Source: Leisingera aquaemixtae (GTDB lineage: Bacteria > Pseudomonadota > Alphaproteobacteria > Rhodobacterales > Rhodobacteraceae). Taken from it: DNA of 64,000 nucleotides. Of the stretch, positions 1-64,000 are shown one piece after another. Position numbers and translations under genes: made by a program. The notes under the pieces were generated by a model. That model worked only from the letters and a program-made list of their open reading frames with translations. It had not been told where the DNA came from and did no database searches. The stretch is from the NCBI RefSeq assembly GCF_019801145.1, contig NZ_JAHVJQ010000005.1:248001-312000 (forward strand), given 5' to 3'. Within the stretch, counting starts at the first letter, position 1, and every line of letters starts with the position of its first letter.

Positions 1-1735
1 AGCGGCCCGAGGGGTTCGGCTCCTCGGTATCGCCGCCGACCGCAAACTCTACCTCGGCACCGCCGGAGGGGGCCTTGGGCAGGTGCTGTTCCACCACGCA
101 TAGCGCGTCGTTCAGCACCTCGACATCCAGTACCACCTGCCGTTCATGAGCCAGCGCGCGCAGCGCATCGAACAGCTCGAGCCGGGTGGCGGTGCTGGCG
201 ACCCGGCCGCTGATCAGGATCGGATCACTGGGGCCGTAACCCTCGAAATGGCCGTTGCCCTGCCGCACCAGCGGGCCGCAGTCGGCAAAGGACTCCATGA
301 TCGCCTTGACCTCTGCCACCGGCAGCATCGGTAATTCGAACCGGATCTCGGCCATGCCTTCCAGGGCGCCGGGCAGGCCGTTGCGGAACCTCTCGTTGAG
401 CATTTCCGCGACATTGGGGTCATCGGTGCTGCCGCTGAGCCGGGCCTTGTTGTTGCTGATGACCAGGCGCCATTCGCGGAGACCCTCCAGCGGCTGCACG
501 GTGTCCAGCACATCGGCCCCCCAGGTCTCTGCGATGGCGCCGGAGGCCAGTGTCAGGTCGGCGTCTTGCGACAGCGCCAGCAGCCCGTCGCGCACCGTTT
601 CGGACGGCACGTTGCCGACGATCTGCACCGGGCCGTCTGGCTGTTTTTCGGCAATCAGCGAATAGGGGCGGACCTCTGGGTAGCTGGGTCCGAGGAAACT
701 GTCGAGGAAGCCGCCGAAATAGGCACCGGCCCCGCCGCCGCCAAGCAGCAGCAGAACCGCCAGCGCCGCCCAGAGCCCGCCGCCTTTTTTCGGCTTTTCC
801 GGCGCCGGTTTCGAGGCGGGCGGCGGCGGCGGTGCGGGTTTGCTGGTCTTCGGCACGATGATGGTTGCGTCTTCGGCCGGGGCATCCGGCACCTCCCGCT
901 GGCTGCCGCCGTCGGGATTGTCGAGGAACGCCAGGACCTCGCCCGCGCTCTGGAACCGGTCGGCCGGATCCGGTGCGCACATCCGGTCGATCAGGGTCTT
1001 GAGCGGTTCCGGCACTCCGCTAGTGTCCACTGGTTTCTGCTTGTTTTCAACCACTTCCATCGGGTTGGCCCCAAGCTTGGGCGCTGCACCGCGAAAGTTG
1101 GCCAGCAGCAATGCCCCCAGCGAATAGATGTCGGAGCGGGCATCGGTGTCGCCGCTCATCTGCTCCGGCGCGGCATAGGAGTACTTGCCGGCGAATTCAT
1201 TGCCGACAATGGTCTGGGCGCCCGGGTTGGTGTCCTTGGCAATGCCGAAGTCGATGATCACCGCCTCTGCCGGATCGCCGCCGCGCAGGATGATGTTGTC
1301 GGGGCTGAGATCGCGGTGGACGATATTGCGGGCATGGGCCGCCTGCAGCCCTTCGGCCACGCGGCGGCAGATCACCAGCAGATCCTCGGCCGCCATCGGC
1401 CCCTGTTTCAGGCGCTTGTCGAGGCCGGGGCCGTCGACATAGTCCATCAGCAGATAGATATGGCCGTCGGGCGTGCGGTGGTTCTCCGAGTAGCGCACCA
1501 CGGCGGCATGGCGGATTTCGCGGATGTTTTCCTCGCGCGCCATCAGGACGGTGAAATCCTCGTTGGCGGCGAGCTCCTGCTTCAGCACTTTCAGGGCCAC
1601 AAGGTTGCCGGAAATTTCCGAGCGCGCCTTGTAGACGTCGGAGGTGCCGCCGCGGCCCAGCAGGCATTCGATCCTGTAGGTGTTGTTGAGCAGGTCACCC
1701 GGCTGGAACAAGTCGCCAGGGCGCGATTCAAGCAT
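1..1735 (-). CDS. Membrane-anchored eukaryotic-type Ser/Thr protein kinase (3' end outside window)
   Basis: An open frame runs leftward from ATG at 1735 (GGAGG-like site just upstream) and leaves the window without a stop, giving at least 578 residues. Residues about 20-270 form a Hanks-type kinase: glycine-rich loop GRGGTSDVY, lysine K49, catalytic loop VHRDLSPDN (D142) and IDFGIAK (D162). A Pro/Lys-rich linker follows, then one membrane segment near 321-343 rich in Leu/Gly. The rest, predicted to be outside the membrane, contains segments reminiscent of BON repeats, for example around GPVQIVGNVPSETVRDGLLAL; that resemblance is weak. The OmpA-domain gene lies 44 bases upstream on the same strand, so the two are probably co-transcribed. 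The substrate is unknown. The kinase call is firm; the role of the extracytoplasmic part is inference. Confidence 0.88.
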   Translation of the reverse strand, partial: MLESRPGDLFQPGDLLNNTYRIECLLGRGGTSDVYKARSEISGNLVALKVLKQELAANEDFTVLMAREENIREIRHAAVVRYSENHRTPDGHIYLLMDYVDGPGLDKRLKQGPMAAEDLLVICRRVAEGLQAAHARNIVHRDLSPDNIILRGGDPAEAVIIDFGIAKDTNPGAQTIVGNEFAGKYSYAAPEQMSGDTDARSDIYSLGALLLANFRGAAPKLGANPMEVVENKQKPVDTSGVPEPLKTLIDRMCAPDPADRFQSAGEVLAFLDNPDGGSQREVPDAPAEDATIIVPKTSKPAPPPPPASKPAPEKPKKGGGLWAALAVLLLLGGGGAGAYFGGFLDSFLGPSYPEVRPYSLIAEKQPDGPVQIVGNVPSETVRDGLLALSQDADLTLASGAIAETWGADVLDTVQPLEGLREWRLVISNNKARLSGSTDDPNVAEMLNERFRNGLPGALEGMAEIRFELPMLPVAEVKAIMESFADCGPLVRQGNGHFEGYGPSDPILISGRVASTATRLELFDALRALAHERQVVLDVEVLNDALCVVEQHLPKAPSGGAEVEFAVGGDTEEPNPSGR

Positions 1736-1779
1736 GGAGGTCTCCCTGGCCTTGGATCCGGCGCGGGCCTGGGCTGTTG

Positions 1780-2355
1780 TCAGCCCAGAGCCTGGAATTC
1801 GACGCGCCGATTTTCATCGGCACGGGTGTTTTCCTGATTGAAGGGTGCAGTTTCGCCCATGCCGATGGCCTTGAGCATATCCTCGGGCACGCCGCAGGAG
1901 CTGATCAGGTGGCGGCGCACTTCCTGCGCGCGCAGCAGCGACAGGCGCTCGTTGTAAGCCGCCGAACCGGAGCTGTCGGTGTGGCCGATGATCTGGAACA
2001 CGGTGCCGTCAAGCGCTTTCATCGATGCGCACATGTTGGCCAGCTTCGGTTCCTGGTCCGCGCGCAGGGCAGCGCTGTCGAAATCAAAGGAGATCTGGAC
2101 GTTGATCTGGGTCTGGCGGTCGACTGGATTGTATTCCTCCGCCGCGGCGGCAACGGTCGCGGTTTCCTCTGCCGTGTTCTCAGCCGCGCCCGCGCTGCTG
2201 GGCACGATCACCAGGCCGCGGGTTTTCTGCTTCTTGAAGGCTTCGGTGATTTCCTCGACCGAAAGTTCGCCGCTGTTCGACTGCGCCTGCGCCAATGGAG
2301 CGAAAATCAGCCCGGCCCCCAGAACACTTGCAAAAATTCCTTTCAGGCGGATCAT
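1780..2355 (-). CDS. OmpA-family (peptidoglycan-binding) envelope protein
   Basis: 191 residues. The N-terminus is a Sec signal peptide ending near AQAQS (about residue 24). The C-terminal half is an OmpA/MotB-type domain: the IISFDFDSA-like strand (here NVQISFDFDSAAL), FQIIGHTDSSGSAAYNERLS and LLRAQEVRRHL, ending with the ENRRVEF motif. Such domains bind diaminopimelate in peptidoglycan. A short low-complexity Ala/Glu linker (about 55-73) separates the two. There is no beta-barrel domain and no clear lipobox, so it is probably a soluble periplasmic protein tethered to the wall. It lies just upstream of the Ser/Thr kinase on the same strand and diverges from the M15 peptidase gene. Confidence 0.88.
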   Translation of the reverse strand: MIRLKGIFASVLGAGLIFAPLAQAQSNSGELSVEEITEAFKKQKTRGLVIVPSSAGAAENTAEETATVAAAAEEYNPVDRQTQINVQISFDFDSAALRADQEPKLANMCASMKALDGTVFQIIGHTDSSGSAAYNERLSLLRAQEVRRHLISSCGVPEDMLKAIGMGETAPFNQENTRADENRRVEFQALG

Positions 2356-2539
2356 GCTCGGCGCCCTCCCCTACCGTTTCAACATTGCGGGCAGTTTATA
2401 CCAGCACCTGCAGCCTGCCAATGGCGGGCGGCGGCCAGCCCGGGAAAAAAACACGGTGTTTCCGGCAAGTTGTAAACAGGGGCTTTACTGGCGGCAGGTG
2501 AAAGTTTGAAAATAGGCGCGAAACCGGATGGGAGGAAAG

Positions 2540-3382
2540 ATGCGGGTTCTGCCAGCTGTGATTATCGCCATTGGCCTGGTGCTGGCCCCGGCCATCTGGT
2601 TCGGGCTCAGCTGGCTGCTGAGCGAAGAGGACTACCAGGGGGCCGGCGGGGTGGATTCTACTGCCCGGATCGAGATCGAGATGCTGCGCCAGCAGGTCGA
2701 GGATCTGCAGGCCAGGATGACGGATTTGCAGAACGAAGTCGCCAGCCTGCCCGCGGGAGGGGCAGGCGCCGGCGGCCCTTTCACTGATGATGCGGCCGGC
2801 GAGGCCGCGATCTGGAACCAGACCGGCGGCGCCGACCTGGACTATGCCCAGGTGGTGCTGATTGCCGACCGGCTGAACGTGAACCGGGGCCTGCGGGTGA
2901 CCGGCGGCTCTTATCTGACCGAGAAACTGGGCCGCCCGCGGGAAGATCTGAACGACACCTGCCAGCCGATGACCAACCCGGAGCTGAAGGACAAGCTGGT
3001 GACAGAACAGGTCGGGCCGATCCGGGTCAGCATGCTGCGCCCGGCGATCGAAAGCCTGAAAGTGGTGTTCGAGAACATCCGCCAGGCTGATCCGGACCTT
3101 TACGCCCGCATCAATACAGCGGGTGCGCTATGTGTGCGCCGGATTCGCGGCACCGCAAATTCGCTGTCCACCCACAGCTATGGCCTGGCGGTGGATCTCA
3201 ACATCGACGGCAAGCTGGACAATTTCACCGACGGCAAGACCCAGCTGGGCCTCACCATCATGGCTGATTTCTTCTACGATCAGGGCTGGGTCTGGGGCGC
3301 CGGGTTCCGGCGCGAGGACAGCATGCATTTTGAAATCAGCCGCCGCCAGCTGGATGAATGGCTGGCGAACGGGCTTCTGTAA
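2540..3382 (+). CDS. M15-family D-Ala-D-Ala carboxypeptidase/endopeptidase-like protein
   Basis: About 280 residues. An N-terminal membrane anchor (roughly residues 4-27) is followed by a short coiled coil (IEIEMLRQQVEDLQARMTDL) and a C-terminal M15 zinc-peptidase domain. The metal ligands are visible: STHSYGLAVDLN supplies H212 and D219, and EDSMHFEIS supplies H263. M15 enzymes cleave peptidoglycan stem peptides, so a wall-facing, membrane-tethered hydrolase is likely. The start at 2540 is preferred because GGAGG lies at 2531-2535; an in-frame ATG at 2528 has no ribosome-binding site. It diverges from the OmpA-domain gene and converges on the Gly-Asp repeat gene. Confidence 0.8.
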   Translation: MRVLPAVIIAIGLVLAPAIWFGLSWLLSEEDYQGAGGVDSTARIEIEMLRQQVEDLQARMTDLQNEVASLPAGGAGAGGPFTDDAAGEAAIWNQTGGADLDYAQVVLIADRLNVNRGLRVTGGSYLTEKLGRPREDLNDTCQPMTNPELKDKLVTEQVGPIRVSMLRPAIESLKVVFENIRQADPDLYARINTAGALCVRRIRGTANSLSTHSYGLAVDLNIDGKLDNFTDGKTQLGLTIMADFFYDQGWVWGAGFRREDSMHFEISRRQLDEWLANGLL

Positions 3383-3395
3383 GCCGCTTTGCAGC

Positions 3396-3416
3396 CTGCG
3401 GTCAGGCCGACCGCAG
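3396..3416. terminator. Hairpin between convergent M15 and Gly-Asp repeat genes
   Basis: An 8-bp perfect stem (CTGCGGTC at 3396-3403 with GACCGCAG at 3409-3416) closes a 5-base loop. It sits 13 bases after the M15 stop and overlaps the last codons of the opposing gene. There is no T-tract, so a role in termination is only suggested. Confidence 0.4.
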
Positions 3417-4397
3417 CAAGACCTTGCTGGAGTCGATTGCCGCCGCAATCCGCTGGTAGCGCACCACCGACCTGGTGGGCGAGCTTTCAGCCGAACGCAG
3501 CAGTTTGGTCTGGGTTTCTTCCAGCACGGCCAGCGCCTGGGCAACCGCGGTTGCCTGCCGTTCCGGTGCCACCGCCACAATCGGACGGTGTGACCGGTCT
3601 GTGCTGTTCAGGGACCGTGCCTTGCCTCGCGGCCGCGACGGGTCGCGGTTCTCCCGCGCGATCTGCCGCAGATCCCGGGCTGTCTCCTGCAGGATTGCGC
3701 GCAGGGGCTCATGCCCGGGCAGGCCTGCCAGGTCTTTCTCCAAGGCTTCAAAGCGTTCCGCCAGGCAGTCGATCAGATAGGGGCCCACGATGCCGCACAG
3801 GTCCTGGAACCCAGCGACGCGGTCCACCACTTCATCGGCTGACCGGACGCGGTCAATAAAGTGCCGTCCGCTGCCAGTGGAACCTCCGAAGGTACTGCCT
3901 TCGCCTTCACCGCCGCCATCGCGGCCGCCATTGCCGCCATTACCGCCGCTGCCACCGCGTGAGCCGACTCCGCTAGCGCCGCCGTCACCGCCGCCGTCAC
4001 CGCCGCCGTCACCGCCGCCGCCGTCACCGCCGCCGCCGTCACCGCCGCCATCGCCGCCGCCGCCGTCACCGCCGCCATCGCCGCCGCCATCGCCGCCGTC
4101 ACCGCCGCCATCGCCGCCGCCGCCATCACCGCCGCCATCGCCGCCGTCACCGCCGCCATCGCCGCCGCCGCCATCACCGCCGCCATCGCCGCCGCCATCG
4201 CCGCCGCCGTCACCGCCGCCATCGCCGCCGCCGTCACCGCCGCCATCGCCGCCGCCGTCGCCGCCGCCGTCACCGCCGCCGTCACCGCCGCCATCACCAG
4301 CGCCGCCTCCTCCGCCATAGCCGCCGGCGGCTTGGCTATCCAAGGGTGTGTTCAGGAAACAGGTGAGCAGGACGAGGAACAAAGCACGATGTAACAT
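3402..4397 (-). CDS. Secreted Gly-Asp repeat protein with C-terminal helical domain
   Basis: 331 residues. A signal peptide (about 1-23, ending DSQAA) leads into a long tract, residues about 34-143, made almost wholly of Asp-Gly-Gly-Gly units with occasional extra or missing Gly. A shorter Gly/Ser/Asn/Arg region follows (to about 175), then a non-repetitive C-terminal domain of about 155 residues, predicted mostly helical and with two Cys (LCGIVGPYLIDCLAERF). I do not recognise the C-terminal domain. Poly(Asp-Gly) tracts can be flexible, acidic spacers or bind divalent cations; which applies here is unknown. The start lies 18 bases after the caspase-like gene on the same strand, indicating an operon. 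The opposite strand is also open across the repeat, but that is a codon-phase shadow. Confidence 0.7.
   Translation of the reverse strand: MLHRALFLVLLTCFLNTPLDSQAAGGYGGGGGAGDGGGDGGGDGGGDGGGDGGGDGGGDGGGDGGGDGGGDGGGDGGGGDGGGDGGDGGGDGGGGDGGGDGGDGGGDGGGDGGGGDGGGDGGGGDGGGGDGGGDGGGDGGASGVGSRGGSGGNGGNGGRDGGGEGEGSTFGGSTGSGRHFIDRVRSADEVVDRVAGFQDLCGIVGPYLIDCLAERFEALEKDLAGLPGHEPLRAILQETARDLRQIARENRDPSRPRGKARSLNSTDRSHRPIVAVAPERQATAVAQALAVLEETQTKLLRSAESSPTRSVVRYQRIAAAIDSSKVLLRSA
3970..4300. repeat. Coding minisatellite of 12-base units (Asp-Gly-Gly-Gly)
   Basis: About 330 bases built from near-identical 12-base units (CCGCCGCCATCG or CCGCCGCCGTCA on the + strand), with occasional 3-base additions or losses that keep the minus-strand reading frame. 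Variation is mostly C/T/A at the Asp codon neighbour. Array length is likely to vary between strains by slippage or recombination, and the region is prone to assembly error. Confidence 0.9.
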
Positions 4398-4415
4398 CGG
4401 CTTGAAGTAGCCCGG

Positions 4416-5915
4416 TTATCCCTCCAGTCCATAGGCTTGGCGGATTCCGCGCTGGGTTCCTGGGCCGAAATCCCCGTCAATCGCGCCGGCGTAAAAGTTG
4501 TTCTCCTTCAGCTTCTGCTGCAAGGCGCGACGAGTTTCGGGCGTGAACATCTTCGGCCGTTCGCTGAGCAGGTTCAGCACGTCGGAACTCCCGCTGCGCA
4601 GCGCTGCGTAAAGGTAATGCGCTGAATCTGCAGGACCTTTCGACGGTATCAGACCATCGTCGATCAGCGCTGCAAAATTGAACTGCGCCTGCGGATGACG
4701 CAGGTCGGCAGCCCGCTCAAAGAAGGTCAGCGCCTTTTTCGGGTTGGAAGGCAGGCCCAGCCCGCCCTGATAGTGCAGGAAACCGAGATCGTTGATTGCA
4801 TCGGCAAAATCCTGGGCCGCGGCGGCCTGGTACAGTTCCAGCGCCCTGGGCTGATCGACTTCCACGCCGGTGCCGCGCTCATACAGCTTGGCCAGCTCGA
4901 ACTGGGCCTCGGGCGAGCCCGCATCGGCGGCCCGCTGCAGGAAATCCACTGCCGCCTTGGGGTCGAACCGGCCTTCATTCGGGTTCAAGCGGATATAGGC
5001 AAGACCCAGCATCGAGCGGGTGTCGCCCAGTTCGGCCAGTGCCAGCAGCTGCTCCTCCTGGTCGGGCTTTAGCGCTGCCCATGCAGCAGAGGCATCGGCA
5101 ACCGCCACCGGGGCGTCATTCTCGCCGGGGCCGGCCAGATAGAACGGCACGCCGGTCAGCGAGCCGTAAGTATGCGGCTCCTGCAGGTTGGCGGTGCTCT
5201 GCAGCACCTGGTCGCGCACCTGGCGGAACATCAGGCTGATCTCCAAACCCGGCTGCACCATTTTCTCCATCAGCGCGGTGGCATAGGGCGAGTTGCTGCC
5301 GCTGCCGTCCAGCGCCACCTGGCCGTCCTTGGCGGCAAAGGCCACAAGAGTGCCGCGGTCCGGATCGGCAGGCGCCATGCCGCCGCCGCCGCGGGTTGCT
5401 TGCCCGGTATCGGCGGTCTGGCCGCTGCTCTGATCAAGGGCAATAGAGTCGCCCAGCGGGTTGTCGCGGCAGCTGTCGAGGATCACGATCCGCATCTTGC
5501 GGGCCCGGTCCACCGCATCCAGCAGCTGTTTCAGCGACAGCGACTGGCGCTGCACATCGCGGTTGCTGGCCACTTTGGCGTCAGCGGGGATCAGGAAATT
5601 CTCGCCCTGCACCTCGATCCCGTGGCCGGCGAAATAGACCAGCGCCAGATCGGCGACCTCGGAGCGGAAGGCGAAATCATCCAGCAGCTGTTCCATTTCA
5701 GAGGTGCCCGGATCCAGCGCCAGGCTGACGTCGAAGCCGATCCCTTCCAGCGTGTCCGCCATCGCAACCGCATCGTTGCGGGTATTCTCCAGTGGCGGCA
5801 GGTGCTGGTATTCCGCCACCCCGATAACCAGAGCAATGCGGTCGCTGGCAGCCTGCGCCCCTGCCGCAAGCAGAAGGCAGGTTGTGAAAATCAAGGGTTT
5901 GAAAAGAAAAGACAT
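4416..5915 (-). CDS. Caspase-like (peptidase C14) protein with Sel1 repeats and peptidoglycan-binding-like C-terminus
   Basis: 499 residues from ATG at 5915; a longer open frame to 6146 lacks coding character. Signal peptide residues about 1-22 (ends AAGAQA). A metacaspase-like domain follows: ALVIGVAEYQHLPPL at the N-strand, catalytic H98 in YFAGHG and catalytic C149 in ILDSCRDNPL. Residues about 375-470 hold three Sel1-type TPR repeats (DFLQRAADAGSPEAQFELAKLY; LELYQAAAAQDFADAINDLG; LTFFERAADLRHPQAQFNFA). The last 40 residues resemble a PG_binding_1 domain (LQQKLKENNFYAGAIDGDFG). It is therefore an exported caspase-type protease with scaffold and wall-binding modules. The Gly-Asp repeat gene follows 18 bases downstream. 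Confidence 0.85.
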   Translation of the reverse strand: MSFLFKPLIFTTCLLLAAGAQAASDRIALVIGVAEYQHLPPLENTRNDAVAMADTLEGIGFDVSLALDPGTSEMEQLLDDFAFRSEVADLALVYFAGHGIEVQGENFLIPADAKVASNRDVQRQSLSLKQLLDAVDRARKMRIVILDSCRDNPLGDSIALDQSSGQTADTGQATRGGGGMAPADPDRGTLVAFAAKDGQVALDGSGSNSPYATALMEKMVQPGLEISLMFRQVRDQVLQSTANLQEPHTYGSLTGVPFYLAGPGENDAPVAVADASAAWAALKPDQEEQLLALAELGDTRSMLGLAYIRLNPNEGRFDPKAAVDFLQRAADAGSPEAQFELAKLYERGTGVEVDQPRALELYQAAAAQDFADAINDLGFLHYQGGLGLPSNPKKALTFFERAADLRHPQAQFNFAALIDDGLIPSKGPADSAHYLYAALRSGSSDVLNLLSERPKMFTPETRRALQQKLKENNFYAGAIDGDFGPGTQRGIRQAYGLEG

Positions 5916-6008
5916 GCGGATACCCGGGGTGGCAGTTTCTGCTGGACCCAATGTAATCCGCCGCGGCGTCAAAGAAAAAGGAAATTCGCCGCGCCCGCGG
6001 CGCAGCAG

Positions 6009-6034
6009 GGCCCCGCCCCCGAAGGGGCGGAGCC
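6009..6034 (-). terminator. Terminator-like hairpin after the che operon
   Basis: An 11-bp GC-rich stem with one mismatch (GGCCCCGCCCC at 6009-6019, GGGGCGGAGCC at 6024-6034). Read on the minus strand the loop is TTCG closed by C-G, an extra-stable tetraloop. It lies 9 bases beyond the last gene of the che operon and 94 bases upstream of the caspase-like gene. It lacks a T-tract. Confidence 0.55.
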
Positions 6035-6042
6035 TTGTGATA

Positions 6043-6369
6043 TCAGGTGCTGGCCATGCTGCTGGCCGAACGCAGCCGGTCGCGCAGCTTTTCCAGAGTG
6101 ACCCCGGCCGCAGCGGCCGGCAGGTCCGCGGGGCCGGCCTCGTCAACCTGGGCCTGAACCCGCCGGTAGAACCCGGAGAGCCCCGACAGGGTCTGGATCA
6201 CCAGGTCGAAGTCCTGCAGCGATCGCAGCTCCTGGCTGGTCGGGGCGGTGCCCCGCTCCAGCACATCCAGGACGACGTCCTCCAGCGCTTGCATCTGGCT
6301 GCGCAGCTGCTCCATTTCCCAGGCCGATGCGGCGCACAGTTCGCCCAGGGCTTTGTCGGGACGTTCCAT
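6043..6369 (-). CDS. Small CheZ/CheT-like protein, candidate CheY-P phosphatase
   Basis: 108 residues, predicted to be almost entirely alpha-helical. It begins 2 bases after the cheY-like gene (6372) and is the last gene of the che operon. The central helix reads LQDFDLVIQTLSGLSGF and contains D55-x-x-x-Q59, the arrangement that forms the active site of CheZ (QDFQDLTGQ in enterobacteria) and reported for CheT of Sinorhizobium. A long preceding helix (about 8-38) would make a helical hairpin. The gene position, directly after cheY at the end of a che operon, matches that of cheT in rhizobia as I recall it. Family assignment rests on motif, size and position only; similarity is too low to be certain by eye. 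Confidence 0.55.
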   Translation of the reverse strand: MERPDKALGELCAASAWEMEQLRSQMQALEDVVLDVLERGTAPTSQELRSLQDFDLVIQTLSGLSGFYRRVQAQVDEAGPADLPAAAAGVTLEKLRDRLRSASSMAST

Positions 6370-6371
6370 GA

Positions 6372-6758
6372 TCAGAGCCGCCCGACGACCTGTTCGATGG
6401 CCTGCTTCATGGTTGCCACCGTGAACGGCTTGCGGATGATGTTGTTCAGGCCAAGCTGCTTGCCCACCTGGATGATTTCCGGTGTCGGCTTGCCGGTGAC
6501 CAGGATGAAGCCGACGCGCTGCGTCACCTGGTGGCTGCGCAGCGCCTTCAGCAGTCCCAGCCCGTCCATGCCCGGCATGTTGTAGTCCGACAGCACCAGG
6601 TGCACCGGGGTCTGGGTCAGCTTCTGGTAGGCGGACTGGCCGGCGTTTTCGACCATGTAGTTCTTGATGCCGATCTCATCCAGGCTTTGTGTGATGATCC
6701 CCCGGCTCGTCGACATGTCATCGACAACCATGACGCGGAGAGAGTCTTTCAAGCTCAT
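6372..6758 (-). CDS. cheY: CheY-type single-domain response regulator (CheY2)
   Basis: 128 residues, a complete receiver domain and nothing else. Acidic pocket D13/D14 (VMVVDDMSTSR), phospho-acceptor D58 (LVLSDYNMPGMDG), T88 (ILVTGKP) and K110 (IIRKPF) are all present. As a second CheY in the operon it may be the motor-binding regulator, as CheY2 is in Sinorhizobium, with the CheY next to cheA acting as a phosphate sink; that division of labour is inference. The gene after it starts almost at its stop codon and may encode its phosphatase. The cheR stop lies 39 bases upstream. Confidence 0.92.
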   Translation of the reverse strand: MSLKDSLRVMVVDDMSTSRGIITQSLDEIGIKNYMVENAGQSAYQKLTQTPVHLVLSDYNMPGMDGLGLLKALRSHQVTQRVGFILVTGKPTPEIIQVGKQLGLNNIIRKPFTVATMKQAIEQVVGRL

Positions 6759-6797
6759 TTTTGTTTCCTTCTGCTCTGCTTGCAGCCGTGGACAGGG

Positions 6798-7655
6798 TTA
6801 CCTGCCAGCGGGTGAGTTGACATAAGTGGTGATCCCGGCCGTCTTCAGGTGCTGCGCAGCCGGGCCAGACATGCGCTCGGAGTGACCGATGAAGAGGGTG
6901 CCGCCCGGGTTCAGGGCATTCTGGAAGGCGCTCCAGACTTTCTGCTGGGTCGGGTTGTCGAAATAGATTGCGACATTCCGGCAGAAGATCGCATCGAATT
7001 TGCCCCGGAACGGGAACGGTTCGATCAGGTTCAGCACCCCGAAGGTGATCAGCTGGCGCAGGCTCTCCGGCAGCCGCCCGTCCGGATCGCGCTTGGGCAC
7101 CAGCTTGCTGTATTTCGCATCGATCTGGGCCAGCTCGTCCTCGGGGTATTTGGCCGCCTGGGCATGGCGCACCACCACCGGGTCGATGTCCGTGCCCAGG
7201 ATCTTGATGTCCAGCTTGGCCGCTTCCGGACAGACATCCAGCAGCGTCATCGCGATCGAATAGGGCTCCTGCCCGTTGGAGCAGCCCGCCGACCACAGCC
7301 GCACCCGGCCGCCGCGCCGGGCCTGTTCCACCAGCGGCGGCAGCACCTCGTTGCGCAGGGTTTCGAAATGATGCGGCTCCCGGAAGAAATGGGTCACATT
7401 GGTGGTCAGCAGCGACAGCAGCCCGCTGCGCTCCTGGTCGGCATTGGGGCCGTCCAGGCTGGCGAGGTAGTCCTTGAAATTGGTGATGTTGCGCTGGCGC
7501 AGCTTGCGGGCCAGGCGCGACGACACCAGCGGCTTCTTGCTTTTCGCCATCGCCAGGCCGAAGTGCTTGTGCGCGAACTGCGCAATCGCTTCGAATTCCT
7601 GGTCGCTGAGCGTGAAGCTGCCGGCCGGGGCAGTGATGGTTCCTTCTGCGCTCAC
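6798..7655 (-). CDS. cheR: Chemotaxis protein methyltransferase CheR
   Basis: 285 residues. CheR transfers methyl groups from S-adenosylmethionine to glutamates of chemoreceptors. The N-terminal helical domain (about 15-95) precedes the methyltransferase fold, with the SAM-binding motif LWSAGCSNGQEPYSIAM and the downstream FDAIFCRNVAIYF. The start overlaps the cheW stop by 4 bases (ATGA), so translation is coupled. No cheB esterase gene is present in the operon, so receptor demethylation must come from elsewhere or be absent. Confidence 0.95.
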   Translation of the reverse strand: MSAEGTITAPAGSFTLSDQEFEAIAQFAHKHFGLAMAKSKKPLVSSRLARKLRQRNITNFKDYLASLDGPNADQERSGLLSLLTTNVTHFFREPHHFETLRNEVLPPLVEQARRGGRVRLWSAGCSNGQEPYSIAMTLLDVCPEAAKLDIKILGTDIDPVVVRHAQAAKYPEDELAQIDAKYSKLVPKRDPDGRLPESLRQLITFGVLNLIEPFPFRGKFDAIFCRNVAIYFDNPTQQKVWSAFQNALNPGGTLFIGHSERMSGPAAQHLKTAGITTYVNSPAGR

Positions 7656-8134
7656 GGCATCACCTGCTCCGGCGCTGAGATCACCGCATCCAGGTTGATG
7701 ATGCGCACCATGGTGTCATCATGCGAGATGATGCCCTGGATGTACTCCATCGTGTTGCGGCTATCCACCGGCGGGGTGTCCTGGATGTCGTCCGGGTTGA
7801 TCGAGATGATCTCGGAGACCGACTCGGCCAGCAGGCCGACCGGCTTGCCGTGCACCGAGACGACAATGACCACGTTGCGCTCGCTGGCTTCGGTCTGCTG
7901 CAGGCCGAACCGGGCGGAGAGGTCGTAGATCGGGATCACCGCGCCGCGCAGGTTCATCACCCCCAAAACGTCGGCCGGGGCATGCGGCAGGATGGTCACC
8001 GGCGACCAGCGCCGGATCTCCCGGATCTGGGTGATCTTCAGGCAGAAGGCCTGCCCGGCCACAGTGAAGCTGACAAACTCGCTGTGTTCAGCGTGTTTCA
8101 CTTCCTGATCAGATTGCTTCACTTCAGCTTGCAT
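7652..8134 (-). CDS. cheW: Chemotaxis adaptor CheW
   Basis: 160 residues, one CheW domain (about 18-155) preceded by a short polar tail. Typical blocks are FVSFTVAGQAFCLKITQIREI, VMNLRGAVIPIYDL and VVIVVSVHGKPVGLLAESVSEI. CheW couples receptors to the kinase CheA in the array at the inner membrane. The start overlaps the 3' end of cheA by 11 bases. Confidence 0.95.
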   Translation of the reverse strand: MQAEVKQSDQEVKHAEHSEFVSFTVAGQAFCLKITQIREIRRWSPVTILPHAPADVLGVMNLRGAVIPIYDLSARFGLQQTEASERNVVIVVSVHGKPVGLLAESVSEIISINPDDIQDTPPVDSRNTMEYIQGIISHDDTMVRIINLDAVISAPEQVMP

Positions 8135-10283
8135 TGCTCATTCTCCGCTCGGTGTCAAAGGCGGCCGCAGTGGGCGAGGCCGCAATGATGCTTTCAGGGT
8201 CCAGGATCATGGCAATCTTGCCGTCGCCCAGGATGGTGGCCGCGGCGACGCCGGGGATTTCCCCGCAGACGCCGTCCAGGCTCTTGATCACCACCTGGCG
8301 CTGATCGTGGATGTCATCGACTGCCAGCGCGCAGCGCTGGCCGGTTTCGGTTTCCACCAGCAGGTAGACGCCGGCCTGCTGATCGCTTTCGCGGTAGAGG
8401 CCCAAAGCGCCGGCGACATCGCAGATCGGCACGAAGTTGCCGCGGATCGACAGCAGGGTACCATCGGCGCCCAGGCTGTTGATCATGTCGTCGCTGCCGC
8501 GCATGGTTTCGACGATCGAGGTGATCGGCACCACCATGGTCTGATCGGCCACCGACACCACCATGCCGTCCATCACCGCCAGGGTCAGCGGCAGGATGAT
8601 GGTGAAGGTGGAACCCTTGCCCGGGGCGGAAGAGATGTTGATGCGCCCGCCAAGGCCGGTCACCGCATTCTTGACAACATCCATGCCGACGCCGCGGCCG
8701 GACAGGTTGGAAATCTCCTTGGCCGTCGAGAAACCCGGTGCAAACAGCAGGTTGTCGATTTCGCCGTCGGTCAGCTCTGCGTTCTCCGGGATCAGCCCTT
8801 TTTCGATCGCGATCTGCTTGACCCGCGGGCGGTTCACGCCGGCGCCGTCGTCCTTGATCTCGATGCAGACACTGCCGGAGCGGTGCGATGCCGACAGCCG
8901 GATTTCACCGGTTTTCGACTTGCCAGCCGCCTCGCGGTCATCGGGATTTTCGACGCCGTGGTCGACCGCGTTGCGCAGGATGTGCGTCAGCGGGTCGGAC
9001 AGCCGTTCGATCACCGTCTTGTCGACCTCGGTGTTCTCGCCTTCGGTGACCAGCTTGCAGGTCTTGCCAGTGGCGGCAGAGGCCTCGCGGACGATCCGCG
9101 CCATGCGCTGGAACAGCGGCTTCACCGGCTGCGCACGGATGGCCATGACGCCTTCCTGGATGTCGCGCGCCAGGTTCTTGAAGCCTTCCAGCTCGGTCTC
9201 GACGTCCCGGGTGTCGGGCACGTTGAGATTGGCGATCTGCTGGGCCAGCATCGAATGGTTGATGATAAGCTCCCCGACTGCGTTGATCAGCCGGTCCACC
9301 CGCTCAAGCTCGACACGGAGCGTGGGCTTGGGACCGCCGCGCTGCTCCTGTTTGCCGCTCTCGGCTTTCGGGGCCGATGCCTTTTCCTCGGCGGCTGCCG
9401 GCTTGGCTTCGGGTTCAGGTGCGGGGACCGGCGCTTCAAAAGGGGCGGCAGGGGTGTCCCCGTCTGCAGCCTCAGCGGCGGGCGGCGCGGCGAACATCGC
9501 ATCGAGCGCGGCCAGCGCATTGGCTTCCGCCTCTGCATCGCCGTCGCCTGCGATCGACAGCTCGCACAGGCCTTCGACAAATTCGAACACCGCTTCGACC
9601 ACCGAGCGCGGCTCCTTGGTGACCAGCACTAGGTCCCAGGCCAGATAGCTTTCGCCCATGTCCATCGCGTCGAAACCGGGCAGCTCGTTCTCGTCCAACT
9701 GGACGGTCAGCTCCCCCATGTCCTTCAGCGCTTGGAACAGGAAGAACGGCTCGTTTCCGGTGCCGTACATTTCCTTCAGCGGCTGGAAGCGGATCCGGTA
9801 GGTCTCCTCCTGCGGCACTGCCGGGGCGGCGCCGAGATCGCCGAGGTCCATCATCGGCGCCGGGCCGCCAAGGCCCATCGGCTCGAAGGTGAGGTCTTCC
9901 TCTTCTTCGGGGATGTATTCATCCAGCGCAGCCAGCAGGGTGTCGTGATGCGCCTCGTCGATCTGGCCGCCGTCGCGGGCGGCTTCGACCAGCGCCGACA
10001 GATGGTCGCTGGCGCGCAGCAGCAGCTGGATCAGCTTCTCGTCCAGATCCAGCCGGTTCGAGCGCACCTCGTCAAACACGGTCTCGAACCGGTGGGCAAA
10101 GGCCACCAGGTCATCGAGGCCGAAGGCCCCGGCGCCGCCCTTGATCGAGTGCACGGCCCGGAAGATCGCGTTGACAACCTCAGGGTCGTGATCGCCTCCT
10201 TCGATGGCGGTCAGCCCCTCATCCGTTGCTTCGAGGAGCTCTTCGCACTCCTCAAAGAAGGTATCCTGAATCGACCCCGACAT
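8124..10283 (-). CDS. cheA: Chemotaxis histidine kinase CheA
   Basis: 719 residues with the full P1-P5 layout. P1 carries the phosphorylated H45 in AVHSIKGGAGAFG. A P2-like region (about 160-250) and an Ala/Pro/Glu-rich linker (about 265-320) follow. P3 dimerisation begins near LRVELERVDRLINAVGELI. P4 has the N-box HILRNAVDHGVENP, G1 DDGAGV and G2 SGRGVGMDVVKNAV. P5 is a CheW-like domain (about 560-700). The gene starts one base after the cheY1 stop codon. Substrates are presumably the two CheY proteins of the operon. Confidence 0.97.
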   Translation of the reverse strand: MSGSIQDTFFEECEELLEATDEGLTAIEGGDHDPEVVNAIFRAVHSIKGGAGAFGLDDLVAFAHRFETVFDEVRSNRLDLDEKLIQLLLRASDHLSALVEAARDGGQIDEAHHDTLLAALDEYIPEEEEDLTFEPMGLGGPAPMMDLGDLGAAPAVPQEETYRIRFQPLKEMYGTGNEPFFLFQALKDMGELTVQLDENELPGFDAMDMGESYLAWDLVLVTKEPRSVVEAVFEFVEGLCELSIAGDGDAEAEANALAALDAMFAAPPAAEAADGDTPAAPFEAPVPAPEPEAKPAAAEEKASAPKAESGKQEQRGGPKPTLRVELERVDRLINAVGELIINHSMLAQQIANLNVPDTRDVETELEGFKNLARDIQEGVMAIRAQPVKPLFQRMARIVREASAATGKTCKLVTEGENTEVDKTVIERLSDPLTHILRNAVDHGVENPDDREAAGKSKTGEIRLSASHRSGSVCIEIKDDGAGVNRPRVKQIAIEKGLIPENAELTDGEIDNLLFAPGFSTAKEISNLSGRGVGMDVVKNAVTGLGGRINISSAPGKGSTFTIILPLTLAVMDGMVVSVADQTMVVPITSIVETMRGSDDMINSLGADGTLLSIRGNFVPICDVAGALGLYRESDQQAGVYLLVETETGQRCALAVDDIHDQRQVVIKSLDGVCGEIPGVAAATILGDGKIAMILDPESIIAASPTAAAFDTERRMSNAS

Positions 10284-10284
10284 C

Positions 10285-10659
10285 TTAGGCCGCGGCTCCG
10301 GTCACGCGCTTGAGGGCAAAGATCAGCGACGCGTCGTCGAACGGCTTGGTGATCCAGCCGGTGGCGCCGGCGCCGCGGGCGCGGGCCTTCAGCTCCGGTG
10401 CGCTTTCAGTGGTCAGCACCAGGATCGGCACCTTGGAGTTGATGCCGTCGCCGCGCAGCTCCTCGATCACGCCGAAGCCGTCGAGGTTGGGCATGTTGAT
10501 GTCGGTGATCACCACATCCGGCGCCACGTCGGGGTACATGTCCACGCCTTCGCGGCCGTCGACCGCGCAGTGGTATTCAAAGCCGGCTTCTTCCAGGGTT
10601 GCGGCCAGCAGATTCCTGATGGTGCGGGAATCGTCGATTGCCAGAACTTTGGTCTTCAT
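10285..10659 (-). CDS. cheY: CheY-type response regulator (CheY1) next to cheA
   Basis: 124-residue receiver domain. D9/D10 (LAIDDSRTI), D53 (VVITDINMPNLDGF), T83 (ILVLTTES) and K105 (WITKPFDD) make the phosphorylation site. It overlaps the STAS gene upstream by 4 bases and cheA starts immediately after it. In rhizobial operons of this order CheY1 drains phosphate from CheA with help from CheS; the same role here is inference from gene order. Confidence 0.93.
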   Translation of the reverse strand: MKTKVLAIDDSRTIRNLLAATLEEAGFEYHCAVDGREGVDMYPDVAPDVVITDINMPNLDGFGVIEELRGDGINSKVPILVLTTESAPELKARARGAGATGWITKPFDDASLIFALKRVTGAAA

Positions 10660-10943
10660 GCTGTTTCCTCGTCTTCAAAACGGTTGGGCTCCAGCCCCAG
10701 AAGCGTCAGGGACTTGCGGCAGGTTTCGGTGATGTTGGTGACTGAGAAGCCTACCCCCTCGGACCGCCACTGCTGCTCCGCGCCGAGCAGAAGCTGCAGG
10801 CAGCGCGACGGCATCAGGGCAACGCCGCGGCAGTCGATTTCAACTGCCTGGGCGCGGGCGCCTTGCAGAAAGGCGATCAGCGGATCCAGCTCCGCGAAAG
10901 CGTTTGGCAGGTCCAAAATGTGCTTTTGCGTTTCCGTAGTCAT
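10656..10943 (-). CDS. STAS-domain protein heading the che operon (CheS-like)
   Basis: 95 residues. The fold suggested is a STAS domain: AVEIDCRGVALMPSRCLQLLLGAEQQW matches the conserved strand-loop-helix that carries the regulatory serine in anti-sigma antagonists (here S at MPSRCL), and the C-terminus ends with TCRKSLTLLGLEPNRF. Small proteins of this size precede cheY1-cheA in rhizobia (CheS), where CheS binds CheA and speeds CheY1 dephosphorylation. The overlap with cheY1 supports the same complex. The start sits about 415 bases from the divergent receptor gene. Confidence 0.75.
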   Translation of the reverse strand: MTTETQKHILDLPNAFAELDPLIAFLQGARAQAVEIDCRGVALMPSRCLQLLLGAEQQWRSEGVGFSVTNITETCRKSLTLLGLEPNRFEDEETA

Positions 10944-11358
10944 TTTCGGCGATTCGCACCCCCCGTTGTCGGCGATCAGTTCGAGTTCGATGAGGCAATT
11001 CTTATGCGGCGGGCCTTAACATTTGATTGCCGCAGCCTGCGCCCGGGCGGGGATTCATAAGGAGGCCCGCGGCAAATCCGCGGCAGAAATAGCGTCAATT
11101 TTTATCAGTGGTTTTACGGCCGGCAGAATCACCTGCCGACGCGGCGGCAGGCGTGTTTTTGGCACCGCGCACAGCCTGCGGATGCATCTTTACCGGACCT
11201 TCAGAAAGTGACGCCGGAGCGCGGCAGAATCCGGCGGTTTTCTGCACCGAAATGCGGCAGGCAGCCTGCCCCGTAAGCGGCAAATTAACATATGCGCCGC
11301 AATCTGGCTGGCATCACTTTTGCGGTGGCCTAGACCGCATTGCTCTTAGGAGGACGGA
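10944..11358. other. Divergent intergenic region between che operon and receptor gene
   Basis: 415 bases with no convincing gene. Short open frames lack ribosome-binding sites and family features. It must hold the promoters for the leftward che operon and the rightward receptor gene; I could not identify convincing -35/-10 pairs. An AGGAGG site at 11348-11353 serves the receptor. A CCGCGG-CAAAT-CCGCGG hairpin lies near 11068-11085 without a T-tract. Confidence 0.6.
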
Positions 11359-13719
11359 ATGAAAGCGTTCAAATCGCTCAAGCTGGCACATAAATTGCCG
11401 CTGTTTGTTGTTGGGTTCGGTGTGCTTGTGACGGCGATTCTCGTCACCATCAGCACCATCAGTTTCCAGCGCAGCGCCGAACAAAATGCCGAGGACCAGT
11501 TCCGGTCCATGGTGGCGGACCGGAAATACTCGGTCCAGACTCTGCTGACAGGGATCCGTGCGGATGTGCAGACCCTGGCCGCGGTGCCCTCCACGGCGAC
11601 TGCCATCGAATGGCTGACGATGACCTGGAATGACCTCGACGGGAACCCGGGCCAGATCCTGCGCCAGGCCTATATCGGCGACAACCCGAACCCGGTCGGG
11701 CAGAAGCATCTGCTGCTGCGCGGCAAGGGTGAGTCGCCGTACCACATGCATCACGAGACCTTTCATCCGGCCTACAAGACCCTGATCGAAAGCAAGGGCT
11801 ACTATGACGCCTTCCTGATCAACCTCGCGGGCGACATCGTCTACTCGGTGTTCAAGGAAAACGACTTCGGCACCAACATGATGACCGGCCCGTTCAAGGA
11901 TTCAGGCCTGGCCGATGTTTACCGCAGCGCGCTGGAAGGCAGCCGCGGCGAGGTGTTCTTTGCCGACATGATGCCTTATGCGCCCTCTGGCGGTGCAGCA
12001 GCGGCTTTTGCGGCCTCGCCGGTTGTGAATGACGCCAACCTCACCGTCGGTGTGCTGGCAGTGCAGATCCCGGTGGACCTGCTGGGCGCCATCGTCAACA
12101 ACGAGCAGGGCATGGGCGGCACCACCCAGATCTATCTGGCGGGTGAGGACATGCTGGCGCGGACCAACTCCCGGTTTGAAGGCGGCTTTGACGTGCTGTC
12201 GCAGCTGCCGGACACTGAGCAGGTGCAGAAAGCCTTTGACGGAGAATCCCATGTTCTGCGCGGCGTAAGCGGTCTCAACGGTCAAAAAGTTCTGGCCTAT
12301 TCCGAGCCGCTGCCGCTGGCCTTCGCCAACTGGGCAATCATTGCCGAACAGGACTGGGCGGAACTGATGGCGCCGGCGGCCGAGAAGCGCAACATGCTGC
12401 TGCTGGCATCGCTGATCTGCGCCGGCGGCATGTCGATCTTCGGCTGGCTGTTCGCGCGGTCTGTGACCAAACCGATCGACCGGATCTGCGCCGATATGGA
12501 GGCGGTGTCCTCCGGCGAGCTGGACATTGAGGTCGCGGCAGCCGGGCGCGGCGACGAGATCGGCAAGATCGGCAAGACGCTGGTGTCGATGCAGGACGAC
12601 CTGAAGCTGGCCCGCGCCGCCGAGGAGGAGCGCGCCGAGATGCAGCGCCAGCAGCAGCAGGTGGTCGAAAGCCTGAGCAGCGGCCTGGTGCAGCTCGCCG
12701 GCGGCGATTTCTCGCAGCCGATCACCTCTGCCTTCCCGGCGGAATACGAGCAGCTGCGGCAGAACTTCAACAGCACCGTCAGCAACCTCAGCGCCACCGT
12801 GCAGCAGGTGATCGAGGCCTCCGGCAGCATCCGCAACGGCGCCGCCGAGATCAGCCAGGCCTCCGACGACCTGTCGCACCGCACCGAAAGCCAGGCGGCG
12901 ACGCTGGAGCAGACCGCGGCGGCGCTGGACGAGCTGACGGCCTCGGTGAAATCCGCCGCCGACGGCGCCCGCAGCGTCGAGGCGACCATGGCCGAGGCCC
13001 GCACCGAGGCGGAGAACAACCGCGAAGTGGTGCAGAGCGCGGTCTCGGCGATGACCGAGATCGAGCAGTCCTCGAACCACATCAGCCAGATCATCTCGGT
13101 GATCGACGACATCGCCTTCCAGACCAACCTGCTGGCGCTCAATGCGGGCGTCGAGGCGGCGCGGGCGGGCGAGGCCGGCAAGGGCTTTGCGGTGGTGGCC
13201 AGCGAAGTGCGCGCCCTGGCGCAGCGCTCCTCGGATGCGGCGATGGAGATCAAGACGCTGATTTCCGACAGCTCCAAGCAGGTGGAGCGCGGCGTCGACC
13301 TGGTCGGCAAGGCCGGCGAGGCGCTGCAGAGCATCGTCGAGCAGGTAACCCATATCTCGCAGCTGGTCTCCGGCATTGCCGAAGGCGCCGCGGAGCAGTC
13401 CACCGGCCTCAACGAGATCAACACCGGCGTCACCCAGCTCGATCAGGTCACCCAGCAGAACGCGGCGATGGTGGAAGAGGCCACCGCGGCGGGCCACATG
13501 CTGAACACCGATGCCGCCAAGCTGGCCGAGCTGGTGGCGCATTTCCGGGTCTCCGGCGGGACCCTGACGGCCCGCCCGGCGGCGGCCGCCAAGCCTGCCC
13601 CCGCCGCCAGGCCGGCGCCCTCGGCGCACGGCGAGGACGACTGGCAGATCGAGGCCAGCCCGGCCCCCGCCGCCGCCGCGAACGGCAACGCCGCCCGCGA
13701 TCTCTGGCAGGACTTCTAA
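11359..13719 (+). CDS. Methyl-accepting chemotaxis protein with C-terminal tether motif
   Basis: 786 residues. First membrane segment about 12-36, a large periplasmic sensor region (about 37-340, probably double-Cache-like), second membrane segment about 350-372, HAMP from [16 protein letters not shown], a second HAMP-like stretch near 430-490, then the signalling hairpin with [24 protein letters not shown]. An Ala/Pro-rich flexible tail ends in LWQDF, a W-x-x-F pentapeptide of the kind that tethers CheR and CheB. The ligand is unknown. Divergent from the che operon, so this is probably its cognate receptor. The start has AGGAGG 5 bases upstream. Confidence 0.93.
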
Positions 13720-14197
13720 GGCCAGCCGCTGTTGGGCGCCGGTCCGCCGGCGCCAAACCGCTGCCCCTGCAGGTTTCGCACGGGGCGATGGATGTTGCGG
13801 CAATTCCTGCAGCGGGAGAACCGGCCAGCGGGCAGCTAAACTGCCGTACACCGCCCCAAATGGCAAAGCTGCAGAAAACCCGGGCCGGGCCCCCGTCTGG
13901 TCCTGCACCAGCAGCCGCTCCGCCCCTTCATTTAGTACAAATTTTCAACAGTCTGGCGGCGCCAGAACCGGTGGCGACCGGCGGCCTCCCGCCACATAAA
14001 GTTTTCGCAAATTCCTGCGGACCACCGCATAGGCACCGCAAAATAAGGCAAGCATCTGCAATTACTTAGTTTTCTTTAAGTAAATCCCCTCAGATAATAA
14101 ACCTTAAAGAGATGCGTATGGCTAAACACTACCTATGGGTGTAGATCTCTGTCTAATCCCGGATCCGGGAACAGTGCAAATTTAAAGGGGTATCTGG
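13720..14197. other. Intergenic region between receptor and response-regulator genes
   Basis: 478 bases without a supported gene; an open frame at 13788-14069 has no ribosome-binding site and no recognisable features. The first part holds a strong hairpin (listed separately). The last 140 bases are markedly AT-richer and probably contain the promoter and 5' leader of the response-regulator gene at 14198, which is preceded by AAAGGGG at about 14184-14190. Confidence 0.6.
13735..13754 (+). terminator. Hairpin downstream of the chemoreceptor gene
   Basis: Perfect 8-bp GC stem (GGCGCCGG at 13735-13742, CCGGCGCC at 13747-13754) around a 4-base loop, beginning 15 bases after the stop codon. It has no T-tract, so it may terminate weakly or protect the transcript end. 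Confidence 0.5.
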
Positions 14198-14929
14198 ATG
14201 AACAACAACCATTTTACGGACGTGGCCGCACCGCCGTTCATGCAGCCCGTCGTCCTGAACATCCTGTCGGTTGATGACGACGAGATTGACAGGCTGCGCC
14301 TGAAGAAGCTGTGCCGGAAGGCCGGGATGGAGGCTGAATTCTTTGAAGCTGCCAATCTGGATGAAATGAGCCTGCTGCTTGACCGGGAGCAGTTCGACCT
14401 GGTGTTCCTGGACCATAACCTGGGCATGGACACCGGCCTGGACGCGCTGAAGCTGCTGCTGACCCATGAAGAGCAGGTTCAAGCGGTTCCCATCATGCTG
14501 ACCAGCGTCACCAGCTATTCCATTGCTGTCGAGGCGATGCGGCGGGGCTGCGCGGATTACATCGTCAAGGAAGAACTGTCCACGGACGCCCTGATCAAAT
14601 CCATTGCCTCGGCCATCGAACGGCGGGCGCTTTACGGCCAACTGTCCAGCGCGCGGGCATCGGAAAAGGAGCTGAAACGGATCTTCCAGCGCTTCATCGT
14701 TGGCTGCGGCCCCGACCTCAGGCTGCTGCTGAGCCGGACACTTGCGGGGGTCCGTGTGGTCAAGTCGCAGGCACGGCAGGATGACAGCGTGCCGCCATCA
14801 GTACTGTCGGATGTCTCGATGCTTGAGCGCAGCTGCAAGGACCTGGTGGCGTTCATGGACGATCTGGACAGCGTGATCGAGGACACCCGGCACGTTACCG
14901 CCCGCGTTTCACCGAACCTGCTTCAATAG
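14198..14929 (+). CDS. Response regulator with a degenerate histidine-phosphotransfer (DHp-like) C-terminus
   Basis: 243 residues. A receiver domain occupies about 18-140: acidic cluster SVDDDEID, phospho-acceptor D72 (LVFLDHNLGMDTG) and K124 in YIVKEEL. The C-terminal 80 residues are two long helices that align by eye with the dimerisation domain of the kinase encoded two genes downstream (FIVGCGPDLRLLL against VLVHDMRAPL), but the phosphorylatable His is replaced by P172 and there is no ATPase domain. It may dimerise with or titrate that kinase. The ATG at 14198 follows an A-rich leader with AAAGGGG upstream. Confidence 0.8.
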   Translation: MNNNHFTDVAAPPFMQPVVLNILSVDDDEIDRLRLKKLCRKAGMEAEFFEAANLDEMSLLLDREQFDLVFLDHNLGMDTGLDALKLLLTHEEQVQAVPIMLTSVTSYSIAVEAMRRGCADYIVKEELSTDALIKSIASAIERRALYGQLSSARASEKELKRIFQRFIVGCGPDLRLLLSRTLAGVRVVKSQARQDDSVPPSVLSDVSMLERSCKDLVAFMDDLDSVIEDTRHVTARVSPNLLQ

Positions 14930-15038
14930 CGGCCTGCGGCTGCCGGCAGCCTGTCAGGCCGCAGCACCGCAGGATTTGCCCGGAGCCCCCTGCCGGGCCA
15001 GGCCGCTGAAGCGGCCTGCAACAAGCAATGGAAAAGAG

Positions 15039-15530
15039 ATGCAGCGTTCGCCCACCGCCACCCGTCCCGCCCTTAACATCATCCTGGTGGAGGATGACGA
15101 CGGCGACGCAAAGGCCCTGCGCCGGGCTTTCGAGCGGGCGAAAATCGCCAATCCGATCACCCGGTTTGTGGACGGGGTCGAGGCACTGGCCTTCCTGCGC
15201 GGAGAGATGAGCCAGGTTCCACCGCCGCATTTCGTGGTGCTGAGCGACATCAACATGCCGCGCAAGAACGGTATCGAACTGCTGCGGGAAATCCGTGCCG
15301 ACCCGGTTCTGCACGACATTCTGTTCATTGTGCTGACGACCTCGGACGACCAGCGCGATATCTCTGACGCCTACGCCAACAATGTCGCCGGCTACATTCT
15401 CAAGTCCAAGGCTGGCGAGATGTTTTCCGACCTCATGACAACACTCGACAGCTACTGGCGCATTGTCGAACTGCCAGAAATTCACATTAAGAAGGTATCC
15501 GATGACGGCTCTCAACATCCTGATCGTTGA
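15039..15530 (+). CDS. Single-domain response regulator, Rcp1-like
   Basis: 163 residues from ATG at 15039 (GGAAAAGAG directly upstream; the frame opens earlier at 14976 without a site). One receiver domain: NIILVEDDDGDAKALRRAF, phospho-acceptor D70 (VVLSDINMPRKNG), T in FIVLTTSDD and K in YILKSKAG. The insertions and the VEDDxxD start resemble regulators that partner phytochrome-type kinases (Rcp1 family). It overlaps the following kinase gene by 29 bases in another frame, so the two are translationally linked. Confidence 0.82.
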   Translation: MQRSPTATRPALNIILVEDDDGDAKALRRAFERAKIANPITRFVDGVEALAFLRGEMSQVPPPHFVVLSDINMPRKNGIELLREIRADPVLHDILFIVLTTSDDQRDISDAYANNVAGYILKSKAGEMFSDLMTTLDSYWRIVELPEIHIKKVSDDGSQHPDR

Positions 15531-16593
15531 CGATGACGCCGGTGACCGGAAACTGATGCGCAGGCTGCTGAAGCAGGTGCACCAGGACGCAAGGATCACC
15601 GAAGCTGAAAGCGGGGAACGGGCGCTGAGCCATGCCGGGCGCCCGGCTGATGTGATCTTCCTGGACTACCTCCTGCCGGACGGCACCGGGCTTGATCTGA
15701 TTTCCCGGCTCAATGAAACCTGGCCGCGGGCGGTTCTGTTCATGACCACCGGCCACGGAGACGAGGAGATTGCAAAAAGCGTCATCCTGGCCGGGGCCAG
15801 CGATTACATCCCCAAATCGGCTCTCAGCGCGGAAGCGCTCAAGCGGATGATCGCAAACGGGCTGAATGTCGCGGACATGCGGTGGCGGATCCAGGAACAG
15901 CAAAATGAGCTGCGGCTGTTCTCCGACGTGCTGGTTCACGACATGCGGGCGCCGCTGCGGGCGATCAAGTTCCTGAGCGATCAGATCCAGGAGGAGTACC
16001 TTGAAGGCGACCTGGACGAGGTTGCCCGGCAGTTCGACCTGATGAAGAAATCCGTGAACAAGACCTCAGAACTGATCGAACGCCTGGCCAGCCATATCAA
16101 CCCGCACAGCGAAGGCCGGGCAGAGCGTGTCACAGTCGACAGCCTGTTCGACAGCCTGCGTGCGGTTCTGGCGCAGGACCTGGCGGCATCCGGCGCCCGG
16201 ATCGACTGGCAATCTGGCGGGCTGAGCGTGTTGTGCTTTCCGCCGGAAATCGTCCAGCTGCTGCAGAACCTGATCGGCAACGCCATCAAGTACAGCGGCG
16301 GCAGGACACCTGAAATCACCGTGACCGCCGAACCGGCCCATCCGGGCGTGATGATCTCTGTCGCAGACAACGGGATCGGCGTGCCGCCGGAGTACCGGGA
16401 AAGGATCTTTGAGCCGTTCAAACGCTTGCAGCGCGGCAGCGAGCAGCCCGGCACCGGCCTCGGTCTGGCAACTTGCGCCAAGATCGCCAAGCGCCACAAG
16501 GGGCTGATCTGGTGCGACCTGCAAAGGGAAAACGGCACGACAATCCGTTTCACGATCAGCCTGGACACCAGTCAGGCCCGTGAGCCTGCCTGA
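15502..16593 (+). CDS. Receiver-histidine kinase hybrid without a sensory domain
   Basis: 363 residues from ATG at 15502 (AAGAAGG upstream at 15489-15495). An N-terminal receiver (about 5-120, D55 in VIFLDYLLPDG, K105 in YIPKSA) is joined directly to a HisKA domain with H146 (SDVLVHDMRAPLRAI) and a HATPase domain with LLQNLIGNAIKYSG, VADNGIGVP, FEPFKRL and GTGLGLA. No membrane segment and no PAS, GAF or other sensor is seen. Input is probably phosphorylation of its own receiver by another kinase, or partner binding. It is the last of three linked two-component genes. Confidence 0.88.
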   Translation: MTALNILIVDDDAGDRKLMRRLLKQVHQDARITEAESGERALSHAGRPADVIFLDYLLPDGTGLDLISRLNETWPRAVLFMTTGHGDEEIAKSVILAGASDYIPKSALSAEALKRMIANGLNVADMRWRIQEQQNELRLFSDVLVHDMRAPLRAIKFLSDQIQEEYLEGDLDEVARQFDLMKKSVNKTSELIERLASHINPHSEGRAERVTVDSLFDSLRAVLAQDLAASGARIDWQSGGLSVLCFPPEIVQLLQNLIGNAIKYSGGRTPEITVTAEPAHPGVMISVADNGIGVPPEYRERIFEPFKRLQRGSEQPGTGLGLATCAKIAKRHKGLIWCDLQRENGTTIRFTISLDTSQAREPA

Positions 16594-16673
16594 CTGCGGC
16601 GGCGTGTCTTGGCCGACCGAGGCCCGCTGCGGCCCGCTGCCTCTGGCGCACCCGCACCTCAGGGACCAGCCGC

Positions 16674-17288
16674 CTACCCTTCCAGCGACACCCAGAGGAC
16701 CCTGGCGTCTTCCTTGCTGACCGAGACACAGCCATGGCCCATGCCGCTGTCGTAATAGACCGAGTCGCCCGGCCCCATGCGCAGCGGCCGGTAGTGTTCG
16801 GTGTAGAGGATCAGCTCGCCGCTCAGTACGAACATGAACTCCTCCCCCTGGTGGCGCACCCAATTGTCAAACTCGGTCACATCCCGCGCCTTGATGGTGC
16901 TGATATAGGGCACCATGCGTTTGCTGGTCAGCTCGCTGCACAAGAGCTCGTGGTCGTAGGTGGTGGTTTCCTTGTGCTCACCCTCGCCGGTGCGGGTGAA
17001 ATCCCGGCGCCCGGTGACACCGCTCTGGCTGGACTGCACAAACAGCTGCGGCGTTTCCAGCTCCAGGGTCTGCATCAGGCGGCGGATGATCTCGAAACTT
17101 GGGCGGGTCTGGTTATTCTCGATCTTCGACAAGGTGGACCTTCCGATGGCCGCAGCCTTGGCCGCTTCCTCCAGCGTCAGCCCCTTCTCCTTGCGGGCGT
17201 CGCGAATCATTTTGCCGAGAATTTCCCCGTCCGGGGCCTCGGCAGTGTCGGGACCCAGTCCTGTTTCTTCAGAGGGAATTGGTTCCAT
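16674..17288 (-). CDS. XRE-family regulator with C-terminal cupin domain
   Basis: 204 residues. An HTH of the XRE type (about 28-82: IRDARKEKGLTLEEAAKAA, IGRSTLSKIENNQTRPS) precedes a cupin_2 sensor domain (about 125-200: RHQGEEFMFVLSGELIL, LRMGPGDSVYYDSGMGH). Regulators of this type often bind small amino-acid or polyamine-related ligands. It diverges from the lpd-lipA-symporter-gcvTHP block across a 173-base gap with a clear palindrome, so it is probably the local regulator of glycine catabolism. AGGAGA lies upstream of its start. Confidence 0.85.
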   Translation of the reverse strand: MEPIPSEETGLGPDTAEAPDGEILGKMIRDARKEKGLTLEEAAKAAAIGRSTLSKIENNQTRPSFEIIRRLMQTLELETPQLFVQSSQSGVTGRRDFTRTGEGEHKETTTYDHELLCSELTSKRMVPYISTIKARDVTEFDNWVRHQGEEFMFVLSGELILYTEHYRPLRMGPGDSVYYDSGMGHGCVSVSKEDARVLWVSLEG

Positions 17289-17368
17289 TTATGCGAAATC
17301 TCCTGATCCGCAAATACCTTAGCTTTGATGCATCTGCGGGTCAAAATTTCCGTGATCATACTTTTCGT

Positions 17369-17400
17369 TTGCAAAAGGGAAAAAGTTTCCTATAGGGAAC
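17369..17400 (+). promoter_or_regulatory. Candidate lpd promoter overlapping a 16-bp palindromic operator
   Basis: TTGCAA (17369-17374), a 16-base spacer and TATAGG (17391-17396) form a plausible sigma-70 promoter pointing toward lpd. The -10 element lies inside GTTTCCTA-TAGGGAAC (17385-17400), whose halves are inverted repeats with one mismatch. A site placed over the -10 would suit repression by the adjacent XRE-cupin protein. The binding assignment is inference. Confidence 0.45.
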
Positions 17401-17461
17401 ACAGCGTCGCATACGACGGGACACGTGCCGGTCCTGGACCGCTTTTCGGAGGAGAAACCAC

Positions 17462-18844
17462 ATGAGTGCATATGATCTGATCGTGATCGGAGCCGGTCCG
17501 GGCGGTTATGTCGCAGCGATCCGCGCAGCGCAGCTGGGCCTTAAGGTTGCCTGCGTCGAAGGCCGCGGTTCTCTGGGCGGCACCTGCCTGAACGTCGGCT
17601 GCATTCCCTCCAAGGCGCTGCTGACCTCCTCGGGCAAATATGCCGAACTGTCCCACCTTGCCGCGCATGGCATTGCCGTTGAGGGCGCCAGCCTGGATCT
17701 GGGCGTGCTGATGGCCCGCAAGGACAAGATTGTCGGTGACCTGACCAAGGGCATCGCCTTCCTGTTCAAGAAGAACGGCGTCGACCACATCGAAGGCTGG
17801 GCCAGCATTCCGGCCCCCGGCCAGGTGCAAGTGGGCGACGATACCTACACAGCCAAGAACATTCTGATTGCCACCGGTTCGGAACCCAGCCCCCTCCCTG
17901 GCGTGGAGATCGACGAGGTGGACGTGCTGAGCAGCACCGGAGCGCTGGCGCTGGAAGCCGCGCCGGAGCATCTGGTGGTAATCGGCGCCGGCGTGATCGG
18001 GCTTGAACTCGGTCAGGTCTGGTCACGCCTTGGTTCCAAGGTGACGGTGGTGGAATACCTTGACCGCATTCTGCCCGGCATTGATGGCGAGATCGCCAAA
18101 CTGTCCCAGCGCGCACTGAGCAAGCGCGGTCTGAAGTTCCAGCTGGGCCGCGCGCTGAAAGCTGTCGAAAAAGGCGAAAACGGCCTGACCCTGACCGTGG
18201 ACCGCGTCGGTAAGGACAGCCAGGAGCAGATCGAGGCGGACAAGGTTCTGGTTGCCATCGGCCGCCGCCCGGTGACCCGCGGCCTCGGCCTGGAAGGCCT
18301 GGGGGTCTCGATCAACGCACGCGGCTTCATCGAGGTGGATGAAACCTTCCAGACCTCGGTTCCCGGTGTCTATGCCATCGGCGACTGCGTGCCCGGCCCG
18401 ATGCTGGCGCACAAGGCCGAGGAAGACGGCGTTGCCTGTGTCGAGATGCTGGCAGGCGAACACGGCCATGTGGATTACAACACCGTCCCAGGTGTGGTTT
18501 ACACCGATCCGGAGGTTGCCTCCGTCGGCCAGACCGAGGAAGCGCTGAAAGAGGCGGGCACCGAGTACATCTCCGGCAAGTTTGCCTTCATGGCCAACTC
18601 CCGCGCCCGCTCGACCGGTGAAACTGACGGTGCGGTGAAGGTGCTGGCAACGCCGGAGGGCAAGATCCTCGGCGCCCATATCTGCGGCGCGCATGGCGGC
18701 GACCTGATTGCCGAGCTGGTGCTGGCAATGACCAAAGGCGCTACCATCGAGGAAGTTGCACGAACCTGCCACGCGCACCCTGCGATGGGCGAAGCGGTGA
18801 AGGAAGCCTGCCTCGACGCGCTTGGCCGCGCCATTCACGCCTAA
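17462..18844 (+). CDS. lpd: Dihydrolipoyl dehydrogenase (L-protein)
   Basis: 460 residues, the usual length. It reoxidises dihydrolipoyl groups, here most likely those of GcvH. FAD-binding [18 protein letters not shown], redox-active disulfide [16 protein letters not shown]-binding [19 protein letters not shown] and the C-terminal catalytic [13 protein letters not shown] are present. GGAGGAG lies just upstream of the ATG. It heads the glycine-cleavage block, and lipA follows after 16 bases; this is presumably a dedicated copy separate from those of 2-oxoacid dehydrogenases. Confidence 0.96.
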
Positions 18845-18860
18845 TCCGGAGGTCCGCCAG

Positions 18861-19805
18861 ATGACAATCCAGCTGCGCCCCCGCCACCCCGAAAAGGCCC
18901 ACAGGGCCGACAGCGCCATCCCGCGCAAACCCCAGTGGATCCGCACGAAAAAGATCGAAAGCGCGGAATACTATGAGACCCGCAAACTGATGCGGGAACA
19001 TGATCTGGCCACTGTCTGCGAAGAGGCCGCCTGCCCCAACATCGGCGAGTGCTGGTCGAAGCGCCACGCCACCATGATGATCATGGGCGAGATCTGCACC
19101 CGCGGCTGCTCTTTCTGCAACGTGACCACCGGCAAGCCGGACACTCTGGATGCGTTCGAGCCGGGCCGGGTGGCAGCGGCGGTCAAGAAGCTGGGCCTGC
19201 GCCATGTTGTGATCACCTCCGTAGACCGCGATGATCTGGCGGACGGCGGGGCGGAGCATATCGCCCAGACGATCCGCGCCACCCGCCACCAGAATCCGGG
19301 CACCACCATCGAGGTGCTGACCCCGGATTTCCTGGGCAAGGGCGAGGCGGCGCAGACGGTGTTCGAGGCGGCGCCGGATGTGTTCAACCACAACCTGGAA
19401 ACCGTGCCGCGGCTGTATCCCCGCGTGCGCCCCGGCGCGCGCTATTACACCTCGCTGCGGCTCTTGGATGACGCCAAGCGCGCCAACCCGCAGCTGTTCA
19501 CCAAGTCCGGCATCATGGTCGGCCTCGGCGAAACACTGGAAGACGTGCGCCAGGTGATGGACGACCTGCGCGCGGCCCAGGTCGATTTCCTGACCGTCGG
19601 CCAGTATTTGCAGCCCACCCCCAAACACCACCCGATCGACCGTTTCTGGTCGCCGGAGGAATTTGCGCAACTGGAACAGATCGCGCGCTCCAAGGGCTTT
19701 TTGCATGTGTCAGCCACACCGCTGACCCGCTCTTCGTTCCACGCGGATGAAGATTTTACCGCCCTGAAAGAGGCCCGTCAGATGGCCTTGGCAAAGGGCA
19801 AATAA
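18861..19805 (+). CDS. lipA: Lipoyl synthase
   Basis: 314 residues from ATG at 18861, chosen for the GGAGG upstream. A radical-SAM enzyme inserting two sulfurs into protein-bound octanoate. The auxiliary cluster motif [13 protein letters not shown] and radical-SAM motif CTRGCSFCN are intact, and RSSFHADE near the C-terminus provides the conserved serine ligand. Its place between lpd and the symporter suggests lipoylation capacity is co-expressed with GcvH. lipB is not nearby. Confidence 0.96.
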
Positions 19806-19830
19806 CCTTAACGCAAGCGGGAGGAGACCC

Positions 19831-21201
19831 ATGGAAGCGTTAAATTCAATCGTAGGAGCCGTAAACGGCGTGGTTTGGGGGCCGATGATGCTGGTCCTCA
19901 TTCTGGGCGTCGGCTTCTTCCTTCAGGTCGGCCTGAAGTTCATGCCGATCCGGAAACTGGGCATGGGCTTTGGCCTGATGTTCAAGGGCCGTGAAGGCAC
20001 CGGCGAAGGCCAGATCACCCCGTTCAACGCGCTGATGACCGCGCTGTCGGCCACCATCGGCACCGGCAACATTGCAGGCGTCGCCACCGCCGTGTTCCTC
20101 GGCGGCCCCGGCGCGCTGTTCTGGATGTGGATGACCGCGCTGGTCGGCATGGCCACCAAGTATTCCGAGGCCGTCTGCGCCGTGAAATACCGCGAGCGCG
20201 ACGAAGAGGGCAACTATGTCGGCGGCCCGATGTACTACATCAAGAACGGCCTCGGCGCGAAATGGGCCTGGCTGGGCGTTGCCTTTGCCGTGTTCGGCTC
20301 CATCGCGGCCTTCGGCATCGGCAACGGTGTGCAGGCCAACGGCGTGGCGCAAGTGCTGGAAACCAACTTCGGCTTCAACACCTCTGTCACCGGCGTGGTG
20401 CTGATGGTGCTGACCGGCGCCGTGATCCTGGGCGGCATCACCCGCATCGGCGCGGTGGCAGGCAAGCTGGTTCCGTTCATGGCGGTCAGCTACATCATTG
20501 CAGGCCTGATCGTGCTGGTCGTCAACGCTGACGCCATCGGCTCCGCGTTCGGCCTGGTCTTCACCCATGCCTTCACCCCGTCGGCAGCCGAAGGCGGTTT
20601 TGCCGGTGCGGCAGTCTGGGCGGCAATCCGTTTTGGTGTGGCCCGTGGCGTCTTCTCCAACGAAGCAGGCCTGGGTTCCGCCCCGATCGCCCACGCAGCG
20701 GCTGAGACCAAAGGTCCGGTCAACCAGGGCCTGATCGCAATGCTGGGCACCTTCATCGACACCATCATCGTCTGCTCGATCACCGGCCTGGCGATCATCG
20801 CCTCCGGCGCCTGGACCTCGGGTGAATCCGGTGCGGCGCTGACCTCGCTGGCGTTCGAGACTTCGCTGCCCGGCTTTGGCGGCTACCTGATCGCCATCGC
20901 GCTGTCGATCTTTGCCTTCACCACCATCCTGGGTTGGTCCTATTATGGCGAGAAGTGCATGGAGTTCCTGTTCGGTGTGAAGGTCATGCTGCCCTACCGC
21001 ATCCTGTGGATCGTCGCGATCTACTTCGGTGCCACCGCCGACCTGGGCTTCATCTGGCTGCTGGCTGACACGCTGAACGCGATGATGGCCATCCCGAACC
21101 TGATCGCCCTGGCCCTGCTGAGCCCGATCGTCTTCAAGGTGACGAAAGAGTTCTTTGCCACCGGCGGGAAATCGGAAGAAGCCAGCCACGCTGCTGAATA
21201 A
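19831..21201 (+). CDS. Sodium:glycine/alanine symporter (AGCS family)
   Basis: 456 residues with about ten or eleven hydrophobic segments. Family signatures include ATIGTGNIAGVATA near residue 75 and FGVARGVFSNEAGLGSAPIAHAAA near 270. AGCS carriers import glycine or alanine with Na+. Position inside the glycine-cleavage block argues for glycine as the physiological substrate. GGGAGGAG precedes the ATG. Confidence 0.93.
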   Translation: MEALNSIVGAVNGVVWGPMMLVLILGVGFFLQVGLKFMPIRKLGMGFGLMFKGREGTGEGQITPFNALMTALSATIGTGNIAGVATAVFLGGPGALFWMWMTALVGMATKYSEAVCAVKYRERDEEGNYVGGPMYYIKNGLGAKWAWLGVAFAVFGSIAAFGIGNGVQANGVAQVLETNFGFNTSVTGVVLMVLTGAVILGGITRIGAVAGKLVPFMAVSYIIAGLIVLVVNADAIGSAFGLVFTHAFTPSAAEGGFAGAAVWAAIRFGVARGVFSNEAGLGSAPIAHAAAETKGPVNQGLIAMLGTFIDTIIVCSITGLAIIASGAWTSGESGAALTSLAFETSLPGFGGYLIAIALSIFAFTTILGWSYYGEKCMEFLFGVKVMLPYRILWIVAIYFGATADLGFIWLLADTLNAMMAIPNLIALALLSPIVFKVTKEFFATGGKSEEASHAAE

Positions 21202-21209
21202 CCTCTCCG

Positions 21210-21232
21210 GGAGGGCGCGTCCTGCGCCCTCC
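21210..21232 (+). terminator. Intergenic hairpin between the symporter gene and gcvT
   Basis: Perfect 9-bp stem GGAGGGCGC (21210-21218) and GCGCCCTCC (21224-21232), loop of 5 bases, no T-tract. It lies 8 bases after the symporter stop and 37 before gcvT, and may act as a processing or partial termination site. Confidence 0.5.
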
Positions 21233-21269
21233 TCCACCCCGAAACCATACAATTCAAAGGCTGCACAGG

Positions 21270-22367
21270 ATGACCGACGCACCCAAACGCACCCCGCTTT
21301 ATGACCTGCACGTCGAGCTTGGCGGCAAGATGGTCGACTTCGCCGGCTGGGAAATGCCGGTCCAGTATCCCATGGGCATCATGGGCGAGCACAAGCAGTG
21401 CCGCGAAAAGGCCGCGCTGTTCGATGTCTCCCACATGGGCCAGGTGATCCTGCGCGGTGAAAACGTGGGCGAGAAGCTGGAAACGCTCTGCCCGCAGGCC
21501 TATGCCGGTCTTAAAGAAGGCAAGGCGCGCTACGGCTTCTTCACCAACGAGGACGGCGGCATCATGGACGACCTGATCGTCTCCAACGCCGGCGACCACT
21601 ACTTTGTCGTGGTGAACGCCGCCCTGCGCCACCAGGACATTCCGCACATGCGGGCCAACCTGGACGGCGTCGAAGTGACCGAGATCTTCGACCGCGCGCT
21701 GGTTGCCGTGCAAGGCCCCAAGGCCGAGGACGTTGTGGGCGAGCTGTGTCCCGCCGCCCGTGAGCTGAAGTTCATGGAAACCACCATTGCCGAGATCGGC
21801 GGCGTCGAATGCCGCATCTCGCGCCTGGGCTACACCGGCGAGGACGGCTACGAGATCTCGATCCCGGAAGCCGACGCGATCCGCGTGTCGAAACTGTTCC
21901 TGGCCCATGACGACTGCGAGCCCGCAGGCCTGGGCGCCCGCGACAGCCTGCGCCTGGAAGCCGGCCTCTGCCTCTATGGCAACGACATCGACCAGTCGAC
22001 CTCGCCGATCGAGGCGTCGCTGTCCTGGGCGATCCAGAAGCGCCGCAAGGAAGAAGGCGGCTTCCCCGGGGCTGCCCGCATCCAGAAGGAACTGGCCGAA
22101 GGCGCCGCCAAAAAACTCGTCGGCATCAAGCCCGAAGGCCGCGCTCCCGCCCGCCAGGGCGTGGAAATCCAAAGCGAAAGCGGCGATACTCTGGGCGCCA
22201 TCACCTCTGGCAGCTTCGGCCCCACCGTCGGCGGCCCGGTTGCCATGGGCTACGTTGCGGCAGATCAAAGCGCCGCAGGCACCAAGGTGAACCTCATCAT
22301 CCGCGGCAAGGCGCAGCCGGCAGAAATCGTCGCCCTGCCATTCGTTACTCAGAACTACAAACGCTAA
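21270..22367 (+). CDS. gcvT: Aminomethyltransferase, glycine cleavage T-protein
   Basis: 365 residues. Transfers the methylene group from aminomethyl-lipoyl GcvH to tetrahydrofolate. Motifs include FAGWEMPVQYP, FDVSHMGQ, YTGEDGYEISI and GLGARDSLRLEAGLCLYG with the conserved Arg. The gene precedes gcvH by 21 bases. Confidence 0.97.
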   Translation: MTDAPKRTPLYDLHVELGGKMVDFAGWEMPVQYPMGIMGEHKQCREKAALFDVSHMGQVILRGENVGEKLETLCPQAYAGLKEGKARYGFFTNEDGGIMDDLIVSNAGDHYFVVVNAALRHQDIPHMRANLDGVEVTEIFDRALVAVQGPKAEDVVGELCPAARELKFMETTIAEIGGVECRISRLGYTGEDGYEISIPEADAIRVSKLFLAHDDCEPAGLGARDSLRLEAGLCLYGNDIDQSTSPIEASLSWAIQKRRKEEGGFPGAARIQKELAEGAAKKLVGIKPEGRAPARQGVEIQSESGDTLGAITSGSFGPTVGGPVAMGYVAADQSAAGTKVNLIIRGKAQPAEIVALPFVTQNYKR

Positions 22368-22388
22368 GACATCATCAGGAGAGTCAAC

Positions 22389-22754
22389 ATGGCCACCTAT
22401 TACTCTGAAGAGCATGAATGGATCACCGTCGAAGGTGACGTGGCAACCCTGGGCATCACCCAGCACGCCGCCGACCAGCTGGGCGAAGTTGTCTTCGTCG
22501 AGCAGCGCGAAGCGGGTGAGGAGTTCGAAAAGGGCGGCGAGATCGGCGTCATCGAGTCGGTGAAGGCCGCCTCCGAGATCTATGCGCCGCTGGACGGCGA
22601 AGTGATCGAGGTGAACGAAGCCCTGGCCGACAACCCCGGCGCCCTGAACGAAAGCCCGGAAGGCGATGCCTGGATCTACAAGATCAAGCTGTCGGACGCG
22701 TCCCAGCTGGACGATCTGATGGATCTGGACGGCTACAAGGCCCTGATCGGCTAA
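22389..22754 (+). CDS. gcvH: Glycine cleavage H-protein
   Basis: 121 residues, the standard size. The lipoylation lysine lies in [26 protein letters not shown] at the N-terminus and the hybrid lipoyl fold complete the family picture. CAGGAGAG precedes the ATG. It carries the aminomethyl group between GcvP, GcvT and Lpd. Confidence 0.97.
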
Positions 22755-22763
22755 GCTCCCCTT

Positions 22764-22786
22764 CCCCGCCGGACCGCCCGGCGGGG
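22764..22786 (+). terminator. Intergenic hairpin between gcvH and gcvP
   Basis: 9-bp perfect stem CCCCGCCGG (22764-22772) and CCGGCGGGG (22778-22786) with a 5-base loop, 9 bases after the gcvH stop and 29 before gcvP. The stem sequence is almost the same as that after gcvP. Confidence 0.5.
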
Positions 22787-22815
22787 TCCATTGCCCCTCA
22801 CAAGGACCCATAGAC

Positions 22816-25668
22816 ATGGCCTTCAAACTTACCGATTACGAAGCCTATGACTTCGCCAACCGGCGCCATATCGGCCCGTCTCCGACCGAGATGCGCGATA
22901 TGCTGCAGGTGATCGGCTTTAAAACCCTGGACGAGCTGATCGACGCCACCGTGCCGCCCGCCATCCGCCAGAAAGAGGCGCTGGACTGGGGTCCGGCAAT
23001 GACCGAGCGCGACGCCCTCTTCCACATGAAGCAGGTGGCCTCCAAGAACAAGGTGCTGACCTCGCTGATCGGCCAGGGCTACTACGGCACCACCACCCCG
23101 GCGCCGATCCTGCGCAACATCCTGGAAAACCCGGCCTGGTACACCGCCTACACCCCCTACCAGCCGGAAATTTCCCAGGGCCGTCTCGAGGCGCTGCTGA
23201 ACTTCCAGACCATGGTCAGCGACCTGACCGGCCTGGACATCGCCAACGCATCGCTGCTGGACGAAGCCACCGCTGCAGCCGAAGCCATGGCAATGGCGCA
23301 CCGCGGCTCGCGCTCCAAGGCGAACAACGCGGCCTTCTTCGTCGACAAGAACTGCCACCCGCAGACCGTCGCCGTGATCCAGACCCGCGCCGAGCCCCTG
23401 GGCATCGACGTTGTGGTTGCCGATCCGGACGAACTGGACCCGGGCGCGGTCTTTGGCGCGATCTTCCAGTATCCCGGCACCTACGGCCATGTGCGCGATT
23501 TCACTCAGGAAATCGAAGCCATCCACGAGCACAAGGGCATCGCCGTTGTTGCTGCTGACATCCTGGCGCTGGCGCTGCTGAAGTCGCCCGGCGAGATGGG
23601 CGCTGACATTGCCATCGGCTCCACCCAGCGTTTTGGCGTTCCGATGGGCTATGGCGGCCCGCACGCCGCCTATATGGCAACCACCGACAAGCTGAAGCGC
23701 GCCATGCCCGGCCGCATCATCGGCGTGTCGGTCGATGCGCGCGGCAACAAGGCCTACCGCCTGGCGCTGCAGACCCGCGAACAGCACATCCGCCGCGAAA
23801 AGGCCAACTCCAACGTCTGTACCGCACAGGCGCTGCTGGCTGTCATCGCGTCGATGTACGCGGTCTACCACGGCCCTGACGGCATCAAGGCAATTGCCCA
23901 GTCGGTGCACCGCAAGACCTCGCGCCTGGCCGCAGGCCTCGAGGAGCATGGCTTCAAGGTGCAGCCGGAAGTCTTCTTCGACACCATCACCGTCGAGGTC
24001 GGCCCGCTGCAGAAGACTGTCATGGAAGCAGCGGTTGCCCGCGGCGTGAACCTGCGCAAGATAGGCGACAGCCACATCGGCATCTCGCTGGACGAGCAGA
24101 CCCGCCCGGAAACCATCGAAGCGGTCTGGGGTGCCTTTGGCATCGAGAAGAAAGACGACAGCGTCAAGAACCGCGCCTACCGCCTGCCCGACTATGCGCT
24201 GCGTGAAAGCGAATATCTGACCCACCCGATTTTCCACAAGAACCGGGCCGAGGCAGAGATCACCCGCTACATGCGCCGCCTGGCCGACCGCGACCTGGCG
24301 CTGGACCGTGCAATGATCCCGCTGGGGTCCTGCACCATGAAGCTGAACGCGACCATCGAAATGATCCCGGTCACCTGGCCGGAATTCGGCAACCTGCACC
24401 CCTTCTGCCCGGAAGACCAGGCGCAGGGCTACCACCAGATGATCGCCGATCTGAACGACAAGCTTTGCCAGATCACCGGCTATGACGCGATCTCCCAGCA
24501 GCCGAACTCCGGTGCGCAGGGCGAATACGCGGGCCTGCTGACCATCCGCAACTACCACGCGGCCCGGGGCGAAGCGCACCGCAACATCTGCCTTATCCCG
24601 ACCTCCGCGCACGGCACCAACCCGGCGTCGGCACAGATGGTGGGCTACAGGGTGGTTCCGGTGAAATCGGACGACAGCGGCAATATCGACGTCGCCGACT
24701 TCCGCGCCAAAGCCGACGAGCATTCCGCGAACCTGGCGGCCTGCATGATTACCTACCCGTCGACCCACGGCGTGTTTGAAGAAACCGTGCAGGAAGTCTG
24801 CCAGATCACCCACGATCACGGCGGCCAGGTCTATATCGACGGCGCCAACATGAACGCCATGGTGGGCCTGGCCCAGCCGGGCAAGATCGGCGGCGACGTT
24901 TCGCACCTGAACCTGCACAAGACCTTCTGCATTCCGCATGGCGGCGGCGGCCCCGGCATGGGTCCGATCGGCGTCAAGGCGCACCTGGAAGAGCACCTGC
25001 CGGGCCATCCGGAATACGGCACTGCAGTGGGTCCGGTTTCGGCGGCTCCGTTCGGCTCGCCCTCGATCCTGCCGGTCAGCTGGGCCTATTGCCTGCTGAT
25101 GGGCGGCGCGGGGCTGACTCAGGCGACCAAGGTTGCGATCCTGAACGCGAACTACATCGCAGCCCGTCTCAAGGATGCCTACAAGATCCTCTACACCTCG
25201 GAAACGGGCCGTGTGGCGCATGAGTGCATCCTGGACACCCGTCCGCTGGACGAAGAAGGCAAAGTCACCGTTGACGACATCGCCAAGCGTCTGGTCGACT
25301 CGGGCTTCCACGCCCCGACCATGTCCTGGCCGGTGGCCGGCACGCTGATGGTGGAGCCGACCGAGTCCGAGCCCAAGGATGAGCTGGACCGCTTCTGCGA
25401 TGCCATGCTGTCGATCCGGCAAGAGGCGCAGGACATCATCGACGGCAAGATTGACGCCGACAACAACCCGCTCAAGCACGCGCCGCACACGGTGCGCGAC
25501 CTGGTCGGCGAATGGGACCGCCCCTACAGCCGCGAGCAGGCTTGCTTCCCGCCGGGCAACCTCGGTGTCGACAAATACTGGCCGGTGGTGAACCGGGTGG
25601 ACAACGCCTATGGCGACCGTCACCTGGTCTGCACCTGCCCGCCGATGTCGGACTACGAAGAAGAGTAA
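22816..25668 (+). CDS. gcvP: Glycine dehydrogenase (decarboxylating), P-protein
   Basis: 950 residues, the fused single-chain form. Decarboxylates glycine and passes aminomethyl to GcvH. N-terminal half has [14 protein letters not shown] and the middle GSCTMKLNA; the PLP lysine lies in [20 protein letters not shown] long open frame on the opposite strand is a composition shadow. Completes the gcvTHP set. Confidence 0.98.
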
Positions 25669-25690
25669 GCCCAGGACGTCCTGGCTTGCT

Positions 25691-25715
25691 GCCCCGCCGG
25701 TGCGTCCGGCGGGGC
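25691..25715 (+). terminator. Hairpin after gcvP
   Basis: 10-bp perfect stem GCCCCGCCGG (25691-25700) and CCGGCGGGGC (25706-25715), 5-base loop, no T-tract. It is 22 bases after gcvP and 56 before the regulator gene. Probably ends or stabilises the gcv transcript. Confidence 0.55.
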
Positions 25716-25771
25716 ATCCCTGCAGCCTAACTTTACCGCTGCATCCCTGCATGTCCCGCTCAGAGGAGAGA

Positions 25772-26779
25772 ATGATGTCCCGTCTCGAACCGCTGACCGT
25801 GCCAGCTTCCCGGCAAACCGCTGACAGCGCGGCCCTGGCCCGTTTTCACGATGTCGAAATCATTCTGCCGCAGCCGGATTCGCCCGCCGCGGCCCAGATG
25901 ATCTGCGAAGTCTTCCGCGCCGCCAACGATCTGTTTCCCGACAGCGGCTACCGCACCGCCGTGCGTAATCTGGCATCGCAGATGCGTACCGTGCCGGACG
26001 GCTGGAAGCCGCAGACTGTCATTTTCCTCGGCGGCATCTCCAGCCGCTGGCCGCTGAACTCAGGCGAGAAAGCCAGCCTGCAGCGGATCTGCCGCCAGGC
26101 GCAGCGCTGCCTGTTTGCTGGCAGCGCCATTTTCCTGCTGCCGGAAACCGGCCTGAATGCCGCGGTCGAGACCGCGGTGCATACGAATTTTGCCGCCGCG
26201 GCGGAAGAGGAGCAGATGATCTGCGCCCCGGCTGGCACCCTGACCACCACGTCAGGCCGCATCAGCACCGCCGTCAGCAGCTTTGCCGCGCTGCGGCTGC
26301 TGGCCAATTTCCTGCGCACCGACCGCGGCGCCTTCATTGCAGATGCGGTCTGCGATTACCTGGGCCTCGCCTTTGGCCCGGCCTCGGAACAGTCGAAGGT
26401 CTCCTTGCAACTGCGCCAGACCGCCGGCGGCGATGCGCTGGTGGTCAAGATCCTCGACCTGATGCAGCAGAACCTGGAAGAACCGCTTCTGATCCGCGAC
26501 ATCGCCCAGCAGGCCGGGGTGTCGCCGCGCAAGCTGGAGCGCCGGTTCCAGCAGAAGGCGCAGACCAGCCCGCTGGCGGCCTACCGCAAGCTGCGCATTG
26601 AAAAGGCGCGCCAGCTCCTGCTGCACACCACTCTGCCGCTGGCCGAGATCGTCGCCGCCACCGGCTTCGGCTCACGCAGCAGCCTGACGGAATGGTTCAA
26701 GCGCGAGTACAAGACCAGCCCGCAGGCCTTCCGCAAACAATATTATGCCGACCGCCACCCCGCGGGTTCCCTGGCCTGA
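25772..26779 (+). CDS. GlxA-family AraC-type transcriptional regulator
   Basis: About 335 residues from ATG at 25772 (GAGGAGAG immediately upstream; the next codon is also ATG). The first 200 residues have a DJ-1/PfpI-like amidotransferase fold (VEIILPQPDSPAAAQMICEVFRA; the nucleophile position is not an obvious Cys). The C-terminal 110 residues are a double AraC HTH: LLIRDIAQQAGVSPRKLERRF and LPLAEIVAATGFGSRSSLTEWF. Relatives in pseudomonads control glycine betaine and arginine catabolism. Its place at the end of the gcv block suggests it controls it or senses a product. Confidence 0.88.
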   Translation: MMSRLEPLTVPASRQTADSAALARFHDVEIILPQPDSPAAAQMICEVFRAANDLFPDSGYRTAVRNLASQMRTVPDGWKPQTVIFLGGISSRWPLNSGEKASLQRICRQAQRCLFAGSAIFLLPETGLNAAVETAVHTNFAAAAEEEQMICAPAGTLTTTSGRISTAVSSFAALRLLANFLRTDRGAFIADAVCDYLGLAFGPASEQSKVSLQLRQTAGGDALVVKILDLMQQNLEEPLLIRDIAQQAGVSPRKLERRFQQKAQTSPLAAYRKLRIEKARQLLLHTTLPLAEIVAATGFGSRSSLTEWFKREYKTSPQAFRKQYYADRHPAGSLA

Positions 26780-26803
26780 CAGCAGCCGGTCCCGGCAACG
26801 TAA

Positions 26804-26829
26804 AAAGGCGGCCCCGTAGGGCCGCCTTT
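26804..26829. terminator. Bidirectional terminator between regulator and ABC operon
   Basis: 11-bp perfect stem AAAGGCGGCCC (26804-26814) and GGGCCGCCTTT (26819-26829), loop CGTA, with A and T runs on the two arms. It lies between convergent genes ending at 26779 and 26851 and would work in both directions. Confidence 0.85.
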
Positions 26830-26850
26830 GGTGTTTCAGGGCGGAGGAGG

Positions 26851-28146
26851 TCAGTTTCCGGAACCGCTGTCCTCGCCGTCGCCCGACAGGGCATTCGGGT
26901 CAAAGATATTGCCGAAGCCGGAGCTGTTGCCTTGCGGCTCTTGCTCTGCTTCAGGCGCCGCCTCGCCGTCGCCCGACAGGCTGCCCGGGGCAAACACGCC
27001 GCCAAAGCCGGAGTTGTTGCCGGAGCCGGTGGAGGGCGCGGTTTGGGCCGGGGCGGCGTCGCCCTGCTCTTCCAGCTGCTGCTGACGGCGCAGTTCGCGC
27101 TGTCGGCGCAGCTCCTGGATGCGCTCCTCAGTCTCCAGGCGTTTCTGCTCCTGAACATCGGCAATGCACTGCGCCGGGCTGTACACCGTCGCGGTGCCAA
27201 CGACCGCCACCGTCGCACAGGCCACAACCACCAGCGCCACCGCCGCCGCATTGGAGCTGAGGAAGCCAGGCAGCCGCAGCTTGCCGCTTTCCAGCTCTTC
27301 CACGGTTGCCTTCTTGCGTGCCTCGGCCACCAGCTGCTTGCGGCGGATGCTGGCCTCATTGAACAGCGCTGCAAACACCGTCAGCACCACGATGATGAAG
27401 GCCAGCGCCGAAATCGCCGGCGTGATGCCATAGCGGACCTTCTGCGCCAGCTCGATGGTCAGCGTCGGGTATTCGCCGAAGGTGAAGGTGGTGGTGTTGT
27501 AGTTCTCGAAGCTTGCCAGGAACGCCAGCACCGCAGCGCTCGCAAGGGCCGGCCGCATGAACGGCAAGAGCACCTTGCGGAAGGCCTGGGCATGGGTGGC
27601 ACCCAGATCCAGAGCCGCCTCGGTCAGCGCGATGTCATAGCGCTGCAGACGCGCCACCAGCACCAGCATGCAGTAGCTGGCGATAAAGGTGGACTGGCCG
27701 ATGATGGTCAGGAACAGCCCGTTCGACAGGAAGCTATCGGCGCCAAGTCCCAGCATCCGGTTGATCCGGTCCCAGAACACCAGGGTCGAGATACCGAGCA
27801 CGACGCCGGGGATCAGGATCGGTGCGATGATAACGGTATAGTAGGTCGCCCGAAGCTTAGGCCAGATCTGGGTGAGCATCAGCGCCCCCGCCAGGCCCAT
27901 CGCCACCGACAGCACCACCGTGCCCGCCCCCACCAGGATCGAGTTCCAGATGCCGTTCAAAATCCGCTCATCCTGGAACAGCGCCGAAAACCATTCAAAT
28001 GTCAAGCACTCCCAAGGTGTCATCCGCGGGAACGAAGGCGAGTTGAAGGCGGTCGCCGACATGATCACCAGGGGGCCCAGCAGATAGGCAAAGAAGATCG
28101 CCAGGTAGACCCAGAGGCTCAGGCGCATAAAGGTGAAGTTCTTCAT
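26851..28146 (-). CDS. ABC transporter permease (PotC type) with long C-terminal tail
   Basis: 431 residues, against about 260-290 for usual PotC. Residues 1-265 are a normal binding-protein-dependent permease with the EAA loop (EAALDLGATHAQAFRKVLLP). Then come an extra membrane segment at about 297-319, a charged coiled coil at about 329-361 and a disordered tail with two 17-residue copies: SGFGGVFAPGSLSGDGE (379-395) and SGFGNIFDPNALSGDGE (409-425), 12 of 17 identical. The frame is continuous, so this is a real extension. It overlaps the first permease by 4 bases and is the last gene of the importer operon. Confidence 0.9.
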   Translation of the reverse strand: MKNFTFMRLSLWVYLAIFFAYLLGPLVIMSATAFNSPSFPRMTPWECLTFEWFSALFQDERILNGIWNSILVGAGTVVLSVAMGLAGALMLTQIWPKLRATYYTVIIAPILIPGVVLGISTLVFWDRINRMLGLGADSFLSNGLFLTIIGQSTFIASYCMLVLVARLQRYDIALTEAALDLGATHAQAFRKVLLPFMRPALASAAVLAFLASFENYNTTTFTFGEYPTLTIELAQKVRYGITPAISALAFIIVVLTVFAALFNEASIRRKQLVAEARKKATVEELESGKLRLPGFLSSNAAAVALVVVACATVAVVGTATVYSPAQCIADVQEQKRLETEERIQELRRQRELRRQQQLEEQGDAAPAQTAPSTGSGNNSGFGGVFAPGSLSGDGEAAPEAEQEPQGNSSGFGNIFDPNALSGDGEDSGSGN

Positions 28147-29063
28147 TTGCCGATATCCCCCATGTTCACCTTGAACAGGCGCATGACGGCCAGCACCAGC
28201 AGAATACAGGTGACCAGCAGCACCACCGCATAGGCGGCACCCTGCGGCCAGTCTGAGTTGTCATTGAACTGCTGATAGATCAGCTGCGTAAACCACAAGG
28301 ACGATGGCCCGCCCAGGATCTGGGGTGCCGCCAGGGCACCGGCCGATAGCATGAACACCATGGTGCAGCCCGAGGAGATGCCCGGCTTGGCGTAGGGGAT
28401 GACCACCCGGCGGTGGATCTTGGTCCAACTCGCCCCCATGTCCCGCGCCGCCTCAATCTGGTTGCGGTCCAGGCTCTCGATCACGTTGTAGATCGGGAAG
28501 ATCATCAGCAGGATGTAGGCGTAGCCCAGGCCCGCATAGAGCGCGATGTCATTGCGGATGAAGTCGAAGGGCGTATCGAAGATCCCCAGCCCCACCAGCA
28601 TGTTGTTCAGAACCCCGGTCTCGCCGAAGATGATGCGCAGCGCAAAGGCACGCAGAATCTCGTTGATCCAGTAGGGGATGATCAGCATCAGCGCGAAGAT
28701 GCGGATGTGGTTGCCCTTGGTCTGGGCCAGGTAATAGGCAATCGGGTAGCACAGGATCAGGTTGAAGACGGTGACGCAGACCGCTGCCACCAAGGTGCGG
28801 AAGAACACCTTGAGGTCCACCGCGTTATAGTCCTGGCTGCCGCCCTCGGGGCCGTAGATCAGATATTTGTAGTTCTCCAGCGTGTAGACGTCCTTGGGCC
28901 CGCCGATTTCTGGCGGCGGCAGGTTGGGACGGAACGAAAAGTCGAGCATCGACAGCTGTGGCAGGATGATGAGGCCAATGGTCCAGAACAGGACCAGGCC
29001 CAGCATCAAGCTGCCCATGCCGGTGCCGTTGCGTTTGAAGAATTCCTTCAGGAAGCTTGGCAT
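28143..29063 (-). CDS. ABC transporter permease (PotB type)
   Basis: 306 residues. A first membrane segment about 16-38, a periplasmic loop, then five more segments. The EAA loop is EAARDMGASWTKIHRRVVIPYA. The family imports spermidine, putrescine or related organic cations. The ATG overlaps nothing upstream but lies 12 bases after the ATPase stop; the downstream permease gene overlaps its end. Confidence 0.93.
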   Translation of the reverse strand: MPSFLKEFFKRNGTGMGSLMLGLVLFWTIGLIILPQLSMLDFSFRPNLPPPEIGGPKDVYTLENYKYLIYGPEGGSQDYNAVDLKVFFRTLVAAVCVTVFNLILCYPIAYYLAQTKGNHIRIFALMLIIPYWINEILRAFALRIIFGETGVLNNMLVGLGIFDTPFDFIRNDIALYAGLGYAYILLMIFPIYNVIESLDRNQIEAARDMGASWTKIHRRVVIPYAKPGISSGCTMVFMLSAGALAAPQILGGPSSLWFTQLIYQQFNDNSDWPQGAAYAVVLLVTCILLVLAVMRLFKVNMGDIGK

Positions 29064-29075
29064 GGCGTGGCCTCC

Positions 29076-30188
29076 TTATTCCGCGGCCAGCTCACCCGCG
29101 GGCACGATGACGGCGTTTTTCGTCTCGTATTCCAGGGTGATGTTCTGGCCGGTGTGATCCTCAAAGGACTGGCCGAGGTTGGGGATCGAGACTTTCAGCT
29201 CCTTGCCGCCGTCGCCTTCCATGAAGATGTTGAAGACATTGCCTTCGAATTCCTCGTGATTGACCTTGGCCGTCACGAAATGGTCGCCCGATGCCCCCGC
29301 TGGCGCCAGTGCAAAGGCTTCGGGGCGGATGAACATCATGGCCGCGTCGCCTTCCTTCATCCGGCCCTGATTGGCAGAGGAAATCCGTGCCACCAGCTCG
29401 CCGGAGCGGTTGGTCTGGATCAGCGCCTCCTCTCCCATGATCCGCTTGACCTTGCCGCGGAAGACGTTGTTTTCGCCCACAAAGGACGCCGCAAACGCGG
29501 TGGACGGGTCATTGTAGATGGTCTTGCCGTCGCCGATCTGGTCGATCACGCCCGCCTTCATCACCGCAATGTTGTCGGACATGGTCAGCGCCTCGCCCTG
29601 GTCGTGAGTGATATAGATGAAGGTGATGCCGACCCGTTGCTGGATCTCGCGCAGCTCGGTGCGCATGTGCTGGCGCAGCTTCAGGTCCAGGGCCGACAGC
29701 GGCTCGTCAAGCAGCAGCACATCCGGTTCGGCGCACAAGGCGCGCGCAATGGCCACCCGCTGGCGCTGGCCGCCTGACAGTTCGGAAGGCAGCTTGTCGC
29801 CCTGCCCCGGCAGCGCGATCATGTCCAGAAGCTCGTCAGCACGCTTGCGCCGCTCCTTGGCGGAGGCGCCCTTGATCTCCATCGAGAAGGTGATGTTCTC
29901 CCAGATCTTCATAAGCGGGAACAGCGCCAGATTCTGGAAGATCAGCGCGGTGGGGCGCTTGTTCGGCCCGATCCCCTTCATGTCGTTGCCGCCGATCAGC
30001 ACCTTACCGTCGCTGGGCTCCAGGAAACCCGAGACCGCGCGCAGAATGGTGGTCTTACCGCAGCCCGAAGGCCCCAGGAAGGAGAAGAAGTCCCCCCCAT
30101 TGATGTTCACATTGGCATCGCGCACGGCGACAAAGTCACCGAAGCGGATCCAGAGGTTCTCGAGATTAACGCCGACCCCTGCACTCAT
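29076..30188 (-). CDS. ABC transporter ATP-binding protein (PotA type)
   Basis: 370 residues from ATG at 30188 (GGGAGAAG upstream). Walker A GPSGCGKTT, signature LSGGQRQR, Walker B VLLLDEPLSALD and the switch His in YITHDQ are present. The C-terminal 120 residues are a TOBE-type regulatory domain. It energises the two permeases downstream. Confidence 0.94.
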   Translation of the reverse strand: MSAGVGVNLENLWIRFGDFVAVRDANVNINGGDFFSFLGPSGCGKTTILRAVSGFLEPSDGKVLIGGNDMKGIGPNKRPTALIFQNLALFPLMKIWENITFSMEIKGASAKERRKRADELLDMIALPGQGDKLPSELSGGQRQRVAIARALCAEPDVLLLDEPLSALDLKLRQHMRTELREIQQRVGITFIYITHDQGEALTMSDNIAVMKAGVIDQIGDGKTIYNDPSTAFAASFVGENNVFRGKVKRIMGEEALIQTNRSGELVARISSANQGRMKEGDAAMMFIRPEAFALAPAGASGDHFVTAKVNHEEFEGNVFNIFMEGDGGKELKVSIPNLGQSFEDHTGQNITLEYETKNAVIVPAGELAAE

Positions 30189-30295
30189 TTGGCTTCTCCC
30201 TGGGATGCAAACCTCCATTCCGGTGGCACGCCACCGGCCCCGCAAGACCTGCTATCCGTATCTGTTCGTATGTAATGGTGCCGCAAGATGCGCGG

Positions 30296-30323
30296 CTGGC
30301 CCCCGGTGTGCCCCGGGGGCCAG
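30296..30323 (-). terminator. Intercistronic stem-loop after the binding-protein gene
   Basis: 11-bp perfect stem CTGGCCCCCGG (30296-30306) and CCGGGGGCCAG (30313-30323) with a 6-base loop. It lies 18 bases beyond the binding-protein stop and upstream of the ATPase gene. Such stem-loops commonly protect the binding-protein message and reduce read-through. Confidence 0.6.
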
Positions 30324-30341
30324 GTTACTCAAGCGCGCTGC

Positions 30342-31466
30342 TTAGGCGCTCTTGAACTTGTTGACGAATTCGGTGCGCACATCGGCGTACCACGGCGCCT
30401 CGGCCGGCCAGGGGTTCAGGTTGGCCAGCGAGTCGCCCGGATAGGCTTCGGCAAAGTTCTTCTTGTAGACATCGCCCGAGAAGCTGTCCGCGCCGAGAAC
30501 CGGCGAGTTGTAGCCGTGGCTGTCAATCGCCTTGCCTGCCGGCTCTTGCTTGTAGGCATAGTCGATGAAGGCGTAGACCTGCTCTTCGTTCTGGGCACCG
30601 ACCGGCATCGACATGCCGTCGACCCAGGCCATCGCACCTTCGACAGGCGCCTGGTAGTGCACCGGCTCGCCCGCGGACTTCAGCGCCAGCGGCGGGCCGT
30701 CCCAGGTCTGGCCAACCACCACGCCTTCGTTCAGGAGACCGTTTTTCTGGGTGTCGGCGTCGTTCCAGATCAGCTTGATCCGGTCCTTGCGCGCGACGCA
30801 CCAGTCGGTGACCTGGCCCCAGACCTTGCGCATGGTTTCCTCGTCGTCGTAGGCCGCCCAGATAGAGCCCGGCTCCATCTCGCCCGTGCGCTCCATGTAG
30901 AGGCCCGCGCCCAGCATCATCGAATGCGCACGGCCCATGGTCTTGCCGGCATTCTCTTCCGACCAGACGTCGCCGTAGGAAGGCGCGTCACCTTCCGGCA
31001 GCCACAGGTCTGTGCGGTAGGCGATGCCCTCGGTGCCCCAGATGTGCGGCAGCCAGTGCACGCCTTCACCGCCAAAGTTCCAGGCGTCGGTGCCGATCTT
31101 GGCCATCGCCGGGTTCACTGCGTCGATGTTGACCTTGTTCATGTCGAAAGGCCGCAGCAGTTCCAGCGGCCCCCACTGCAGCGAACGGTTGTTGGTCGGC
31201 GACACGATGTCGAAGCCCTGGCCCTTGGTGGCCTTCATCTTGTTGATGATTTCTTCGTTCGACCCGATGCCGGTGTAATTCACCTTGATGCCGGTCGCGG
31301 CTTCAAAGCCCGAAATGAATTCCGGCGGCAGGTAGTCCGACCACATCAGAATGTTGACTTCGCCCGAAGACGCCAGTGCGCTTTTGGAATAAAGCGGTGC
31401 CGCCAGGGCTGCAGCGCCTGCGCTTTTCAGCAAAGTGCGGCGGGTAACCGTGTTCTTTCCAGTCAT
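30342..31466 (-). CDS. Tat-exported extracellular solute-binding protein (PotD type)
   Basis: 374 residues. The N-terminus has a twin-arginine signal, TVTRRTLLKSAGAAALAAP, with cleavage near residue 32 (SALA). The mature part is a class-D periplasmic receptor (GEVNILMWSDYLPPEFISGFEAATG). A folded-export route is unusual for this class but frequent in Rhodobacteraceae. The ligand is probably a polyamine or another organic amine; the sequence alone does not decide. GGGAGAAG precedes the start. Confidence 0.9.
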   Translation of the reverse strand: MTGKNTVTRRTLLKSAGAAALAAPLYSKSALASSGEVNILMWSDYLPPEFISGFEAATGIKVNYTGIGSNEEIINKMKATKGQGFDIVSPTNNRSLQWGPLELLRPFDMNKVNIDAVNPAMAKIGTDAWNFGGEGVHWLPHIWGTEGIAYRTDLWLPEGDAPSYGDVWSEENAGKTMGRAHSMMLGAGLYMERTGEMEPGSIWAAYDDEETMRKVWGQVTDWCVARKDRIKLIWNDADTQKNGLLNEGVVVGQTWDGPPLALKSAGEPVHYQAPVEGAMAWVDGMSMPVGAQNEEQVYAFIDYAYKQEPAGKAIDSHGYNSPVLGADSFSGDVYKKNFAEAYPGDSLANLNPWPAEAPWYADVRTEFVNKFKSA

Positions 31467-32135
31467 TCTTAAACTTCTCCCATTGGACTGTTGATTGTTC
31501 TTGTTGTTTCAACTGTGAAACCTTGCAAAGGCTTGCCTGCCTTCGACAGTGACAGTTTTGGATATTGATAAGACCAGTTTACTTGCCAATCCGCTTCACA
31601 TGGCGCCAGTTTCGGCGCGTATAGAGATCCTCCACGGCATCTGCACCTTTACCTGAAACCATCGCTGTGGGCGCAGTTTGCGCGCCGAGGCGCAAGCCGT
31701 CAACGCTCCTGCGCCTCATGCCAGCAGAAAGCTGTATCCTACAGGCAGGTAAAAACATCGTGACACGGGCAGGGGTTAACGAAACCGGGCCTCTGGCAAA
31801 GGGCTATCCACCAGGGCCAGAGCGCCCTGGCAAATGGACAGGTGCAAGCCGAGCGCGGTCCCTGCCGCAGCGGAAACCGCCGCCGGATTTCACGCGCTAT
31901 CTGACTTCTTCGGCCTTACCCGCGACCGAGTGCCAGTTGCGCTAATGACGAGCCGCACCGCAGCCTGCCACGGTGTTTTTTGCCGCCGCTTGCGCCCGAA
32001 GCCGGATCGTTGCGGCTCCATCTTCGCAATTCGCTCAAGCTTGCTTTCTATTTTCTGCAAAATGCGCCTGCCTGGCTTGCCGCCGCAGCCGCCACGCCGC
32101 TTAGTCATTTTGGATCTATGCGGGAGGGACCATCC
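31467..32135. other. Divergent intergenic region, 669 bases
   Basis: Separates the ABC importer operon (leftward) from the FAD dehydrogenase gene (rightward). Open frames at 31667-31945 and 31834-32139 have Arg/Pro-rich translations, no ribosome-binding sites and no family features, so I call no gene. One palindrome is listed separately. The remainder shows nothing I can assign. Confidence 0.6.
31506..31521. promoter_or_regulatory. Candidate operator GTTTCA-N4-TGAAAC
   Basis: A perfect 6-bp inverted repeat with a 4-base centre, 40 bases upstream of the binding-protein start codon. It lies where a regulator could affect the importer promoter. No regulator gene is adjacent, so the binding factor is unknown. 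Confidence 0.35.
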
Positions 32136-34571
32136 ATGAAATCGCGCACCAAGGTTGTGGTGATCGGCGGCGGCATCGCCGGCTGCTCCACCCTCTACCA
32201 CCTCACCCAGGAAGGCTGGAGCGATGTTGTTCTGGTCGAACGCAACGAATTGACCAGCGGCACCACCTGGCACTCGGCAGCGCAGGTGACGAATTTCGGC
32301 ATGAACCAGACCATGGTCGGGCTGAAAAGCCATTCCATCGCGCTCTACAAGAAACTGGCCGAAGACCCGGGGTATCCGATCAACTACCACCACGGCGACG
32401 GCGGCATAAGGCTTGCCAACACCGAGGCGCAGATGCAGGGCTACCGCCACTTCGCCTCCATGGCGCGCGGCATGGACGTGCATCTCGAAGTGATCGACGC
32501 GGAGGAATGCGCCCGCCGCCACCCGCTGATCTCGACTGACAACATGATCGGGGGTCTCTGGGACCCGCTGGACGGCGACATCGACCCGGCGCAGCTGTGC
32601 CAGGCGCTGGCCTATCACGCCCGAAAAGCAGGCGCCGAGGTCTACCGCAACACGCCGGTCACCGCCCTTACCCAGCACCAGGACGACACCTGGACCGTGC
32701 ATACGGAACATGGCGACATCGACTGCGATGTCGTGGTCAATGCCTGCGGATACCGGGTGAATGAGGTCGGCGCTATGATGGGTGTGCACCATCCGGTCGC
32801 CTCGATGGAGCATCAGTATTTCCTGACCGAAGACATCCAAGGCATCATCGACGCAGGCCACCGGATGCCGCTGATCCGCTGCCCGATCTCAGACTACTAC
32901 TGCCGCCAGGAAAAGAACGGCCTGCTGATCGGGTTCTACGAACAGGACTGCAAGACCTGGGGCATGGACGGTATCGACCCGAATTTCGTCAACGCCCTTT
33001 GCCCCGATGACCTCGAAAGGGTGATGGACGTGCTGGAGGGTGCGTTCGAGCGGATGCCCGCGCTGCGCGAAACCGGCATCCGGTCCATCGTGAACGGCCC
33101 GATCACCTATACCATCGACGGCGCGCCGCTGATCGGCCCGATCCCGGGCAAGCGCAACGCGTTCTGCGCCATCGGTTTGCGCGCAGGCCTGGGTGAAGGG
33201 GGCGGCCACGGCTGGCTTCTGGCACAGATGATCGTGCATGGCGAAGCCTGCTATGACACCTGGTGCATCGACCCGCGCCGCTTTACCACCCACACCAATG
33301 TGGAGCTGACCGCGCTGAAGGCGATTGAGGATTACCAGAACGAATTCCGCTTCCACTTCCCGCATGAGCACCGCCCGGCCGGCCGCCCCGCCAAGACCAC
33401 GCCGCTCACTCCTGCGCTGGCAGCCGAGGGGGCGGAGTTCACCGTGGTAAACGGCTGGGAAAGGATGGACTACATCAAGCCCGCGCCGGACTTCCACCCC
33501 TCGCTCAGCTTCAATTTCGACGAAGCCTTTGATGTTATCGAAGCCGAAGTGAAGAACGTGCAAGAGAATGCCGGCCTGTGCGAGGTCAATGGCTTCAACC
33601 GGTTTGAGATCACCGGCGCGGACCGCCACATCTTCCTTGACCGGATGTTCTGCGGTGCCGTCGCCAAGCGCGGCGGCCGCGTCGGCCTTGGCTATTTGCT
33701 GAACCACCAAGGTATGGTCAAAGGCGAGGCCACTGTGGCCAACCTGCCTGCCTCGGACCGCGGTCCTGCGCGGGTCTGGTACGGCTCAGCGGCGGCCAGT
33801 GAATACCACGACATGGACTGGCTGACCCAGCACATCCGCGCGGATGAGGACGTGCAGATCCGCTCGCTGACCAATGAGCAGACCATTCTGGTTCTGGCTG
33901 GCCCCAAGGCGCGCGATGTGCTTTCGGCCTGTTCCCGCGGCGACTGGTCCAAGGATGCGTTCCCTTGGCTGTCGGTGCGCGAATGCTTCATCGGGTTCTC
34001 GCCGGCGACCGTCCTGGGCGTCAGCTTCTCGGGCGAGCTGGCCTATGAGATCCACGTGCCCAATGCCTCGCTCTACGCGGCTTATCTCGCATTGCGCGAG
34101 GCAGGGAAAGCCCATGGCCTCAAACTGTTCGGTGCGAGGGCGGTGGACTCGATGCGCATGGAAAAAGGTTTCCTGCATTGGAAGGCCGACATTCTCACCG
34201 AATTCGACCCCTATGAAACCTCACTGGATCGTTTTGTGAAAACCGGCAAGGGTGATTTCATTGGCAAGGAAGCCCTGCTGAGGCGCAGGGAAGAGGGCCT
34301 TCGCAAGAAGCTGGTCACTTTGAAAGTGGACGCGACCCATGCGCCGGCCCACGGCGGCGCCTCGCTGATGCAAGGCAGCAAGGTCGTGGGCACCGTGACC
34401 TCTGGCGACTGGGGGCACCGGGTGGGCATGAACCTGGCCTATGCCTTTGTCGATCCGGATCAAGCAGCGGAGGGCAGCACCATGCAGCTTGATCTCTGCG
34501 GAACAATGGTTTCGGCCACCGTCATTGCGCCGTCCCCATACGATCCGGGCTTTGCACGCATCCGCGGCTGA
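32136..34571 (+). CDS. GcvT-domain FAD-dependent dehydrogenase (dimethylglycine/sarcosine dehydrogenase-like)
   Basis: 811 residues from ATG at 32136 (GGGAGGGA at 32122-32129). The N-terminal half is a DAO-type flavoprotein: VVVIGGGIAGCSTLYHL, then TSGTTWHSAAQV, whose His is the residue that carries covalent FAD in dimethylglycine and sarcosine dehydrogenases. The C-terminal half is a GcvT-like folate domain (VGLGYLLNHQGM; SFSGELAYEIHVP). Such enzymes oxidise N-methyl groups and pass formaldehyde to tetrahydrofolate. The exact substrate is unknown; Roseobacters carry many paralogues. Neighbouring glycine-cleavage genes could process its glycine product. Confidence 0.88.
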   Translation: MKSRTKVVVIGGGIAGCSTLYHLTQEGWSDVVLVERNELTSGTTWHSAAQVTNFGMNQTMVGLKSHSIALYKKLAEDPGYPINYHHGDGGIRLANTEAQMQGYRHFASMARGMDVHLEVIDAEECARRHPLISTDNMIGGLWDPLDGDIDPAQLCQALAYHARKAGAEVYRNTPVTALTQHQDDTWTVHTEHGDIDCDVVVNACGYRVNEVGAMMGVHHPVASMEHQYFLTEDIQGIIDAGHRMPLIRCPISDYYCRQEKNGLLIGFYEQDCKTWGMDGIDPNFVNALCPDDLERVMDVLEGAFERMPALRETGIRSIVNGPITYTIDGAPLIGPIPGKRNAFCAIGLRAGLGEGGGHGWLLAQMIVHGEACYDTWCIDPRRFTTHTNVELTALKAIEDYQNEFRFHFPHEHRPAGRPAKTTPLTPALAAEGAEFTVVNGWERMDYIKPAPDFHPSLSFNFDEAFDVIEAEVKNVQENAGLCEVNGFNRFEITGADRHIFLDRMFCGAVAKRGGRVGLGYLLNHQGMVKGEATVANLPASDRGPARVWYGSAAASEYHDMDWLTQHIRADEDVQIRSLTNEQTILVLAGPKARDVLSACSRGDWSKDAFPWLSVRECFIGFSPATVLGVSFSGELAYEIHVPNASLYAAYLALREAGKAHGLKLFGARAVDSMRMEKGFLHWKADILTEFDPYETSLDRFVKTGKGDFIGKEALLRRREEGLRKKLVTLKVDATHAPAHGGASLMQGSKVVGTVTSGDWGHRVGMNLAYAFVDPDQAAEGSTMQLDLCGTMVSATVIAPSPYDPGFARIRG

Positions 34572-34591
34572 ACCGTTTTCCAAAAAATAAA

Positions 34592-34615
34592 ACGCCCAGG
34601 GAAATCCCTGGGCGT
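34592..34615. terminator. Bidirectional terminator between dehydrogenase and TauABC operon
   Basis: Stem ACGCCCAGGGA (34592-34602) with TCCCTGGGCGT (34605-34615), 10 to 11 bp, an A-rich run on the left and TCTTCC on the right. It lies between convergent genes ending at 34571 and 34641. Confidence 0.8.
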
Positions 34616-34640
34616 CTTCCTTGCCAAAGCCAATGTCAGA

Positions 34641-35906
34641 TCAACTGCGGCCTTTCCACGGCACCAGCAAATTCTCCGCTTTGCGCATCAGGATGTCGAT
34701 GCCGTATCCGATGATACCGATCAGCACGATGCCCATGATCACGATATCGGTCAGCTGGAACTTGGACGCGGCGATGATCATCATGCCCGCACCCTTTTGC
34801 GCGGCAACCAGTTCGGCGGCCACAACCGTGCCCCAGCAAACCCCCATCGCCACCCGGGCGCCGGTGAAGATCTCCGGCAGCGAGTTCGGCACAATCACAT
34901 GGCGCATGATCTGCCATTTGGAGGCACCCAAGGAATAGGCTGCGTGGATCTTTGAGATGTTCACGCCTGACACCCCGGCCCGCGCCGCAATGGTCATGAT
35001 CCAAAGCGCCGCAAGGAACAGCAGAACAATCTTGCCGGTTTCCCAGATGCCGAACCAGATGATCACCAGAGGGATCAGCGCCAGCGGAGGCACTGGCCGC
35101 ATGAATTCGACAATCGGGTCGAACCAGCCGCGGAACCAGCCGGAAAGGCCCATCGCGTAGCCCAGCGGGATGCCAACAATAGCGCCGGTCACAAAACCCG
35201 CCACAACCCGCAGAAGCGACCATCCCAGGTGCTGCCACAGCGAGAAGTTCTGATAGCCCTCATTGGCGATCTCAAAGAACCGCGACACCACGGTTTCCGG
35301 GGCCGGCAGCCAAATCGGGTTCATCTGCATGCCGCTGTCCGGGGTAAAGCTGATTGCGCCCTTTCCAGTCAGCGTCACGGTGCCGTCTCCGGTGTCAACT
35401 GCGCCGCCAATCGCAATCGGCTCGCCGTTGATCGCCACGATCTTTGCGCCGTCCCGGCGCTTGGCCTCGTCGTTCTTGTCAAACAGCAGCGTGGTCGAAC
35501 GCCCTGCTTGCGCCGCCAGCGCGTCATTCGCGGCAAAGCCGCCGCCGCCCTCGACCTCGAACTTCTGGACGTCCTCGCCAAACCCGAAGACCCGCACGGT
35601 GACATCGGCGTCATCCGTGGCGCCATCGGCGTTTTCCAGCGTGTAGGTGAAGGTGGTCTCACCGGTGAATGGCCCTGGGACGTGGATCGGAAACAGTTTG
35701 GAGCCGGTGAACGCCGCCCAGATCACGAAAATCACCAGAACCGATATGATCGACGCCGCCCGGTCCGGCGTGACCGCGCTTTCGTCGCCGAAGGTCACGG
35801 TCTTGAGGCTGGTGAAGTCCTGCCGCGACTGCATCCCTTTGCGGATAACCTGGACCAGGAAAAAGGCTCCGGCAAACAGCGCGATATAAAACAGAAGTAC
35901 GCTCAT
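34641..35906 (-). CDS. tauC: Taurine/sulfonate-type ABC permease with inserted Ig/cadherin-like beta-domain
   Basis: 421 residues, about 150 longer than a usual TauC/SsuC. Membrane segments at about 1-20 and 51-68, then a hydrophilic insertion (about 70-198), then the standard permease core with the EAA-like loop (KIHAAYSLGASKWQIMRHVIVP). The insertion contains FTYTLENADGATDDADVTVRV and GTVTLTGKGAISFTPDSG, patterns typical of cadherin-like or VCBS beta-sandwich repeats; by topology it should be periplasmic. It may contact the binding protein. The frame is uninterrupted. It overlaps the ATPase gene by 4 bases. Substrate inference is from the TauA-like receptor. Confidence 0.85.
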   Translation of the reverse strand: MSVLLFYIALFAGAFFLVQVIRKGMQSRQDFTSLKTVTFGDESAVTPDRAASIISVLVIFVIWAAFTGSKLFPIHVPGPFTGETTFTYTLENADGATDDADVTVRVFGFGEDVQKFEVEGGGGFAANDALAAQAGRSTTLLFDKNDEAKRRDGAKIVAINGEPIAIGGAVDTGDGTVTLTGKGAISFTPDSGMQMNPIWLPAPETVVSRFFEIANEGYQNFSLWQHLGWSLLRVVAGFVTGAIVGIPLGYAMGLSGWFRGWFDPIVEFMRPVPPLALIPLVIIWFGIWETGKIVLLFLAALWIMTIAARAGVSGVNISKIHAAYSLGASKWQIMRHVIVPNSLPEIFTGARVAMGVCWGTVVAAELVAAQKGAGMMIIAASKFQLTDIVIMGIVLIGIIGYGIDILMRKAENLLVPWKGRS

Positions 35907-36709
35907 GCCACTTGCTCCGTCCGGCCCATGATCTCCTCTTCCATCTCCCAGATCATCGAGAGGATCTCATCGCGGGTCTCGGCAAAGCCTTCGGATTTCT
36001 TGACGTCGCGCAGGTCCGCATTCACGCCGCGCTCAGCAAAGGGCAGCTGGTATTCGCGGTGAATGCGGCCCGGACGCGGCGCCATCACGATCAGCCGCTC
36101 GCCCAACAGCAGCGCTTCCTCCACCGAGTGGGTGATCAGGATGATGGTCTTGCCGGTCTCCTTCCACAGCTTCAGCACCAGGCCTTGCATCTTCTCCCGT
36201 GTCAGCGCGTCAAGCGCGCCCAGCGGCTCGTCCATCAGGATCACGTCCGGCTCATTCGCCAGGCAGCGAGCCAGCGCCACACGCTGCTGCATGCCGCCCG
36301 ACAGTTCATAAACCGCCTTTTCCTTAAAGTCCTGCAATCCGACGATTTCCAGCAAGTGGTCCGAGATTTTTTCCCGCTCCGCCTTGCCCATACCCTTCAT
36401 CCGGGGGCCGAATTCCACATTGTCGCGGACGTTCATCCATTCAAACAAGGCGCCCTTCTGGAACACCATACCGCGTTCGGCATCGGGGCCGGTCACTACG
36501 TGGCCGTTCAGTTCCACCTCGCCCTCGGTAGGGGCCAGGAACCCGGCCAGAATATTCAGCAGCGTGGTCTTGCCGCAGCCCGACGGGCCCAGCACCGACA
36601 GCAGCTCCCCCGCCTGCAAATTCAATGAAACGTCTTTCAGCGCCTGAACCGAACTGCCGTTGGGCAGGTCAAAACGCATGGAGACACTCTTGATGTCCAG
36701 TCCCGACAT
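35903..36709 (-). CDS. tauB: Taurine/sulfonate-type ABC transporter ATP-binding protein
   Basis: 268 residues. Walker A GPSGCGKTT, signature LSGGMQQR, Walker B VILMDEPLGALD and switch ILITHSVEEAL. Nitrate/sulfonate/taurine class. It follows the receptor gene by 100 bases, a gap holding an imperfect hairpin at 36763-36787, and overlaps the permease gene by 4 bases. Confidence 0.92.
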   Translation of the reverse strand: MSGLDIKSVSMRFDLPNGSSVQALKDVSLNLQAGELLSVLGPSGCGKTTLLNILAGFLAPTEGEVELNGHVVTGPDAERGMVFQKGALFEWMNVRDNVEFGPRMKGMGKAEREKISDHLLEIVGLQDFKEKAVYELSGGMQQRVALARCLANEPDVILMDEPLGALDALTREKMQGLVLKLWKETGKTIILITHSVEEALLLGERLIVMAPRPGRIHREYQLPFAERGVNADLRDVKKSEGFAETRDEILSMIWEMEEEIMGRTEQVA

Positions 36710-36762
36710 CGCTTCCCCTTCCTGTTAGCGCCAGTATGCAGCCGCGCTGCAACCGCGGGAGC

Positions 36763-36787
36763 GGACGCCCCGGCAGGCGGGCCGTCC
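36763..36787 (-). terminator. Weak intercistronic hairpin between receptor and ATPase genes
   Basis: GGACG (36763-36767) pairs with CGTCC (36783-36787), extended inward by three further pairs across one bulged base. It sits downstream of the receptor stop, like the stronger stem-loop in the polyamine-type operon. The structure is only moderately supported. Confidence 0.35.
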
Positions 36788-36809
36788 GGTATCGCCGGTT
36801 TCTTCCAGC

Positions 36810-37805
36810 TCAGTTCAGCGCAGCTTCCAGCGGCGCGCTGTTCACCGCACCGTCATAGGAGTCGAGCGCGGCCTCGATGCTGCCCGCGTTCACGAACACA
36901 TCCGCCACGCCCTTCATGAAGCTCTGGGCGCCGCCGCCCAGCCACTTCCCGGACAGCTGGTCCTCAGCTGAGGGGAAGCTGAAGGTCGCGATGGTGGCCT
37001 CGGCATCGGCCAGGTCCATACCTGCGTCCTTGGCAATCACCGGCAGCATCTCATCCTTGCTGTCGCCCGCATTCCACATTGCATTGGCATCTGCGGTCAC
37101 TTTCAGGAACTTGCTCAGAAGCGCACCCTCCTCCGCGATGAAGCCCGCAGGCGCGCTGGTCACGTCAAACACCAGAATGCCCAGCTCTTCCTTCTCGGCA
37201 CCGGTCAGCAGAACGTTGCCGTGCTCCAGCATCCGCCGCAGCGCGCCGCCCCAGCCGCAGACCATGTCCAGATTGCCCTGGGCAAAGGCCGCCGCACCGT
37301 CGGCGGGGGCCATGTCGACGATTTCCATCGACCCGACATCAACCCCGAAATGCGCCATCTGCGACAGGAAGCCATAATGCGCAGCGGTGCCGATGGGCAC
37401 GCCCACCTTCTTGCCGTTCAATTCACCGGCGTTTTCCTTGTCGATCTCCAGCGCCTCGGCGACAACGCAGTTGTCATTGTCCGAATAGCTGACCGCCACA
37501 TCCACGGTCTGGATGTCCTGCCCGGCAGAGGTCGCAACCACGAACGGCGGCACGCCCTGGCTGACGGCAATCTGCACGTCGCCCGAGGCCATCGCCGCCG
37601 ACATCGCGGTGCCGGTATCGAAGGAGACCCAGTTGATCTTGACGCCCATCTCTTCTTCATAGGTGCCATTGGCCTTGGCGAACTGGAACGGCATCGGCCA
37701 CTCAAGAAAATAGGCCACGGTAATTTCGTCGAGTGCCGAAGCCTGGGTCGCCGGAATCGCGGCCGCGGCTGCACAGGCTGTTGAAAGCAGATACTTTTTG
37801 ATCAT
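36810..37805 (-). CDS. tauA: Taurine-type ABC transporter substrate-binding protein
   Basis: 331 residues. Sec signal peptide about 1-24 (ends ATQASA). Mature protein starts DEITVAYFLEWPMPFQFA and has the NMT1/TauA-type fold with SYSDNDNCVVAEALEI and GTAAHYGFLSQM. Its wording resembles alphaproteobacterial taurine receptors as I remember them; another sulfonate cannot be excluded. No taurine:pyruvate aminotransferase or taurine dehydrogenase gene is in the window. GGGAGAAC precedes the start. It diverges from a LysR gene. Confidence 0.82.
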   Translation of the reverse strand: MIKKYLLSTACAAAAAIPATQASALDEITVAYFLEWPMPFQFAKANGTYEEEMGVKINWVSFDTGTAMSAAMASGDVQIAVSQGVPPFVVATSAGQDIQTVDVAVSYSDNDNCVVAEALEIDKENAGELNGKKVGVPIGTAAHYGFLSQMAHFGVDVGSMEIVDMAPADGAAAFAQGNLDMVCGWGGALRRMLEHGNVLLTGAEKEELGILVFDVTSAPAGFIAEEGALLSKFLKVTADANAMWNAGDSKDEMLPVIAKDAGMDLADAEATIATFSFPSAEDQLSGKWLGGGAQSFMKGVADVFVNAGSIEAALDSYDGAVNSAPLEAALN

Positions 37806-37902
37806 ATTAATGGTTCTCCCAGTTGATACACCGGACCCGTTCTCCGCGGGCCTTCAGGTTTGGATTTTTGCACGGCAAACCATATCCGGGAAGCAATTTG
37901 GC

Positions 37903-37919
37903 AGTAGAATAAAGTTACT
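37903..37919. promoter_or_regulatory. Candidate LysR-type site (T-N11-A) between tauA and the LysR gene
   Basis: AGTA-N9-TACT contains T37905-N11-A37917, the loose LysR box, roughly midway between the divergent genes. The dyad is only 4 bp per arm, so this is a weak candidate. A direct repeat CATATGCAAA also occurs at 37985 and 38011, the second spanning the LysR start codon. Confidence 0.3.
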
Positions 37920-38012
37920 CTTCCGGCGAATGTAAAACTTAGTTTCGTTTTTTACGGATGTAATGGCGTGCAGCTGCTGATAGCATATGCAAACCACAAG
38001 GGAGGAAGGCAT

Positions 38013-38984
38013 ATGCAAAAGACGCTGAGTCTGCGCTGGCTGGAGGTATTCCAGCTGATCTCCAAGTCGGGATCAATCCAGAAGGCCGCTGCGGAAACCG
38101 GCCTTTCGATCAGCACCGTGTCAAATCACTTGCGCAGTCTGGAAAACGCCCTTGGCGTAGAACTGGTGGACCATACCCGCCGCCCGATGGGGCTGACGCC
38201 GGCCGGGGTGGTCTTTGCCCGCTATGTCTACGACGGGCTGATGACGCTGAGGCGCGGCGAGGCGGAAATCCGCTCCGGCAGCTGGCAGCACGCCACCGAT
38301 CTGCGGATGGCGCTGCTGGATGATTTCGACAATGAGGTCGGCCCGGAGCTGTTCCAGTTCCTCTCCACCGCGCTGCCCCGGTGCAGCTTCCGCCACTACA
38401 CCCGCCCCAGCCACGAGATCATTGAGAAGCTGCAGGCCCAGAAGCTGGATGCAGGCGTTGCCACCCGCCCGTCCGGGCTGTTGCCCGATCTGATCGAGTA
38501 CCCGCTGATGCGCGATCCGTTCATCCTGGTGGTGCCGGCAGGCTACACCGGCAGCATCGAAGAGCTGACCAAGGCAGACGCGCCCCTGCCTTTCCTGCGC
38601 TATTCCCGCGACCACACCATCGGCAAGCAGATCGAAACCCAGCTGAGCCGCCTCAAGATCGCCCTGCCCAACCGGTTTGAGCTGGAATGCAACCAGTCGA
38701 TCATCGGCCTGGTGTCCGAGGGCAGCGGCTGGACTGTCACCACCGCTGCCAGCTACCACCGCGCCCAGCGTTTCCATGAGAAGATCAAAGTGGTGCGTTT
38801 TCCAGGCAAAAGCTTTGCCAGAACGGTCTCGCTGTTCACCACCAGCGTCTATCCCGCTGCCACTTCGCAACTGATCCACGAGGCGCTGCAGAAATCCCTG
38901 CGCCTCCACTTCACCGACCCGATCAGCCAGCGCTTCCCGTGGTTGGGGGAAGAATTCCGGACGCTGCCCGCCAAAGACGCCTAG
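38013..38984 (+). CDS. LysR-family transcriptional regulator
   Basis: 323 residues from ATG at 38013, chosen for GGGAGGAAGG upstream; an in-frame ATG at 37968 has none. The HTH is at about 7-65 (WLEVFQLISKSGSIQKAAAETGLSISTVSNHLRSLENALG). The C-terminal effector domain covers the rest. It diverges from the taurine-type importer and precedes an HpsN-like gene on the same strand, so it probably controls one or both. Confidence 0.9.
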   Translation: MQKTLSLRWLEVFQLISKSGSIQKAAAETGLSISTVSNHLRSLENALGVELVDHTRRPMGLTPAGVVFARYVYDGLMTLRRGEAEIRSGSWQHATDLRMALLDDFDNEVGPELFQFLSTALPRCSFRHYTRPSHEIIEKLQAQKLDAGVATRPSGLLPDLIEYPLMRDPFILVVPAGYTGSIEELTKADAPLPFLRYSRDHTIGKQIETQLSRLKIALPNRFELECNQSIIGLVSEGSGWTVTTAASYHRAQRFHEKIKVVRFPGKSFARTVSLFTTSVYPAATSQLIHEALQKSLRLHFTDPISQRFPWLGEEFRTLPAKDA

Positions 38985-39138
38985 GCCCCCCGGCAATTAG
39001 AAACAAACATCCGTGTTTTTCGAAATCTGCCGGCCATAGCTTGACGGTTTGGCCGCTGGGGCGCTGTTTTAGGCGCATCCCGCGCCGTGCCCTTGCAGCA
39101 CATCCGGCGGCCCGCAAACGGAAAATGAGCTGACCCAA

Positions 39139-40416
39139 ATGGCAATCACCTATCTGAAACAGGCCCAGCCCCGCCCCGCCGCCGAGAACAGCGGCATCCG
39201 CGACACCGTCGCCGTGATGCTTGCCAGTATCGAGCGGGAGGGTGAGGAAGCGGCCCGCCGTTATGCCGAAAAGCTCGACGGCTGGACCGGCCCGGCTGTG
39301 GTGAGCGATGCCCAGCGCCGCGCCGCCTGCAACCGGGTGCCGGATCAGCTCAAGGAGGACATCCGGTTCGGGCACGCCAACATCCGCCGCTTTGCCGAGG
39401 CGCAGAAGGCCACGATGGGCGAATGCGAGGTGGAAGTGATCCCTGGCCTGATTGCGGGCCAGAAGCAGATCCCGGTGTCCAGCGCCGGCTGCTATGTGCC
39501 GGGCGGGCGCTACAGCCATATCGCCAGCGCGCTGATGACGATCACCACCGCCAAGGTGGCTGGCGTGCCCCATATCACCGCCGTCTCACCGCCGCGCCCC
39601 GGCACCGGCATCCCCGATGCGATCATCTATGCGATGGACCTCAGCGGTGCCGACCTGATCCTGAACCTGGGCGGGGTGCAGGGCATTGCAGCCATGGCGC
39701 AGGGCCTGTTCGGATCGCAGCCCGCCGACATCCTGGTCGGCCCCGGCAACTCCTACGTGGCGGAGGCCAAGCGGATGCTGTTCGGCCCGGTCGGCATCGA
39801 CATGTTTGCAGGCCCAACCGATTCACTTGTAATCGCCGATCACACGGCTGACATTGAAACGGTCGCCTGGGACCTGGTCAGCCAGGCGGAACACGGTGCC
39901 GACAGCCCGGTCTGGCTGGTCACCACCAGCGAGCCGCTGGCCAAGGGCGTGATGGCCCGCGCACAGGCGCTGATTGAAAAGTTGCCCGAGCCCAATCTCT
40001 CTGCCGCTCATCGCGCCTGGCACGAACGCGCCGAGGTCGTCCTGTGCGGCAGCCGTGAAGAGGCCGCGCAGGTGGCTGACCGTTACGCGCCGGAACATCT
40101 GCAGGTGCAGGCAGAGGGTCTGGACTGGTGGCTGGAACGCCTCACTGCCTATGGTTCGCTGTTTCTGGGCAAGGAAACCACGGTGTCCTTCGGCGACAAG
40201 ACTTCAGGCCCGAACCACGTGCTGCCGACCAGCGGTGCCGCGCGTTATACCGGCGGGCTGTCGGTGCACAAGTTCACCAAGACCGTGACTTGGCAGCGCT
40301 GCAATGCCGCCGCCTCGCATGAACTGGCCCAGCGCACCGCCCGCATCAGCCGGATGGAAGGGATGGAAGGCCACGCCATCGCCGCCGAGATGCGGCTGCA
40401 GCCCGAAACTGTCTGA
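39139..40416 (+). CDS. hpsN: Histidinol-dehydrogenase-family enzyme, HpsN-like sulfopropanediol 3-dehydrogenase
   Basis: 425 residues. The family motifs include SSAGCYVPGGRYSH, VGPGNSYVAEAKR, YAPEHLQVQ (catalytic Glu-His pair) and SGPNHVLPTSGAARYTGGLSV. No histidine genes are near, and the TSGPNHVLPT...GGLSVHKF region looks like HpsN, which oxidises (R)-2,3-dihydroxypropane-1-sulfonate to sulfolactate with two NAD+. A sulfonate importer and LysR regulator stand next to it, which supports a sulfonate role. The usual hpsK-L-M TRAP carrier and hpsO/P dehydrogenases are absent here. Its ribosome-binding site is weak. Confidence 0.65.
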   Translation: MAITYLKQAQPRPAAENSGIRDTVAVMLASIEREGEEAARRYAEKLDGWTGPAVVSDAQRRAACNRVPDQLKEDIRFGHANIRRFAEAQKATMGECEVEVIPGLIAGQKQIPVSSAGCYVPGGRYSHIASALMTITTAKVAGVPHITAVSPPRPGTGIPDAIIYAMDLSGADLILNLGGVQGIAAMAQGLFGSQPADILVGPGNSYVAEAKRMLFGPVGIDMFAGPTDSLVIADHTADIETVAWDLVSQAEHGADSPVWLVTTSEPLAKGVMARAQALIEKLPEPNLSAAHRAWHERAEVVLCGSREEAAQVADRYAPEHLQVQAEGLDWWLERLTAYGSLFLGKETTVSFGDKTSGPNHVLPTSGAARYTGGLSVHKFTKTVTWQRCNAAASHELAQRTARISRMEGMEGHAIAAEMRLQPETV

Positions 40417-40429
40417 AGCTGCTTCGCGC

Positions 40430-40948
40430 TCAGGACGGGGATTCCAGCTGCTGGTCCAGATCAACCGGCCCCAGCACCGCCTCGTCAGGGATACCCTCGA
40501 ACCCGGCGACGGTGCCGCCATAGCGCTGCGTAAACCGCGTGGCCGCCTCAGGCGAGGCGAACGGCACAACCTCCGGCGCGCCCATGCCGCCCGCGACGTT
40601 GGAGCCGACCACGAAATGCGCTTCATTTGCGTTAATCCAGTTGTCGGTGCCGGGATGTTCCCAGCTCGCCGCTGCGCCCATGTCGCTCACATAGATCGCG
40701 GTGATCTCCGCATCCCGTTCCGGGCTTTTCACATAGGCCGCCAGATCGCGCACCTGGGCAAAGAACAGGGGTGCCGGAAAACCGTCCAGATGGATCTGCC
40801 CCTTGGGTCCGCCGTGCTCCGCGACATTCATCTGGCAGAAGTAGCTGAGCGCCGCCTCCGTCAGCTCCACCGGCGCAGGCGGCGCCTTGGCCTCCTCCTC
40901 CTGGCAGGCGGACAGGACCAGAGCAGCCGCAAGGATAAGGCGTTTCAT
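40430..40948 (-). CDS. nosL: NosL copper-chaperone lipoprotein
   Basis: 172 residues from ATG at 40948. A lipoprotein signal with lipobox LSAC (Cys16) directs it to the outer or inner membrane facing the periplasm. The NosL domain has FCQMNVAEHGGPKGQI, with Cys/Met copper ligands, and a Met/Ala-rich VSDMGAAASWEHPG. NosL delivers Cu(I) to NosZ. It overlaps nosY by 4 bases and is the last gene of the nos cluster; nosX does not follow. Confidence 0.92.
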   Translation of the reverse strand: MKRLILAAALVLSACQEEEAKAPPAPVELTEAALSYFCQMNVAEHGGPKGQIHLDGFPAPLFFAQVRDLAAYVKSPERDAEITAIYVSDMGAAASWEHPGTDNWINANEAHFVVGSNVAGGMGAPEVVPFASPEAATRFTQRYGGTVAGFEGIPDEAVLGPVDLDQQLESPS

Positions 40949-41766
40949 GGCTCCACCCTCCGGAATGCGGCACAGGCCAGCAAAAAGCCCAGCGCGGGCC
41001 ACAGCAGCAGCGACAGCGGTGCGGCCCAGCCGGGCAGCGCACTGGCTGCGCCTGCCATGCCGCTGGACAGGGCCACGCTTTCCGAGGCCGCCACGTTCCA
41101 CAACCGGAACGCATCTGCCGGATTGGCAACCATCACCCAGGGGAAAATCTTCTGGGTAAAGACCCCGCCGCTGTCCATCACCACGGCCCCCAGCAGTCCC
41201 AAGTCATAAAGAACCACAAACACCAGCCAGACTCCCGCAGACAGACCCGCGGCAGCTGTTGCACCGCTGCTGAGCGCCGACAGCGCATAGCCCAGCACCA
41301 GGAACACGGCCCCCAGCAGGATCGATGTCAGCACCAGCCGCCCCAGCGCCATTAGGCTCTCTGTGCCTGCACCGCCGAACCATGCGGCAACGGCCCCCGC
41401 CGCGCCAAATCCGATGCACATGGCGACAGCCAGGGCGGCCAGATGCGCCATCAGCTTGCCCAGCAGAATCTCGGCCCGCCCCGCGGGGTAGGCCAGGAGC
41501 AGGGCAAGACTGCCCCGGTCGCGGTCGCCTGCCACCGCGTCAAATCCCATCATCAGCGCCAGGAGCGGCGCCAGGTAGACCGACAGGGTGGTCATCGAGG
41601 CGACCGAAACGGTCAGCATGTCCACCCCCAGCGTTCCCGTCGGCGCCGATCCGGCAAAGGACAGCGCCAGCGCAAAGGCCAGCATGATCAGCGTCGCCAT
41701 GAACAGCCAGCGGTTGCGGCGCAGGATCAGCATCTCGGCGCGGGCAATGGCAAAGGCACGTCTCAT
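40945..41766 (-). CDS. nosY: NosY ABC permease for NosZ maturation
   Basis: 273 residues from ATG at 41766, overlapping the nosF stop by 4 bases. Six hydrophobic segments are seen, with the typical N-terminus AFAIARAEMLILRRNRW and conserved GFDAVAGDRDRGSLALLLAYP. With NosF it forms the transporter that works with NosD in building the CuZ centre. Confidence 0.92.
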   Translation of the reverse strand: MRRAFAIARAEMLILRRNRWLFMATLIMLAFALALSFAGSAPTGTLGVDMLTVSVASMTTLSVYLAPLLALMMGFDAVAGDRDRGSLALLLAYPAGRAEILLGKLMAHLAALAVAMCIGFGAAGAVAAWFGGAGTESLMALGRLVLTSILLGAVFLVLGYALSALSSGATAAAGLSAGVWLVFVVLYDLGLLGAVVMDSGGVFTQKIFPWVMVANPADAFRLWNVAASESVALSSGMAGAASALPGWAAPLSLLLWPALGFLLACAAFRRVEP

Positions 41767-42665
41767 TTGCGGTCCTCCCCGGAGTAATGGCGATAGAGGT
41801 CTTCCAGCCGCGGCGGCACCATGTCGATATCGGCCACCGCATCGCCCATGGCGGCGATCTTGCGCAGCTCGGCCATCTTTTGCTGCGGCGAGCACAGGAT
41901 CTCGACCGAGGCGCCGTTGATCCGCCGCCCGCCGGTCTCTGTTGCGATCCGGTCGGTGTGCGCGCCGCTGGCCTGCACCCGCAGTTTGACCGGCAGCCCG
42001 GCCTGGGCCGACAGGCCCGCCAGCGTGTCATCCGCGACCTTCACGCCCTTGCGCAGAATGGCAATACGGTCGGTGCGCGCCTCCACTTCTGTCAGCGCGT
42101 GGGAGGCGATCAGCACCGCCGCCCCCTGCTCCGCCAGCTCGTTGATGATGGCATAGAGGTCCTGGCGCGAGATCGGGTCCAGGCCGCTGGTGGGTTCATC
42201 CAGCAGCGCCAGCTTCGGGCGGCCCAGCAGGACCTGTGCCAGCCCCAGCCGCTGCCGCATCCCCTTGGAATAAGCGCCGATGCGGCGGTGCATTGCCTCG
42301 CCCAGCCCGACCCGTTCCAAGAGGCCCTCGATGTCAGCGCGTTCACCGGAAAGGCGGGCAAACAGCGCCAGCTGTTCATGCCCGGTCAGCGCCGGGTGGA
42401 AACTGACCGCCTCTGGCAGAAAGGCAGTGGCCGCCCGCGCCGCGGCGCTGCCGGGCGCCGCACCGCAAATGCGGATGCTGCCGCCCTCATGCCGGATCAG
42501 GCCCAGCACCGCCTTGATCATCGTCGACTTGCCCGCGCCGTTGTGGCCCAAGAGCGCCAGCCGCTCGCCCGGCGCGATGTCCAGGTCGATGCCATGCAGC
42601 ACCTGGGTCCTGCCGCGGAACTTGTCCAGCGCGCGAATTTGCAGCGGGCTGTTTGCGTTATCCAT
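41763..42665 (-). CDS. nosF: NosF ABC ATP-binding protein
   Basis: 300 residues from ATG at 42665; an upstream TTG at 42674 is too close to the AAAGG site. Walker A LGHNGAGKST, signature YSKGMRQRLGLAQ and Walker B LALLDEPTSGLD are present. It overlaps the 3' end of nosD by 8 bases. Confidence 0.92.
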   Translation of the reverse strand: MDNANSPLQIRALDKFRGRTQVLHGIDLDIAPGERLALLGHNGAGKSTMIKAVLGLIRHEGGSIRICGAAPGSAAARAATAFLPEAVSFHPALTGHEQLALFARLSGERADIEGLLERVGLGEAMHRRIGAYSKGMRQRLGLAQVLLGRPKLALLDEPTSGLDPISRQDLYAIINELAEQGAAVLIASHALTEVEARTDRIAILRKGVKVADDTLAGLSAQAGLPVKLRVQASGAHTDRIATETGGRRINGASVEILCSPQQKMAELRKIAAMGDAVADIDMVPPRLEDLYRHYSGEDRK

Positions 42666-43926
42666 CTTGTTCAACCTTTCTGGCGGCCCCGGGCCGCTCT
42701 GGCCGCATCAGCGGGTGGCTGTCGATCACCCCGCCGGGCAGCAGCGCCGGGAACGCCGACTGCGACCAGCGCACCAGCTGCACCGCGGGCGATCCCATCA
42801 GCAGTTTCGCCGCCGGCTGGGTCCACAGAACGTGGTCCATGCTGTCATTCGGACGGTAGGGCGCATCGGCGATGCCATCCCCGTCCACATCAAAACCTGC
42901 GAAATCGGACCAGTAGTTGCCCTGGCCTTCCTCGCTCCACTCCACCCATTTGGTGGAGACAAATTTCACCTGATGCCGGTTGCCGACAAAGGCGTTCCCG
43001 ACCATCCGGTTGCCGTCGCTGCCCGCGGTGAAGTGGATGCCGATGCCGCAGCCCTCGAACCAGTTGCCGGAGAAATCATTCTTGTGCGCGTTGTAGAGGA
43101 AAGTGCATTTGTCCTTGGCGCCCTTCACATAGTTGCCGCGCACCTCGCCCTGGTTGGCATAGTTCAGCATCACCCCGTGATCGCGGTCGTTCAGCGACAC
43201 ATTCCCGGTCACCTTGACCCGCTTTGAGAACATCACCGCATAGCCCAGGTGATTGCCGATCGAGACGTTGCCCGATACTTCGGAATTGTCGGCATACATG
43301 TAATGCACGGCAAACCGCAGGTCGCGGAATGTGTTGTTGGTGAAGGCGTTTTTTTTGGAACTGTTCACAAAGATCCCGTCGCGGCCAAATCGGATGTCGT
43401 TGCCGTCCACGACCGCGCCCGGCGCGTTCCAGACATAGACCCCGTTGCCGCGGGCATTCATGTGCCGGTCGAGACGCCCCTCGATCCGGTTTCCTTGCAC
43501 TAGGCTGTCCCGGGCGCCGTGAATATCCACGCCGTAAAGGTTGCCTAGCAGCACATTGTTCAGAATCTGCGGCGCCTTAGCGGTCTTGGTCAGTTTGATG
43601 CCGCTGTCGATCTCCTGATGCGAGGAACCGGAGCCAACAACGGTTAGGTTCTGAACGGTCACGCCCGGCCCGGTCACGGTGATCACCGATCCCTTGCCCT
43701 GCCCGTCCAATGTGGCCTGGCCCTGCCCGTCCAGAATGACAGGCCGGTCCAGCACCAGGGTTTCGGCGTATTCGCCGGGGGCGAGGCGGAGGGTGTCGCC
43801 ATCCGCCGCCTGCGCCAGTGTTTCAGCGATGGCCCCTGCCCGGTTGGGCACATCCCAATCCGCCGCCCAGACGGGCGCCAGGCCGGCAAGGGCCGCAACC
43901 AGGGATATGGGCAGGAGCCGTTTCAT
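42658..43926 (-). CDS. nosD: NosD periplasmic copper-assembly protein
   Basis: 422 residues from ATG at 43926. A signal peptide (about 1-21) precedes a right-handed parallel beta-helix of CASH/PbH1 repeats, for example NDIRFGRDGIFVNSSKKNAFTNNTFRDLR and NYVKGAKDKCTFLYNAHKNDF. It binds NosFY and supplies sulfur species for the CuZ cluster. It begins 2 bases after the nosZ stop. Confidence 0.94.
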   Translation of the reverse strand: MKRLLPISLVAALAGLAPVWAADWDVPNRAGAIAETLAQAADGDTLRLAPGEYAETLVLDRPVILDGQGQATLDGQGKGSVITVTGPGVTVQNLTVVGSGSSHQEIDSGIKLTKTAKAPQILNNVLLGNLYGVDIHGARDSLVQGNRIEGRLDRHMNARGNGVYVWNAPGAVVDGNDIRFGRDGIFVNSSKKNAFTNNTFRDLRFAVHYMYADNSEVSGNVSIGNHLGYAVMFSKRVKVTGNVSLNDRDHGVMLNYANQGEVRGNYVKGAKDKCTFLYNAHKNDFSGNWFEGCGIGIHFTAGSDGNRMVGNAFVGNRHQVKFVSTKWVEWSEEGQGNYWSDFAGFDVDGDGIADAPYRPNDSMDHVLWTQPAAKLLMGSPAVQLVRWSQSAFPALLPGGVIDSHPLMRPERPGAARKVEQDG

Positions 43927-43928
43927 GG

Positions 43929-45836
43929 TTACGCGCTCCGCGGCTCGACCAGCATCCGGCCGCGCATTTCCATGTGCAGCGCGTGGCAGAACCACTGGCA
44001 GTAGTACCAGTGCACGCCCGGACGCTCCGCCTTGAAGGTGACAGAGGCAGTTGCCAGCGGGCCGACCTCCATCGCGATGCCGAAGTTCGACAGGCAGAAG
44101 CCGTGGGTCAGGTCGTCGATGTCGTCCAGGTTGGTGACATAGACGGTGACCTCATCGCCTTGCTTCACCGTGAACTTCTCCAGGCTGAAGTTCGGCGCCT
44201 GGCTCGACATGTAGACGCGCACCTTGTCGCCGTCGCGGATGATGGTGTCCTGATAGTCGTCCAGATCGACACCATCCGCCTCGGCCTGCTTGCGCGCGTC
44301 TTCCCACATCGGGTCGTTGCGCTGCCAGGTGCTGGCCGGGTTCACCTTGGAACGGTGAACAAGGATCGAGTCATGCGGCTCGGCAAATGTCGGGCCATCG
44401 TGCACCACCTTCATCTTGTCGCCGGAGATATCGATCAGCTGCTCGTTCTCGGGCTTCAAGGGGCCCACGTTGAGGAACCGGTCCTTGGAGAACTTGTTCA
44501 TCGAGATCAGCCACTTGCCGTCCGCCTCGGCAGTTTCACCCATGGAAGTGGAGTTGTGGCCCGGCTGATACTGCACATCGACCTTGTCCATGATCGGGTC
44601 CACATCGGCGCCCGCATAGGCCTCGATTGCCTTGGCGATGTCCCATTTCACCACCTGGCTGTCCAGGAACAGGGTGGTGTAGGCATAGCCGCGGTTGTCG
44701 AAGGCGGTGTGAAGCGGGCCAAGGCCCAGCTGCGGTTCTGCCACAATGGCAGAGCGCGGATCGGCGTTGTCGCTGAACAGCGCGTCGACCTTCTCCACAT
44801 CAATGACCGAAACCGTCGGCGACAGCTTGCCGTTGATCATGATGTGCTTCTTGTCGGGTGCAGCGTTCACACCGTGCGGCGAGTTCGGGATCGGGATGTA
44901 GCGGGTGAAGTTCTTGCCGGACTCCTTGCGCCCGTCCACGACTTTGGCCCCGTTCAGCTCCTGATAGTCGCCTGCCGCAATTGCCTCTTCAATCGCCTTG
45001 ATGTTGAAGACAACAACGTGGTCCAGCTCGCTCTCGGTCATCTCGGCTAGGTTCATGCCCATTTCCGAGTTGTAAGAGGTCGAGAAGGCGTATTTGCCCT
45101 GATAATCGCAGTCGGTGTTGTCCAGGTTGCCCGAGACGATCACCTGCCAGGCGACTTCCATGGTGTCGCCGTCGATGGCAGAGAAGATGTTCACATATTG
45201 CGACGGATCATCCAGGATCTGGCCATCGTTGATCAGCGGCGCTTCGTGCTCGCCGTTGGCAAAGACATAGCCGGTGCGCGGGAACTTCTGCGGACGCAGG
45301 CCGTGGATGTCCTTGGCATTCGGGATCTCGATGATCTTGTCGCACTTCATCACGTCGCAGCGTACGCGGGCGACGCGGGTGTTGGCCTTATCGTTCATAA
45401 ACAGGTAGCGGCCGTCATAGGTACCGTCAGTGAACGACATATGCGGGTGGTGCAGGTCGCCGTTGTCATAGGTGACCTTGCCGTTGGCGGCCAGGAATTC
45501 CTTGGTCTCCGGCAGCAGGCCTTCGGTCAGGATTTTCAGGGACTCATTGGTCTGGCCCCAGCCGGTGGCAGAGCAGCGGTTGAACACCGGCACCCGCATC
45601 AGCTCGCGCATGGACGGAACGCCCATGATGCGCAGTTCGCCGGTCTGGCCCGACGACCAGAAGCCGTAGTATTCATCCAGTTCGCCCGGCTCCAGGCCGA
45701 AACCAGCAGCCTGCGCGGGCTTCGCGCCCAGCAGTGCGGAACCGGCGCCAGTGGCCGCCAGAACGGCACCGGAGGCAGTGGCCCCCAGAAGGCCGCGGCG
45801 GGTGACGGGCAGTTTGTTTTTCAGTTCTTCAGACAT
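43929..45836 (-). CDS. nosZ: Nitrous-oxide reductase NosZ (clade I, Tat-exported)
   Basis: 635 residues from ATG at 45836. A twin-arginine signal ([14 protein letters not shown]) marks the clade I, Tat-exported type. The beta-propeller supplies CuZ histidines, as in [26 protein letters not shown] and EPHDSILVH. The C-terminal cupredoxin domain has the CuA site [14 protein letters not shown], all ligands intact. It reduces N2O to N2 in the periplasm. GGAGGACG precedes the start. Confidence 0.97.
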
Positions 45837-45847
45837 AACGTCCTCCT

Positions 45848-48037
45848 TCAGGAAACTTTTGTCCTGTTCGCGTTGGGGTGATTGGCAGGCGGCCTGCCCA
45901 GAGCAATCTCCGGACCCGGGCTGCCGGTCTTGGCCCGGCGTTTCAGCTGTTTGATCACAACCGGGCATTTGGCTTCGGATTGGTACAGAACCTGGCAATG
46001 CAGGCAGTCAACACATTCGTTCGGGTTGATCTCACCGGTTGGGTGGATAGCCTGAACGGGGCACTCGTTGGCACAAGTCTGGCAGGGGCTGCCGCATTCC
46101 TTGTAGCGGCGCAGCCAGTCGAACATCCGCACCCGCGCCGGGATCGCCAGCGCCGCGCCCAGCGGGCACAAGTAGCGGCAGTAGAACCGTTCGATGAACA
46201 GGCCCGCCAGCAGCAGCGCCAAGGCAAAGACCACGAAAGGCCAGTCGCGCACGAACTTCAGGATGATCGCGGTCTTGAACGGCTCAACCTCGGCATAGGT
46301 TTCGGCCAGCGGGATCGAGATCATCGAGATTCCGAACAAGCCAAGGAAGATCATGTATTTCGCAGGCCAAAGGCGCTCATGCAGGCCCCAAGGCAGGGTG
46401 ATCTGCGGCACCTTGAACGCTCGGGCGATCTTGTTGGTCAGCTCCTGCAGCGCGCCGAACGGGCACAACCAGCCGCAATAGGCGCCGCGGCCCCAGAACA
46501 ACAGCGCTGCAGCAACCGCAAACCACTGGATGAAGACCAGCGGGTCCAGAAGGAAGGCGTCCCAGGAAAAGCCGCCGCGCAAGCTGCCCGCCAGGGCCAT
46601 CAGGTTCACCACGCTAAGCTGCGCATTGGCGTACCAGCCCAGGAACACCAGGGTGACGGTCAGGTATCCGATGCGGAACCAGTAAAAGGTGCGCGCGTTC
46701 ACGGTCGCGTGGAACTGGAAGAAGAACACCCCCGTCAGCACCAGCAGCATTACGCCCAGCACACCGATCTCGAGGGTGCGGTCCTTCCAGATCCGTTGCC
46801 ACAGCGCGGCCTTGGCGGCTGCCTCGCCGGTGTCGTCCTCAACCACTTTGGGCGCAGGCGCAGCGGGAAGCAGGTACTGCTCGGGCAGATTGTAACCCAA
46901 GTCAAAGGTCAGGAATGCCCGCTCCAGCGCTCCGACGGACCGCTGCACCAGCAATTGCAGGCGGAACGGTTCAGCCGGGTCAAACTCCGCATCTGCCGGG
47001 ATCTTGAACAGGTCCAACTCGCCGAAACTGGGGCTATCCGCCGTCGCCAGTTCGCCCAGCCGCTTGTGCTGGTGGTCAAAGAACCGCACCGAGGCATCGC
47101 CCTGGATCAGCTGGATGCGGTCGAAGATACCGCCGCGCACATAGCCGGACCCCTTGAAGCTGTAGCTGCCACGCCCGAGCACCAGGATGGCCTGCTCGCC
47201 TTCCTTCAGCCAGGACCGCAGGTTTTGATACTCCGCCTCGCCCAGCAGCGACTTGCCGATGGAGGGCACGGAAACCAGCGCCATGTGCATGTCGATGAAA
47301 GTGTCGTCCGGGGCACCCGGCTCCGGCCGCTTGATCGCGCGCTGATCGCCGGTGGCCTCAAAGGCCGCGTTGATCTGGCCCACGTCCAGCGTCATCCGGC
47401 GCACGGACCCGTCGCCCGCCAGCGTGGTCCAGTCCGCGACTTCCTCGCGGGCCATGTCGACCTCGCGCTTCGGCCCGTCCGGCTGCACCGGCGACAGCCC
47501 GCCCAGCCCCAGCGCTCGGGCCACCTTGATACCCGCCCGCACCAGGCTGTCGTCGATCACCATGATCGTCACCGTCGCACCCGAGATGATGTCGAGGTCA
47601 TGGGCATCGCCGCCCGCCGCCGCCTCGGCCTTCAGGTCGAGACCCGCATAGCTCTCGGTCAGCTTGACCATCTTGGAATTGGGTATCCCGATCAGCACGA
47701 TCGGCTCTGAATGCTTGACCAGCTTCACGCCTGTCAGCACCGCATCGGTGTCAATTGCTGCCACCACATGGATCGGCTTGCCGCTGTAGCCGGTGGTGCC
47801 GACGAAATCGGAGGTCAGGAAAGCATAGGCAACTGTCTCGCCCGCCTTCAGCACCGGTGCCACCGGCACATCCGTGCGCACCGGGCCAAACGCCTCGGCG
47901 CCGGGCACCAGGTCTGCAGGTGTCAATTCTGTCAGGAAGCTGTCGAGGCTGTCGGCCTCAGCCGCCGCGGCAATTACGGCGGCGATCGTTATCACAAGGG
48001 CTGTCAGCCAGCCCCGGAAGGCGCGTGTCAGGACCAT
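45848..48037 (-). CDS. nosR: NosR membrane flavo-iron-sulfur protein
   Basis: 729 residues. A signal/anchor (about 1-28), a periplasmic FMN-binding domain with SGATVT, then several membrane segments, two CxxxCP motifs (CGWLCPFG and CRYLCPLG), and two [4Fe-4S] ferredoxin clusters ([13 protein letters not shown] and [11 protein letters not shown]). It is needed for nosZ expression and electron supply. nosZ follows after 11 bases. Confidence 0.95.
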
Positions 48038-48492
48038 GGCGCCTCTCCCTTATTTTGAGTGGCTGCCACGGACGCGCGGAATGCGCGTTCGGATTCTATC
48101 TCAGTGACCAGCGGAGGCCCACGGCCATCGTGCCAGTATTGTGCCGGGTTAGGCTGCACCGCAGTGCCCGCAGGCAGCAGCACAGTGCAGCCCGCCGCCC
48201 GGCTCATGCCAGTTGTATGAATGCCTGCCGGCCCGGCCCCGGTCTCAGCCGCGCAGAGAGCGCAGGTGCTGCATTTGGGGCAATCCTGCCCCTCTTCGCT
48301 GTCTTCGCCAGCGATCTGGATTTCTACTACGCCAAACTCGCCGCAGATCTCTATCCATTCACCACCGCTCGCCGCCTGCCCCGCACCGGGAAAGGCCACT
48401 TGCAGTACCAGCATGAAAACCGCGCACAGCCCCGCCAGCCGCCGGAACAGGCCGGCGCGGCAAGCAGAGGATATGAAAAGTGTGCGCGGCAT
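48028..48492 (-). CDS. nosC: NosC-like small protein with CXXCXXC motif
   Basis: 154 residues. An N-terminal hydrophobic segment (about 20-40) ends near GAGQAAS, and the following part has CPKCSTCALC, a CXXCXXC motif. A protein with this motif precedes nosR in Paracoccus and other alphaproteobacteria and is named NosC; its function is not established. It overlaps nosR by 10 bases and is the first gene behind the FNR/NnrR-like box, so it belongs to the nos operon. DUF2946-type proteins are an alternative label. Confidence 0.62.
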   Translation of the reverse strand: MPRTLFISSACRAGLFRRLAGLCAVFMLVLQVAFPGAGQAASGGEWIEICGEFGVVEIQIAGEDSEEGQDCPKCSTCALCAAETGAGPAGIHTTGMSRAAGCTVLLPAGTAVQPNPAQYWHDGRGPPLVTEIESERAFRASVAATQNKGEAPWS

Positions 48493-48554
48493 CTGTTACA
48501 AGAATCTCTTGATGCATTCGCCGCCGACACTAGAGGGAACTTCAGTGCCGTTAT

Positions 48555-48568
48555 TTGATGTATGTCAC
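48555..48568 (-). promoter_or_regulatory. FNR/NnrR-type box upstream of the nos operon
   Basis: TTGAT-GTAT-GTCAC fits the FNR/DNR/NnrR consensus TTGAY-N4-RTCAA in 9 of 10 defined positions. Its centre lies 69 bases upstream of the first nos gene, where a class II activator site at about -41 would leave a 25-30 base leader. It would make expression respond to low oxygen and nitric oxide. Confidence 0.7.
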
Positions 48569-48630
48569 ATTAATCAGAAATTTCGGGCCATTTCCCAGCG
48601 GCCCGAAAAACGCGTTAAATGTCTGCCACT

Positions 48631-49392
48631 TCAGCCTTTCTCAAGCCGGCGGAAGGCCAGGGCAATCACGCCGGCAATCGCCATATAGACCAGCGCCAGC
48701 AGCAACAGCGGCTCATAAACGATGAAAGTATCGGCCCGCACGCGCGAGGAAACCGCATAAATTTCCATCACCGTGATTGTCGCCACCAGCGGTGTTGCCT
48801 TCAGCTGCAGGATGGTCTCCCCGCCCAAGGTCGGCAGCACATTGCGCACTGCCTGCGGCAGCCAGATCCGGCGGAACATGGTGAAGCGCGGCATGCCAAA
48901 GGACTTCGCAGCCTCCAGCTGCCCCTTGGCAACGCCGGAAAACGCCCCGCGCATCACCTCCCCCTCATAGCCCGCATAAGACAGGGTCAGCGCCAGCACC
49001 GCATAGGGCCAGGCCTGCCGCAAGTAGGGCCACAGCTCGGAGGAGCGGATCCAGGGAAACTGCGGGAACAGCGACCCCAACCCGTAATAAAGCAGCCAGA
49101 TCTGCAAAAGTAGCGGCGTGCCACGGATGATGGTGCAGAAGGTGCGCGCCGGGATCGACAGGTACCAGGGTCCCACCGCCTGCGCCAATCCCAGCGGCAC
49201 CGCCAGCATGAAGCCGAAGAAAGTCGAGACGGCCAGGATCCACACCGTGGCCCACAGCCCCTCCAGCGCCAGCGGCGCGTATTTCGGGATCCAGTCCCAG
49301 CGCAGCGCAATGGCGCACCAGATCACGATACCCGCAAACACCAGCATCATCACGATGCGGTGCGGCTGCATCAGGTCCTTCAGGCTGATCAT
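48631..49392 (-). CDS. Basic-amino-acid ABC permease (HisM type)
   Basis: 253 residues from ATG at 49392, overlapping the other permease by 4 bases. Polar amino-acid permease with the loop GVAKGQLEAAKSFGMPRFTMFRRIWLPQA and TPLVATITVMEIYAVSSRVRA. Together with the HisQ-, HisJ- and HisP-type genes it forms an importer for lysine/arginine/ornithine/histidine-type ligands. Confidence 0.92.
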   Translation of the reverse strand: MISLKDLMQPHRIVMMLVFAGIVIWCAIALRWDWIPKYAPLALEGLWATVWILAVSTFFGFMLAVPLGLAQAVGPWYLSIPARTFCTIIRGTPLLLQIWLLYYGLGSLFPQFPWIRSSELWPYLRQAWPYAVLALTLSYAGYEGEVMRGAFSGVAKGQLEAAKSFGMPRFTMFRRIWLPQAVRNVLPTLGGETILQLKATPLVATITVMEIYAVSSRVRADTFIVYEPLLLLALVYMAIAGVIALAFRRLEKG

Positions 49393-50135
49393 CGCGCGCC
49401 CCCCTTCAGCGAGGGCTGGCCGCGCCGAGCCCATTTCTCAACCCGGGCAAAGACCGCGCCGGAGCACAGCGTCACCATCAGATAAAGGAAGCCGGCCGCG
49501 AGGAAGAAAGTGAAATAGGCCCGCGTGCTGCTCGCCGCCTGCCGGGTTTCCAGCGTCAGCTCGTTGAAGCCGACCACCGCCAGCAGCGCCGTGTCCTTGG
49601 TGGCGATCAGCCACAGATTCGCCAGCCCCGGCACCGCAAAGCTCATCATTGCCGGGATCGTCACCCGCCGCATGATCATAAAGGCCGGCATGCCATAGGA
49701 TTTCGCCGCCTCGATCTGCCCCACCGGCACTGCCTTGATGGCGCCGCGCAGCACTTCGGTGGCATAAGCCCCCTGCACCACGCCCAAGACCCAGATTCCG
49801 GCCGCAACGCCGTTGATCTCGACCCGGCCGCCGCCCATCGCCTCGGAGATCTTGTTGATGATATCGCTGCCCACATAATAGAGGATCAGGATCAGCACCA
49901 GTTCCGGCACCGCCCGGATCACCGTGGTGTAGATGGCGAGAAGATCACGTGTGACCTTTCCGCCGTAGAGTTTGCCATAGGCCCCGAACAGCCCGATCAC
50001 CAGCCCCAGCCCAAAAGCGCCAAAGGCGATCTGCAGGGAGTTGGCAAGCCCGCGCAACAGGTTGCCTCCCCAGCCTGACAGCGACAGCAGCTCTGCGCTG
50101 GCGCCGAGGCCCAGTAGTTCGAACAGTCCGGTCAC
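49389..50135 (-). CDS. Basic-amino-acid ABC permease (HisQ type)
   Basis: 248 residues. About five membrane segments and the loop AVPVGQIEAAKSYGMPAFMIMRRVTIPAM. Nine bases separate it from the receptor gene, and the HisM-type gene overlaps its end. Confidence 0.92.
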   Translation of the reverse strand: MTGLFELLGLGASAELLSLSGWGGNLLRGLANSLQIAFGAFGLGLVIGLFGAYGKLYGGKVTRDLLAIYTTVIRAVPELVLILILYYVGSDIINKISEAMGGGRVEINGVAAGIWVLGVVQGAYATEVLRGAIKAVPVGQIEAAKSYGMPAFMIMRRVTIPAMMSFAVPGLANLWLIATKDTALLAVVGFNELTLETRQAASSTRAYFTFFLAAGFLYLMVTLCSGAVFARVEKWARRGQPSLKGGAR

Positions 50136-50144
50136 GGCAGCACC

Positions 50145-50909
50145 TTAGTAGATGCTGGTGGTGAAGTATTTGGCAGTGATCTTCTCGTGGGTGCCGTCGG
50201 CCAGGATCGCCGCGATGCCCTTGTTCAGCGCCTCGCGCAGCGCGTCGTCGCCCTTGCGCACGCCTGCACCTACACCACGGCCCAAAATCGCCGGGTCATC
50301 CGCCACCGCGCCCTTGATCTCGCAGCAGCTGCCGGTATCGGACCCGACAAAATCCGCCATCGCGATGCTGTCTGCCTGGGTCGCGTCGATGCGGCCCGCA
50401 AACAGATCTTGGTTGGCTTCATCCTGAGTCTGGTAAACCTTCAGCTCGGCATCCTTGAAGTATTCCTGCGCATAGGCCTGGTGGATGGTCGAGGCCTGGA
50501 TGCCGACAATCTTGCCCGCCAGCGATTCCGGCGTCGGCGCGATGTCCATCGACTTGTCTGCCACGATCACCGCCGGGGTGTTGTAATAGGGATCGGAGAA
50601 ATCGATTGTCTTCATCCGCTCCTCGGTGATCGACATGGAAGCCATGATGGCGTCGATCTGCTGGCCGGTCAGCGACGGAATGATGCCGTCCCAGGCCACC
50701 GGCGTGATCACGCAGTCCAGTTCAGCCGCGCCGCAGACCGCACCGATCACCTCGACTTCCCAGCCGACCCAGTTGCCCGAGCTGTCGAGCGAGGCAAACG
50801 GCGGGTAGGGTTCCGCGGCGATGCCAATTTTCACCTGTTCGGCAGCAGCCGCACCAGCGGACAGAGCGGCAGCCGCGGTTGCCGCGGCAAGCAATGCTTT
50901 CAGTTTCAT
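50145..50909 (-). CDS. Basic-amino-acid ABC substrate-binding protein (HisJ/ArgT type)
   Basis: 254 residues. Signal peptide about 1-23 (ends GAAAAEQ). Mature N-terminus VKIGIAAEPYPPFASLDSSGNWVGWEVEV is typical of LAO-type receptors, with DAIMASMSITEERMKTIDFSDPYY. Asp/Ser residues that bind guanidino ligands in the family are retained. The arginine-catabolic genes across the divergent promoter argue for arginine or methylarginines as ligand. Confidence 0.92.
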   Translation of the reverse strand: MKLKALLAAATAAAALSAGAAAAEQVKIGIAAEPYPPFASLDSSGNWVGWEVEVIGAVCGAAELDCVITPVAWDGIIPSLTGQQIDAIMASMSITEERMKTIDFSDPYYNTPAVIVADKSMDIAPTPESLAGKIVGIQASTIHQAYAQEYFKDAELKVYQTQDEANQDLFAGRIDATQADSIAMADFVGSDTGSCCEIKGAVADDPAILGRGVGAGVRKGDDALREALNKGIAAILADGTHEKITAKYFTTSIY

Positions 50910-50948
50910 GTTATTCTCCCAGTTGGTTTTTATTTTGGTGGTAGTGGA

Positions 50949-51746
50949 TCAGGCGACCGAGCTCAGAAATTGCTTCAGACGGTCTGATTGCGGATTGCCA
51001 AAGACCTCGGCAGGCGGCCCCTGCTCTTCGATGCGGCCCTGGTACAGATAGACAACGTGGTTTGCGACTTCGCGGGCGAATTTCATCTCGTGGGTCACCA
51101 GCAGCATGGTGCGCCCCTCGGCGGCCAGGTCGCGGATCACTGTCAGCACCTCGCCCACCAGTTCCGGGTCCAGCGCTGAGGTCGGTTCGTCAAACAGCAT
51201 CGCCGACGGGTCCACCGCCAGCGCCCGCGCAATCGCCGCCCGCTGCTGCTGCCCGCCGGACAGATAGGCGGGATAGGTGTCCTCCTTGCCGCCCAGCCCC
51301 ACCCGGTTCAGCAGCTCGTGCGCCCGCGCGATGGCCTCGGCCTTTGGCACCTTCAGCACATGCACCGGCACCTCGATCACGTTTTCCAGCAGCGTCCGAT
51401 GGGTCCACAGGTTGAACTGCTGAAACACCATCGCCAGCTTGGTCCGGATTCGTTCGATCTGCTTCTGATTGGCCGGGCTGCCGTCGCCCCGCATTACCAC
51501 TTCCTCGCCGCCGATCACGATTTTTCCTGAGCTCGGCGTCTCCAGGAAATTGATGCAGCGCAGCATGGTGGATTTGCCGGAGCCGGAGCCGCCGATGATC
51601 GCCACCACATCCCCCTGATGCGCGGTCAGATCCACACCCTTCAGCACTTCCAGATTGCCGAAGGACTTGTGCAGATCCTCGACCCGGATTGCCTCCCGGC
51701 GCGTGTCTGTCTCCGGCGAGGATGCGGCTGCTGCGGCTGTGTCCAT
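50949..51746 (-). CDS. Basic-amino-acid ABC ATP-binding protein (HisP type)
   Basis: 265 residues from ATG at 51746 (GGGAAG upstream). Walker A GGSGSGKSTM, signature LSGGQQQR, Walker B AMLFDEPTSALD, and LVTHEMKFAREV. First gene of the importer operon, divergent from the TetR gene. Confidence 0.94.
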   Translation of the reverse strand: MDTAAAAASSPETDTRREAIRVEDLHKSFGNLEVLKGVDLTAHQGDVVAIIGGSGSGKSTMLRCINFLETPSSGKIVIGGEEVVMRGDGSPANQKQIERIRTKLAMVFQQFNLWTHRTLLENVIEVPVHVLKVPKAEAIARAHELLNRVGLGGKEDTYPAYLSGGQQQRAAIARALAVDPSAMLFDEPTSALDPELVGEVLTVIRDLAAEGRTMLLVTHEMKFAREVANHVVYLYQGRIEEQGPPAEVFGNPQSDRLKQFLSSVA

Positions 51747-51843
51747 CTTTGCGTCTTCCCGAATTTTCCGATTGCAGTAAGCCGCGACTCGAGTAATTAT
51801 GCAAGTGTATAATTTCTCCGCCAGCACAAAAACAGGAGCTGAG

Positions 51844-52485
51844 GTGACCGACGAGCGCCGCAAATTCAAACGCGAATCCGCCGAAGCCCGGAAGGAAGCG
51901 CTGATTCTCGCCACGCTGGAACTGGTGGCGGAGAACGGTGTGCGCGGCGCCACGGTGCGGGGCATTGCCGAGCGTGCCGACGTCACCCAGGGGCTGATCC
52001 GGCATTACTTCAGCTCCAAGGAAGAGCTGATCATCGCGGCCTATGAACACCATATGAACCAGATGACGGACTTGACCTTTGCACCCGGGGCAGCGGCAGG
52101 CAGCGCCCGGGCGCGTCTCAGGGCTTTTGTCGACGGCTCGCTGACCCCGCCGGTGGTCGATCCGCGCGCGCTGGCGCTCTGGGCCAGCTTCCTCAACAAG
52201 GTGCAGAACGATCCGCAGATGAAGGAAACCCACCAGCGCACCTATGCCTACTTCCGCGACCGGCTGGAGGCGCTGATCGCCGCCGCGCTGGAAGAGGCCG
52301 GGCACCCCGCCCCGGCGGCGCGGCTGCGCCAGCTGGCGATTGCCTGCAACGCGGTGATCGACGGGCTGTGGCTGGAGGGCGGCGCCCTGCCGGATGCCTT
52401 CGCAGCTGGCGAACTGGTTGAAATCGGACGGCAATCGGTTGCCGCCATTACTGGATTGGATTTGGAGCAGGAGGCTGAAACCTGA
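51844..52485 (+). CDS. TetR-family regulator (BetI-like)
   Basis: 213 residues from GTG at 51844, which has AGGAG 5 bases upstream. An ATG at 51799 would lie before a TATAAT (51808-51813) that could be the promoter -10, so the GTG start is favoured. HTH: ALILATLELVAENGVRGATVRGIAERADVTQGLIRHYFSSKEELI, followed by a BetI-like C-terminal domain. It overlaps the aminotransferase gene by 1 base and diverges from the importer, so it probably regulates both. Confidence 0.87.
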   Translation: MTDERRKFKRESAEARKEALILATLELVAENGVRGATVRGIAERADVTQGLIRHYFSSKEELIIAAYEHHMNQMTDLTFAPGAAAGSARARLRAFVDGSLTPPVVDPRALALWASFLNKVQNDPQMKETHQRTYAYFRDRLEALIAAALEEAGHPAPAARLRQLAIACNAVIDGLWLEGGALPDAFAAGELVEIGRQSVAAITGLDLEQEAET

Positions 52486-53669
52486 TGAGGCTGACAGCAA
52501 TCACTGAACGGCTGGCCGGGCTTGGCGGCGGCAAATGGGAAGTGCACGCAAGGGCACGGCAACTGGCAGCAGCCGGCGCCGACCTGGTGGAGATGACCAT
52601 CGGCGAACCCGACGTGCCAACCCCGCCGGAACTGGTCGAGGCCGCCGCGCAATCCATGCACGCGGGCCGCACCGGGTATTCCGACGGCCGCGGCGAGGCG
52701 CATCTGCGCGCTGCTCTGGCCGAGGCCTATACCGCCACCCGCGGGCGGGATTTCGGGCCGGAAAACATCCTCTGCTTTCCCGGCACCCAGACCGCGCTTT
52801 ATGCTGTGCTGCAAGGCGTGGCCGAACCCGGCACCGAGGTGCTGGTCGGCGACCCGATGTATGCCACCTACGAAGGCGTGATCCGCGCGTCCGGCGCCGG
52901 CATGGTGCCGGTGCCGCTGCGGCCCGAGGCCGGCTTCCGGATGCAGGCCAGCGACATCGCCGCCCGCATCACCCCGCGCAGCCGCGCCATCCTGCTGACG
53001 ACCCCGCACAACCCGACCGGCGCCATCCTGACACCGCAGGACCTGCGGGAAATCGGCGAGCTGGCGGTGAAACACGATCTCTGGATCATCTCCGACGAAG
53101 TTTATGAGCACCTGGTCTTTGAGGGCGCGGAATTTGTCTCCCCTCTCTCCGATCCGGCCCTGGCGGAGCGGGTGATCGCAGTCTCCTCGATTTCCAAGTC
53201 GCACGCCGCGCCGGGCTTCCGCAGCGGCTGGTGCGCCGGGCCTGCCAACTTCTGTGCAGCCCTGCTGCCGGTCTCGGAAACCATGCTGTTCGGCAACCAG
53301 CCCTTTATCGCCGACATGACCGAAAAGGCGGTGCGCGAGGGCTCTTCCGTCGCCGCAGGGATGGCCGCCCGCTTTGCCGCCCGCGCCGCCCTGCTGGAAC
53401 AACGCCTGCACGCTGAGACCCGCCTGCGCGTCCACCGGCCCGAAGCCGGCATGTTTGCTCTGATCGACGTCTCCGCCACCGGGATGGACGGCGACGCCTA
53501 TTCCTGGGACCTGCTGGACAGCGGCGTCGCGGTAATGCCAGGTTCCGCCTTCGGCGACGGCCTTCGCAACTGGGTGCGGGTTGCCCTCACCATCGACGAC
53601 AACAGTTTTGCCACCGCGCTCGACCGGATCGCCGCCCACGCAAACCGCAATGCAAGAGGCGCCGCATGA
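52485..53669 (+). CDS. AruH-like arginine:pyruvate transaminase (class I/II aminotransferase)
   Basis: 394 residues. PLP lysine in SSISKSHAAPGFRSGW, Asn/Asp/Tyr of the fold in TTPHNPTGAIL and ISDEVYEHLVF, and a C-terminal substrate Arg near NWVRVALTID. By itself it could be any aspartate-type aminotransferase. Overlap with an AruI-like decarboxylase gene (4 bases) points to arginine:pyruvate transaminase, which makes 5-guanidino-2-oxopentanoate. The context supports arginine as substrate. Confidence 0.75.
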   Translation: MRLTAITERLAGLGGGKWEVHARARQLAAAGADLVEMTIGEPDVPTPPELVEAAAQSMHAGRTGYSDGRGEAHLRAALAEAYTATRGRDFGPENILCFPGTQTALYAVLQGVAEPGTEVLVGDPMYATYEGVIRASGAGMVPVPLRPEAGFRMQASDIAARITPRSRAILLTTPHNPTGAILTPQDLREIGELAVKHDLWIISDEVYEHLVFEGAEFVSPLSDPALAERVIAVSSISKSHAAPGFRSGWCAGPANFCAALLPVSETMLFGNQPFIADMTEKAVREGSSVAAGMAARFAARAALLEQRLHAETRLRVHRPEAGMFALIDVSATGMDGDAYSWDLLDSGVAVMPGSAFGDGLRNWVRVALTIDDNSFATALDRIAAHANRNARGAA

Positions 53670-55270
53670 CCACGAAAACCGTTGGCGAAGCCCTGGTTGC
53701 CGGGCTGAAGGCACGCGGCGTCACCTGCGTGTTCGGCATCCCTGGCGTGCACACCGTGGAGCTCTATCGCGGCCTGGCCGCCTCTGGCATCCGTCATGTC
53801 ACCCCCCGCCACGAACAAGGCGCGGGCTTCATGGCTGACGGTTTTGCACGGGTCTCCGGCCAGCCGGGCGTGGCCTTTGTCATCACCGGCCCCGGCCTGA
53901 CGAACACGCTGACCCCGATGGCCCAGGCCCGCGCGGATTCAGTGCCGGTGCTGGTGGTTTCCGGCGTTAACACCAGCACCACGCTCGGCAAGGGCCACGG
54001 CCACCTGCACGAGCTGCCGGATCAGCACGCGCTGGCCAAGACCGTGGCGCTGGCCTCTGAACACGTTGCCCGGCCCGATGAGCTGGAGGCCTCGCTGGAC
54101 CGCGCCTTTGCCCCCTTTGCCGCTGGCCGCTCCGGCCCCACCCACATCCAGATCCCGCTGGACGTGGCAGGCACAGCATCGCAGGAAGGCTTTCCCGCCC
54201 CGGCTTCCACTCAGCCGCCGCTCGACAGCGGCCAAATTGCCAAGGCAGCGGCCCGCCTGTCCAAAGCAGGCAAAGTTGTGATCCTTGCTGGCGGGGGTGC
54301 CAAGTGCGCAGGCGCAGGCTTGCAGGCCCTGGCCGAACGCCTCGACGCGCCTGTGGTGCAAACCGTCAACGCCCGCGGGCTGATGCACGGCCATCCGCTG
54401 ACCATTCCTGCAAGCCCCAGCCTGCAAGCGGTCCGGGAGCTGATCCAAGATGCCGATTGCGTGCTGGCACTAGGAACCGAACTGGGGCCGACCGATTACG
54501 ACATGTATGCCACCGGCGGCATGGCTGACATGGCCGGGCTGATCCGGGTCGACATCTGCGCCGAACAGCTGGCCCGACACGAGACAGACCTCGCCATCCA
54601 CGCCCGCGCCGGCGAGGCTACTGCCGCGCTGCTCGCAGCCCTGCCTGCTGCGCCCAAGCAAAGCCAGGGCGCCCAGCGCGCGAACCAAACCCGAGCCGCC
54701 GCGTATGAGGAGATCGGCCCGGACTACCGCGAGCAGGTCGAGGTGCTGAACGCCATGCGCGACGCAGTGCCGAACGCCCTGATGATCGGCGATTCCACCC
54801 AGCCGATCTATGCCGGCAATCTCTACTATGATCACGAACGCGCCGGCGGCTGGTTCAATGCCGCTACCGGCTATGGCGCACTCGGCTACGGTATCCCCGC
54901 CGCGATCGGCGCCTCGATTGCCGATCCATCCGCACATGTCATCTGCATCGCCGGCGACGGCGGCGCCCAGTTCTCGCTGCCGGAGATCATGGCCGCCGTG
55001 GACGAAAACCTGCCCATCACCTTCGTGATCTGGAACAACCGCGGCTATGGCGAGATCGCAACCTCGATGGAGGCCGTGGACGTCCCCGTGGTCGGCTGCG
55101 ACCCCACACCGCCGGAGTTCGGTCCCGCCGCCGCCTCTTTCGGCATCCCTTACACCCGCGTGCCGATGGAACCGCAGGCAATTGCCGCCGCGCTCCGGGA
55201 AGCCAGCAAACGCGGCACCCCATCCATCCTCGAAATCGACGTCACCGGAACCGTTCCGGGCCAGGAGTAA
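53666..55270 (+). CDS. AruI-like thiamine-diphosphate 5-guanidino-2-oxopentanoate decarboxylase
   Basis: 534 residues with the acetolactate-synthase-type three-domain layout. The catalytic Glu lies in TPRHEQGAGFMADGFAR, and the TPP/Mg motif is GDGGAQFSLPEIMAAVDENLPITFVIWNN. Adjacent genes (aminotransferase, DDAH, basic-amino-acid importer) fit the arginine transaminase pathway, in which AruI makes 4-guanidinobutyraldehyde. A generic acetolactate-synthase annotation is possible but no small subunit is present. Confidence 0.78.
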   Translation: MTTKTVGEALVAGLKARGVTCVFGIPGVHTVELYRGLAASGIRHVTPRHEQGAGFMADGFARVSGQPGVAFVITGPGLTNTLTPMAQARADSVPVLVVSGVNTSTTLGKGHGHLHELPDQHALAKTVALASEHVARPDELEASLDRAFAPFAAGRSGPTHIQIPLDVAGTASQEGFPAPASTQPPLDSGQIAKAAARLSKAGKVVILAGGGAKCAGAGLQALAERLDAPVVQTVNARGLMHGHPLTIPASPSLQAVRELIQDADCVLALGTELGPTDYDMYATGGMADMAGLIRVDICAEQLARHETDLAIHARAGEATAALLAALPAAPKQSQGAQRANQTRAAAYEEIGPDYREQVEVLNAMRDAVPNALMIGDSTQPIYAGNLYYDHERAGGWFNAATGYGALGYGIPAAIGASIADPSAHVICIAGDGGAQFSLPEIMAAVDENLPITFVIWNNRGYGEIATSMEAVDVPVVGCDPTPPEFGPAAASFGIPYTRVPMEPQAIAAALREASKRGTPSILEIDVTGTVPGQE

Positions 55271-55274
55271 CCCC

Positions 55275-56057
55275 ATGCGAAACCCAACCTTTGAGTTCAC
55301 CCGCGCCATCACCCGCCGCCCCGCCTCCACCATTGCCAAGGGCCTGCGCGCCGAGGATATCGGCAACCCCAGCCTCGACAGCATGCTGGCTGCCCACGCT
55401 GCCTATGTCGCTGCGCTGCGCAGCACCGGCGCCGAGGTGATTGAACTGGATCCGCTGGAGGCTTTCCCCGATGCCCAGTTCGTCGAGGACACTGCCCTTT
55501 GCTTGCCGCAAGGGGCGATCCTGATGCGCCCCGGCGCGCCGTCTCGGCTGGGTGAGGTGGCGGAAATGGCCCCCACCCTGCGCGCCTGCTACGATGACGT
55601 CCGCGAAATCGCCGGCCCCGGCCATATCGAGGGCGGCGACATTCTGGTGACCGGCAAGGAGATCCTGGTCGGCCGCTCCGACCGCACCGACGCCGAAGGC
55701 GTGGCCGAACTGGCAGAAATTGCCGCCGAATGGGGCCATTCGCTGCGCGAAGTTTTCACCCCCGAGGGCGTGCTGCATTTCAAGACCGACTGCTCGCTGA
55801 TGGATGCCGAGACGATTCTGTCGACAAAGCGCCTCGATGCTTCCGGCTGTTTCGAAGGCTACCGGGTGCTGCATGTGGCCGACGGCGAGGAAGCGGCCGC
55901 CAACGCCATCCGTTTTAACAACCTTGTCCTTATGGCGGCGGGTTTCCCACGCACGGTGGAATTGCTGGACAAGGCCGGATACGAGATCGTCGAGATCGAC
56001 AACACCGACTGCGCCAAGCTGGACGGCGGCATGTCCTGCCTGTCGCTGCGGTTCTGA
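55275..56057 (+). CDS. Dimethylarginine dimethylaminohydrolase (DDAH)
   Basis: 260 residues from ATG at 55275 (CAGGAG upstream, overlapping the aruI-like stop). The catalytic triad matches Pseudomonas DDAH in order and spacing: E119 (GHIEGGD), H168 (VLHFKTDC) and C255 (GGMSCLSL). It would hydrolyse asymmetric dimethyl- or monomethylarginine to citrulline and methylamines. It belongs to the guanidine-modifying superfamily, so related guanidino compounds are possible. It ends the TetR-aruH-aruI operon. Confidence 0.88.
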   Translation: MRNPTFEFTRAITRRPASTIAKGLRAEDIGNPSLDSMLAAHAAYVAALRSTGAEVIELDPLEAFPDAQFVEDTALCLPQGAILMRPGAPSRLGEVAEMAPTLRACYDDVREIAGPGHIEGGDILVTGKEILVGRSDRTDAEGVAELAEIAAEWGHSLREVFTPEGVLHFKTDCSLMDAETILSTKRLDASGCFEGYRVLHVADGEEAAANAIRFNNLVLMAAGFPRTVELLDKAGYEIVEIDNTDCAKLDGGMSCLSLRF

Positions 56058-56284
56058 CCCTGGCTCTGCCGCGCAGCCGCACCACAGCTGCGCAGCCCCC
56101 TAGCCCTGCGTGCTGACGCTGCCCGCCCAGCGCCGCCTGCCCCCTATCCTTGATCGCCGCGGCCTGTCCCGCTGCACGAAGGCCATGTTCCGATTGCCAT
56201 GATCCGCATTATCGTGATCATGAGCGCCAGCGGTTGCGCCCTCGCGCCGCAGCGCTCCAAGCGGTGAAACCGGACTTCAGAATC

Positions 56285-56902
56285 ATGGATTCAGATCAGC
56301 TTATTGCCTGCCCGACCTGCGACGTTCTGAACCGCGACCAGGAAGTAAAGGCCCATACAGTGGCCCGCTGCGCCCGCTGTGGCACGGTGCTGGCGGCACC
56401 GAAATCGGGCGCCATGACCCGGATCGCAATGCTGTCGCTGACCGCGCTGATCCTGCTCGCCGCAGCGGCCGGCTTCCCGTTTCTTGAACTGAAGGCCCAG
56501 GGACTGTCGCACCAGGCCTCGGTGCTGGATGCGGTGCTTGCCTTTTCACGCGGACCGATGGCACCGTTGTCGCTGGCAACCGGCCTGCTGATCGTGCTGC
56601 TGCCTGCGGCGCGCTTTTGCGCGTTGATCTACACTCTGGCGCCGATGGCCCTGGGCTGGCACCCGGCGCCGCACGCCGCTACGGCCTACCGCTGGGCAGA
56701 GCGGCTGAAGCCCTGGGCGATGGCCGAGATCTTCATCATCGGCGTGGCGGTGGCCCTGGTCAAAGTCTCCGGCCTGGCCCGGGTCGGGCTGGGGCCGGCC
56801 TTCTGGGCCTTTGCCGCGCTGCTGATTGTGACCATCCTGACCGACAATTCCATTTGCAGGCTGACCGTATGGAAGACGCTGAAAACCCGCGGCCGTTCCT
56901 GA
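56285..56902 (+). CDS. PqiA-type membrane protein, N-terminal half (split PqiA)
   Basis: 205 residues from ATG at 56285; the ribosome-binding site is weak and GTG 56264 is possible. A zinc-ribbon-like CPTCDVLN...CARCGTVL opens the chain, followed by four membrane segments (about 45-65, 85-110, 130-155, 165-185). In E. coli PqiA carries two such modules in one polypeptide; here the second is the next gene, which overlaps this one by 34 bases. Confidence 0.85.
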   Translation: MDSDQLIACPTCDVLNRDQEVKAHTVARCARCGTVLAAPKSGAMTRIAMLSLTALILLAAAAGFPFLELKAQGLSHQASVLDAVLAFSRGPMAPLSLATGLLIVLLPAARFCALIYTLAPMALGWHPAPHAATAYRWAERLKPWAMAEIFIIGVAVALVKVSGLARVGLGPAFWAFAALLIVTILTDNSICRLTVWKTLKTRGRS

Positions 56903-57513
56903 CTGCCGCAGCCGCCGGGCTGACCGGCTGCCGCGCCTGCGGCACCGCCAATCCCGGCGGCGCCCGGGCCTGCGCCTGCTGCGGCAGCCCGCTGGAGCCC
57001 GCCGGCCCCGCCAGCCTGCAGCGCGTCTGGGCCTGGCTGGCGGCGGGGATGATCGCCTATGTTCCGGCAAATCTCTACCCGATGCTGCGCACGACAACTT
57101 TTGGCCGTTCTTCCGAAAACACGCTGATCGGCGGCATTGCCGAACTGTTCAGCCACGGCTCATACGGCGTTGCGCTGATTGTTTTCTTTGCCAGTATCGT
57201 GATCCCGGTGGCCAAATTCCTGGCCATCGCCTATCTCGCGATCTCCGTCCGCCAGCCTGCAGCCCTTGGCAGCCATAGCCGCCTGGTGCTTTATGAGGTG
57301 GTTGAATTTATCGGACGCTGGTCGATGATAGATGTCTTTGTGGTGGCGATCCTGACCGCCCTCGTCCAGCTTGATTTTGCCGCCGCCGTGGCGCCGGGCG
57401 CTGCTGCGGTCAGTTTTGCCTTGTCGGTTGCCTTCACCATGCTGGCAGCCCAGAGTTTTGATCCGCGCCTGATCTGGAACGCGGAAAGCGAGAATTTGAA
57501 TGACCACGCCTGA
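56869..57513 (+). CDS. PqiA-type membrane protein, C-terminal half (split PqiA)
   Basis: 214 residues. Zinc-ribbon-like CRACGTANPGGARACACCG followed by membrane segments and MIAYVPANLYPMLRTTTFGR and FVVAILTALVQLDF. It is the second PqiA module. The pqiB gene overlaps its 3' end by 14 bases. Confidence 0.86.
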   Translation: MEDAENPRPFLTAAAAGLTGCRACGTANPGGARACACCGSPLEPAGPASLQRVWAWLAAGMIAYVPANLYPMLRTTTFGRSSENTLIGGIAELFSHGSYGVALIVFFASIVIPVAKFLAIAYLAISVRQPAALGSHSRLVLYEVVEFIGRWSMIDVFVVAILTALVQLDFAAAVAPGAAAVSFALSVAFTMLAAQSFDPRLIWNAESENLNDHA

Positions 57514-59584
57514 CCCCGCCCCGATGAAAATCTCCGCCCGGCGGCCCTCGCCCTGGCGCAATCTGTCGCTGGTCTGGCTGGTGCCGCTGGTGGCACTGGC
57601 GGTTTCCCTAGGGGTAGCCTGGAAAGCCTATTCCGACCGCGGCGTGCTGATCACCATCAGCTTTGAAAACGCCTCCGGCATCGCCGCCAATGAAACCGCT
57701 GTGCGCTACCGCGACGTGGTGATCGGCCGGGTGGAAAAAGTCGGCTTTGCCGGCGACCTGAGCAAGGTCTCCGTTCAGGCCCGCATCGACAAGGACATCG
57801 CCCCCTACCTGGATGCGGATGCCGCCTTCTGGGTGGTGCGGCCGGAAGTGTCAGCGCGCGGCATTTCGGGACTCAGCACGGTGCTGTCCGGCGTCTACAT
57901 CGAAGGCAACTGGGACCAGAACCCCGGTCTTGCGCAAACCAGTTTTGAAGGCGCCGACCGGCCGCCGCTGGCGCAGCCCGGCCGTGGCGGCCGGCGGATT
58001 ACCCTGCGCACCGATGACGGACGGATGATTTCCGAAGGGGCGCCGGTGCTGTTCCGCGGCATTGAGGTCGGCCGGCTGGAAAAGCCGCGCTTGACCGTCA
58101 GCGGCGACAGCATCGTCGTCGATGCCTTCATCGACGCGCCCCACGACCGGCGCATCAATTCCGCCACCCGGTTCTGGGACAGCTCCGGCTTCTCGGTCTC
58201 GATCGGCCCCAGCGGGCTGTCGCTGGACGTTGACAGCATCGCCTCCCTGGTGGCTGGCGGGATCGAGTTCGACTCCGTATTCGACGGTGGGCAGGCGGTT
58301 GGTCTCGGCACCGTCTTCGACATCCACGCCGACGAGGCCGCGGCCCGCCGCACTGCCTTTGCCCGCACCTTGTCCGGCGGGGTTGCCGTCTCAGTCGCCT
58401 TTGACGAGTCGGTGGCGGGTCTGGCCAGCGGCGCCGCGGTCAAGCTGCGCGGCGTCCGGGTCGGCGAGGTCAGCAGCCTCAACGCCGCCATCCAGAGCGG
58501 CAGCGACGAGGCTGAGGTGCGGCTGATCGCCAAACTGCTGCTTGAGCCCGCGCTGATGGGCCTGCCGCCCGGCTCCGGCGAGGCCGAGGCCCTCGATTTC
58601 CTGGAACAGGCGGTCGCAGGCGGCCTGCGTGCCCGGCTGGCCTCTGCCAGCCTGTTCAGCTCCGAGCTGATCGTCGAGCTGGTGACGCTGGAAGACGCGG
58701 CGCCCGCGCAATTTGCCCGTAACGCCGAACCGTTCCCGCAGCTGCCCAGCGCGCCCTCGAACCTGCCGGATTTCACCGCGACCGCCGAAGGCATGCTGGA
58801 ACGCATCAACGCGCTGCCGGTCGAAGAGCTGATGGCGCAGGTCATTGCGACGCTGGCCAGCATCGAAAACCTGGCCTCTGCCGACAGCACCCGCCAGACC
58901 CCGGCGGCCGCCGTCGCCTTGCTGGAAGACGCCCGCGCCCTAGTGACCGACCCCGGCACCCGCGCCCTGCCCGGCGAATTGCACGCCGCGGTCGCTGACC
59001 TGCGCGCAATGCTGACGGAGCTGCAGCAGGGCAAGGCCGCGGCCAAACTGACCGCTGCCCTGGACCAGGGCAGCCAGGCCGCCGCCAGTCTTGCCGCGGC
59101 GTCGGATGAACTGCCCGCGCTGGTCGCCGACTTCCGGGCGCTGGCGGCCAAGGCGAATTCGCTGGAGGCCGAGGAGCTGATCCGTTCCGCCAGCCAGCTG
59201 ATGGACAGCGCCGATGCGGTGATCGGCACAGAGGGCGCCCGCGCCCTGCCCCCGGCCCTGACCGCTGCGCTGGAGGAGATGCAGGCCACGCTGGAAGACA
59301 TGCGCCAGGGCGGGTTGGTCGAGAACGCCAATGCCACCATGTCCTCTGCCCGCGGCGCGGCTGACGCGGTGGCCGCCGCCGCCGAAGGCCTGCCTGCGCT
59401 GTCCGCCCGGCTGGAGCGTCTCGTGGCCCAGTCTGAGGCGCTGATCGCCTCCTACGGCGCCCGCTCCAGCTTCAACTCCGAAACGCTGGACGCGCTGCGC
59501 GAGATCAGGACTGCCGCCCGTGCGGTTTCCCAGCTGGCGCGCAAGATTGAACGCGACCCGAATTCCCTGCTGTTTGGAAAATAA
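57500..59584 (+). CDS. pqiB: PqiB-type MCE lipid-transport protein
   Basis: 694 residues. One membrane anchor (about 21-42), three MCE domains (about 48-140, 165-255, 288-400) and a long C-terminal helical region (about 430-690) able to form a hollow needle across the periplasm. PqiB rings move phospholipids between the membranes. Translation is coupled to the second pqiA gene. Confidence 0.92.
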   Translation: MTTPDPAPMKISARRPSPWRNLSLVWLVPLVALAVSLGVAWKAYSDRGVLITISFENASGIAANETAVRYRDVVIGRVEKVGFAGDLSKVSVQARIDKDIAPYLDADAAFWVVRPEVSARGISGLSTVLSGVYIEGNWDQNPGLAQTSFEGADRPPLAQPGRGGRRITLRTDDGRMISEGAPVLFRGIEVGRLEKPRLTVSGDSIVVDAFIDAPHDRRINSATRFWDSSGFSVSIGPSGLSLDVDSIASLVAGGIEFDSVFDGGQAVGLGTVFDIHADEAAARRTAFARTLSGGVAVSVAFDESVAGLASGAAVKLRGVRVGEVSSLNAAIQSGSDEAEVRLIAKLLLEPALMGLPPGSGEAEALDFLEQAVAGGLRARLASASLFSSELIVELVTLEDAAPAQFARNAEPFPQLPSAPSNLPDFTATAEGMLERINALPVEELMAQVIATLASIENLASADSTRQTPAAAVALLEDARALVTDPGTRALPGELHAAVADLRAMLTELQQGKAAAKLTAALDQGSQAAASLAAASDELPALVADFRALAAKANSLEAEELIRSASQLMDSADAVIGTEGARALPPALTAALEEMQATLEDMRQGGLVENANATMSSARGAADAVAAAAEGLPALSARLERLVAQSEALIASYGARSSFNSETLDALREIRTAARAVSQLARKIERDPNSLLFGK

Positions 59585-59585
59585 G

Positions 59586-60143
59586 ATGATTAAAGCCCTG
59601 AAATTGCTGCTCCCCATTACCCTTCTGGCGGCCTGCGCCGGGAGCAACGATCCCCGCTATCTGATTTCCTCTGCCCCCGGCGAGACCGTCGCCAACCTGC
59701 GTTCCCGCACGATCGAAGTACGGCTGGTCTCCCTGCCCGCCTACGCCGCGGCATCGGACATCGTCGCGGAGGGTGAAGGCGGCGCACTTTTTTCGCTGAA
59801 CGGCGCGCAATGGGCGGATGACCCGGCCCGCGGCATGACCGCTGCCCTGGCCCGCGGGTTGAACGAGCGCACCGGCGCAGCCGCAGCCATTGAACCCTGG
59901 CCGCTGAACACCGGCCCGGATGCGCGGCTGGATGTGCGAGTGGATCAGGTCTATGCCCGCGCCGACGGCATCTTTGAGCTGTCCGGCCAGTTCGCGGTTT
60001 CCTCGCCAGAGGGCACAGTGCGGGAGCTTGTGAAGCGGTTTGATATCAACACGCCCGTCACCGGGACGGGCCCGTCTGCCACCGCCGATGCGCTGGCCAA
60101 TGCGCTGGCAGAACTGGCCCGGCAGGTCTCCCTGTCCCTTTAG
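59586..60143 (+). CDS. pqiC: PqiC-type outer-membrane lipoprotein
   Basis: 185 residues from ATG at 59586, two bases after the pqiB stop. Lipobox LLAAC (Cys18). The remaining chain is an ABC-transport-auxiliary/PqiC domain (RTIEVRLVSLPAYAAASDIV). PqiC binds the PqiB tube at the outer membrane. Last gene of the Pqi operon. Confidence 0.88.
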   Translation: MIKALKLLLPITLLAACAGSNDPRYLISSAPGETVANLRSRTIEVRLVSLPAYAAASDIVAEGEGGALFSLNGAQWADDPARGMTAALARGLNERTGAAAAIEPWPLNTGPDARLDVRVDQVYARADGIFELSGQFAVSSPEGTVRELVKRFDINTPVTGTGPSATADALANALAELARQVSLSL

Positions 60144-60202
60144 AGCCCGCTGCCGCACAGGTTCAGGCGCTGGGGCTCCCCTAAAGGGCGGCCGCGCGCC
60201 CA

Positions 60203-60244
60203 GCAGGCGCCCCTATCCGGTTTCCGGACCGCGGGGGCGCCTGC
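60203..60244. terminator. Long hairpin between convergent pqiC and ridA genes
   Basis: 11-bp perfect stem GCAGGCGCCCC (60203-60213) and GGGGCGCCTGC (60234-60244). The 20-base loop contains a CCGG-TTT-CCGG inner stem. It lies between convergent genes ending at 60143 and 60281. No T-tract. Confidence 0.5.
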
Positions 60245-60280
60245 CGCAAGGCTGATCAATACAGCATTGGAAATCCCGTA

Positions 60281-60619
60281 TCAGCAGGCCGCTGTCACGA
60301 TGATTTCCACCTTCAGTTCCTGCCGCGCCAGCTTGGCCTCGCCGCAGGCGCGGGCCGGGGCGTGGCCTTCGGGCACCCAGGCATCCCAGACCGCGTTCAT
60401 TTCGGCAAAGTCCTCCATGTCGGCGAGCCAGACAATCGCCTGCAAGATCTGCTTCGGCGAGGACCCGGCCTTTTCCAGCAACGCCTCGACGCGGGACAGG
60501 CAGTCGCGGGTCTGCGCGGCCACATCTGCCCCGTCACCGACCTGGCCGCACAAATAGGCTACGCCGTTGTGCTTCACGATCTTGCTCATGCGGGTGCCGG
60601 TGTCGATCCGTTCGATCAT
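60281..60619 (-). CDS. RidA/YjgF-family enamine/imine deaminase
   Basis: 112 residues, one domain. Motifs [35 protein letters not shown] and the C-terminal catalytic Arg region ([19 protein letters not shown]) are typical. RidA proteins hydrolyse reactive 2-aminoacrylate-type imines. AGGAG precedes the ATG. Adjacent flavoenzymes could generate such imines from an amino acid. Confidence 0.9.
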
Positions 60620-60628
60620 TATTTTCTC

Positions 60629-62023
60629 CTATTCAGCGGCATTGGCGGATGGGTCTTCCATCGCAGCCAGTTCACCCAGTGTCACGGGTTTAATCGGCGG
60701 CCGGATCCGGTAATAGCCAGTTTCATCCGGCGTCTGCCCGTTGGCCTCGGCCAGCAGTGCGGTTACCGTCAGCCCGCAATAGCGGCCCTGGCACGGCCCC
60801 ATCCCGGCGCGGCCGAAGGCCTTGGCCTGGTTCGGACCCAGGCAGCCAAGCTTGGCATAGCTGCGGATATCGCCCGCAGTGACTTCCTCGCAGCGGCAGA
60901 CAATGGTGCTGTCCGCAGGCCGCAGGGCGCCTGAATAGGGCGGGTAGGCCGCATCCAGAAACGGCCGGACTGCGGTTTCCCGGCTGCGCTGGCTGAACAG
61001 CGGGGCAGCCCGGCGGTCGCGCTCCTGCGCGGTGATCCGGCCCAGCTCTTCCGCCGCTTTCAGCGCCGCGATCCGCCCGGCAAATTCGGCGGCCATGGCG
61101 CCGCCGATGCCGGCACCGTCACCGGCAATCAGGACGCCGTCTTTGCCCGTCTCGCCCCAGGTGCCGGTTTCCGGCACAAAGCACTGCTGCGCTTCGGACC
61201 AGGCATGCGGCACCCCGATGGAGCGCGCGGCCTGGGTGTTCGGCACCACCCCGTGATGCAGCAGGACGGTATCGCACGCGATGCTGTGCTCCTGCCCCTT
61301 GCTGCGGAAGGACACGGCTTCGGCCCGGGTGCTGCCCGTTACCGCGATGTTTGCCGCACCGGTAAAGCGCGGCACGTCGGCTCGTTTGATCTCCGCCAGC
61401 ATTTTCAGGCCCTTGGCCAGATAGCGCCAGCCGCGCAGCGCACCCGGCAGGTGGCGGGTGGATGCCATCAGGCTGGCCGCGGTCTGGGTCTCCACCAGGG
61501 CCAGCGGCGGCGTGTCGGCACGCACCATCTGCGCTGCAATCAGATAGAGCAGCGGCCCGCTGCCGGTCAGCACGGCGCGGCGCGGCAGGACGCCGGATTG
61601 CTTCAGAAGAATCTGTGCGGCGCCTGCGGTCATCACGCCCGGCAGGGTCCAGCCGGAGACGGGCATCGGGCGTTCCAGCGCGCCGGTAGCAAGGATTACC
61701 CGTTCCGCCTCCACCTGCCCCGCCCGGCCATGCCGGGTGAAGGAAATGCGGAAACCGTCCTCGATGGCCCAGACAACAGCGCCAGACAAATGGCTGACAC
61801 CCGATTGGCCCAGACCCGCAGTCAGGGTTGCGCCGTGCAGATACTCCTGCCCCAAAATGGCACCGCGCGGTCCGGCCGCGCGGTCCACGTCGCGGTAGAT
61901 CTGCCCGCCGGGGCGGTTCTGCTCATCCAGAAGGGTGACGCTCAGGCCCGTTTGCGCGGCCTCGGCTGCGGCGGCCATGCCAGCCGGACCGGCGCCAATG
62001 ATCGCCAAGTCATACTGTTGCAT
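60629..62023 (-). CDS. FAD/NAD(P)-binding subunit of an HcnB/opine-oxidase-like complex
   Basis: 464 residues from ATG at 62023. FAD-binding YDLAIIGAGPAGMAAAAEAAQ, a second nucleotide motif near VLTGSGPLLYLIAAQMV and, in the C-terminal third, CRCEEVTAGDI with CLGPNQAKAFGRAGMGPCQGRYC, the BFD-like [2Fe-2S] cysteine set. Architecture matches the alpha subunit of opine oxidase, hydrogen cyanide synthase and D-hydroxyproline dehydrogenase. It overlaps the ferredoxin-like gene by 14 bases. Confidence 0.87.
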   Translation of the reverse strand: MQQYDLAIIGAGPAGMAAAAEAAQTGLSVTLLDEQNRPGGQIYRDVDRAAGPRGAILGQEYLHGATLTAGLGQSGVSHLSGAVVWAIEDGFRISFTRHGRAGQVEAERVILATGALERPMPVSGWTLPGVMTAGAAQILLKQSGVLPRRAVLTGSGPLLYLIAAQMVRADTPPLALVETQTAASLMASTRHLPGALRGWRYLAKGLKMLAEIKRADVPRFTGAANIAVTGSTRAEAVSFRSKGQEHSIACDTVLLHHGVVPNTQAARSIGVPHAWSEAQQCFVPETGTWGETGKDGVLIAGDGAGIGGAMAAEFAGRIAALKAAEELGRITAQERDRRAAPLFSQRSRETAVRPFLDAAYPPYSGALRPADSTIVCRCEEVTAGDIRSYAKLGCLGPNQAKAFGRAGMGPCQGRYCGLTVTALLAEANGQTPDETGYYRIRPPIKPVTLGELAAMEDPSANAAE

Positions 62024-62321
62024 TGCCAGCCTCCGCTTCATGCGGGCGGGCAATCCGCATGCCCTCTTCCACTTCCAGCATACAGGCCTGCTGCACACGG
62101 CCGCCGGTCTCCACCAAGCATTCAAAACAGGCGCCCATCATGCAGAACGGCGCCCGCGGCGCGCCGGAGACCGGCGTATGGCGGAACACCTGCACGCCAG
62201 CGGCCAGCAGGGCGGCAGCCAGGTTGGCGCCTGCGGGCAGCTCAAGCGGCTGCCCGTCGAACCAGACCCGCACCCGGGGCGCGTCGCCTGCCAGCTCAAG
62301 AAACGGGGAATCGGTCTTCAC
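62010..62321 (-). CDS. [2Fe-2S] ferredoxin-like subunit (HcnA type)
   Basis: 103 residues from GTG at 62321, with GGAGGT 6 bases upstream; the ATG further up lies inside the upstream gene. MMGACFECLVETGGRVQQAC and preceding residues supply the [2Fe-2S] cysteines. The small subunit couples the two flavoproteins. Overlaps both neighbouring genes. Confidence 0.86.
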   Translation of the reverse strand: MKTDSPFLELAGDAPRVRVWFDGQPLELPAGANLAAALLAAGVQVFRHTPVSGAPRAPFCMMGACFECLVETGGRVQQACMLEVEEGMRIARPHEAEAGNATV

Positions 62322-63396
62322 TGAACACCTCCAGATCAGGGGCGGCCGCAGTGCCTTCGAGCCAGTCGGGCAGGAACAGCGCATGGGCCGCGGCCAGGGT
62401 GATGCCGCTGTGGCAGGTGACAAGGTAGGCGCCCGGCAGTTCGGGGCTTTCCTGATAGATCGGCAGCCCGTCGGGCGACAGGATTCGCAAGGCGCCCCAG
62501 CTGCGCACCAGCTGCGCGCGGGCCAGCGCCGGATAGGCCGCGATCGCCTCGGCGGCCAAACCGGACAGGCCCGGCTGCGTCACCCCGTCATCCAGCCCCA
62601 CCTCTTCGTTGGTGGCGCCGATCTGGATGCCGCCCTCGTCCACCTGGCGGGCAATCAGCGAGGGGCGGTTGATCATCTTCGGCAGCTTCTCGGTGATCAG
62701 CACCTGGCCGCGCTGCGGCCGCACCGGCGCCTTGAAGCCCAGCTTGGGGCCAAGCTCCATCGCGCCGAGGCCTGCCGAGAGCACAACCTTTCCGGCCGTG
62801 ACGGTGGTGCCATCGCTGCACTGGACCTTGAATGCATCCGGCTTGGAGACAGACGTCACAGTCTTGCCGTTCAGAACCGTGCCGCCCAGCCGCCGGACGT
62901 CCTCTGCCAGTGACACCAGCAGCCGCAGCGGGTTTGCGTGGCCGTCCTGGTGATGCAGGATCGCGCCTGCCACCTTGGGGCCGATGTGCGGCTCCTCGCG
63001 GCTGAGCGCATTACGGCCCAGCACCTCGTAGGGGTAGTTGCCGCCCAGCTTGTCCTTCAGCGTGTCATATTGCGCGACGGTCGCGTAAAGCGTTTCCTCG
63101 GAGAAATGCAGGTCATAGCCGCCGTTCTGCTGCAACCCGACAGAGCGGCCGGTGCCGTCTTCCAGTTCCGCCGCAAACCCGCCCCAGGCGGCGGCAGACT
63201 GCTGGCTCCAGCTGGCATAGCGCGGCTGCTTCATCCCCTTTGACTGGACCCAGACCAGGCCGAAGTTGCCGCGGCTGGCCCGGAAGGCGCCGTCATCGCC
63301 ATCCAGCACCGTGATGCGCTTGCCGCGCCTCAGCAGCCCCCAGGCCACCGACAGGCCGACAACGCCGCCGCCGATCACTGCATAATCTGCTTCCAT
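62296..63396 (-). CDS. DAO-type FAD oxidoreductase subunit (HcnC/opine-oxidase beta-like)
   Basis: 366 residues. FAD-binding DYAVIGGGVVGLSVAWGLLRRG and a glycine/D-amino-acid oxidase fold, with RVLSPDGLPIYQE near the C-terminus (here RILSPDGLPIYQ). It probably oxidises a secondary amine or D-amino acid to an imine; with RidA and a TRAP receptor nearby the cluster looks like uptake and oxidation of one amino compound, perhaps a proline or opine type. Substrate unknown. Confidence 0.85.
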   Translation of the reverse strand: MEADYAVIGGGVVGLSVAWGLLRRGKRITVLDGDDGAFRASRGNFGLVWVQSKGMKQPRYASWSQQSAAAWGGFAAELEDGTGRSVGLQQNGGYDLHFSEETLYATVAQYDTLKDKLGGNYPYEVLGRNALSREEPHIGPKVAGAILHHQDGHANPLRLLVSLAEDVRRLGGTVLNGKTVTSVSKPDAFKVQCSDGTTVTAGKVVLSAGLGAMELGPKLGFKAPVRPQRGQVLITEKLPKMINRPSLIARQVDEGGIQIGATNEEVGLDDGVTQPGLSGLAAEAIAAYPALARAQLVRSWGALRILSPDGLPIYQESPELPGAYLVTCHSGITLAAAHALFLPDWLEGTAAAPDLEVFSEDRFPVS

Positions 63397-63465
63397 CCTG
63401 CCGATTCTCCGGGGATTGCTTTGTGTGCGGGGCGGCGCGCGGCCGCCCCGGTCCTTGATACGGGA

Positions 63466-64000
63466 TTACTTGCCGATCTGGTCAAGAATGCCCTGACCCC
63501 AGTCGGCGCCAACGTCTTCCAGAACCACCGGCCAGACGTCCTCGCGCACCTTGGCAGCCATCGCGGCCAGTTCGTCGTCGCTGAGGTCCACTACCTTGGC
63601 ACCCAGCTCATCGGCCAGACGCTGCTCCCATTTGCCCTGGTCCTCTTCGGCGACAGTCCAGCGCTGCGCTTCAAACTCCGCCGCGGCGGCTTTCAGCGCC
63701 TCCTGATCTTCTGCGTCCAGCTCAGCCAGCGAGCCGTTGGAGATGATCATGTACCAGACCTCAAAGTGGGTGTTGGCGGGCACATAAGCCTTGGTCACGT
63801 CGCGGAACGAGGCATAGTAGCCTTCGGCACCAGAGCCGATCACGCCGTCAACCACGCCGGTCTGGATCGCGGTAAAGGCCTCGGAGAACGGGATCGGCGA
63901 CGGGATGTAGCCCAGGGCCTCGCCGGTCAGCTGGAAGCTCTTGATGCCGGGCACCCGCACCTTGATGCCGTTGGACTGCGACGGGTCGCCCGGGTTGACC
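63466..64000 (-). CDS. TRAP-transporter solute receptor (DctP family), 5' end outside window
   Basis: 178 C-terminal residues are present; the frame stays open through the right edge, so the start lies beyond it. The PSPIPFSEAFTAIQTGVVDGVIG stretch is the family signature, followed by VWYMIISNGSLAEL and a helical end. DctP-type receptors bind carboxylates and zwitterions for TRAP importers. It is upstream of the amino-oxidase genes on the same strand, 69 bases away. Confidence 0.9.
   Translation of the reverse strand, partial: VNPGDPSQSNGIKVRVPGIKSFQLTGEALGYIPSPIPFSEAFTAIQTGVVDGVIGSGAEGYYASFRDVTKAYVPANTHFEVWYMIISNGSLAELDAEDQEALKAAAAEFEAQRWTVAEEDQGKWEQRLADELGAKVVDLSDDELAAMAAKVREDVWPVVLEDVGADWGQGILDQIGK

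Follow-up and report, generated by a model that had tools for sequence, protein, structure and literature searches.

In the maltose importer of E. coli, a heterodimer, the P2 region of MalF is Ig-like and is inserted in this one subunit between TM3 and TM4. P2 comprises MalF residues 91-271 (PMC3150292), and part of it is reported to contact MalE directly (PMC3150292; PMC8134467). RTX adhesins provide a second point of reference, since they have been described to contain Ig-like domains that are split by a ligand-binding domain lodged within them (PMC10865825). Here we describe a TauC-like permease of Leisingera aquaemixtae that carries an insert of adhesin type behind its first membrane segments. 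Our reading of the whole is that a permuted Big_9 domain, gained once and derived from an adhesin array, may serve as a MalF-P2-like periplasmic arm on a taurine-type importer, a reading on which we find the balance about level.

The importer locus and its likely substrate

The window, which is the whole 64,000-nucleotide stretch that was analysed, contains three co-oriented genes in the order binding protein, ATPase, permease, the permease being last by position. The importer genes and their neighbours are as follows.

31980..34571, plus strand: DAO-GCV_T oxidoreductase (dimethylglycine/sarcosine dehydrogenase-like; Pfam), convergent, downstream
34641..35906, minus strand: TauC-like ABC permease gene, 421 aa, an exact open reading frame with BPD_transp_1 (PF00528)
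35903..36709, minus strand: ATP-binding subunit, 268 aa, sharing 4 bases with the permease start
36810..37805, minus strand: periplasmic substrate-binding protein, TauA-like, 331 aa (TIGR01729 158.5 bits, below the TauA cut-off of 304.25)
37968..38984, plus strand: LysR-type regulator (Pfam), divergent, upstream of the importer genes

The initial annotation had named an ABC permease flanked by subunits of ordinary size, and both statements hold. The gene is open only on the minus strand, the plus-strand reading being interrupted by stops. Residues 245-408 match BPD_transp_1 at 96.6 bits against a cut-off of 26.4 (Pfam), and the best NCBIfam model among those listed, TauC NF007545, covers residues 194-420 at 232.5 bits, below its equivalog cut-off of 342. 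In tblastn tables for 80 named loci, from which all neighbour counts are taken, a relative of the ATPase adjoins the permease in all 80, a binding-protein relative is present in 77, a LysR relative in 32 and a DAO-GCV_T oxidoreductase relative in 34, some of the last at just 24-39% identity. A frameshift or fusion artefact was ruled out by the open frame and by the full-length protein in 20 of 21 genomes of the genus (own included, 90-100% identity) and in 55 diverse relatives; one member of the genus, G016, gave no permease match at E<=1e-40. Current annotation hides the insert: five annotated full-length matches on plasmids carry the labels 'ABC transporter permease' or 'permease subunit' alone.

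Taurine is described as important to marine microbes as a source of carbon and energy (PMC6647121). The xsc gene of the host scores 935.6 bits with an equivalog model whose cut-off is 676.4, a model that all 14 control genomes match, none of them above cut-off. On the same contig a class III aminotransferase lies about 2.8 kb from xsc and is 73% identical to one that adjoins the permease in relatives. An xsc with 80-90% identity to that of the host was found in the fetched flank of six relatives (L040, L083, L084, L087, L091 and L095) and partly in that of L127; the three scanned (L083, L084 and L087) pass the equivalog cut-off, and xsc also adjoins an insert-less sister permease, L145, at 77% identity. 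Its nearness to the permease in relatives points to taurine or sulfonate uptake as the likely activity. The aminotransferase, present in 26 of the 80 named loci (a MocR-type regulator is in 20), passes none of the 25 curated cut-offs shown (25 of 64), and is a putative taurine:pyruvate aminotransferase. The next best TauC-like match in the host shares 31% identity.

The flanks of the importer in the window (31980-34571 and 37968-40416) carry the DAO-GCV_T oxidoreductase, the LysR regulator and a histidinol-dehydrogenase-family gene, a group that is kept in most Leisingera loci and varies in other genera. This group hints at a substrate other than plain taurine, and the demethylating-type oxidoreductase beside the importer in Leisingera and some others would fit N-methylated substrates. 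Judged from gene neighbourhoods, taurine is the probable substrate, or else a closely related sulfonate or N-methyl derivative.

An inserted domain in permuted order

The collected full-length loci numbered 161 (137 distinct proteins, 403-443 aa), from which 55 representatives with less than 80% mutual identity were drawn. The parts of the permease are listed here in the order of the protein.

35844..35900, minus strand: TM1, extra N-terminal segment, residues 3-21 (hydropathy; predicted N-out)
35703..35759, minus strand: TM2, residues 50-68, equivalent of the first TauC membrane segment (hydropathy; AF2 helix 49-67)
35328..35693, minus strand: inserted, predicted periplasmic Ig-like (Big_9) domain, permuted, residues 72-193 (Pfam, rotation, AF2)
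35586..35663, minus strand: first piece of the insert, C-terminal beta-hairpin of Big_9, residues 82-107 (strands 82-91 and 97-107)
35526..35585, minus strand: linker from the hairpin back to the first strands, residues 108-127, of varying length among relatives (AF2, alignment)
35340..35525, minus strand: second piece, N-terminal part of Big_9, residues 128-189 (AF2 strands; rotation)
34644..35327, minus strand: TauC-type transmembrane core, residues 194-421 (NF007545 over 194-420; CmpB/NrtB fold matches)

After TM1 and TM2 the next hydropathy segment begins at residue 231, and the stretch from 68 up to that point has none, in agreement with the hydrophilic region of about residues 70-198 that had been noted between the N-terminal segments and the core. 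Basic residues at positions 22, 23, 28, 35 and 49 lie on the predicted inner side, between TM1 and TM2, and this positive-inside pattern places the insert after TM2 in the periplasm by prediction, where the initial annotation had also put it.

In all 55 representatives the stretch corresponding to residues 71-196 is occupied by an insert of 122-143 aa. The whole permease scores 31.7 bits with Big_9 (PF17963; cut-off 23.6), in two stretches, and in the better of them residues 80-104 align to model positions 64-88 of 89, meaning that the C-terminal end of the family is placed first. A continuous full-length Big_9 in family order is absent from the native insert, which holds the two pieces the other way round. 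If its first 29 residues are transferred to the C-terminal end, the Big_9 score rises from 32.6 bits in two stretches to 43.8 bits in a single one (model 7-88 of 89). The same rotation takes a divergent homologue (L172) from 28.6 to 39.3 bits and a gammaproteobacterial one (L116) from no match to 18.1 bits, still below the cut-off of 23.6, while a control rotation cut elsewhere, with the ends likewise joined, gives 41.9 bits. When ten rotated inserts are combined into a profile, it aligns to a solved RTX protein, 36gk, right through the joint, where a gap of two residues falls (E 2.7e-5); the native-order profile of the 55 inserts matches the hairpin of 36gk only (E 1.1e-3). The rotation scores and the match through the joint show the insert to be, by profile and model, a predicted circularly permuted Big_9-type Ig-like domain, single and opened at the loop before the last hairpin, and not an ordinary member of Big_9. 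When the representatives were scanned separately, 48 of the 55 had a Big_9 match at E<=0.01 and seven were missed.

The AF2 model of the full-length permease, built with 55 relatives, has a mean pLDDT of 80.9 and a pTM of 0.65; within the insert, pLDDT is 81-92 when taken over blocks of ten residues. Residues 71-196 modelled alone reach pLDDT 91.3 and pTM 0.81 and have eight strands, at positions 12-21, 27-37, 58-63, 68-70, 85-89, 99-101, 105-109 and 115-119 of that stretch. The initial annotation, with its cadherin/VCBS-like beta-domain, was right as to an adhesin-type Ig/cadherin-like domain between the N-terminal segments and the core, but had missed the permutation. With Cadherin_5 (PF17892) itself the native protein reaches 16.1 bits against a cut-off of 26.5 (the insert scores 26.5 bits rotated and 27.2 in the control rotation).

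The operon has one permease gene, and a homodimeric permease would give two copies of the insert per importer. Two copies placed close together in this way might allow half-domains of the two protomers to complement each other across the dimer, with no permutation within one chain. We consider such a swap very improbable: AF2 folds a single copy with the pTM given above, and the linker of about 20 residues would be long enough for the chain to return.

Foldseek found no match to the insert at E<=0.001 among 295 PDB matches, and VIA gave nothing confident, with a best Z of 4.0 (1o22) followed by 3.6 (FrhA, 9y9w); RTX adhesin entries (MpAFP 5k8g and 6xi1; FrhA 9y9w) are among the weak rows. For the full-length model, the fold rows shown are permeases or importer complexes, and include CmpB and NrtB structures with Z up to 22.5. 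Aligners of the Foldseek and VIA type follow chain order, and a permuted fold would therefore score low. For that reason we do not take the missing fold match as novelty, and these chain-order searches neither confirm nor exclude an Ig fold for the modelled insert.

The two ends of the insert are the halves of an adhesin junction, 'TPxxG|xFTG'. Big_9 repeats in the same genome read ...ITYTPDAGFTGADSFTYTV..., unbroken at the position of the joint in the insert (TPDAG-FTG), and the native-order insert profile matches them weakly across repeat boundaries (model 9-90 of 126, 16-17 bits). These boundary-crossing matches and the unbroken repeats together indicate that one out-of-phase period of such an array would give the observed order; the insert may thus have originated as one period, taken out of phase, from an adhesin array of tandem Big_9 repeats. 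Ends that are adjacent in the ordinary fold would be a requirement for splicing a domain into one loop between TM2 and the core. Contig C11 of the same genome (L229-L234) has a 1943-aa open frame that resembles an adhesin, with highly similar tandem repeats and six strong matches to Big_9. RTX extender domains are reported to hold linker Ca2+ (PMC7493085); in the insert, residues D128, N145 and D146 are nearly invariant and would fit Ca2+ binding.

The kinship of the insert with repeats of adhesin-type proteins would also suit a domain that binds peptidoglycan or another component of the periplasm or outer membrane and so positions the importer. We regard this as quite unlikely, one domain of about 120 residues adjoining the membrane being short for such contacts. 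Of the three roles suggested in the initial annotation, neither wall contact nor the holding of substrate draws specific support from the present results.

Distribution and descent of the insert

In an even draw of 394 genomes from the family of the host, 205 match the permease at E<=1e-50 and 182 (own included) at E<=6.4e-113, the insert-bearing range, although in two of these (G233 and G139) the match starts at residue 179-181 and the insert is outside the matched part. By these scores, close to half of the genera sampled from the family have this form of importer. The remaining genomes of the 205, 23 in number, have weaker matches, with E from 4e-92 to 1e-50, and the five of them that were fetched (L216-L220) match in the core only. 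When the draw spans the class, 34 of 385 genomes match at E<=1e-45, five of the 34 along the whole insert-bearing protein; for a draw from the phylum the figures are 63 of 398, and in 13 of the 63 the match either runs along the insert or comes in two pieces that cover it. The possibility, raised at the outset, that all alphaproteobacterial TauC proteins carry the domain is ruled out by the class-wide count. The insert is instead a lineage trait, widespread in marine relatives. Among the best 80 of 255 matches, the closest named permease records are from Leisingera, and outside the family the insert-bearing permease occurs in Roseibium and SUP05/Pseudothioglobus records. One insert-bearing permease (L175, genome G397) has a further short loop about 15 residues past the LPxP motif.

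A tree was built from the core alone with 78 sequences (42 insert-bearing, nine insert-less sisters, seven of a long type and 20 standard); its bootstrap had not settled and long branches meet in it, and within it the insert-bearing permeases make up one side of a branch with support 100/99, in 100% of 200 bootstrap trees. The insert-less sisters, which have about 61-68% core identity and share a 'KTVxFGDxxAV'-like motif, fall outside this clade. Since the insert-bearing permeases form one clade, the tree shows a single gain of the insert, on the same branch as the extra N-terminal TM helix as far as sampled. Three SUP05-type sequences (L116, L122 and L132) are grouped with 100/100 support, and their group is nested in a Rhodobacteral subgroup (83/90, 88/86). 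Such nesting suggests transfer, and the insert-bearing permease probably reached SUP05-type gammaproteobacteria horizontally.

The insert has a median dN/dS of 0.113 (41 comparisons, range 0.042-0.223) and the core and N-terminus have medians of 0.026 and 0.063 (42 comparisons each), some genomes being included twice in these comparisons under two locus ids. A value of 0.113 indicates purifying selection; the insert is under selection, less tightly than the core, with a dN/dS about four times that of the core. Its faster evolution, seen also in a mean column identity of 48% against 67% for the whole protein, is what would be expected of a near-neutral passenger, tolerated at its insertion because its ends are close and kept by history. 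This account is distinctly improbable in view of the purifying selection, the retention of the domain in gammaproteobacterial members and the lack of any loss in the tree, where none of the 36 insert-less or long-type sequences lies inside the insert-bearing clade.

TauC-like permeases of about 640 aa (L158, L159, L161, L165 and L237) have an unrelated insert at the same site. The three that were scanned gave no Pfam match above cut-off in this insert. One cysteine stands near each of its ends, 257-270 residues apart in all four proteins checked (C78 and C348 in L158); hydropathy gives two N-terminal segments in two of four and one above threshold in the other two. The core-only tree sets the long type apart, on a long branch and with 100/100 support as a group. 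Whole-length permeases of this type occur in 10 of the 23 weaker-matching family genomes (10 others have a core-only match and three none at E<=1e-40) and in seven of 372 genomes of the class, and two of the hosts have single-contig genomes of 1.2-1.3 Mb. Marine taurine-type importers might, then, have built periplasmic arms at least twice at the same loop from unrelated domains, namely the permuted adhesin Ig domain in the Rhodobacteral/SUP05 clade and the insert of about 260-270 residues between two cysteines in the long type, with permutation having enabled the insertion and both arms raising capture of the binding protein at very low substrate. We offer this wider scheme tentatively and think it rather doubtful.

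Possible roles and comparison with known systems

By analogy with MalF-P2, the insert would most likely reach into the periplasm as a rigid arm, set next to the mouth of the transporter. There it would touch the binding protein and favour its docking when both this protein and the ligand are scarce. Among 52 representatives, the evolutionary rate of the insert covaries with that of the binding protein once core and ATPase are removed (partial r 0.214, p 0.002), shared ancestry remaining in this figure; the corresponding values are 0.08 (p 0.03) with the ATPase and 0.129 (p 0.012) with the core (Mantel). The partial correlations of the core and of the N-terminus with the binding protein, 0.287 and 0.192, are similar in size to that of the insert, so the support that rate covariation lends to a coupling of insert and binding protein is weak and unspecific.

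The insert and TM1 also occur together. Two hydrophobic segments lie within the first 75 aa in 51 of the 55 insert-bearing representatives (one segment in the other four), and all nine insert-less sisters read have a single one before the core. The N-terminal segment covaries slightly with the insert as well (partial r 0.09). Such a pairing could mean that the insert and the extra helix pack against the partner protomer and stabilise the dimer or its insertion, with no contact to the binding protein. We think this unlikely: insert-less sister importers manage without the insert, and its largest partial correlation, though weak, is the one with the binding protein.

If the insert is indeed a receptor-docking arm, the importer offers a simple and testable case of tuning for scarce substrate. 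Whatever its role, the insert is in addition a natural example of predicted circular permutation letting a domain enter a loop of a membrane protein. Among open-access papers, titles and abstract openings held no description of such a domain in a permease, and the literature on permuted Ig domains, covered in the same way, had no description of the insert.

The core of about 228 residues is like that of TauC, CmpB and NrtB. The TauC model NF007545 has 275 positions, and for CmpB and NrtB most alignments comprise about 233-248 residues, spread between positions 45 and 420 of the permease model, from which it follows that the insert has no counterpart in them; the extra TM helix is absent from TauC, CmpB and NrtB in the alignments made. 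With the Ig-like repeats of Big_9/RTX adhesins the insert shares its sequence family, the hallmark strings and the match to a solved RTX protein, but it differs from them in being single-copy, permuted and within an inner-membrane transporter. The initial annotation had thought its adhesin-type strings foreign to transporters: their adhesin family is borne out by Big_9, but the insert is common in the family of the host and MalF-P2 is a precedent for arms. As in the split Ig-like domains described for FrhA and MpAFP/MpIBP, an Ig-like domain has been opened and the entry and exit of its chain serve an insertion; unlike in those proteins, the Ig-like domain is here the guest in a permease and not the host of a ligand-binding domain. 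As described, MalF-P2 of the E. coli maltose importer is likewise a folded region on the periplasmic side, inserted between membrane segments in the permease of an ABC importer. It is larger than the present insert, a permuted Big_9 that comes after TM2 in the product of a single permease gene. Periplasmic insertions in permeases were already known; what is new here is a P2-like one made from a permuted adhesin domain.
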